Part shown: piece after piece, positions 1 to 34,548 of the stretch | Layout of the letters: each line of letters opens with the position of its first letter | How positions within the stretch are numbered: position 1 is the first letter of the stretch | Source: an uncultured bacterium | Lineage (GTDB): Bacteria; Cyanobacteriota; Vampirovibrionia; Gastranaerophilales; Gastranaerophilaceae | Length of the DNA: 34,548 bases | Direction of reading: 5' to 3' | Assembly (NCBI GenBank): GCA_949282195.1 | Contig: CASDOW010000029.1 | Location: 1 to 34,548 of the forward strand | Notes under the pieces: model-generated | The model's database searches: none | What the model saw: the letters and a program-made list of their open reading frames with translations, nothing else | Told to the model about the DNA's origin: nothing | Made by a program: the position numbers and the translations under genes

Positions 1-1508
1 TTGGGGTTATTTATTGCAAAGAAGTTTTTAAACATTTGAGTTGTGTTTAGTTTGGAGGTGGGGGTGGGGGTGATTGCGTGTTTGATTGAGGATTGGATTG
101 AGGAGATAATTTTATCGATTTGGAGTTTATCTAAATCGATTTTAGAAAGATTTTTATACTCTAAAACTGATTTTAAATCTTCAATTAATTGTAATTTTTG
201 CCTTGAAGTAAGGGAGGAATAATTAAAATCTCCAAGTTTTAATACATAAAAAAGAATTAGCGCCTTAACATCAGGCTCAATAAACAAATTCATAACTTTT
301 TCAATCAATACTCTATTTTTTAAGCAATCTTTAGAAAATTGATTATAATCAAGGTATTCAGAATTTTTTGCAATATCAAGCGCAACTTCATTATTAAAAA
401 AACGAAATCCTCTATTATCTCTTAAATCAGACAAAAATATAAAATCTCTTAAAAGATTAGGATTCTTTGCCTTTGAATTAGAAATATCATAAGCAATATC
501 CAATAAATCAAATTCATCTCTATCAAAAACTTTTCTTCCAAGTTCATCTTCAAGTTTTTTTAATTTTACTGCCGTAATTTGAACATTTCTATCTTCAGCT
601 GCAATTTTTGAAATTGCAACTTCACTCGGAAATAACCTTTTGCCATTTTTAGATTTTAATTTTGCCAATTCAATAGCACTTAAATAAACATCAATATCAG
701 CTGAAGCTAAAAAAGAAAGTACATATTCATTACTAAAAATTCTATTGCCTTTATCATCCTTTAATTTTGCCAATTTTAACAATGTTTCATAATTATCGGG
801 ATTACTCTTTGCAAAACTCAATATTTTATTTTCGTCACAAACTAATCGATTTCCATTTTCGTCAGTTTCTGAAGCAATAATAACAGCTGCATTTTGAACC
901 TCAGAAGGAAGACTACCAAGCTTATAAACAACTCCCTCACTTTTAAACAACCTCTCGCCTTTTTTATCTTTTAATTTTGCTATCCTTATTGCATTTTGAA
1001 CAGTATCATCATCAAGATATGCCAAAGAAAGCAAAATATTTTGATTTGCAAATAATCTATCACCGTTTAAATCCGTCAATTGAGCAAGCTCAATAAATTT
1101 TTTGTAATCCTTTTTGTGCAATTTTATAAAATTTAAAAATGAACTATCACCATAAAATAATGGATTATCTTTGTTGTCTTTTAAAGAAAGAGTATAAAGC
1201 ACTATTTTTTTTGTTTCATCATCGCATTTATCAAATTCTCTTTTTGTAATATCACCAACTATCGGCTTGCTTGTATCTAGAGAATCGTCATCTCTTGAAG
1301 GAATTATTGTAACTTTATCCAAACTCGAAAAAATAGACCATAAAGGATTACTTTTGGTTGAAGGCTTTTTCATTGTAGCAGAAAAAACATCCTTTGAAGC
1401 ATTTTTTCGAGCACCAAAAACAACATTCTTTTTATTAACTTTATCAGAGCAAAAAGTATAAGGCAATCTGTTATATGTATTTTTAAAATTATTAAATAAA
1501 GTGCGCAT
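1..1508 (-). CDS. 35-residue-repeat protein, partial (runs off left edge)
   Basis: An open frame starts at ATG 1508 and stays open to base 1 for about 502 codons without a stop, so the C terminus lies outside the window. I do not recognise a named family. The body is a solenoid-like repeat with an exact 35-residue period: an [R/K/P]-[L/I/V]-[F/V] tripeptide occurs at residues 116, 151, 186, 221, 256, 291 and 326, and an out-of-phase copy at 369. The approximate unit is LAKLKDxxGxRLFxxExxLxxLA, about 35 residues, probably two helices joined by a DxxG turn. Residues 29-36 (VVFGARKN) carry the hhFG motif shared with other proteins here. A Thr-Pro-rich stretch (TPTPTS) sits near residue 485. There is no signal peptide or membrane segment. 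The calpain-like gene lies directly upstream on the same strand. Function unknown; the repeat suggests protein binding. Confidence 0.8.
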   Translation of the reverse strand, partial: MRTLFNNFKNTYNRLPYTFCSDKVNKKNVVFGARKNASKDVFSATMKKPSTKSNPLWSIFSSLDKVTIIPSRDDDSLDTSKPIVGDITKREFDKCDDETKKIVLYTLSLKDNKDNPLFYGDSSFLNFIKLHKKDYKKFIELAQLTDLNGDRLFANQNILLSLAYLDDDTVQNAIRIAKLKDKKGERLFKSEGVVYKLGSLPSEVQNAAVIIASETDENGNRLVCDENKILSFAKSNPDNYETLLKLAKLKDDKGNRIFSNEYVLSFLASADIDVYLSAIELAKLKSKNGKRLFPSEVAISKIAAEDRNVQITAVKLKKLEDELGRKVFDRDEFDLLDIAYDISNSKAKNPNLLRDFIFLSDLRDNRGFRFFNNEVALDIAKNSEYLDYNQFSKDCLKNRVLIEKVMNLFIEPDVKALILFYVLKLGDFNYSSLTSRQKLQLIEDLKSVLEYKNLSKIDLDKLQIDKIISSIQSSIKHAITPTPTSKLNTTQMFKNFFAINNP

Positions 1509-1529
1509 TTTTACCTTAATTGTCTACTG

Positions 1530-3032
1530 TTATATTTTTGCGATTGTAATTGAATAACCCTTTTTAATTAATTCATCTAAAGATATATCAACCGTCAACA
1601 TTCCCCAAGGATTAATCAATTTAAATGTATCAATAAGTCCTTTTTTATTGATAGATTTAGGAATAATTCTATACATATGCCAAGGTGTTAATTTAACTTT
1701 CCCTGAATTTATATATCTATCAGGCAAATCTCCGGTACCCCAGCAAACTAAATAATCATCAAAAAATTTTGGATTTTCCAGCAGGTCATGCAAAATTGCA
1801 TTTTGCTCTGAGTTGCCAAATTCATGTTCAGATACATCAGAAAAACCCAAAAGCGAAAATAAATCGGCGCTTTTTCCGCCATTACGGCTATCAGTATACG
1901 CATTATCAAAATTACCGTTATACAAACCAAAATCCGATAAATTATCAATATCTAATGAAACATTAAGACCGTTTTTTGAAAGAATATTTGAAAACAGAGC
2001 AAGTTTAGCGTTTAATTCATTTTTTTTAACTTGGCTTTTAGTGGTTTCTATAGATGTTCTTAGCTGTTTATATGCCGACAAAATCTTTTTAAACTGGATT
2101 TCAACACCTTCAGAGTATTCAAGCATTCTTACGCCCAAAGCACCTTTTGAATAGTATTTAAAGTTAATATCATTGGGCATTTTAGAATTTTTAAATCTGA
2201 TGTTGCTATATAAACCATTCGGGAAATTAACAACTACATCATTTCCTTCTTGGCTAAACAATTTTAATATTTTTACTCTTGTCCTTGGTTCACATAAAAC
2301 AGAATTAATTGCTGAAATTTGCCAGCAATTACCGATTTTATTTTGAGCCGTAGCAAACCTTTCAATCGGAGGAAACAACTCAAAATATTTTTCTTTAGAC
2401 AATTTTAACTGCTCAGATGTATCATCAGATGTTTTTATTCTGATAAATTTTTCGCCCTTAATCTGAAAAGTATCGCCGATTTTTAGTTCTTTATAGGTGC
2501 CTTTATATGAAACCGAACTATTGCCACAATTCATAGCTTCATCTAAACTATTAAAAGTTGGAACAAATGCTTCAATCGACTCAATTCCAAGTGAATATGC
2601 TTCATATAATTTATCTATATCTTTTGAAACAAAGGGGTTTACACTGCCTTTAAAGGGTAAATAATCGAAAATATATCTACCTATAACACCGTTTTGAACA
2701 AGCTCAATCAGCATAGAAACATTACTTGCCTCAGGCGAAGAAGGATTAATGTTTAATAAATATTCAAACAAAGACTCATTGTTAACTCTATTTTGTTTAG
2801 TAGTAAAAATCTGCTCACCATTTTTTGTTTTTAAACCCATAAAATATTTACAAACATCAAACCCTTGTAATGCGCTTGGATATTCACCAAGAGAAGTTTC
2901 TTCAGGATGTTTTTCAACTAAGGCGTTTTTTGTGTTAATTTTTCGCCCAAAAGCGAGAGGATTATCTGATTTATATAATTTTTGAGAATTGGATGTATTA
3001 ATATTAATAGACGATATATTCATAAAAACCAC
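1530..3032 (-). CDS. calpain-like cysteine protease (family C2-like)
   Basis: 500 residues. The middle and C-terminal parts match the calpain catalytic core by motif. Gln230 and Cys236 sit in QNKIGNCW, the same Gln-x5-Cys spacing as the calpain oxyanion-hole Gln and nucleophile (QGxLGDCW). His452 is in TPWHMYRI and Asn474 in INPWG, the calpain NPWG box. A GALGVRMLEY segment (297-306) and a GGKSADLF segment (385-392) correspond to calpain regions between Cys and His. Residues 1-200 are unassigned; AFGR at 27-30 is the short motif shared with neighbouring lineage-style proteins. The start could be M1 (3032) or M4 (3023, MNISSIN), the latter fitting the neighbours better. There is no signal peptide. 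Protease activity is inferred from the intact triad; the substrate is unknown. Confidence 0.8.
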   Translation of the reverse strand: MVFMNISSININTSNSQKLYKSDNPLAFGRKINTKNALVEKHPEETSLGEYPSALQGFDVCKYFMGLKTKNGEQIFTTKQNRVNNESLFEYLLNINPSSPEASNVSMLIELVQNGVIGRYIFDYLPFKGSVNPFVSKDIDKLYEAYSLGIESIEAFVPTFNSLDEAMNCGNSSVSYKGTYKELKIGDTFQIKGEKFIRIKTSDDTSEQLKLSKEKYFELFPPIERFATAQNKIGNCWQISAINSVLCEPRTRVKILKLFSQEGNDVVVNFPNGLYSNIRFKNSKMPNDINFKYYSKGALGVRMLEYSEGVEIQFKKILSAYKQLRTSIETTKSQVKKNELNAKLALFSNILSKNGLNVSLDIDNLSDFGLYNGNFDNAYTDSRNGGKSADLFSLLGFSDVSEHEFGNSEQNAILHDLLENPKFFDDYLVCWGTGDLPDRYINSGKVKLTPWHMYRIIPKSINKKGLIDTFKLINPWGMLTVDISLDELIKKGYSITIAKI

Positions 3033-3136
3033 ATTATTTTAAACAAATAAAGAGCAATAAAAATAATTATTGCTTTAATTTTAAAAAATATGAAGATTTT
3101 AAAACGCAATATAAATTTATATTGCATAAAATTTAA

Positions 3137-3964
3137 CTATGCTTCAAAGGCGCTATCAATAATTTCTGAAGCCTTATCAGCCAATATTTTTCTATATAAA
3201 TCTAATTGATCAGAAGTTGCATAGAATAATGGCGTATTTCCATAAATATCTTCCATTTGAAGAGCTTGAGCAAAAGAATCTCTTGCTTCATCTTTTGTAA
3301 CTTCACTTAAAGCATTAATTGTATAATTCATTGCAATATGCAAAATATTTTTCTTATTCATATCTTGTGTAACCAATAATTTTGCATACATCTTGGGAGC
3401 AATATCACCCATTTGTTTTGCGCTGTGCCTGATATAATCTCCTGCAACATATTTAGTTAAATCTCTATATTCAGGAGCTTGTGCAAATAATGTTCTTAAT
3501 TCCATTTCAGAAGCCTTTGTTCCCAAAACCATACTTATAGCATCATTTAAATTTGTATAAAACGCCGAAACTAAACCTCGCTCTAACATCATACGAGCGT
3601 CCTCAATGCAATATAATGATGAAAAATCTCTAAAATCACTTTCAGTAAAAGAAAATAAACCTATACCTGACATAATCTTTGCCGGACGATAATCATAAAG
3701 TTCATCAGACGTATAATATTTTGCTGCTTCGCAGTATGCGGGCTTTTCATACGGAAAAACATAATCATAACCCTCAATATCATATGGACCAGCGGGACTA
3801 TTTGACCCAAAATTAATATTAGTTATACCCTGCAATTGAGCCAATGGAAGTTTTGTTGTATGTTCTAAATTATTAATTGGATTTGTATTATTTTGATTAT
3901 ATCCTTTTTGCGTTTTATTTAATTTATAACTATTAAAATTAAAGCTTACAGGTGAAATTTTCAT
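3137..3964 (-). CDS. ankyrin-like repeat protein of lineage-specific type
   Basis: 275 residues from ATG 3964. This start is preferred over an upstream ATG at 4030 because a GGAAAG Shine-Dalgarno lies just upstream and the protein then begins MKISPVSF, like its neighbours. The C-terminal part holds at least two ankyrin-like segments: NKKNILHIAM (203-212) and DIYGNTPLFYA (239-249), the latter with the D-x-x-G-x-T-P-L-x-x-A hallmark. NINFGSN (49-55) carries the shared hhFG motif. No signal peptide or membrane helix is seen. Ankyrin repeats mediate protein binding, so a binding or effector-like role is possible, but no function can be assigned. Confidence 0.7.
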   Translation of the reverse strand: MKISPVSFNFNSYKLNKTQKGYNQNNTNPINNLEHTTKLPLAQLQGITNINFGSNSPAGPYDIEGYDYVFPYEKPAYCEAAKYYTSDELYDYRPAKIMSGIGLFSFTESDFRDFSSLYCIEDARMMLERGLVSAFYTNLNDAISMVLGTKASEMELRTLFAQAPEYRDLTKYVAGDYIRHSAKQMGDIAPKMYAKLLVTQDMNKKNILHIAMNYTINALSEVTKDEARDSFAQALQMEDIYGNTPLFYATSDQLDLYRKILADKASEIIDSAFEA

Positions 3965-4124
3965 GTGCTTTCCTTTTTTTGATAAACGTGTATTCCTACA
4001 AATCTCGTAAAATTTTTTTTCATAATACATTATTAAATCTTATATTTTTTTACATTCCGTTACATTCGGTTCAAAATTTATTTTCAGTACATTTGTATAA
4101 ACACCAATCCATTAAAAATTAAAG

Positions 4125-5393
4125 ATGAAAATAAATATTTTTACAAAATACAATACCATCAACAAATTTAGACCCCCATTATCAAAAACAAAATTTAATG
4201 GCATATTTTTTTTATATTTATCTGAACTTGATAAAACTTGTTTAAAATTTGCAATAATAATGCATGATATAGCAAAATCAGAAGGAGTTATTGATGATGC
4301 ACATCCTGAAATGTCAGCACTGTTTGCAAGAAATATCTTAGAAAAATACCAATTACCAATTGAAATAAAAGATAGAATTTTTGAACTTATTAAATACCAC
4401 CACTGGCTTTAAGATTATAGCACCCAAAAAACAGAAGCCAATCAAATGGCAGCACTTTTCAGGCATAAAGACGACTTTTCAATTGCAAAAATTATTGCTA
4501 AAGCGGATTTAAAAGGTGTTAGTGATGATTTTTACAATAGCCACCTTGAAGCATTTAATAATGATAAACTAAAACCAATTGAAGAAGCACTTGAAAAGAT
4601 TTATTCAACTGGTCAATTTATATTTACAAGTAAAGTTATAAAAAAAGAATTAATTCCGCAAGTAGAATATGAAGGATATACCTATAAAGTAATTGACTTT
4701 ACAAAAATAAATAAAGATACAGATTTAACTAAATACGGTTTTGCTCCCGGCACAACAAGTGAGTCGTTAAGATTATTGGTACATATGGCAAGTACACCTA
4801 GAGCCCTTGAAATAGTTGACTGTATATCTGATGCAGCAAAAGAATCATTTTTATGTACATCATATATATCACTTGAAAATTGCATAACATATTGCGGCTG
4901 TACATTTGGACTTAGTCTAGAAGCAGAAAATATTAATATTGCAAATGCAGCATGCGAAGATCAGGGTACAGGCTGCAAAAAGAATTTTGAACAATTCAAA
5001 GAAATGATAACCATAAACGATTATAGAAAACTTATTCCAACAACAATTAAAAGAATATTAAATCTAAACGAAAGCGAATATTCTAAATTATATCAACTTT
5101 TAGCTTCAAAAAAATATTTAAGCCAAATAAGAGATGATAAAATCTATAAAATAGGCGAAAAAGAATTAAGCGGAAATGAAATCAAAAAAGCGATACAAAC
5201 AGCGCAAGACGAATTGTTAATAGAACAAATTGAGGGAAAAAACAACAACAACGAAATTAATTTATATAATATTAAAATTAATGCACTTGTGGCAAGAGTA
5301 AAATCAATAGAAGAAATTCCTCAAGAATTTCTTGATTTTGCACTTATCCATGATTTGCCAATTTATATTTTAGGATATGACGAAACAATATAA
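4125..5393 (+). pseudogene. HD-domain protein interrupted by an in-frame TAA
   Basis: Two open segments in the same frame (4125-4412 and 4446-5393) are separated only by TAA at 4410-4412. Translation through it is continuous (…YHHWL, stop, DYSTQ…). The first segment has an HD-type metal-binding core: MHDIAKSEG, then DDAHPEMSALFA and KYHHWL, as in HD phosphohydrolases. The second continues with AKADLKGVSDD, typical of the end of such domains, then a C-terminal region of about 240 residues that I cannot assign. The N terminus is MKINIF followed by TKFNG (residues 22-26), so it also carries the shared short motif. The HD domain begins almost at once after this motif, so an upstream deletion may also have occurred. 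The product is either dead, split, or intact if the stop is a base-call error. Confidence 0.7.
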
Positions 5394-5431
5394 TTTTTAC
5401 AAAAATAGTATACACAATCTTTAATCATAAA

Positions 5432-6709
5432 TTAACCGTTTTTTAATTTATCAATATATAAAACATAATTATAATTCTGAGTATAGTTTTTAAATTTTTC
5501 AATTTTAAAAAAAGGGAAAAAGCCGAACAAAAAAATTTTTTGATTTTTTATTTTGAATAAAAAAATAAAATTAAATAAATAATGAAAAGAACAATTATGA
5601 CTTTGATAAAAAATCTTATAAACAGGAATAAAATCAAACAAATAAATCTGCTTAGTTTTAATTAAATTCAAATATCTAAATAATGTAAATTTAAATATTT
5701 TTAATTTAAACTCACTAAATAAATTCAATTCGCCATTTTGCAAATATTTGTTTATTATACATGCAACATAAGGATTTTTTCTTTTTACGGCACTATATTG
5801 AGCCTTTGATAACTCTAATTTTAAAATAAATTCTTTGATTTCAAGGTTCAATTCTTTAGCTTTTTCTATATCATTAATTTGTGGTAAAAAATATAAACAC
5901 AAACTTTTAATACACAAACAAACAAAAGCAGGTAAATGCACTTCATACAAGCCATTTTGCTTTAAAAAATCAAACATAGTCTTATGAATTGAAACAATAC
6001 TATCAAATTTAGAAACGATATTTTGAGTAGTAGAAGTTGAAACATTTACTCTATAAGCAAAAAAAGCCTCATCTAAAACCATTACTTTTTTGTTAAAAAG
6101 ACTAATATAATTTGAAAAAGCGGTATCTTCAAAATAAACTCCCTCAGGGAATAATATTTGATTTCTTATCAATAACTCTCTATCATATATTTTACTCGAT
6201 GGGAAAGGTATTATTGAAAAATAATGCTTTTCTATTTCCGCTCTAGTCCAGATGTGTCCTATATGTTCCTTTTTATAAGGAAAGGCAAAGCGTTTTTGTC
6301 TTTGTGCAATATATATTTTTTTATTATCATCGAATTCTTCATTGTTAAAAATCAATAAATCTAAATTATTGGATTTGATTATATTTAATAATTTCAAAAG
6401 GCAATTTTCATTTAAATAAAAATCGTCAGAATCAATAAATGTTAAATATTTTCCATTAGCTTTATTAATACCTATATTCCTTGATGCACCGGGGCCAAGA
6501 TTTTTAGAATTATTTATTATAGAAATTCGATTATCATTTTTTTTATAGTCATTTAAAATTGCAATTGAATTATCACAAGAACAATCATTAATACAAATAA
6601 TTTCAAAATTATCGTACGTCTGAGATAAAATACTATCCAAACATTTTTTTAAATATTTTTCTGCATTAAATACAGGAATAATAATAGTTAATTCTACATT
6701 TTTTTGCAT
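5432..6709 (-). CDS. family 2 glycosyltransferase
   Basis: 425 residues with an N-terminal GT-A (GT2) domain: ELTIIIPVFNAEKYLKKCL at the start, the nucleotide-binding FEIICINDCSCDNS region near 35-50, LGPGASRNIG and the metal-binding FIDSDDF (about residues 93-99). It should transfer a sugar from a nucleotide sugar onto a surface polysaccharide or lipid-linked intermediate at the inner face of the cytoplasmic membrane. The last 100 residues are rich in aromatic and Lys residues and contain two copies of a short element (YLFDFIPVYKI and FLFGFFPFFKI), which may hold the enzyme at the membrane or to partners. Its start overlaps the end of the upstream gene by 16 bp, and it is the last gene of the polysaccharide operon. 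Donor and acceptor are unknown. Confidence 0.85.
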   Translation of the reverse strand: MQKNVELTIIIPVFNAEKYLKKCLDSILSQTYDNFEIICINDCSCDNSIAILNDYKKNDNRISIINNSKNLGPGASRNIGINKANGKYLTFIDSDDFYLNENCLLKLLNIIKSNNLDLLIFNNEEFDDNKKIYIAQRQKRFAFPYKKEHIGHIWTRAEIEKHYFSIIPFPSSKIYDRELLIRNQILFPEGVYFEDTAFSNYISLFNKKVMVLDEAFFAYRVNVSTSTTQNIVSKFDSIVSIHKTMFDFLKQNGLYEVHLPAFVCLCIKSLCLYFLPQINDIEKAKELNLEIKEFILKLELSKAQYSAVKRKNPYVACIINKYLQNGELNLFSEFKLKIFKFTLFRYLNLIKTKQIYLFDFIPVYKIFYQSHNCSFHYLFNFIFLFKIKNQKIFLFGFFPFFKIEKFKNYTQNYNYVLYIDKLKNG

Positions 6710-7695
6710 AATTCAACCAAAATCTCATCAAAAAATTTTTTATAATCATCTTCACTATCTACAATATATTCTTTTATATTGTCCCTATAATTAGGCAGTT
6801 TGGATAAAGTAAACCCGTTTAGAACTTTTTTTGCAGACATTTGTTCATATTGAGCTCTATTTTTTAATTTTGAATAAAAAATATACATCGGAACATCGGC
6901 TTCAGATAAAAACTCTGCCAGACCACTTCTGACAGAAATTATAGCTTTTGCTTTTGAGCACAGATAAAGAGCTTCAATTAAAGACAAAAAGCAAGTTTTA
7001 TAATCTTTGAAATCATCATGTTTTTTTGTCAAATTCCAAAAAACATCAAACCCTTTTTCGTTTAAACGCGAATTTATTTGTTTTAATAAGCCATCATCAA
7101 TATCAAGACAACTATTTGCTTCAGGAGCAATAAAAATAAAATTATCAAGATTTAATCTTATGTTTTTAAGTTTTTGTTCAAGAAAATCGTCTATAAATTC
7201 AGACGGATTAACATCTTCCAAGGTTATATTACCTAAACAATTAAAAAAATCCTCCATTCTGGCGTAATAATGAGCTCGAGGTTTTAAATTGCGCATATCC
7301 TTTTCTAGCTCAACGTAATAGCTGTGGTTAAACAGCACAGTAAATTCTTTATTATCAAATGTAAATTTAGAACAAAATTGATCTAAATTAATTTTTTCCT
7401 CTAACACATATTCACAAGCAGGGAAAAACATTTTTATAATATCGACATGGTATTTTTTTGTTGCAACAAATAATGTTTTGTTTTTTATTAGATTTTTTGC
7501 AAAATACCTAAAAACCAAGTATGCTTCACCAATATTAGAATTTAAAATATAGATATTATCATAACTTTTAAATAATTTTTTGTATTTTTGATAAAAAATA
7601 TTAATTAAGTTTTTTTTAAATACAAGAACTCCAAGAATATAATATTTTTTTTCAGTTCCGATGTTAACTTCTCTATATAATTTCACAATCTTCAA
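6694..7695 (-). CDS. probable glycosyltransferase (GT9/heptosyltransferase-like)
   Basis: 333 residues. I see no strict catalytic signature, but the C-terminal half has the Rossmann-like layout of GT-B enzymes: FIFIAPEANS near 186-195 and LIEALYLCSKAKAIISVRSGL near 237-257, which resembles the nucleotide-sugar region of heptosyltransferase-type proteins. The N terminus contains YYILGVLVFKK (18-28), the same aromatic-Gly-hydrophobic-Lys element seen twice in the tail of the downstream GT2. It lies between the HAD phosphatase gene and the GT2 gene on the same strand, overlapping the latter by 16 bp, so a role in assembling or exporting the same polysaccharide is likely. The exact reaction is not readable from sequence. 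Confidence 0.5.
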   Translation of the reverse strand: MKIVKLYREVNIGTEKKYYILGVLVFKKNLINIFYQKYKKLFKSYDNIYILNSNIGEAYLVFRYFAKNLIKNKTLFVATKKYHVDIIKMFFPACEYVLEEKINLDQFCSKFTFDNKEFTVLFNHSYYVELEKDMRNLKPRAHYYARMEDFFNCLGNITLEDVNPSEFIDDFLEQKLKNIRLNLDNFIFIAPEANSCLDIDDGLLKQINSRLNEKGFDVFWNLTKKHDDFKDYKTCFLSLIEALYLCSKAKAIISVRSGLAEFLSEADVPMYIFYSKLKNRAQYEQMSAKKVLNGFTLSKLPNYRDNIKEYIVDSEDDYKKFFDEILVELCKKM

Positions 7696-7713
7696 ACTTT
7701 CCTGATTAATATA

Positions 7714-8082
7714 CTACAAATTTTCGTTTATCTGATAACCTATTTCAAATTTATCATCTCTATTTTTATTCACAGAAAATGCCATATCAAGACCGCTTGG
7801 TTTTCTATCATTTACTAAAATTCGCTCTCCCATTGGCATACCGGACAAAAGGTAATCATATCTTAAATTATTATCCTTTAAAAACTTTTTTAAATCTTCA
7901 AGATATTCGTCTTTTCGAGCGGTAAGCAAAATTACCTTATCTTTCGGGTCTAAATTTTCAAAAAAATCTTTTACACCATCCAAAAGTGTATCATATCCGT
8001 CGATTTTATATCCGTTATGTTTGACCAAAGTGCCGTCAACATCAAAAATCCAAGTTTTATTTAAAGAAGAAAATTCAAACAT
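7714..8082 (-). CDS. HAD-family phosphatase of a polysaccharide locus
   Basis: 122 residues, a small capless HAD protein. Motif I is WIFDVDGTLV (residues 11-20) with the nucleophile Asp and the general acid Asp two residues later. Motif II is VILLTARKDE, and the end has a GERILVNDRKPSG segment with acidic/Lys residues typical of motifs III-IV. Such enzymes dephosphorylate sugar or polyol phosphates, or act as nucleotidyl-intermediate phosphatases, in capsule and LPS loci. The start codon directly abuts the stop of the upstream nucleotidyltransferase-kinase gene (TGAATG), so translation is probably coupled and the two likely act in one pathway. The substrate is unknown. Confidence 0.8.
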   Translation of the reverse strand: MFEFSSLNKTWIFDVDGTLVKHNGYKIDGYDTLLDGVKDFFENLDPKDKVILLTARKDEYLEDLKKFLKDNNLRYDYLLSGMPMGERILVNDRKPSGLDMAFSVNKNRDDKFEIGYQINENL

Positions 8083-9639
8083 TCACAGAACCTCATTGAG
8101 CCAAACAAGGCCGTTATAAAAAGCAACGCAAATACTGTCATAATCTTCCCAGGCATATGTTGTCAAGCTTAGCCAAATAATCGCATGTAAGAACTTTATC
8201 TTTTCCTTGTTTGTCGAAGGTAAACTATCAAAGAAAAATTCTTCCATATCTTCCCAACCATTAGATTTAATTGCAAATTCAACATCCTTATCTCTAATGT
8301 CAAGAGTAAATTTTTTTCGATTAAATTGATCATAAGACCCTTTTAAGGAATAATATAATTTTGCCCAATCATAATCAACATCGCCATAAAATTTAGTTTT
8401 TCCAAAGTATCCTCTCGGGTCAATTAAAATAGCTTTCATGTTAAATGTATCAAACATTAAATTTGAAAAAGTACAGTCGCCATGAATTAAGCAAAATTCC
8501 GTTGGATAAAACCTTTTGATTATCTCTTTTAACTCATCTTCTAAAAAGAAAACATTTTTATAATAATTACCATTGATTTTTATAAATTCATCGTTTATAA
8601 AAGGAACGAGTTTCTTAATCTTTGAAAGCCTGTCAAAAGTTTTATTATAAAAATTTTCCTCAACATCTGCTATATTAACTGGCTGAGAAGGCTCAAGATT
8701 ATGCAAATCTTTTAGGCTATCAATTAATTTTTTTAATATTTCCCTTTTTTGTGTTTTTGTTAAGCAGTCGTATTCAAAAATATTTTTACCCTGAACTCTC
8801 TTCATAACCAGAGGCTCATAACTGTATATTTCAGGAATATTGATATATCCAAGCTCTTTAACATGCTTATACCAAGCAATTTCGTCACTGGCGATTTTTT
8901 TACCCTGATCATTAACGGCACTTTTAATTACTATATCGCCTTTAAATTCCATTGAGTTAAAGGGTCTGCAACAAGGGATATCATTTGTATTATCAGAATA
9001 AGAAAGAAGCGTTCCGATTTCTTTTGTGCCATACAAATCTAATCTGTTAAACTTTATATCTTGATTTTTAAGCCACCCGACAAAAGCTCCTTCGTCAGGA
9101 ATTTCACTTAAAACTTTCTTATTTTCAAAAATAAATAGTCCTGCAACTCCATCTTCCTTGGAAGGGGATTTAATAAATTGATTATCAACAAATGACCAAC
9201 GACATTCAAAGTCTTTTGAAATGCCTATATAATTACCTTTCTTTAAAGGAATGTCAAAATTATCAGGCAAAATCAAATCACACCACATTACCATAAATGG
9301 TTCATCATCCTGATAATTCAAAAAAGCCTCTTTAATACCCGAGATTGTACCGCTTTTTTCGGCTTTTATAATTTTAAAATTGTACTGCGAAGCAAAAGTA
9401 TTTAAATATTTTTCCAAAACATCGATTTTATAATCTGCTATTATAGAAAATTCAGCATTCTTAAACTTTTGAAAAGCATAAAATATAATCGGTAAATTAT
9501 TAATAGGAACTATACATTTTGGCTTATTTCTGGTTAACCCCTCTAATCTGGTGCCTTTTCCGCCTGCTTGAATTATAATTTTTTTTATTGAAAAACATTC
9601 AGACAAACAGTCGCTTTTGCAATTTGAGAAATTATCCAT
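8083..9639 (-). CDS. bifunctional nucleotidyltransferase-phosphotransferase fusion
   Basis: 518 residues with two domains. Residues 20-220 form a sugar-phosphate/choline-phosphate-type nucleotidyltransferase: AGGKGTRLEGLTRNKPK (25-41) holds the nucleotide-binding loop and Lys, and WCDLILPDN (119-127) supplies a metal Asp. Residues 230-518 form an aminoglycoside/choline-kinase-like phosphotransferase: GDIVIKSAV (ATP-binding Lys), LIHGDCTFSN (384-393, catalytic Asp388) and LIDPRGYFG (405-413, metal Asp407). A kinase plus a nucleotidyltransferase in one chain would phosphorylate a small alcohol or sugar and then activate it as an NDP or CDP derivative, as LicA and LicC do separately for choline. 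First gene of a four-gene operon with a HAD phosphatase and two glycosyltransferases. Substrate inferred only by class. Confidence 0.8.
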   Translation of the reverse strand: MDNFSNCKSDCLSECFSIKKIIIQAGGKGTRLEGLTRNKPKCIVPINNLPIIFYAFQKFKNAEFSIIADYKIDVLEKYLNTFASQYNFKIIKAEKSGTISGIKEAFLNYQDDEPFMVMWCDLILPDNFDIPLKKGNYIGISKDFECRWSFVDNQFIKSPSKEDGVAGLFIFENKKVLSEIPDEGAFVGWLKNQDIKFNRLDLYGTKEIGTLLSYSDNTNDIPCCRPFNSMEFKGDIVIKSAVNDQGKKIASDEIAWYKHVKELGYINIPEIYSYEPLVMKRVQGKNIFEYDCLTKTQKREILKKLIDSLKDLHNLEPSQPVNIADVEENFYNKTFDRLSKIKKLVPFINDEFIKINGNYYKNVFFLEDELKEIIKRFYPTEFCLIHGDCTFSNLMFDTFNMKAILIDPRGYFGKTKFYGDVDYDWAKLYYSLKGSYDQFNRKKFTLDIRDKDVEFAIKSNGWEDMEEFFFDSLPSTNKEKIKFLHAIIWLSLTTYAWEDYDSICVAFYNGLVWLNEVL

Positions 9640-9728
9640 TTGATTTAATCTCTTTCTTTGAACCCCAATAGTCAGCTATAAAAGCATACTATCACAAATT
9701 AAGAAAGATTGCATATATTAAAATCAAA

Positions 9729-10487
9729 TTAAAACTCTAAGTTATTAGACTCAGATAAAAAATCTTGCTTGGCTTGAGCTAAGTTATATTGATCATATAA
9801 AGCGCTAAATTCAGCTTTTGCTTCATTATAATTAGCTCCAATTGTATATGCTAATAAATTATTAGAACCTTGATTATTTTCTTTTCCGTCAATTTTACCG
9901 TCAGAAAGCTTGTCGGCAACCAAAATAGAAGCAGCATATTCACTAATATCAACATTGCCATCATTATTTAAATCAAGAGCTTTAGCTGAGGCCTTAGATT
10001 TATAAAATTCAATTTTGTTTAAAGACCTGCCATTAAAGAATGCCTTTATGTTTGATAAAACTTGCCTAAAAATACTTGGAGTGAAAGTGTCTTTTAATTG
10101 TTTGGATAATTTCTTTGTTTTAACCGAAACATCACCAAGTTCTTCAAAGCTTGCTCCCATAAGTGAAACAGTATCAATAGAACCGTCTTTTAATTCAGAA
10201 TATGTATATTCAAATTTAACAGGCGGAGTTTTTTGTTTTTTTAATTCTTCAATTGATTTATTTAATTCGGCCATTTTTGCTTCAAATTTATCTTCGCTAA
10301 GTCCGACTAATCCGCTTAAATCAGGCATTTCAACAGGCTGAAGCACAAAATCTGCAATATATGTTTTAAAATTATTAACAGCATTTCTGCCATAGCAAGC
10401 AGACTGATTAGTTACTTTATTATCATAAATGCCATTTTTGCCGTTTATATAAGCAATATTAGAATTTACATTATACATATCAGCCAC
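9729..10487 (-). CDS. EF-hand-containing protein of unknown function
   Basis: 252 residues. Near residues 172-185 is DLNNDGNVDISEYA, a canonical 12-residue EF-hand calcium loop (D-x-N-x-D-G-x-V-D-x-x-E), followed about 15 residues later by a second, incomplete one (SDGKIDGKEN). The middle has a Lys/Glu-rich, probably helical stretch (about 65-90). There is no clear signal peptide. The N terminus is rich in Asn and Tyr and lacks the exact hhFG motif of the other lineage-style proteins, though its general style is similar. It stands alone between the polysaccharide operon and the divergent kptA. Calcium binding is inferred from the loop; no other role can be given. Confidence 0.7.
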   Translation of the reverse strand: MADMYNVNSNIAYINGKNGIYDNKVTNQSACYGRNAVNNFKTYIADFVLQPVEMPDLSGLVGLSEDKFEAKMAELNKSIEELKKQKTPPVKFEYTYSELKDGSIDTVSLMGASFEELGDVSVKTKKLSKQLKDTFTPSIFRQVLSNIKAFFNGRSLNKIEFYKSKASAKALDLNNDGNVDISEYAASILVADKLSDGKIDGKENNQGSNNLLAYTIGANYNEAKAEFSALYDQYNLAQAKQDFLSESNNLEF

Positions 10488-10586
10488 CTGTATTTATTCT
10501 ACTCAAAACTATAAAACAACTCAATAACAAAAAATGCCTTAAATATTAACTTATGTAACATTTAAGAAAATATACCATTTATTACA

Positions 10587-11113
10587 ATGAGGAAAATAGC
10601 ATATTGTTTAAGACATAATCCATTCGGATGCCACTTAAACATGGACAAGGAAGGTTATGTACCAATCAATGAATTACTATGTTTTTTAAATGGCACTAAT
10701 AAATGGATAGAAACAATTGATATAAATGATATACGCAAAACAATAGAAATTTCAGACAAAAAACGATTTGAACTCAAAGACGACAAAATAAGGGCCTATT
10801 ACGGACACAGCATTTGCCCGACAATTGTAAAAATTGTTTCAAAACCCCCCGAAAAACTTTACCATGGAACATCACACAAAGCAGCAGATTTAATACTATC
10901 GAGCGAATTAAACAGTCAAAAAAGACAATATGTACATTTGTCAACTAATATAGGCGCTGCAAAAAAATTGGCTCAAGAAGAGACAAGCATCCTGTCATTC
11001 TTGAAATTGACGCACAAAGCGCATATAAAGACGGCGTTAAATTTTATTTGGGCAATGAAGATGTATGGCTCTCAGATAGCATACCCTCTAAATACATTAA
11101 AAAATTGACTTAA
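10587..11113 (+). pseudogene. kptA: RNA 2'-phosphotransferase KptA/Tpt1, frameshifted
   Basis: KptA/Tpt1 enzymes remove a 2'-phosphate from RNA using NAD+. The N-terminal part (AYCLRHNP, DKEGYVPINELL, KKRFEL, IRAYYGHS) and the start of the ADP-ribosyltransferase-like part (LYHGTS, YVHLS) are clear in the frame from 10587. Near 10980 that frame leaves the family, and the expected ending appears one frame over: HPVILEIDA, DGVKFYLGNEDVWLSDSIP and KYIKKL, ending TAA 11111-11113. A single lost A (GAA-AGA-GAC read as GAA-GAG-AC) explains it. In the original frame translation instead runs into unrelated residues and stops at 11108. The gene is therefore either recently inactivated or hit by a sequence error. 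The first helix seems slightly short; no better in-frame start exists upstream. Confidence 0.8.
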
Positions 11114-11137
11114 CTTTAAAATCAATTTTGACAGTTG

Positions 11138-11296
11138 TTTAACGACTTGAATTTACAGTATAAATCAAAGCTCTATCAATTAAAAGGAATTATAAAAGAT
11201 AGCTTTTCTATTTTTGATATAGTATTAACAAAAGATGAGCTTGATAAAATATGGAAGAAAAAACAGGTAACAAGCATATTAAGAAGTATATTTTAA
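11138..11296 (+). pseudogene. possible gene remnant between kptA and the membrane protein
   Basis: An open stretch of about 52 codons ends at TAA 11294-11296 and encodes a plausible globular C-terminal sequence (KSKLYQLKGIIKDSF, DELDKIWKKKQV). It has no convincing start or ribosome site; TTG at 11135 is the only candidate after a TGA. Its end overlaps the first 46 bases of the downstream membrane protein in another frame. It may be the tail of a degraded gene. Family not recognised. Confidence 0.25.
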
Positions 11297-11808
11297 AGGC
11301 AATATTATATATTGCCTTTGTTTACTATATTTATATGTATCTTATAGGTTTTTTTACAATTATATCTGTAACTATTTTTGTTATTTTAAATTCTATTTTT
11401 GAAATGTTATTTTCGAATTATTCCGAGTATCAATTTATTGATTTAGCTATTATTGTATATTTTGCTTGTTATATAATTTTTTCACCTATTGTTTGTTATA
11501 TTTTAGCTAAAATATTTGGTATTTTTAAATATATTGATAAATTAAAAAATTTAATAACTAAATTTTTGGTCCTTATTTTAATTTCTTTTCTATCATCTGT
11601 AATTTTATTTATAAAAATAAGCAATAATGGCATTGATTTACCTTTATCATTGCATTTATCTTTGACGTTATTTGGCTTAATTCCGGCGTATTTATTGTAT
11701 AAATATTTTCAGTATTTAACTAAAAAATATCCAACTCCATTTGAAAAAATTGGTTATTATTGCTCGATTGAATTTTATAAAAGTTTATTTAAAAGAAAAT
11801 ATTTCTAA
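11251..11808 (+). CDS. small multi-pass membrane protein
   Basis: 185 residues with about four hydrophobic segments (roughly 13-44, 61-86, 104-123 and 130-150), basic ends, and no recognisable family motif. The cytoplasmic-type tails (EEKTGNKHIKKY at the start, KSLFKRKYF at the end) are Lys-rich, consistent with positive-inside topology. No strong Shine-Dalgarno precedes ATG 11251. The 3' end overlaps the convergent gene 11805-12260 by 4 bp. Very low GC. Function unknown; it could be an immunity-type or transport-related protein, but nothing in the sequence decides. Confidence 0.55.
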   Translation: MEEKTGNKHIKKYILKAILYIAFVYYIYMYLIGFFTIISVTIFVILNSIFEMLFSNYSEYQFIDLAIIVYFACYIIFSPIVCYILAKIFGIFKYIDKLKNLITKFLVLILISFLSSVILFIKISNNGIDLPLSLHLSLTLFGLIPAYLLYKYFQYLTKKYPTPFEKIGYYCSIEFYKSLFKRKYF

Positions 11809-12260
11809 AATCTCTTACATAATTCCTTGCAAATTAATTCACCGTTTACGAGCCCGCGACAATTGCAACCTATCCCATTAGGATCTTCTTCATCTAATAA
11901 AATATTGTTATTTATATCAAAATATTTAAAATGGTCGACAAATATAGCATCATCACCCTTGGCACAACTAACTTCATATTTATTAATTGCATAATAAACA
12001 TCAACACCATCTACGGTAGATAAATCATTTTCAGAAGTGTCATAAATTTTAAACCATCCGGAAATAAGATATTTTGTTTTAGAAATTGAAGAAGTATCAA
12101 GATAAATATTGTCGCTAACTTTTACCCATTTACCATTTTCATTTTTAATAGTCATTATAATGCTTTGTATTTGCTCTTTAACTGAATTTCGAACCTTGGG
12201 AAATGATAGCGGAATTGCATAAATAAGAACAATAATCGTGATTATGATAAATTTTTTCAT
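11805..12260 (-). CDS. surface-adhesin protein E-like exported/anchored protein
   Basis: 151 residues. Residues 4-20 form a hydrophobic N-terminal segment after MKK, a signal peptide or uncleaved anchor. The rest resembles the surface-adhesin-E type domain: GKWVKVSDNIYLDTSSI, then SGWFKIYDTSEND, then DVYYAINKYEVSCAKG, with the usual Trp-Val, Tyr-x-Asp-x-x-Ser-Ile and late Glu-x-x-Cys arrangement. Several Cys residues near the C terminus (CNC, C, C) could form disulphides or bind metal outside the cytoplasm. Family assignment rests on motif recall. The gene converges on the membrane-protein gene with a 4-bp overlap and is followed upstream by the tRNA-fMet region. Confidence 0.5.
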   Translation of the reverse strand: MKKFIIITIIVLIYAIPLSFPKVRNSVKEQIQSIIMTIKNENGKWVKVSDNIYLDTSSISKTKYLISGWFKIYDTSENDLSTVDGVDVYYAINKYEVSCAKGDDAIFVDHFKYFDINNNILLDEEDPNGIGCNCRGLVNGELICKELCKRF

Positions 12261-12378
12261 AAATTTATTATATTTAAATTTTAAAAATGAGTAAAGTTAG
12301 ATTAATTTTAAACTTCTACTTCAAAGTTATCAAAAATTGTTTTTTTCAGATTTAGTTTTTAAATTAATTTACAGTATT

Positions 12379-12400
12379 AAAAAAGACCCCTGTAGGGGTC
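12379..12400 (-). terminator. Rho-independent terminator of tRNA-fMet
   Basis: On the minus strand a perfect 6-bp GC-rich stem (GACCCC / GGGGTC, loop TACA) is followed by six T residues, 5 bases beyond the CCA end of the tRNA gene. Confidence 0.85.
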
Positions 12401-12404
12401 TAAT

Positions 12405-12486
<82 letters not shown>

Positions 12487-12521
12487 TAATTTTTCCAAGC
12501 TCAAACTCACTTGATACTTAT

Positions 12522-12549
12522 ATTATGCTCCGTAAATTTTAAAAATCAA
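12522..12549 (-). promoter_or_regulatory. promoter of tRNA-fMet (element-derived copy)
   Basis: On the minus strand: TTGATT (12549-12544), 16-bp spacer, CATAAT (12527-12522), about 40 bp before the tRNA 5' end. The same boxes with the same spacing occur at 19465-19438 beside the orphan 5' half, and 27 of 31 bases across the block agree. Conservation in both copies is the main evidence. Confidence 0.65.
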
Positions 12550-12703
12550 GTACCATGATTTTTTATTTAAAATTCACCTTCCCTACAATTATTATCAGGA
12601 AAATTACAAGTACGGCGGATTTAGATGTTTTTAGAATGTCTGCGACGGTGAAAATAAACATGTCGCAGCAGTTGAATTTGTGTTTTAGCTATAAATATAA
12701 CAT

Positions 12704-12793
12704 TAAGTATTCTAAAAATACCAATAACACTTATTATATCAAGCAAGGAAGTAAATCTAAAATGAGTCTTATGAGCCCAACGAGCTATCAACT
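12704..12793. repeat. decayed second element end with att core
   Basis: About 85 bp are similar to the element's right end at 19314-19398, with identical blocks CCAATAACAC, AAGCAAGGAA and AATGAGTCTTATGAGCCC, and then the core CGAGCTAYCA before similarity stops. This is what the right boundary of an earlier related element would look like if two copies had integrated in tandem. The 12487-12703 stretch would then be the remnant of the first element. I see no convincing gene in it. Confidence 0.65.
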
Positions 12794-12794
12794 A

Positions 12795-13529
12795 TTAATC
12801 ACGCTTCCAATTTATATAATCAATTGTAAGTATAATTTCTTGTAACACCTGTCGCAATTCTGCTTTAAAACTATCAATATCATTTTTTTTCGCCAAAAAG
12901 CGACGATTATGAGCACTTAAATCACCGTATTTTTTAACTTTTTCAATATTTGATTTGAGATTACGGCTAACATTCCAATTTTTAGATGAAACAAAATTCA
13001 CTATTAAATCACTTAAATAATAAAACACGCCATTACCGTCTTTTATTTGATTATCAATCCCATGTCTTTCAAAACATTCTATGATTAAAGTTTCAATAAG
13101 CTTTCTCATTAGAACTAAGGTTGCATCGTATAGACCTGTATCATAACATTGACACATTTGCTTTGCATTAGCAACAATATAATAGGGTGTATTGTCAAAT
13201 ATAGTTATAGGGATTAGGTTTTCTGTAATCGGAACTTCAATTATCTCACTCAATTCATTTGCTATCTGCTCTTTTTTATAACGATGTAATTTATATCCGC
13301 ATTTACCTTTAATAAACATAGCACCCCGACCAGCACTATTTATTGATAAATATCTCGAAACATTAGAATACGGCTTTAAAGACAAAGCTGTATAACAATT
13401 ACTTATATCACTAGCTCTTACTTCATTTTTTTCTTCTTGCAAAAAATATACAAAATACTGTATTAACTGTCCAGCAGATAATTCTTTTTGTTTAGGAATA
13501 CGGCTATAAAAATAATCTAAATTTTCCAT
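12795..13529 (-). CDS. DUF4145/HEPN-like cargo protein
   Basis: 244 residues, not firmly recognised. The C-terminal half has the feel of DUF4145/HEPN-type helical domains: a segment around 125-155 (CYDTGLYDATLVLMRKLIET) and a later GDLSAHNRRFLAKKND near 205-220, with the D-x-x-A/S-H-N pattern typical of such proteins. The N-terminal 100 residues look like a winged-helix-type region (ASDISNCYTALSL, GYKLHRYKKEQI). It is separated by only 3 bp from the upstream gene 13533-14057, so the two are one transcription unit. It sits at the left end of the element. HEPN-like proteins often act in defence as RNases, but no R-x4-6-H motif is evident, so activity is uncertain. Confidence 0.6.
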   Translation of the reverse strand: MENLDYFYSRIPKQKELSAGQLIQYFVYFLQEEKNEVRASDISNCYTALSLKPYSNVSRYLSINSAGRGAMFIKGKCGYKLHRYKKEQIANELSEIIEVPITENLIPITIFDNTPYYIVANAKQMCQCYDTGLYDATLVLMRKLIETLIIECFERHGIDNQIKDGNGVFYYLSDLIVNFVSSKNWNVSRNLKSNIEKVKKYGDLSAHNRRFLAKKNDIDSFKAELRQVLQEIILTIDYINWKRD

Positions 13530-13532
13530 TTA

Positions 13533-14057
13533 TTATAATCCTAAAAGTTTTTTTGATTCTTCCTTACCTTTATCTGTTATTATAAAATCATTATCATTAA
13601 TGGCAGAAATAAGTTTGTCTGTAACTAATTTTTTAATATTTGTAGCAAAATTCTTACTTCTTGCAGATGTATATCTATTAGTTTTTTTATACATCGAACT
13701 TATTTCTTTTTTTGAAACAGACTTAGTACCAAACTCTGTAGCATATAAAGTATATACTAAAATCCAATTTGGCTCTTTTTTAATTTTATTACTTAATACA
13801 ATATCTTTTAATGTAGGATAATTAGAACAAGCATTGTCAACAACCACTTCAGTCGACTTTATCTGATTAACATTATCTTGGTTCATTTCTGTTTCTACTG
13901 GTAATTCACTCTGCAAAACAGGTGCAATATGAAACTCAGCTAATTTACCCAACCCTTCATCTCTTATTTCGTTAAAAAACTTATTAACAAGTTCACTCTC
14001 ACCTTCTAGCTCAATGTTAGCTGTACCAATAGATACTCTAAGCTTAAAATCTGTCAT
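13533..14057 (-). CDS. hypothetical protein with winged-helix-like C terminus
   Basis: 174 residues. The N-terminal 30 residues look like a beta-rich fold (FKLRVSIGTANIELEGESE, then LVNKFFNEI). A polar linker of about 40 residues follows. The C-terminal 85 residues (NWILVYTLYATEF, SVSKKEISSMYKKTNR, NFATNIKKLVTDKLI, FIITDKGKEESKKLL) have the helix-helix-helix-wing order of a winged helix. First gene of a two-gene unit with 12795-13529. ATG 14057 is preceded by GGGAGG on the minus strand, a good ribosome site. Family not recognised. Confidence 0.6.
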   Translation of the reverse strand: MTDFKLRVSIGTANIELEGESELVNKFFNEIRDEGLGKLAEFHIAPVLQSELPVETEMNQDNVNQIKSTEVVVDNACSNYPTLKDIVLSNKIKKEPNWILVYTLYATEFGTKSVSKKEISSMYKKTNRYTSARSKNFATNIKKLVTDKLISAINDNDFIITDKGKEESKKLLGL

Positions 14058-14366
14058 ATTAATCCTCCCATATCCTTAATACTACATATATTATATTTTC
14101 TTAAAAAGCATAAAGAAATGCAACAAATTGTAACAATAATTAAAATCCACCCCATACAGTCCCTCTCATTGCGTTATGAGCTTTCTTGGTTGAAGAAATA
14201 AGTTTTCTCATTCTGAGATTTTTCTCGGTTTGAAAACCCCGCCTTGATAAATTCAGATGAGAGCATTCTCGGGCGAATGATGAAATGTTTTGCTGTGGCG
14301 AAGTAAAAATATATTTATAAATGGCTAATTTTGTGATATCCTAAGATAAAATTGGAGGTATTTAAT
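14058..14366. other. divergent intergenic region with a GC-richer block
   Basis: No supportable gene. Bases 14150-14310 are clearly richer in GC than the flanks and hold several short hairpins (CTCAT-tgcgtt-ATGAG, TCTCA-ttc-TGAGA, GAGA-tttt-TCTC). On the minus strand a 23-codon reading frame (MRKLISSTKK…) exists in it, but without independent support. The last 30 bp should hold the promoter and contain the ribosome site of the nuclease gene. Confidence 0.4.
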
Positions 14367-15341
14367 ATGACACAATTATGGATGGTCAGAGCTCAAGGCG
14401 GAGAATTGTTGCCTACTTTTTTAGAAAATAAAATTGTTTCTATTGGCTGGTGTTCAGATATTGATTTTACAGGATTCAAAAAAGAGGATTTTAGAAAAGC
14501 CTTGAAACGAGAGTATCCGTCCAGCTTAAAATCAATACCTGCTTGGGTTGGCTTTTGTGAGAATTTTGTAAATAAAATGCAAATAAATGATTATGTTTTA
14601 ACTTATGATTCTGCACAAAGAGTATATCATATAGGCATTATTACTAGTAATTACAAATATGATTCAAAATTGCAAGATTCTCATACTAGAGCAGTAAATT
14701 GGTTTAATAAAACAATTTCAAGAGATTTGATTTCAAATAGTACTAAGAATTCATTAGGATCACCTCAAACAATATTTAGACTTTCATCGGAACAGAAAGA
14801 TGAATTATTACATATTTTAAATCAAAAAGAAACTTTTATTAAAGACGATACCATTATAGAAAACAATAAAGAATTCTCTGAAACATTATTTGATAATGCA
14901 AAAGAAAGTTTAAAAGATTCAATTAATAGTTTAAATCCTGAAGAAATGGAAGAACTCATAAAAGAAGTATTAAATGCAATGGGGTATGTTGCAAAACGTT
15001 CTAAAAAAGGTTCCGATAGGGGAATTGATGTATTTGCATCAACAGATGGTCTTGGTCTTGAAGAACCTAGGATATTTGTAGAAGTTAAACACCGCAGTGG
15101 TCAAATTGGAGCTCCTGCTATAAGACAATTCCTTGGGGGACGAAAGCAAGGAGATAAATGTTTGTATATTAGTACTGGTGGTTTTTCAAAAGAAGCTCTT
15201 TATGAAGCAGAAAGAGCCAATATTCCATTAACCTTGGTTGATATAAATCTATTAGCTGAAACTATAACAAGATGCTATGATAAATTTTCTGTGGATGGGA
15301 AAATGCTACTACCGCTAAAAAAGATATATATACCTGCATAA
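14367..15341 (+). CDS. Mrr-like modification-dependent restriction endonuclease
   Basis: 324 residues from ATG 14367, chosen because GGAGG lies 8 bases upstream; a TTG at 14352 overlaps that site. The N-terminal 110 residues start MTQLWMVRAQGGELL and include VSIGWCSDIDFTGF and VLTYDSAQRVYHIG, a PUA/EVE-like layout seen in nucleases that sense modified bases. The C-terminal domain is Mrr-type: an ELIKEVLNAMGY helix, then GSDRGIDVFAS (Asp221) and IFVEVKH (Glu239, Lys241), which form the D…ExK PD-D/ExK site, then LYISTGGFSKEAL. No methyltransferase gene is nearby, fitting a type IV enzyme that cuts modified phage DNA. The stop codon abuts the stop of the convergent XRE gene. Confidence 0.8.
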   Translation: MTQLWMVRAQGGELLPTFLENKIVSIGWCSDIDFTGFKKEDFRKALKREYPSSLKSIPAWVGFCENFVNKMQINDYVLTYDSAQRVYHIGIITSNYKYDSKLQDSHTRAVNWFNKTISRDLISNSTKNSLGSPQTIFRLSSEQKDELLHILNQKETFIKDDTIIENNKEFSETLFDNAKESLKDSINSLNPEEMEELIKEVLNAMGYVAKRSKKGSDRGIDVFASTDGLGLEEPRIFVEVKHRSGQIGAPAIRQFLGGRKQGDKCLYISTGGFSKEALYEAERANIPLTLVDINLLAETITRCYDKFSVDGKMLLPLKKIYIPA

Positions 15342-15659
15342 TCAATAATCTAGAGCCATAACAATTCTATATACAGTTTTTAGTAAGTTTGGATTATTTT
15401 TTAATCGTTTTATGATTTCATCTAATGATATATCTTCCGGCACATCCGAATATTTAAAATCAAAAAGCACGTTAGGAGTTATATCGAGCGCAACACATAA
15501 ATCTTCTAATGTTTCAGCAGAAACAAAGTTGTTGCCCAATTCAATCTGACTTAGACTTTTGGCAGAAAGATTTATCTTTTCAGCCAATGCTTCTTGTGTT
15601 AAAGAACGACTATTTCTTATCTCTCTTATGCGATTACCTAAATTTTTCTTAATACTCAT
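15342..15659 (-). CDS. XRE-family HTH regulator
   Basis: 105 residues. Residues 8-63 form a Cro/C1-type helix-turn-helix (LGNRIREIRNSRSLTQEALA, then LSAKSLSQIELGNN, then ETLEDLCVALDI). A short C-terminal helical tail may dimerise. It is transcribed divergently from the glycosylase gene and converges on the nuclease gene. The 100-bp divergent region contains a 21-bp palindrome (15702-15722) overlapping a TTGACA box, the likely operator. A role controlling the neighbouring defence-type genes is inferred from position. Confidence 0.85.
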   Translation of the reverse strand: MSIKKNLGNRIREIRNSRSLTQEALAEKINLSAKSLSQIELGNNFVSAETLEDLCVALDITPNVLFDFKYSDVPEDISLDEIIKRLKNNPNLLKTVYRIVMALDY

Positions 15660-15701
15660 ATTATCACCTTAATATACTTAAAATGGGAGTTACACACATT
15701 G

Positions 15702-15722
15702 ACAATAGAGTTAATCTATTGT
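15702..15722. promoter_or_regulatory. palindromic operator overlapping a promoter
   Basis: Perfect inverted repeat ACAATAGA-gttaa-TCTATTGT between the XRE gene and the divergent glycosylase gene. A TTGACA -35-like box (15699-15704) overlaps its left arm. Size and position suit XRE dimer binding. Confidence 0.6.
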
Positions 15723-15759
15723 AAATTGAATGATAGAATTTTTAATAGAATAGGCGCAA

Positions 15760-16428
15760 ATGGAAAAAGACTATAAGCAAATGTTCAATATTCTTGACGG
15801 CTACTTAAAAGATAAAGTGCCCGATATTGACCTGACTATCTTAGAAGCAGTTAATAACCGCAAAAACGGCAAAATCTTTACTTTTAAAGAACATTTAAAA
15901 GGCTTTATTTATGCTCAATTAAGCGCATTGGTTTCTTGGAAAAAGATTAAAGATAAACTCAAATGTTATAGCCCCTATACTACAAAAAATCAAATGCAGT
16001 CATTAAAAGCAAATATTGAAACTTTTGAGAAAATCGAGCAGGATTTTGGAAGTCTTGAAAAATTTGTAACCCACACAATGCCTGTAAACATTATCAAATT
16101 ACTTGCCGATAGTAAAAGTACCTACAAATTAAAGTATTCAGGCGTTGCTCTTGTATGTGAGTATCTTAGAAATGTTGGTATTGATGTAATCAAACCCGAT
16201 GTACATATAAAAAGAATTTTAGGGGTGGAAAGATTAAACATTGTAAAAAGTACATCTGATTATGCAGTTATAAAAGAATGCAAAAAACTTTCTGATAAAA
16301 TTGGAGTCAGCCAAGTAAAAATAGACTATTTATTATGGAATTACTGCTCAAAAGGTTATGGCGAAGTTTGTAGTGCAAAACCAAAGTGCGCAGAGTGTGT
16401 TATTAAGGAATATTGTAATAAAGGTTAA
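15760..16428 (+). CDS. endonuclease III-like HhH-GPD DNA glycosylase
   Basis: 222 residues. It has the endonuclease III/HhH-GPD features: a helical core, a hairpin region leading into IDVIKPDVHIKRILG (141-155) where Asp147 matches the catalytic Asp of the family's VDTHV motif, and a C-terminal iron-sulphur ligand set Cys204-x5-Cys210-x2-Cys213-x5-Cys219, close to the usual C-x6-C-x2-C-x5-C. I do not see the G-x-G-x-K-T-A catalytic Lys of bifunctional enzymes (the region reads KYSGVALVCEY), so a monofunctional glycosylase is more likely. It would excise a damaged or modified base. It sits within the integrated element beside an XRE regulator and one base before a small gene, so it may serve in defence rather than housekeeping repair. 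Confidence 0.7.
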   Translation: MEKDYKQMFNILDGYLKDKVPDIDLTILEAVNNRKNGKIFTFKEHLKGFIYAQLSALVSWKKIKDKLKCYSPYTTKNQMQSLKANIETFEKIEQDFGSLEKFVTHTMPVNIIKLLADSKSTYKLKYSGVALVCEYLRNVGIDVIKPDVHIKRILGVERLNIVKSTSDYAVIKECKKLSDKIGVSQVKIDYLLWNYCSKGYGEVCSAKPKCAECVIKEYCNKG

Positions 16429-16429
16429 A

Positions 16430-16714
16430 ATGTCAATCATAGAAGAAATTGAAGAGTTTGTTAAATCAATTCCGTTAGATTATGAGTTTTCAACAAAGTG
16501 GTTTAAAACCGAATTAAGCAAACAATATAGCAGACCTGCTGAAAGCTACATACCTTCTGATTATTGTTATAACAGGAAAAACAAAGGCATAAATTACAAT
16601 AAACAACCTCACTATTTTTTGCGTTTAGGGCAAGGTAAATATAAGTATGTCGGCAAGAACTATATTTTCACAGGTGAGGTTGAAGAAATGCCAAAAATGA
16701 AAAATCGCTTGTAA
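16430..16714 (+). CDS. small protein with SDYCYNR motif
   Basis: 94 residues from ATG 16430, one base after the glycosylase stop (TAA-A-ATG). A longer in-frame start at 16358 would lie inside the glycosylase gene and is not preferred. Its central part reads YIPSDYCYNRKNKGI, then PHYFLRLGQGKYKYVGKNY, a compact domain that I associate, from memory only, with proteins next to or fused to restriction-type nucleases. The tight spacing implies co-translation with the glycosylase and perhaps a physical partnership. Function unassigned. Confidence 0.6.
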   Translation: MSIIEEIEEFVKSIPLDYEFSTKWFKTELSKQYSRPAESYIPSDYCYNRKNKGINYNKQPHYFLRLGQGKYKYVGKNYIFTGEVEEMPKMKNRL

Positions 16715-16758
16715 TCATTTCTCGTTATGCATAAATAAAAGCAAAAGGAATTGTTCAG

Positions 16759-17019
16759 TTGCAAATAGTTTATATAATACTTTTGATGTTAATATTAGCA
16801 GAAATTATTAAGTTGTTAGAGCCAATAGGTATTTTATTGGTGTGTATATTTTCCCATATTTCAAGCATAATTTTTGCAATAACAATGTTTATAGTCTTAT
16901 TTGTACTAACAATAACAGCTATAAATTATTTCAAGTATAAAGATGAAACGGAAGAAGAACGAGCAGAAAGATTAAAGCGACAAGAAATGTTAGATAAGTG
17001 GCGCAAGCAGTTTAAATAA
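16759..17019 (+). CDS. small membrane protein (TTG start)
   Basis: 86 residues with hydrophobic segments at about 3-33 and 38-58, then a charged, Lys/Glu/Arg-rich tail (TEEERAERLKRQEMLDKW) that is probably a cytoplasmic helix. The start is a TTG, supported by AAAAGGAA 8 bases upstream; the next ATG is at codon 10 without a site. Located between the glycosylase module and the integrase region. Function unknown. Confidence 0.5.
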   Translation: MQIVYIILLMLILAEIIKLLEPIGILLVCIFSHISSIIFAITMFIVLFVLTITAINYFKYKDETEEERAERLKRQEMLDKWRKQFK

Positions 17020-17546
17020 AAAACAACCGGCGGGGAAGAAAAATAAAAATAGAACAAATGTTGTTATAAAATTCCTACATATAGAAGCATAAGAAGTAGT
17101 AAGCTATAAAATCCTTATATGATAATATCGAAAAGTATGCTATAAGTATTTTTTAGTAGTATAAAGTATTCAATTTTAACCACAATTAAATAGATGGTTT
17201 GGTCGAGGCAGACAAAATTTTTGTGCATTTTACACATCTTCATAATTTATCAAAAATAAAAAGTCAATAATAATGGCGGTTTTAGCCATTCTAAAAAATT
17301 TATTGTATAACAAAATTCAAGTATAATAAGCGTTTACAGAGATTTATATTTGACACATTACAAAAAGTCGTATACCATGAAAACATACAATTAATAGGTA
17401 GTGACGATTCACCTTTATTTCTCGTCCCCAGCGTGAGCCTCCGCTATGGTTATAATATCTAGGCTCAAAGGTAAGGACTTTTTAATTTAGTAAAGGAGGT
17501 AACGGCATCAGGAAGTAATAATTTACTCAAAACAAGGAGACTGATT
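17020..17546. other. 527-bp intergenic region with promoter-like boxes and a structured leader
   Basis: No gene is supported. A TTGACA box (17350-17355) followed 15 bases later by TATACC could be a promoter reading right. A hairpin with an internal bulge occupies 17411-17472. A strong GGAGG at about 17495 is not followed by a start codon (ATC lies where ATG would be expected). A short hairpin AATGGC…GCCATT lies near 17274-17292 without a T-tract. Confidence 0.4.
17411..17472 (+). ncRNA. structured leader RNA or attenuator-like hairpin
   Basis: Two nested stems pair exactly: ACCTTT (17411-17416) with AAAGGT (17467-17472), and GAGCCT (17435-17440) with AGGCTC (17461-17466). The 3' strands are contiguous and the 5' strands are separated by an 18-nt bulge; the terminal loop is 20 nt. 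The region is GC-richer than its surroundings. It precedes the small gene and integrase. Its role is inferred; it could also be a protein-binding DNA site. Confidence 0.4.
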
Positions 17547-17792
17547 ATGGTAATTATTACAATTCCAAAAATCAACGCTAGTAATGACGCTGGCAAACTG
17601 CACAACTGTATGAGATTGATGCCACTTATACGACCGTTGCAAAAGAATTTAGTTAAAGACAGAAAACAGGAGGAACACTACCTAAGAGAAAATTCAGCGA
17701 TTTACAAATTACCGGTCAACTTGATAAAACTTGATAAAGTAATGTCAAAAGTGATAGGCTATACTCTAATCACGCACTCTCATGGCATTTAA
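17547..17792 (+). CDS. short ORF upstream of the integrase, uncertain
   Basis: 81 codons starting ATG 17547 with AAGGAG 7 bases upstream. The product is basic (NLVKDRKQEEHYLREN, VNLIKLDKVMSKVIGY), lacks a recognised domain, and could be an excisionase-like or accessory protein by position only. Other frames across the same stretch also give protein-like fragments (IDATYTTVAKEF), so this may be a degraded gene rather than an intact one. Confidence 0.3.
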   Translation: MVIITIPKINASNDAGKLHNCMRLMPLIRPLQKNLVKDRKQEEHYLRENSAIYKLPVNLIKLDKVMSKVIGYTLITHSHGI

Positions 17793-17896
17793 AAAGCCTT
17801 TGTTTAGGGTTGGTTTTTGCTTTTTCACTCAATTCCGTGATTAAGTCTTTACATCTAACAATCGTTATCCTACAACAAAACAAAAAGGAGGAAACG

Positions 17897-17988
17897 ATGA
17901 GTTTTCGACAACGCAACTGTACGATGGCAACGTAGGAATGCAAGCTCTGCCGAGTACCACAGGAGCAGAGGAGAATGCAAATGGCTAA
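17897..17988 (+). other. two mini-ORFs leading into the integrase
   Basis: ATG 17897 has a strong AAGGAGG and encodes 12 residues (MSFRQRNCTMAT) ending at TAG 17935. ATG 17938 then opens 16 codons (MQALPSTTGAEENANG) ending at TAA 17986-17988, overlapping the integrase start at 17981. This nested arrangement looks like a leader controlling integrase translation. Confidence 0.4.
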
Positions 17989-19243
17989 AAGAAGACGTAA
18001 CGGCGAAGGCTGTTTTCAGAAAAGCACTTGCGGCAGATACATTGAATATCGAGTTACATATTATGATGAACTTGGTAAAAGAAAGCTAAAAACATTCTCT
18101 CGCAAGACAAAAGAAGAATGCTTGCAAGCGCACAAAGAATGGAAAGCAGAGCAAGAAGGTAAATGTCCTGATGAGATGAGCGAAAATATTACAGTTGCAC
18201 AATAGGCAAATACTTGGTTTGAAAATTATGTTGTAAATCACGTAAAAGAAACTACCGTTAACGACGATAGAAGCATTTTAGATAGGCACATTATTCCTGA
18301 TTTAGGACATTTATTACTAAAAAAGCTAACTCCTCACTTATTAACAAAATTTTATAACGCTTGCTTAAAAAAGAGTAACGGCAAAGGCGGAACACTTGAC
18401 CCCAAAACTGTGAAAAATATTAGAGCAGTATTAAATAGAATGCTCAAATGTGCTTGCATAATTGGTATTTTAAAAGATAACCCGAACGCCCTAGCTCTTT
18501 ATCCAAAATGCACTAAGAAAGAAACCGAAATTTTAAATTCGGAAGATTATGACAAACTCATAAAACATTGTATTGACCAAGCTACTCAATGGGATATGTT
18601 AATCATTTTCCTCTTATGTGTAGGCGCAAGATTAGGTGAGGCACTAGGATTGCAATGGTCAAAGGTTAATTTTGAAAAGCAAACTATTAGAATTGCCCAG
18701 CAAATGCAATCAGTACCAAACAAAGATAAGAACTCAAAATACAAATACACAAAGAAGATTATAGATTCCACAAAGACAAAAAGGTCTAACAGAACATTGC
18801 CAATGTCAAGTGATATTGAGCATATATTACGCTATGTTAGAAAGTTGCAAGCTGTAAACAAAATGGCGCAAGGAGCAAAATATCATAGAGATTTAGACCT
18901 TGTATTTGCACGTGAGGACGGATATTTCATTTGCGATACTACTTTTAGAACTTTTGTTAATAAACGGTTAGCAGAAGCAGGAATCGAACATCATAAAATA
19001 CATTCATTTCGCCATTCTTGCGCTACAAGTTTCTTTGAACAAAAAGCTGATATTAAGAAAGTGTCAAAGTGGCTCGGTCACAGTTGCATTGGAATTACCT
19101 TAGATACTTATACGCACGTTCAACCTCAACATCTGGAAGAACTTGCAGAGTTACAAAATAACAAATTTAAAAAAATCTTCAACAGTAACGAAAAAGATAT
19201 TCCAGATGAAATGTTACCAAATAAAGATGATTGGGGTGCATAA
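17981..19243 (+). pseudogene. int: tyrosine recombinase (integrase) with in-frame amber codon
   Basis: The frame is continuous from ATG 17981 (GAGGAG 7 bases upstream) to 19243, except for TAG at 18203-18205 (codon 75). Read through, it gives 420 residues: an N-terminal AP2-like arm-binding domain (RRNGEGCFQK, GRYIEYRVTYYDELGKRKLK), a SAM-like core-binding domain (about 70-170), and a catalytic domain with Arg217 (GARLGEAL), His341-x-x-Arg344 (HSFRHS), His367 (WLGHS) and Tyr377 (LDTYTHV), the complete set. The stop lies at ITVAQ-stop-ANTWF, where Trp is usual, so TGG to TAG is the simplest explanation. The gene points at the right attachment repeat. It is probably inactive unless the codon is suppressed or miscalled. 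A downstream restart at 18410 would give only the catalytic half. Confidence 0.8.
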
Positions 19244-19378
19244 AAAATGATAAGTTGTGGTGATAAAAGACCTATAATTATTGTAGGTCTTCCCTACAAT
19301 TTTCATCAAAAAATAAGTATTTTATAAATACCAATAACACTGATTATATCAAGCAAGGAAACTAATTTTCAATGAGTC

Positions 19379-19422
<44 letters not shown>

Positions 19423-19437
19423 AATCTGTACAAATAC

Positions 19438-19465
19438 ATTATGCGCCAAAAATTTCAAAAATCAA
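19438..19465 (-). promoter_or_regulatory. orphan (original) tRNA-fMet promoter
   Basis: Minus strand: TTGATT (19465-19460), 16-bp spacer, CATAAT (19443-19438), 20 bp before the orphan 5' half. Boxes and spacing match the promoter at 12549-12522. It now points into the 3' end of the integrase on the antisense strand. Confidence 0.6.
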
Positions 19466-19564
19466 GTAGTTATTTTATTTAAAAATAAATCACAACCAAA
19501 TAAGTTTTACACCTTTAATTTAAACATCTTTTTATACATGCAATTTTTATAATAAAATAAAACC

Positions 19565-20530
19565 ATGACTCTTATAAGTATCCTTATACCAATCTACAAT
19601 AGCGAAAAATACATTGAACAGTGTGTAAACAGCATTATCAGTCAAACCTACAAAAATATTGAAATAATCTGCATAAACGACGGCTCAACCGATAATACAA
19701 AAGAAATTCTTGAAAATCTTCAAAAAAAAGACAAAAGAATAAAAATCATAAACAAAAAAAATACAGGTTATGGAAACAGTCTCAATATTGCAATACAAAG
19801 CGCAAAAGGAGAATATATTGCAATAATTGAATCGGATGACCATATCAAAAACACAATGCTCGAAACCCTTCTAAAATATATAAAAGAAGATGAAACAGAT
19901 ATCGTAAAAGCCAATTTTTATAAAGAAAATAATTCCATAAAGAAAAATTCTTCAAAATATTTTATAAACAAAACTACAAATATAAATCTTTTTCCCAATA
20001 TGCTCTTAATTCAGCCAAGCATATGGTCTGCGCTGTACAAAAAAGAATTTCTAATAAAAAACAAAATAAAATTCAATGAAACAAAAGGTGCAAGTTATCA
20101 AGACCTATCATTTCACTTCAAAACAATGTTTTTAGCAAAAAAAATATTTCTTTTGAATGAACACTTATATTACTACAGAACAAACAACTCAAACTCCTCA
20201 ATAAATTCAAAAGGCAAAGCTTTTTTGGTGTTTGACGAGATAGAAACCATAAACAATTTTTTGAAAGATAAAAAAATCAATGAAAATACGCTAACAATTA
20301 AAAACATATTTGAATATAAAGTTATAACTTGGAATTTCAACAGAATTCAAAATAAATATAATAAAAAAGTATTTAATAAAGCTCTGGAATATTTTAAAAA
20401 ATACAACTTTCAAACATTAATGAAAAACAATACCTTAACAATAAAAGACAAAATATACTTAAATATCTTAAACAAGAACAAAAAATTATTTTATGCGATA
20501 CTTATACTAAGGAAATCAATAAAACTATGA
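19565..20530 (+). CDS. family 2 glycosyltransferase
   Basis: 321 residues with a GT-A fold: LISILIPIYNSEKYIEQCV at the start, IEIICINDGSTDNT near 34-47, the NTGYGNSLN segment and IIESDDHI (about 90-97) supplying the metal-binding acidic pair. It should transfer a sugar from a nucleotide donor to an envelope glycan. The C-terminal third is very Lys/Asn-rich and unassigned. It is the first chromosomal gene beyond the integrated element, overlaps the LOG-family gene by 4 bp (ATGA), and is similar in its first 60 residues to the GT2 at 5432-6709. Donor and acceptor unknown. Confidence 0.85.
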   Translation: MTLISILIPIYNSEKYIEQCVNSIISQTYKNIEIICINDGSTDNTKEILENLQKKDKRIKIINKKNTGYGNSLNIAIQSAKGEYIAIIESDDHIKNTMLETLLKYIKEDETDIVKANFYKENNSIKKNSSKYFINKTTNINLFPNMLLIQPSIWSALYKKEFLIKNKIKFNETKGASYQDLSFHFKTMFLAKKIFLLNEHLYYYRTNNSNSSINSKGKAFLVFDEIETINNFLKDKKINENTLTIKNIFEYKVITWNFNRIQNKYNKKVFNKALEYFKKYNFQTLMKNNTLTIKDKIYLNILNKNKKLFYAILILRKSIKL

Positions 20531-21123
20531 CAAATGACATTAAAACAATTTGCATTTTTGCAAGTTCATCCGAAAAACTTGATAAAATCTACTACAACGA
20601 CGCATACAACCTTGGAGTTGAAATAGCTAAAAACAATTTCAATATTGTATATGGCGGCTCAAACCTTGGTTTAATGGGAGAAATAACTCAAGCTGCAAAA
20701 TCTCAAGGCAGTGAAATTACAGGCGTAATGCCCGAAAAGCTCTATAATTTCGGAATACACCCCGGAGATTGCACAAAATTCATCTTAACTAAAGGCATGA
20801 GAGAAAGAAAAGCAAAAATGGATGAATTATCTCAAGCTCTTATTGCAATCGCGGGAGGATTTGGAACATTGGAAGAATTATCCGAAATGCTTGTACAAAA
20901 GCAACTTGGCTATAACAATAAACCGATTGTAATTCTAAACACAAACGGATTTTATAACAACTTAATTAATTTCTTTAACGACATCATAAACAAAAATTTT
21001 GCACCAAAAGAAACAAGCAATCTTTACTATATTGCAAAAACTCCAAAAGAAGCAATTGAATACATAAAGAACTACGATTTTAAAAAAATAGACTACCTAA
21101 ACAAAAAATTAATGCTAAAATAA
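20527..21123 (+). CDS. LOG-family nucleoside 5'-monophosphate phosphoribohydrolase
   Basis: 198 residues. Family features: ICIFASSS at the N terminus, NIVYGGSNLGLMG (about 40-52), GVMPEKL, MRERKAKMDELSQALIAI and AGGFGTLEEL (about 118-127), matching the nucleotide-binding PGGxGTxxE motif with Ala in place of Pro. LOG enzymes release a free base and ribose 5-phosphate from cytokinin nucleotides or from AMP-like nucleotides; many are mislabelled lysine decarboxylases. Its start overlaps the GT2 stop by 4 bp, implying coupled translation. In non-plant-associated bacteria the natural substrate is usually uncertain. Confidence 0.85.
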   Translation: MTNDIKTICIFASSSEKLDKIYYNDAYNLGVEIAKNNFNIVYGGSNLGLMGEITQAAKSQGSEITGVMPEKLYNFGIHPGDCTKFILTKGMRERKAKMDELSQALIAIAGGFGTLEELSEMLVQKQLGYNNKPIVILNTNGFYNNLINFFNDIINKNFAPKETSNLYYIAKTPKEAIEYIKNYDFKKIDYLNKKLMLK

Positions 21124-21198
21124 AATCAACCTTTAGTATAATTACAAAATAACAAATTTATTACATACTATAATTGTAAGGATAAGACTTAGGGATAT

Positions 21199-21531
21199 AT
21201 GCTGGATAAAATTCAAAATAATAATTCAGAATCTATTATACAAAGTCAAAATTTGGATAGAATTAGAGGCTTAGGAGCAACAAATCCTTTTGAAGATGAC
21301 GACAAAGGTTTTTTTGTTGACGAATCAAGCATTTCATCATTAGCGCTTGAAAAATATCAAAGAGAATTAGATGTTAAAAAATTCAGCGATATTTTAATGG
21401 AAACAGATGAACAAGCTGCAAATGAACTTGTAGTAAAACAAGCATTTGACGGCACCCTATCTATCGATAATGATGATTTTTTGTCTGAACTTTTGAATAA
21501 TGAAGATTTTATAAATGAAATTGCTTTATAA
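21199..21531 (+). CDS. small acidic protein of unknown function
   Basis: 110 residues, strongly acidic, with DDDKGFF and NDDFLSELLNNEDF stretches, probably helical, and no recognised domain. A TATAAT box lies at 21169-21174 and the start is ATG 21199. Its end overlaps the YkgJ-like gene by 17 bp, so the two are probably co-expressed. Size, charge and helicity would suit a small regulatory or anti-factor protein, but this is only a possibility. Confidence 0.6.
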   Translation: MLDKIQNNNSESIIQSQNLDRIRGLGATNPFEDDDKGFFVDESSISSLALEKYQRELDVKKFSDILMETDEQAANELVVKQAFDGTLSIDNDDFLSELLNNEDFINEIAL

Positions 21532-21976
21532 GAAAATTTTTGAAAAAATTAAAAAGCTCTATCATCTAAAAATCTTAAAAAGACGCTATTATAGGCGTGG
21601 AAATTGCAATATGTGCGGGGCATGCTGCGAAAACATTTATGTTCGCCATAATGGCAAAGTCATCAAAACAAAAGAAGAATTTGAAAAAATCAAAAAAGAA
21701 GACAACTATTCGTTTTATCAGCATATATCAATAATAAATCAAGATGATTTCGGACTGGTTTTTGAATGCAATAAGTTCGACAGAGAAAAAAAGCTCTGCA
21801 AAGACCACAAAAACCGCCCCTCAATTTGCAGAAACTATCCAAGCGAAGAAATTTTTTCCTTTGGCGCACAATTGCAGGATAATTGCGGATTTAATTTCGT
21901 TCCAATAGAATCTTTTAAAGAAATATTTTCAAAAGTATCCAAAAAACCGATAAAAAATTTTGAAGAAATTAATTAA
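21515..21976 (+). CDS. YkgJ-type CxxCxxCC metal-binding protein
   Basis: 153 residues. The YkgJ-family cluster CNMCGACC (31-38) and a later CKDHKNRPSICRNYP with further Cys residues define a zinc- or iron-chelating domain; a final Cys lies in DNCGFNF. The N terminus is very basic and may be a helix. The family is widespread but its biochemical role is poorly defined; some members sit with envelope or lipid genes. It overlaps the upstream small acidic gene by 17 bp, and its 3' end overlaps the convergent folP by 8 bp. Confidence 0.8.
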   Translation: MKLLYKKIFEKIKKLYHLKILKRRYYRRGNCNMCGACCENIYVRHNGKVIKTKEEFEKIKKEDNYSFYQHISIINQDDFGLVFECNKFDREKKLCKDHKNRPSICRNYPSEEIFSFGAQLQDNCGFNFVPIESFKEIFSKVSKKPIKNFEEIN

Positions 21977-23129
21977 AAGTATACATTCTATCATTGAATT
22001 TTAAAGCTTGCATTGACAGCTCAACATCATGCACTCTTATATACTCAATATCATTTTGAATTAACCAGCTTGTAGCAAGTGCTGTTTGAATATCGGCATC
22101 TTTTGGCTCACGAGTATTAACAACATCTTGCAAAAATCTTTTCCTTGAAACACCTGCTAAAATAGGATATCCCAACGATTTAAACTCAGAAATCCTTTTC
22201 AAAAGAGTAAAATTCTGTTCAATTGTTTTTGCAAACCCAAATCCGACATCAACAATTATATTTTCCTTTTTCATTCCGCAAGATAACGCATATTGAGTTT
22301 TTTCAAATAATTCCTGATAAACTTCATCAATTATATTTTCATACTGCACCAAAGAATCCATTGTTTTTGAATCACCTCTTGAATGCATAATAACAAGTTT
22401 TTTATCTGATTCCTTGCACACATTGATAAACTCGGGATTATTTAAAAAACTAACATCATTAATAATATCAGCGCCTGCATCAATTGCAGCCTTTGCACAT
22501 CCAAGTGACATTGTATCCACACTAATTTCGATGTGAGGATAAGCAGTTTTTAACGCCGTAACAATGGGAACAACTTTCTCGATTTCATACACAACAGACA
22601 CTAAATCTGTATATGGTTTTGTAGATTGCGCCCCAATATCAATAACCTGCGCCCCTTGCTCAATCATATCTATTGCGTGGTTTATTGCCTTATCTATTTC
22701 AACAAACTCGCCGCCATCAGAAAAAGAATTTGGAGTCAGATTTAAAATACCGACAATCTTACTTCTTCTATAATCTTTTGTTTCCGGCTCAATTTGCTCC
22801 ATTAAAATATCAGATAATTTAGATAGAGAAAAGGGCTGATTTCTTAATTTTTTGGCAACATGCTCAATTTGACACAATGTACCCGATAAAATACAGTCAG
22901 AAAAGCTGATTGAACAATCTATAACTCCGCGGTTAACCGCGCAATCGCATCCTACAGAAAGAGCTGTTTGCTTTATTATTGTAGCCTGTGAAGGAGTTAT
23001 ATCAAATATTTTAATAGACACAAATTTATGTTTTTTAACTGCATGACTAACATAACCTTCATCAAATCCGACTGATGAAATTTCCTTATTTATGAATTTT
23101 CTTAAAACTGTCTTCGATAAAAATTGCAT
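21969..23129 (-). CDS. folP: dihydropteroate synthase
   Basis: 386 residues. It condenses 6-hydroxymethyl-dihydropterin pyrophosphate with p-aminobenzoate to form dihydropteroate in folate synthesis, and is the sulphonamide target. The TIM-barrel core starts near residue 125: VGILNLTPNSFSDGG (126-140), AQVIDIGAQSTKP, ISVDTMS, DIINDVSF, VDVGFGFAKT, PILAGVSRKRFL and VHDVELSMQA. About 120 residues precede the core (ITPSQATIIKQTALSVGCD, then CQIEHVAKKL), much longer than the usual 270-280-residue enzyme, as in a subset of bacterial DHPS proteins. The 3' end overlaps the convergent YkgJ-like gene by 8 bp. Confidence 0.9.
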   Translation of the reverse strand: MQFLSKTVLRKFINKEISSVGFDEGYVSHAVKKHKFVSIKIFDITPSQATIIKQTALSVGCDCAVNRGVIDCSISFSDCILSGTLCQIEHVAKKLRNQPFSLSKLSDILMEQIEPETKDYRRSKIVGILNLTPNSFSDGGEFVEIDKAINHAIDMIEQGAQVIDIGAQSTKPYTDLVSVVYEIEKVVPIVTALKTAYPHIEISVDTMSLGCAKAAIDAGADIINDVSFLNNPEFINVCKESDKKLVIMHSRGDSKTMDSLVQYENIIDEVYQELFEKTQYALSCGMKKENIIVDVGFGFAKTIEQNFTLLKRISEFKSLGYPILAGVSRKRFLQDVVNTREPKDADIQTALATSWLIQNDIEYIRVHDVELSMQALKFNDRMYTFN

Positions 23130-23151
23130 TTTTTTGTTTAACGTCTATAAT
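23124..23151 (+). promoter_or_regulatory. promoter of rplY
   Basis: TTGCAT (23124-23129), 16-bp spacer, TATAAT (23146-23151), about 60 bp upstream of the rplY start. The -35 box overlaps the folP start codon on the other strand. Confidence 0.5.
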
Positions 23152-23211
23152 TAATTATACAATACATTAATATTAATAGATTAAGCATAACATTAAGTCA
23201 AGGAGAATAAA

Positions 23212-23490
23212 ATGGCAAACGCTAAACTTACAATTACAGCTCGTGAAGAAGGAAAAAATCCTCGTCAAATTAGAGCTCAAGGATTTTTACCCGGCTCAAT
23301 ATACGGAAAAGGAATGGATGCTAAAAATATCCAAGTAAACACCCATGAATTTGAAATGGCATACAAAAACAACCAAGATGCCACTTGGGAGCTTACATTG
23401 GGTAACGAAAAATTCAACGCTAAAATTCAAGAACTACAAATGAATTATGCAACAAATGAATTTTTAAATGTTGAATTTGCGCTGGCATAA
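23212..23490 (+). CDS. rplY: 50S ribosomal protein bL25, short form
   Basis: 92 residues, the 5S-rRNA-binding domain of the bL25/CTC family: LTITAREEGKNPRQIRAQG, FLPGSIYGKG, QVNTHEFEMAY and KIQELQMNYATNEFLNVEF, which match the conserved N-terminal domain. The C-terminal TL5-type domain found in many non-enteric bacteria is absent, giving the same size as the E. coli protein. Ribosome site AAGGAG lies 6 bases before ATG. The stop codon abuts the stop of the convergent gene 23491-23772. Confidence 0.9.
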   Translation: MANAKLTITAREEGKNPRQIRAQGFLPGSIYGKGMDAKNIQVNTHEFEMAYKNNQDATWELTLGNEKFNAKIQELQMNYATNEFLNVEFALA

Positions 23491-23772
23491 CTATTCTTCT
23501 TCATCATGAAATGAAGCTGAAAAAACATCTTGAGAATTTAAGGAGTCAACAAAATGATTATAACGCTCCATTCTCAATTTTAACCAACCAAGCATAAGGT
23601 TGGAACCTGAAATTTTAACAACACGAACAGGAGCAAAACAATTTCTGTTCGTGTTATATTTTTCTTCCATAAAAGTTTGACATTTACAATTTAATTCTTC
23701 AATTAAATCATACAATGTTCTAAGCCACGCACTCTGGACTGATAATTCATCTACTTTAAATTCTAGTATCAT
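23491..23772 (-). CDS. hypothetical protein
   Basis: 93 residues, probably mostly helical in the first half (SVQSAWLRTLYDLIEELN) with a basic central strand region (NCFAPVRVVKISGSN) and an acidic C terminus (DEEE). It has no recognised domain. AGGAAAG and GGTAG lie just upstream of ATG 23772. Located between rplY (convergent, no gap) and a hairpin terminator at 23854-23880. Confidence 0.5.
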   Translation of the reverse strand: MILEFKVDELSVQSAWLRTLYDLIEELNCKCQTFMEEKYNTNRNCFAPVRVVKISGSNLMLGWLKLRMERYNHFVDSLNSQDVFSASFHDEEE

Positions 23773-23853
23773 AATCTACCTGACTTTCCTTAATCCTTGC
23801 AATACCACATTATTTACTCTAGTAAAATTCCACACAATAGGCATTTATAACAA

Positions 23854-23880
23854 AAAACACTACATATAATGTAGTGTTTT
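23854..23880. terminator. bidirectional hairpin terminator
   Basis: Perfect 12-bp stem AAAACACTACAT / ATGTAGTGTTTT with a 3-nt loop, and T-runs on both strands. It lies 22 bp past the stop of the minus-strand gene ending at 23902, whose transcript it probably ends. Confidence 0.8.
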
Positions 23881-23901
23881 AAGGAAAATCTATTATTTAT
23901 G

Positions 23902-24521
23902 TTACTTCTTAACATCTTTATTTGTTCTTAAAGCTTCTATAGTAGATTGAACTGATTGATGAATAACATTAAGCATATCGAAATTAGCGCCTAAAAATGC
24001 AAATTGTCCGTCTTGTTCTTTATCTAAATCTTCAGTTTGTACACCAAAATTCGCGCTAACTTCTTTAATAACGTTATCTGTAGATTTTTCAAGAAAATGC
24101 AAATAATTATCTGCCATATAGTTTACCAAACCGGGAATTGAACATGCAATTTCTTCGGGAGGCAAACACATTACATTTGCCATTGCTTTTATAGAAACTA
24201 ATGAAGCTGCAGCCGCTGCCATTCCTGCCTTAGGCAAATTAATTCCAAAGCCCAAATTATCAAAATTGCAACTATCTTCATCCTCATCACTTTCATTAAA
24301 TGGTTTTAAAATATCTTTGTATTGTGAATAATTAACATTATCAAGGGACTGTATGGCTTGATTTGTCAATCCTTGAATATATGAAGAATTATCAATAGAA
24401 TATTCGGGACTATTATTTTGACGACTCTTTATTGAATTATCATCAATGGGCTTAGAAACTTTATCTTCACCCTTAAATTTTAATATATTTGTCTAACAAA
24501 AGAAACCGGTGAAATATTCAT
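23902..24521 (-). pseudogene. frameshifted lineage-style protein, paralogue of the next gene
   Basis: A good start exists at ATG 24521 (GAAAGG 8 bases upstream), opening MNISPVSFVRQIY and then TAA at 24482-24480. One frame over, the sequence continues as LKFKGEDKVSKPIDDN and runs without interruption to the stop at 23902. A single lost base near 24490 explains this. The restored protein would have the same start style and hhF-K-G motif as its neighbours. The internal ATG 24369 has no clear ribosome site. The body (MCLPPEEIACSIPGLVNYMADNYL) resembles LPPKDIENDVPHFVN… of the upstream gene 24596-25651, so the two share a domain. Function unknown. Confidence 0.65.
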
Positions 24522-24595
24522 AGCAAAAACCTTTCATTTATATACAAAACTACAAAACACGTAACATTTAAAATTGCACGTGCCTATTAAATTAT

Positions 24596-25651
24596 TCAAG
24601 CAATTTCAATAATCTTATTATCTTTAAAAGCAAAACGCTTTGTTGTAAGTTCATTATTATAATAACGCGAAACAGTAGCAATATTTGATTCTTTATCCTG
24701 CGTAATATAAATATTCGAATCATCAAAAGAATTTATTAATGTCAAAGAACGTATTGAGCCATCTTCACTAAATTCCACATCAAAAGTTTCATCTCCTGAA
24801 GAATTTGACATGCTAGCAGATATATAATCAAAATTATCAGGGTTTCTTTTAACAATAATATCTCCTTTTGGAGTGTCGTATTTCATGATTAAACTACCCT
24901 TAGAATCCTTGGATATCTTTGGCTTTGAAGACAATAACAAGCCGTTAGATAAAGCTAAAAGAACTTCTCTTGGGTTTGAATTAAATCCATTCATTAACAT
25001 CTGATAAATTTTATAATCATAAGCTCTTGACAAAAGATTTAAAGACTCCTGAAGCTCGGAAGGATGCAATCTGAAATAATCACAAAGCACTCTTAATGAC
25101 TCAGCCGCATTTTCAAATTGATATCTAATATCATCATTATCAAGCATTTTATGATATGATGAGTCTTCCGTTTGAATTTCAAGAGAATACATATTATCAG
25201 ACTCCATTATTGAATATGCAGTTTTTTGCAAAGAATCAGCTTCAAAATATAAATCGTCTATATAAGTACCTGCTTTTATATTTACAAAATGAGGAACGTC
25301 ATTCTCTATATCTTTTGGCGGCAAGCCGAGACTATGGGCATTAAGCTTTATTTGTTTAATCTTAAGTGAAGCATTTAACAACAATTCATCTTGTTCGCCA
25401 TTAGCAACATCCAATACAAGTCCATTGAATTTAGTAATTAAATCATCTTTATCTTCATTTAACATACCTGCTTTTTTTGCTGCTTGACTTGTTTTTTTAC
25501 CAAGGAGCTGATAATAAAAATTTCTATCTAGGAAAAAATCAACAGAATTATTCTGCCTGCTTTGATTTTTATCGGAATTTGATTTAAAAACAGGAGCTGA
25601 CTTTATCTTAGCCCTAGAAACAGAATTTATGGACAAAGAAGAAATTTTCAT
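24596..25651 (-). CDS. lineage-style protein of unknown function
   Basis: 351 residues, beginning MKISSLSINS and carrying APVFKSN (19-25), the shared short motif. The N-terminal half is helical and includes LNAHSLGLPPKDI (103-115) and a following VPHFVN, a region shared with the frameshifted gene just downstream. The C-terminal third (from about 250: GDIIVKRNPDNF, DETFDVEFSEDGSIRSL, SNIYITQDKESN, TTKRFAFKDNKI) is a run of short strands, possibly a beta-meander. No signal peptide, enzyme motif or known domain is seen. About 75 bp separate it from the paralogous gene start. Confidence 0.7.
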   Translation of the reverse strand: MKISSLSINSVSRAKIKSAPVFKSNSDKNQSRQNNSVDFFLDRNFYYQLLGKKTSQAAKKAGMLNEDKDDLITKFNGLVLDVANGEQDELLLNASLKIKQIKLNAHSLGLPPKDIENDVPHFVNIKAGTYIDDLYFEADSLQKTAYSIMESDNMYSLEIQTEDSSYHKMLDNDDIRYQFENAAESLRVLCDYFRLHPSELQESLNLLSRAYDYKIYQMLMNGFNSNPREVLLALSNGLLLSSKPKISKDSKGSLIMKYDTPKGDIIVKRNPDNFDYISASMSNSSGDETFDVEFSEDGSIRSLTLINSFDDSNIYITQDKESNIATVSRYYNNELTTKRFAFKDNKIIEIA

Positions 25652-25729
25652 ATTTAAACCTTATACTATATAGCAATTCTACAAAAATTCTAAAAAATTT
25701 TTTTTGCCAACATGTGATATCATAAAATT

Positions 25730-27403
25730 ATGGCTTTCAAAAACGAAGAAATTAAACAAAAAGTTAAAAACATGCCGAAACTCCCCGGCTGTTATCAATA
25801 TTTTGATAAAAACGGAGAGTTGATTTATATAGGAAAAGCTAAAAACCTATACAACAGAGTGAACAGCTACTTTATGGGCAACAAAAAAGATTCGCCAAAG
25901 CTGCAAGTAATGGTTCCTCAAATTGAACATATTGAATGTATTGTTGTAAATTCTGAAATCGAAGCTTTAATTTTAGAAAACGAGCTAATTAAAAAACACA
26001 AACCAAAATACAATATCTTATTAAAAGACGATAAAAAATTCCCTTATTTTTTAATCACAAAAGAAGAATACCCGAGAATAGTTGTTGTAAGAAAAGCAAA
26101 CAAAAACGCTCTTAAAGGCAAATATTACGGTCCTTATACCGACTCAAGAGCAATGTATGCAACTTTAGAAGTTATTAATAAAATTTTTCCAATTAAAAAA
26201 TGTAATCATCCAAAATACAAATCGAGAACTTGTCTATACTATGACATTGGTCAATGCCTTGGCCCTTGCCAAAATAAAATAACAAAAGAAGAATATAATA
26301 ACATAATAAAAAATGCCGAACTTTTCTTATCAGGAAAAAGAAAAGAATTGATTAAGACTCTAAAAAAAGAAATGGAGTGCGCGAGCAAAAATTTTGAATT
26401 TGAAAAAGCCCTTTTATACAGAAACAGTATTCAAGATATCGAAAAAACTCTTGAAAAACAAAATGTTGTATTTAAATCAACACAATCAAACTACGATTAC
26501 ATAGGAATAGTTAATTCATCAAATTTAATCTCTATAAGCATTTTACAAATCCGACAAGGAAGATTGATAAATAAAAAAGATTTTTCTTTTTCTCAATTTC
26601 TGGCAGATAACAATGATTTAGATGAAATAACTCAAAGCGCCATAAGAGAATACTATATTATGCTAAACGATGAAGAATTACCTTCAAAAATTGTTCTTTC
26701 TGACACATTTAGCGATTTTGAAATTTATCAAAAATGGTTAAGTTTAAGATTAAATAAAGAAGTTAAAATCATCAAAGCAACATCTAAAACCGATAAGGAA
26801 ATGCTTAATTTAGCAATTAAAAATGCCAAAAACAGCTTAGAACAATTAAAAATCAAAGAACTTTCAAATATTCAAAATGACTACAATGAAGTTGGATCAT
26901 ATATCCAAGAAAAACTTAAACTGACTAAATTTCCGCACACCATTGAATGTTATGATATATCACACATCCAAGGCACAAACACTGTTGCTTCGGGAGTATA
27001 TTTTGAAAATGGTCAACCTAAAAAATCAAAATATCGAAAATATAAACTAAAAACCATAAAAAAAGGTGAAGTTGACGATTTTAAATCAATGAGAGAAATT
27101 TTATCAAGAAGATTTAAAAGAATTAAATCAGGTTCAATTGAAGCTCCCGATTTAATCATAATTGACGGCGGAAAAGGTCAATTATCCTCTGTAATTGAAA
27201 TTATGAAAGAATTTGAACTCAATTTAAATATTGTATCTTTAGCTAAAAGAGAAGAAGAAGTATTCTTGCCAAATAAAAAAGAACCGGTAATTTTAGCGCA
27301 AAACTCAGCAGCCTTACACCTTTTTCAAAGAATAAGAGATGAAGCCCACAGATTTGCCATTACTTTCCATAGACAATTAAGAAGCAAAAACATGTTAAAA
27401 TAA
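25730..27403 (+). CDS. uvrC: excinuclease ABC subunit C lacking the C-terminal HhH domain
   Basis: 557 residues. UvrC makes both incisions in nucleotide excision repair after UvrB loads at the lesion. Domains: GIY-YIG nuclease (about 15-95; LPGCYQYFDKNGELIYIGKA), the Cys-rich region (about 158-180), the UVR domain that contacts UvrB (about 203-238), and the RNase-H-like nuclease (YDISHIQG near 407, IIIDGGKGQ near 475, DEAHRFAITFHR near the end). Typical UvrC proteins continue 50-60 residues into a tandem helix-hairpin-helix domain. This one stops right after HRQLRSKNMLK, and the tRNA-Cys gene follows within 65 bp, so the domain is missing rather than frameshifted. uvrB lies 2.6 kb downstream on the opposite strand. 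Confidence 0.9.
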   Translation: MAFKNEEIKQKVKNMPKLPGCYQYFDKNGELIYIGKAKNLYNRVNSYFMGNKKDSPKLQVMVPQIEHIECIVVNSEIEALILENELIKKHKPKYNILLKDDKKFPYFLITKEEYPRIVVVRKANKNALKGKYYGPYTDSRAMYATLEVINKIFPIKKCNHPKYKSRTCLYYDIGQCLGPCQNKITKEEYNNIIKNAELFLSGKRKELIKTLKKEMECASKNFEFEKALLYRNSIQDIEKTLEKQNVVFKSTQSNYDYIGIVNSSNLISISILQIRQGRLINKKDFSFSQFLADNNDLDEITQSAIREYYIMLNDEELPSKIVLSDTFSDFEIYQKWLSLRLNKEVKIIKATSKTDKEMLNLAIKNAKNSLEQLKIKELSNIQNDYNEVGSYIQEKLKLTKFPHTIECYDISHIQGTNTVASGVYFENGQPKKSKYRKYKLKTIKKGEVDDFKSMREILSRRFKRIKSGSIEAPDLIIIDGGKGQLSSVIEIMKEFELNLNIVSLAKREEEVFLPNKKEPVILAQNSAALHLFQRIRDEAHRFAITFHRQLRSKNMLK

Positions 27404-27467
27404 TCTATCCATAACAGGCTTGACAATATTTCTTTATTTTATACGATATAAAAAGAAAAAAGTCTAA

Positions 27468-27538
27468 GGCGACATGGCCAAGCGGTAAGGCAGGAGCCTG
27501 CAAAGCTCTTATCCCCAGTTCGAATCTGGGTGTCGCCT
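27468..27538 (+). tRNA. tRNA-Cys (GCA)
   Basis: 71 nt. Acceptor arms GGCGACA / TGTCGCC pair fully, the anticodon stem-loop GAGC-CTGCAAA-GCTC gives GCA, and GTTCGAATC forms the T loop. CCA is not encoded, unlike the tRNA-fMet gene here. A TTGACA box at 27420-27425 with AT-rich -10-like sequence near 27445 probably drives it, and TTTTTT follows directly. Confidence 0.95.
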
Positions 27539-27548
27539 TTTTTAAATT

Positions 27549-28928
27549 TTAAGCAACATTTTTCATTATTTCTTTTTCGTCTTTTTCAACAATTTTGGCA
27601 GGATATCCGGCATGGTGCAATTTAGGCAACAACCAATCCGCGCTATATTCAACAAATTTAGGATTGTCATCATCTGTATCTACACAAACAAAAGTAACTT
27701 TGCCATAGTTATCTTTTTTATAATCTACAATGGTAATTTCATGACCGTTTATAACCTTATTGGGTTCACCGTCAATTTTAGGATTATATAATGAAGATTG
27801 GGTTTTTCCTGATGTTTTATTTGTTAATACATAACCAATAATGACATCATCACCTGCGTCAATAGTATCAGTTATATGTTTTTGCATTTTATCGAAAGAA
27901 CAATTGTAATCAATTAAATTCTGATCATCATCAATTTTTTGATAAACAAGAGATGTAATTTCTTTATTCTTAATTACTGATTCAACAAATGTTTTTTCCA
28001 CCTCAATCAAGCCTGCGGGAGTGTCCGTTAATGAATCATAAGCATTTTGAGAACCTGTATGCATAATAGCACTTTGAATTAACACATCAACAACGTTTCT
28101 TTCGCCTTTATCCCAATAATTATCTTGAATTTTAGCTCTTGTATATGCGTTTTTATCGGTAGTTATTTTTAATCTAACCTTGTCGAAAGAAAAAGATTCC
28201 TTTTGAGCATCTAAAATATTTAAAATAGTCAATGCCTCTAGGGGATTTTTAGATAAAGAGTTCAATTTTAAATCCACCATGACCGCTTTATCTTCGCTTG
28301 AAAGCCCTGAAACCCAACGAGCAAACTCCGCAGGATATTTATCGGCAAAATTAACCTCATTAGACGCAGCAGCACAAGTTGCCGAAGCCTCAACATCCAT
28401 TAAGGAAGGGTCTTTTTTAACAGGGTCATCATCCGGCAAAGCTGCAAGTATAGCTCGTTTTTCATGCAGAGGAATATCTCCAAAAGTTTGCGTTACCACT
28501 CTTGGATTGCATAAAATATCAAGAGTATTAGATATTATATTTTTAGGATTTAAATTCTCTGCTCTTTTTTTTGTAGCCATGTCATACAAATTGTCTAATG
28601 TAGTTGAGCTATCATGAGCAGATTTAGCCAATAATTTTCCATTTTTTAAAAGAAAATCCAATTGTCTTGTACAAGATAAACTTTCTGCATTAGCGCTTAT
28701 CGGGACATCTTTTAAATAATTAACAAGATAGGTGTATTTTTGTTCATCACTTGGCGACAACACTGTATTTATTTTTGAATAAGCAACAACATTACCAGAA
28801 AATATAGGGGCAGTTTGACTACAAGAAGGCACACCGTTTAAGCTGCCTATATTTTTTACAGGTTGTTTAAGTGATAAATCAAGATTTTTATTATAAGTAT
28901 TATTTAAAAAACTTATACTATTAATCAT
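27549..28928 (-). CDS. lineage-style protein, possible papain-fold cysteine protease
   Basis: 459 residues starting MINSISFLNN, with APIFSGN (40-46) as the shared short motif. No firm family. A candidate papain-type triad can be read: Cys185 in ASATCAAASNEV at the start of a helix that continues NFADKYPAEFARWV, His396 in NGHEITIVDY, and Asp417 in VCVDTDDD, where the GH-hydrophobic-strand then strand-D order resembles C1/C39-type peptidases. No Gln oxyanion residue is obvious, so activity is uncertain. There is no signal peptide. It follows tRNA-Cys with 10 bp between the tRNA and the gene's 3' end. It could instead be a non-enzymatic structural protein. Confidence 0.6.
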   Translation of the reverse strand: MINSISFLNNTYNKNLDLSLKQPVKNIGSLNGVPSCSQTAPIFSGNVVAYSKINTVLSPSDEQKYTYLVNYLKDVPISANAESLSCTRQLDFLLKNGKLLAKSAHDSSTTLDNLYDMATKKRAENLNPKNIISNTLDILCNPRVVTQTFGDIPLHEKRAILAALPDDDPVKKDPSLMDVEASATCAAASNEVNFADKYPAEFARWVSGLSSEDKAVMVDLKLNSLSKNPLEALTILNILDAQKESFSFDKVRLKITTDKNAYTRAKIQDNYWDKGERNVVDVLIQSAIMHTGSQNAYDSLTDTPAGLIEVEKTFVESVIKNKEITSLVYQKIDDDQNLIDYNCSFDKMQKHITDTIDAGDDVIIGYVLTNKTSGKTQSSLYNPKIDGEPNKVINGHEITIVDYKKDNYGKVTFVCVDTDDDNPKFVEYSADWLLPKLHHAGYPAKIVEKDEKEIMKNVA

Positions 28929-29063
28929 AGTAATACACTAACCTATTTACTTATATTAAAATAAAAACATTAAAATAAAAAAAATTGATATTTGTTAAGA
29001 ATATATTAACACATTCTGAATTTTAGTATACAATTATAATAAAGATTAGATTTGGGGCTCAAT

Positions 29064-30032
29064 ATGATTAACAAACTACAAAATAGAGATATTTTAAATG
29101 CCATAAATACAATAGATTGTGAGATAAAAGCAATAGAAGAATTAAAAAATACATTAAATGAAAGCCTGACAAATGCTTTAGATTTAATTGAACAAGCCAA
29201 AGGAAGAATAATCCTGACAGGCATGGGAAAATCAGGTCATATCGCCAAAAAAATTGCAGCCTCATTAGCTTCAACGGGAACTCCCTCATTTTTTATGCAC
29301 CCTGCTGAAGCAAGCCATGGTGATTTAGGAATGGTAACACAAGAGGATGTTATTATTGCCATTTCAAACAGTGGTGAATCAAGAGAATTAATCGATGTCC
29401 TAAACTATTCAAAAAGATTCGGAATTAAATTAATAGCAATAACAAAAAACCCTGAAAGCTCATTAGGTAAAGCAGGTGATATTGTTTTAAAATTACCGCA
29501 AGCAAAAGAAGCATGTCCGCTAGGGTTAGCACCAACATCATCCACAACGGCAACATTGGTATTAGGAGATGTTATAACAGTCGGAATGATTGAAAGAAAA
29601 GGCTTTTCAAAAGCACAATTCAACCAAAGACACCCAGGCGGAAAACTTGGCTCAATTCTTCAAAGGGTAAAAGATTTAATGCATACAGGGGATGAAATGC
29701 CGATTTTAGAAGAACATTCAACCCTTAAAGAATTAATTTTAGAAATGACTTCAAAAAGGCTTGGCTGTGTGGGTTTAATTAACAAAAAAGGTGAATTAAC
29801 GGGAATATTTACAGACGGCGACTTAAGAAGATGTATTGAAAAAAATGCTCAGTCAGCCCTTGCAATAGATATTATGACCAAAAACCCGACGACCGCAACA
29901 AAAGATATGTTTACATCTGAAGCTGTTAAAATAATGAACGATAAAAAAATTACAAACATGTTTGTAATTGAAGACAACAAACCAATTGGCGCAATTCATA
30001 TCCATGATTTACTAAAAAACGGTGCTGCTTAA
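29064..30032 (+). CDS. kdsD: arabinose-5-phosphate isomerase (KdsD/KpsF/GutQ family)
   Basis: 322 residues from ATG 29064 (a TTG at 29052 is less likely). It interconverts ribulose 5-phosphate and arabinose 5-phosphate, the first committed step to Kdo for LPS or capsule. An SIS domain occupies about 35-180 ([59 protein letters not shown]), then RHPGGKLG and two CBS domains (about 200-322: [41 protein letters not shown]). A full-length enzyme. Other Kdo genes are not in the window. The 3' end overlaps the convergent uvrB by 4 bp. Confidence 0.9.
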
Positions 30033-32029
30033 TTAATCATGCTTTTTAGCTTTTTAATTTCATCTCTTAATTGAATTGCTCTTTCAAAATCAAGCAATTT
30101 GGCGGCTTTTTGCATATCTTTTTCAAGTTTATCCAATAATTTAGGTAAATCTTTTACATCAACATTATATTCTGCCATTTGTTGAGCCACAACGTCTTCA
30201 ACACTTCTATAACTTTGAACAAGAGATAATAAATTATTTTGAACTGATTTTTTAATGGTTTTTGGAATAATATTATTCTTTTTATTGTATTCGATTTGAA
30301 TTTTTCTTCTGCGCATTGTTTCTTCTATCGCTATATGCATTGAATCGGTTATCTTATCAGCATACATAACCACTCTGCCGTCAGCATTTCTGGCGCTTCT
30401 GCCTATTGTTTGAATTAAAGAAGTTTCACACCTTAAAAAACCCTCTTTATCAGCATCCATAATAGCAACCAAAGACACCTCGGGTAAATCAAGGCCTTCT
30501 CTTAAAAGATTAACGCCCACCAAAATATCAAACTCACCAAGTCTTAAATCACGCAATATTTCTACTCTTTCCAATGATTTGACTTCGCTGTGTAAATACC
30601 TGACTCTTAAACCTTGATTTTGCAGATAGCTTGACAGTTCTTCCGCCATTTTTTTAGTTAACGTAGTAACAAGAGTTCTGTCACCCTTTTTGGTTGTTTT
30701 TTCAATTTCTTTTATCAAATCCTGAACTTGTCCGATTGTAGGCTTAACTTCAATTTCAGGATCTAAAAGTCCTGTGGGGCGAATAATTTGTTCTACTATT
30801 TGGGAAGCTTCCTTTTTTTCAAAATCAGCTGGAGTTGCTGATATATATATCTTTTGACCATTTTTCTCTTTAACTTTTGAATAAAATTCATCAAAAGTTA
30901 AGGGCCTGTTGTCAACTGCACAAGGCAATCTAAACCCAAAATCCACCAAAACATCTTTTCTGGCTCTATCTCCAAAAGACATCCCCTTTAATTGCGGCAG
31001 AGTCACATGGGATTCATCAACAACAACCAAAAAATCATCGTCAAAATAATCCAATAATGTAGCAGGCGGAGTCCCTGGAGCACGACGCTCAATTATTCTT
31101 GAATAGTTTTCAATTCCTGAACAATAACCCATTTCTTTTATCATTTCAATATCATAATTAACTCTTTGAGATAACCTTTGGGCTTCAACGATTTTATTTT
31201 GAGCATTCAATTCAATAAGCCTGTTGTTTAATTCTTCTCTAATTAAAGTTAAGGTTTCATCAATATCATCATCATATGATAAATAATGCACAGCAGGATA
31301 TATAACGATTTCAGACGGTTTTTCAAGAATTTCACCCGTAACGGCATCAATTCTTGTAATAGATTCAATTTCATCGCCAAAGAAAGAAATTCTATTAATA
31401 ATTTTTTCATAACTTGGCATAATCTCAACAACATCGCCGCGGGCTCTAAAAGTTGAGCGTTTTAATTCAACATCATTTCTTTCATAACGCACACCCACTA
31501 AATATGTTAATAAATCTTTTCTTGATACCTCTTGTCCAATTGAAAGACTGATTGTACCTTTAAAATAATTTTCAGGTAAACCTAAACCATATATGCAACT
31601 TACAGAAGCCACAACAATTACATCATTTCTTTCATACAGACTTCTTGTTGTATTGTGGCGCAATCTGTCTATTTCATCGTTAATAGTAGCTGATTTTTCA
31701 ATATATGTATCAGTTCGTGGGATATAAGCTTCAGGCTGATAATAATCATAATAAGAAATAAAATATTCAACCGCATTATTCGGAAAAAGCTCTTTAAATT
31801 CATTATATAATTGAGCAGCAAGAGTTTTATTGTGGGCAATAACCAGTGTCGGCTTTTGAACTTTTTCTATAACATTTGCAATTGTAAAAGTTTTGCCCGA
31901 ACCTGTTACACCTAAAAGTATTTGAGAATCCATTCCTTCGATAATTCCGCTGCTCAAAGCTTCAATAGCCTTAGGCTGATCTCCAGATGGCTTAAATTCA
32001 GAATTTAAAACAAACTTATTATATTTCAT
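30029..32029 (-). CDS. uvrB: excinuclease ABC subunit B
   Basis: 666 residues, normal full length. UvrB is the helicase-like damage-verification subunit of nucleotide excision repair. It has Walker A GVTGSGKT (40-47), the DNA-inserting beta-hairpin region ([14 protein letters not shown], about 89-103), the DESH box, the SATPADFE and [20 protein letters not shown] helicase motifs, TIGRSARN, and a C-terminal UVR motif ([28 protein letters not shown]) that binds UvrC. It lies 9 bp after proC on the same strand, so the two are probably co-transcribed. Its stop shares bases with the convergent arabinose-5-P isomerase gene. Confidence 0.97.
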
Positions 32030-32038
32030 AATAAAATT

Positions 32039-32854
32039 TTAGCCCAATTCAATTGCTCTTTGCATAGTCTTTTCGATAGTTTCATCCAGAATTAAATCAA
32101 TATTTGAATTATTTAACACATTATTTCCGACTTCAGTACAGCCTTTTGGAGTTGTAACATTGACAATCAATTGTTCAACATCAAAATTATTTTCCATAAT
32201 CATCTTTGCGCTTCCAAGAGCAGTTTGAGAAGATAATAAAATTGCTTCCTCATAACTAAGCCCCAATTTTTTCGCAGATTTTGCCATTAAATCTATTATT
32301 CTAAAATAAAAAGCAGGCCCAGAACCGGATAAAGCTGTAATAATATCGATTTTATCTTCAGTTGTTTTTATTACTTTTCCGCAATTTTTCATAAAACTAT
32401 AAGCAAATTCAAATTCAATATTTGAAACATTACTGCTATGACAAAGTGCACTCATACCTTCGTTAACCAGTGCCGGAGTATTTGGCATTATTCGAACAAT
32501 TTTAGCATTTTTTAAAAAAGAAAGGTATTTTTCAATCTTAACACCGGCTAAAATAGATAAAATTAATTGATTTTTATAATCAGTTTTAATTTTATCTAAA
32601 ACATCGCTAACTACAAAAGGCTTAACCGCAAGCAAAATAACATCACAATTTAAAACCAATTCTTCAATGGAATTTGCGCATTTAAATCCATATAAATCTA
32701 CAAGTTTATATTTTGCCTCATTATTAATATCAAAAACAATGACATTAGAACTATCTAAAAATTTATTTTTATACACTCCGCCCAATATTGCGCTCGCCAT
32801 TTTACCACAGCCAATAACCCCAAGTTTAACAGTATTTACATCCTTTATATCCAT
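32039..32854 (-). CDS. proC: pyrroline-5-carboxylate reductase
   Basis: 271 residues. It reduces pyrroline-5-carboxylate to proline with NAD(P)H. An N-terminal Rossmann domain carries GVIGCGKMASAILGG (12-26), then VILLAVKPF and IVRIMPNTPALVNEG. The C-terminal helical domain has the family signature ALSGSGPAFYFRIIDLMAKS, GLSYEEA and VTTPKGCTEVGNNVL. Length is normal. First gene of a proC-uvrB unit. A divergent promoter region shared with rpmH lies upstream. Confidence 0.95.
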   Translation of the reverse strand: MDIKDVNTVKLGVIGCGKMASAILGGVYKNKFLDSSNVIVFDINNEAKYKLVDLYGFKCANSIEELVLNCDVILLAVKPFVVSDVLDKIKTDYKNQLILSILAGVKIEKYLSFLKNAKIVRIMPNTPALVNEGMSALCHSSNVSNIEFEFAYSFMKNCGKVIKTTEDKIDIITALSGSGPAFYFRIIDLMAKSAKKLGLSYEEAILLSSQTALGSAKMIMENNFDVEQLIVNVTTPKGCTEVGNNVLNNSNIDLILDETIEKTMQRAIELG

Positions 32855-32857
32855 AAC

Positions 32858-32886
32858 TTGACACCTTAGTTTATCTAATATAGTAT
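32858..32886 (+). promoter_or_regulatory. promoter of rpmH-rnpA
   Basis: TTGACA (32858-32863), exact 17-bp spacer, TAGTAT (32881-32886). A second TTGACA on the minus strand (32915-32910) faces it, with TTTACT 17 bp further on, and probably drives proC-uvrB, so the two promoters overlap head to head. Confidence 0.65.
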
Positions 32887-32952
32887 AGTAAATACCGACA
32901 TAAATATATTGTCAAGCCTTAATATAAATTAATAATAACAAGGAGAAATAAA

Positions 32953-33105
32953 ATGCGTCGTACTTTAGAAGGTACCAAAAGAAAAAGACAAAATGTAAGC
33001 GGTTTTAGAGCAAGAATGGCTACTAAAAACGGCAGACGCGTTATTAACGCAAGACGCGCTAAAGGTCGTCACAAAGTAGCAATCACAGCAAAAAATCGTG
33101 CTTAA
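32953..33105 (+). CDS. rpmH: 50S ribosomal protein bL34
   Basis: 50 residues: [18 protein letters not shown] at the start, [19 protein letters not shown], and KNRA at the end. Very basic, slightly longer than the usual 44-46. AAGGAGAAATAAA precedes ATG 32953, a strong ribosome site. The 3' end overlaps the rnpA GTG start by 8 bp, the classic rpmH-rnpA pairing. Confidence 0.97.
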
Positions 33106-33460
33106 AAAAGAAAACAGACTAAAGTCCAAAAGGGCATTTAGCGCAACATATAAAAACAATAATGTTGTTAAAACTAATTTAATTGTCTTGTATGCAGGTA
33201 AAATTAAAATCGACAAAAACTGCCCCACCAGGGTAGGTTTTGTTGTATCTAAAAAAGTTCACAAAAGAGCAGTCATAAGAAACAGAATTAAAAGATTGAT
33301 GAGAGAAAATATAAGACTTATTTTAAAAAACTCAAGCATATTAGACAATTACCAAAGTCTTATCTTTGTTGCAAGCGGTGGAATTGTTGACAAAAATTAT
33401 GAAGAAATTTCTAAAAGTATCTTAATATTATTGGAAAAATTGGCAAACAAAAATATTTAG
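33098..33460 (+). CDS. rnpA: ribonuclease P protein component
   Basis: 120 residues. It is the protein subunit that helps the RNase P RNA bind pre-tRNA. It starts at GTG 33098 ([13 protein letters not shown], typical of the family) and contains the signature [11 protein letters not shown] near 68-78, preceded by [17 protein letters not shown]. Overlaps the end of rpmH by 8 bp. Confidence 0.95.
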
Positions 33461-33479
33461 GGCTATTATAGATAGTACA

Positions 33480-34346
33480 ATGGACAGCTTATTAAAAAAT
33501 CTACTTGAATCTCAGATGAAAGAAAAAATCCAAAAACCCAACTGTCAAACACGCACAGGGCGGTCTTTATTAGCTTTTTATCTGCAAACAAAATTCAAAC
33601 AAATAATTAATCACGATAAAAAATCAGATAAACAATTAATTTTAGACTACAAAAAAGATTTTCTTGATAACTTCACAAACAGATTAATAAACCGTCCTGA
33701 AGATAAGATTTTAATTGCCTTAAGCGGAGAATCCGCAAGCGGAAAATCAACAATATGCACCCAAATAACAAAATGCATAAACGAATTAAACTTGCCTATT
33801 ACAATTTTGAGTGCCGATAATTATTTCAAAGATATTTCCGATTTAATTAAAAAATACGGTAATTTTGATTTATTGCGCGATAACGGCTATGATGTCGATG
33901 CACCTGAAAACTTTAACTTGGACCTTTTAAGAGAAGATGTATTAAAATTACAAAAAGGTGAAGACATTCTCTCGCCTGAATATCTTGTAAACGGCACAGG
34001 TAAATCAAGACCAAACTCCTTGCCTGTAAAATCAAGGAAAATAATCATAGTTGAAGGTATGTGCTCAATATATGACAAAGTACAAGATATATTTGACATA
34101 AAAGTTTATGTTGATTTAGATGAAGAAGAGCGCAAAAACAGATTTATGAACAGAGCTACTTCAAGAAATCAAGACCACGAAAACGCAATCAAGCATTGGG
34201 ATTATGTAAAAAATGCAGGTAAAAAATATGTGGCAGTTCATAAAGATAATTGCGATATAGTTATAAATGGCGAATGTAACCTTGATTATTTTTCACATAT
34301 GGTTGAATATATAAATTTAATTACTAACAATTTCTACGAAGAATAG
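33480..34346 (+). CDS. uridine kinase/phosphoribulokinase-family P-loop kinase
   Basis: 288 residues. After an N-terminal extension of about 80 residues the kinase domain begins: LIALSGESASGKST (about 79-92, Walker A), ILSADNYFKD, YDVDAPENFNLDLL, PEYLVNGTGKSR, KIIIVEGMCSIYD and VYVDLDEEERKNRFMNRATSR, the order seen in uridine kinases and phosphoribulokinase-like proteins. It would transfer the ATP gamma phosphate to a nucleoside or sugar hydroxyl. It follows rnpA by 19 bp, where yidD or yidC is usual in bacteria. The N-terminal extension is unlike classic Udk, so the substrate is left open. Confidence 0.8.
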   Translation: MDSLLKNLLESQMKEKIQKPNCQTRTGRSLLAFYLQTKFKQIINHDKKSDKQLILDYKKDFLDNFTNRLINRPEDKILIALSGESASGKSTICTQITKCINELNLPITILSADNYFKDISDLIKKYGNFDLLRDNGYDVDAPENFNLDLLREDVLKLQKGEDILSPEYLVNGTGKSRPNSLPVKSRKIIIVEGMCSIYDKVQDIFDIKVYVDLDEEERKNRFMNRATSRNQDHENAIKHWDYVKNAGKKYVAVHKDNCDIVINGECNLDYFSHMVEYINLITNNFYEE

Positions 34347-34496
34347 CATTATTATTGTTTTTTACCCATTTTGTTAAGTTTTGTAACAATATGAAGAGTA
34401 TATTGCAATTCTATATCGCGTATATACTTTATATATATGTGGACATCATAAAAGGTCGAAAGTTCACAAGAGTTACACAAGATAAAGGCAAATAAA

Positions 34497-34548
34497 ATGG
34501 GTTGGATTTCATTAACATTAAGAAGACAAAGCTTACAATCTGCCATTC
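34497..34548 (+). CDS. start of a gene running off the right edge
   Basis: ATG 34497 opens MGWISLTLRRQSLQSAI to the window end, 17 codons seen. AAAGG lies about 9 bases upstream and an AT-rich promoter-like region (TTGCAA… TATACT) precedes it. A minus-strand open frame over the same bases has no ribosome site and is judged a shadow. Product unknown. Confidence 0.45.
   Translation, partial: MGWISLTLRRQSLQSAI

Follow-up and report, generated by a model that had tools for sequence, protein, structure and literature searches.

A mobile unit of an endonuclease III-like glycosylase, a divergent XRE regulator and a candidate DNA-reading partner in tRNA-Met elements of Gastranaerophilales

In a stretch of 34,548 nucleotides from an uncultured member of the Gastranaerophilales (hereafter, the window), four closely packed genes encode an Mrr-type nuclease, an XRE regulator, an endonuclease III-like DNA glycosylase, and a small protein called SDYCYNR, which belongs to the DUF7225 family. 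The locus raises the question of whether these genes form one defence system and, if they do not, which of them belong together and what they might do. A first-pass annotation had proposed that the nuclease and the glycosylase are two prongs of an attack on modified phage DNA, and had named conserved co-occurrence of the four genes as a test of this idea. The four reading frames are all present as described, including the cysteine motif of the glycosylase and the regulator with its palindrome (Table 1). Comparison with related loci showed that the genes are real, yet that they are not one four-gene system.

Table 1. Features of the element in the window (positions are those of the whole stretch)
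Feature	Position	Strand	Basis or remark
Left att repeat, 44 bp	12443..12486		Inside tRNA-Met(CAT) 12405-12481 (-); perfect direct repeat of right copy
Left-slot cargo gene, 244 aa	12795..13529	-	75% identical relative in same-site L065; weak DUF5677 similarity
Left-slot cargo gene, 174 aa	13533..14057	-	67% identical relative in L065
Conserved non-coding motif, left edge of second cargo slot	14259..14290	+	Exact in 17 loci
Mrr-type nuclease, PDC-S02 family	14367..15341	+	Mrr_cat E=1.5e-24; PADLOC PDC-S02 E=3e-80
XRE regulator of glycosylase operon	15342..15659	-	HTH_19 1.5e-12; divergent XRE in 22/25 loci
Putative promoter with palindromic operator 15702-15722	15699..15727	+	TTGACA-17-TAAATT
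HhH-GPD DNA glycosylase with iron-sulphur motif, 222 aa	15760..16428	+	Alignment and fold of full-length relative
DUF7225 protein (SDYCYNR), predicted winged-helix DNA reader, 94 aa	16430..16714	+	PF23870 E=1.7e-20
Small predicted membrane protein, optional, same operon as glycosylase	16759..17019	+	5/25 loci
Serine resolvase remnant	17565..18020	+	Fragments with stops only; Resolvase PF00239 4e-42 in an intact relative
Tyrosine integrase, interrupted by TAG 18203-18205	17975..19243	+	Phage_integrase 8e-27; alignment with 422-aa relative
Right att repeat, 44 bp	19379..19422		Perfect direct repeat of left copy

The placement of these genes inside a mobile element, also part of the first-pass annotation, is confirmed by the element's boundaries. 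The two att repeats enclose an insertion of 6,936 bp, and the corresponding site is empty in three congeners (G136, G232, and G272), in which the right flank continues directly from the tRNA. The same tRNA and repeat serve most of the sister elements, and the glycosylase units are housed in such elements of ~7 kb, integrated in tRNA-Met of Gastranaerophilales. As had been reported for the four genes, no methyltransferase was seen among the proteins of the window element that were scanned. Just beyond the element, at 10587-11108, lies a gene for an RNA 2'-phosphotransferase (KptA/Tpt1-like, 5e-27).

The genes found in the upstream slots of sister elements are those of an OLD-like nuclease in L034, AIPR/AbiU in L045, a KAP NTPase in L048 with a match to PDC-S20, CAP12-TIR proteins in L037 and L042, Beta/PD-Lambda-2 in L046, and PDC-M19A in L039. 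In L169, where a NERD protein stands in for the glycosylase, an ATPase and a methyltransferase matching PD-Lambda-5_B are found as well. This variety marks the element as a carrier of varied defence genes, and in elements so rich in cargo guilt by association is weak for any single gene. The motif at the edge of the second cargo slot, GAGAGCATTCTC-N6-ATGATGAAATGTTT, was found in exact form in 17 fetched loci, several of which are one and the same place, and no occurrence within the window would be expected by chance. It adjoins the cargo slot in many sister elements and precedes mrr in genome G082; it has no Rfam match and is possibly a recombination or RNA site.

To define the recurring unit, 25 glycosylase loci, including that of the window, were scored by tblastn and, for XRE, also by blastp. 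The unit consists of a divergent XRE gene and an operon that opens with the HhH-GPD glycosylase. Of the XRE genes, 20 were detected by tblastn, and those of L034 and L040 were added by blastp. A DUF7225 gene follows the glycosylase in 13 loci, in one of them as a fusion, and the remaining loci, about half of the set, do not contain it. A resolvase is present in 20 of the 25 loci and a downstream integrase in 18. In the order as a whole, the glycosylase occurs in 22 of 286 genomes and 10 of 50 genera, counting a marginal match in G209; within the window's genus, no further genome on the list has it. The genes always lie in variable loci, and the plasmid, phage, and viral collections searched contained no relatives. 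Purifying selection is evident within the glycosylase family (dN/dS ~0.12, and 0.11-0.23 when the window copy is one of the pair), and dN/dS of the XRE genes is ~0.06.

The mrr gene has no part in this recurrence, as it is present at one of the 25 loci, namely in the window, and absent from the other 24. The L065 element, which occupies the same site and has the same left cargo, has no mrr, and compared with it the gene is an insertion of ~1 kb between 14309 and 15340. In G082, an mrr gene 93% identical to that of the window is found near tRNA-Met without this XRE and without a glycosylase. In four further elements (L036, L041, L044, and L062), the slot between the non-coding motif and the XRE gene is taken by a gene for a 455-aa protein, which is unrelated to mrr and has no Pfam or PADLOC match. 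Because of these observations, mrr is an independent, swappable passenger defence gene in the neighbouring cargo slot, and the co-occurrence on which the proposed pairing was to be judged breaks down at this gene. The PADLOC model PDC-S02, which is matched over its full length (residues 1-324), describes a single-gene candidate, and the window gene fits it, lying outside the glycosylase unit. While the Mrr assignment of the first-pass annotation is well founded, the EVE/PUA-like N-terminus is doubtful, with a match to Pfam EVE (E=0.19) below the cut-off.

The glycosylase was characterized from a full-length relative (G244), whose model, built from a 12-row alignment, has a pLDDT of 91 and a pTM of 0.90. 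The model aligns over its whole length to the HhH-GPD enzymes EndoIII, MjOgg, and MutY, with Z scores from 16.2 down to 12. In the family alignment, the aspartate of the GPD motif is invariant, as are the cysteines C230, C238, C244, C247, and C253, and the window protein has the motif C-X6-C-X2-C-X5-C. By sequence, the protein matches the PADLOC model 'OGG' with E about 1e-6, and the match to the Pfam iron-sulphur cluster motif of EndIII is near, yet below, the cut-off; that to Pfam HhH-GPD also falls below its cut-off. The hairpin position 18 residues ahead of the aspartate, where Nth and OGG have their catalytic lysine, is occupied by V, F, or Q, as judged by sequence spacing rather than superposition. 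With this lysine absent, the protein, if active, would be a monofunctional, aspartate-dependent enzyme; alternatively, members of the family might bind DNA without catalysis. Searches of solved structures by sequence returned no significant match for the glycosylase, the DUF7225 protein, or Mrr.

Identity with the housekeeping enzyme Nth was considered and rejected. The genome encodes a separate Nth (G000:C11, 83 bits) with the canonical KGVGRKTA motif, profile comparison aligns only the C-terminal part of the two proteins, and the patchy distribution of the glycosylase is not that of a core gene. The grouping with housekeeping Nth enzymes that the first-pass annotation had asked about was thus not found. 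More distant relatives without the cysteines are present in Treponema. Two of these, L077 (1657-9043) and L078 (4173-8291), are near genes for ZorA, a ZorB-like protein, and a third gene, with a ZorB match of 1e-69 in L078; by eye, L077 also has kinase-like, vWA-like, and PP2C-like genes. In two other Treponema loci, L079 and L080, no neighbours of the ZorA/ZorB type were seen, and we found no literature on a combination of Zorya with a glycosylase. The Zor neighbours lend a defence role of the family slight support.

The copy in the window has features of a decayed element, which had been missed in the first-pass annotation. Compared with full-length relatives, its glycosylase, as assembled, lacks 30 residues (90 bp, in frame). 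The gap follows base 15954 and separates codons 65 and 66; the sequence matches the relatives on both sides of it, and similar A-rich stretches border it. The missing residues correspond to the model helices 71-77 and 83-87 and to most of 91-100, and loss of these three helix regions predicts a likely loss of function, so the window glycosylase is probably impaired. Furthermore, the in-frame TAG of the integrase gene is located where the relative encodes Trp, and the resolvase gene is wrecked.

The small SDYCYNR protein had been listed in the first-pass annotation without interpretation. Its model, from an alignment that left out two rows from plasmid records, is a winged helix (pLDDT 90). The structural matches are mostly winged-helix proteins and weak (best Z 5.7), and the reader domain of DpnI is among the best of them, also weakly (Z 5.5, 60 residues, rmsd 2.2). 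DUF7225 is fused to an HNH domain in L180 (HNH 6e-16), to a McrB-type AAA protein with adjoining McrC in L181 (McrBC 4e-97), and, on two plasmids of Bacillaceae (L183 and L184), to DUF6998; its gene directly follows that of GmrSD in L182 (4e-34). These architectures make DUF7225 look like a module with which type IV restriction systems read DNA. Modification-dependent restriction enzymes thus share the domain, and we infer that it reads modifications; we found no literature on it.

A fusion of the glycosylase with DUF7225 occurs in G163, and DUF7225, rather than EVE-Mrr, is the likelier partner of the glycosylase. Both partners can be exchanged: two elements have a NERD nuclease-related protein beside DUF7225 where the glycosylase would be, and a second partner domain takes the place of DUF7225 in L065 (8001-9269, fused) and L068 (2192-2668, adjacent). 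These two versions are 34% identical, and the domain has no family match. Such exchange of partners suggests a restriction system built from readers and effectors. In L046 (13530-15140), the same genome stretch contains a further XRE cassette, which has a similar operator and encodes DUF7225 and a PDZ-domain protein, but no glycosylase.

Between the divergent genes lies a perfect 8-5-8 palindrome, ACAATAGA-GTTAA-TCTATTGT, which is kept with few changes in several sister elements. It is overlapped by the promoter-like site that ranks best for the divergent operon, a class of sites whose frequency is in general no higher than in shuffles. The arrangement suggests that the XRE protein represses the operon.

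Taken together, we consider it moderately probable that the unit is an anti-phage defence based on base excision, analogous to the Brig systems and built on a different glycosylase superfamily, in which an XRE-repressed HhH-GPD glycosylase acts, here and in about half of the other loci, with a DUF7225 reader. The XRE protein would bind the palindrome over the promoter and keep expression of the operon low. When foreign DNA enters, DUF7225 would recognize a chemically modified or otherwise non-self feature and bring or license the glycosylase, which would flip out and remove bases with the aspartate conserved in its GPD motif. Phage replication may then be blocked by the resulting abasic sites and by breakage at them. 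The Mrr nuclease would be a defence gene in its own right that reached the adjoining cargo slot. Since the glycosylase is not a housekeeping enzyme, the element carries defence genes, and the partner is linked to type IV restriction, the most coherent role is one directed against modified bases of phage DNA. This part of the original proposal can be retained, now by way of DUF7225, while the EVE-Mrr pairing is abandoned.

Other explanations were weighed against this one. The XRE-glycosylase-DUF7225 unit might serve the element itself, by controlling integrase and resolvase, by helping it to establish, or by excluding rival elements, with DNA binding mattering more than base removal. The position of the operon, on the same strand and directly upstream of the resolvase and integrase in 18-20 of the 25 loci, would suit such a role, as would the missing catalytic lysine, and XRE proteins are often master repressors of elements. 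However, there are related elements with integrase/resolvase genes that lack the glycosylase, in other settings DUF7225 is built into restriction enzymes, and the glycosylase-DUF7225 fusion locus L051 has no integrase nearby; we regard this explanation as unlikely. Slightly less likely still is a DNA-repair accessory, that is, an Nth paralogue that protects the element or its host and is not a weapon. The EndoIII/MutY fold with its iron-sulphur motif and the purifying selection are compatible with repair, but not the restriction to variable loci in few genomes, the XRE control, a partner common to type IV restriction, or the presence of the genome's own Nth. A toxin-antitoxin-like module, in which XRE restrains a self-toxic glycosylase, is very improbable: the XRE gene with a palindrome over the promoter speaks for it, and the regulator weakly matches antitoxin models, as most XRE proteins would, but the genes are divergent, there are no signs of toxicity, and a reader domain would be superfluous. 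The four-gene system is the least credible and largely refuted by co-occurrence, although Mrr and glycosylase genes are adjacent in the window, both families are linked to modified DNA, and the McrB polypeptide of L181 combines DUF7225 with a stretch that resembles the N-terminal part of the window Mrr. Moreover, mrr lies outside the XRE-controlled operon.

More tentatively than the favoured reading of an XRE-repressed glycosylase with a DUF7225 reader, and with a little less than even confidence, we propose that the units represent a new arm of modification-dependent restriction in gut Gastranaerophilales, in which an endonuclease III-type glycosylase replaces the nuclease, exchangeable readers or other partner domains, DUF7225 among them, are paired with or fused to it, XRE acts as a switch, and tRNA-Met elements serve as defence shuttles. 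The anti-phage glycosylases known so far are mainly Brig enzymes of the UDG superfamily. If the HhH-GPD family also acts on phage DNA, immunity by base excision had more than one origin, and readers of type IV restriction are able to work with an effector that removes bases; the unannotated domain DUF7225 would then obtain a function class. Intact gene pairs, such as those of G244, L034:7351-8394, and the G163 fusion, are available for direct testing, and the compact element samples defence genes within a lineage whose phages are little known.

Among known systems, Brig1 and Brig3 are glycosylases that defend against modified phage DNA (PMC11078745, PMC13160076). Brig1 and Brig3(-BapA) share with the present unit a DNA glycosylase, a defence context, and an operon with an accessory gene, and abasic sites in phage DNA are proposed for both. 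In contrast to Brig1, which belongs to the uracil DNA glycosylase (UDG) superfamily (PMC11078745), as does Brig3, the window family is HhH-GPD, with a C-terminal iron-sulphur motif, a partner predicted to be a winged helix, and putative XRE control. It is thus not a member of the Brig family, but may work like one, and the comparison with Brig1 made in the first-pass annotation stands as one of analogues, not of relatives. Endonuclease III, MutY, and MjOgg share the fold (Z 12-16), the GPD aspartate, and the iron-sulphur cysteines with the window family, which differs in lacking the Nth/OGG catalytic lysine, in falling below the Pfam HhH-GPD cut-off, and in being patchy and mobile. Base removal as a means of restriction is also used by R.PabI and R.CcoLI of the HALFPIPE superfamily (PMC5059719, PMC7806768), which offer an analogy; R.PabI acts at a fixed sequence, and no modification enzyme was found in the window unit, whose glycosylase is of a different superfamily. 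Finally, type IV restriction systems (McrBC, McrA/HNH, GmrSD, and those with DpnI-type readers) have in common with the unit the layout of reader and effector and the DUF7225 domain, fused or adjacent elsewhere, but here a glycosylase takes the place of the effector and is mostly a protein distinct from the reader.
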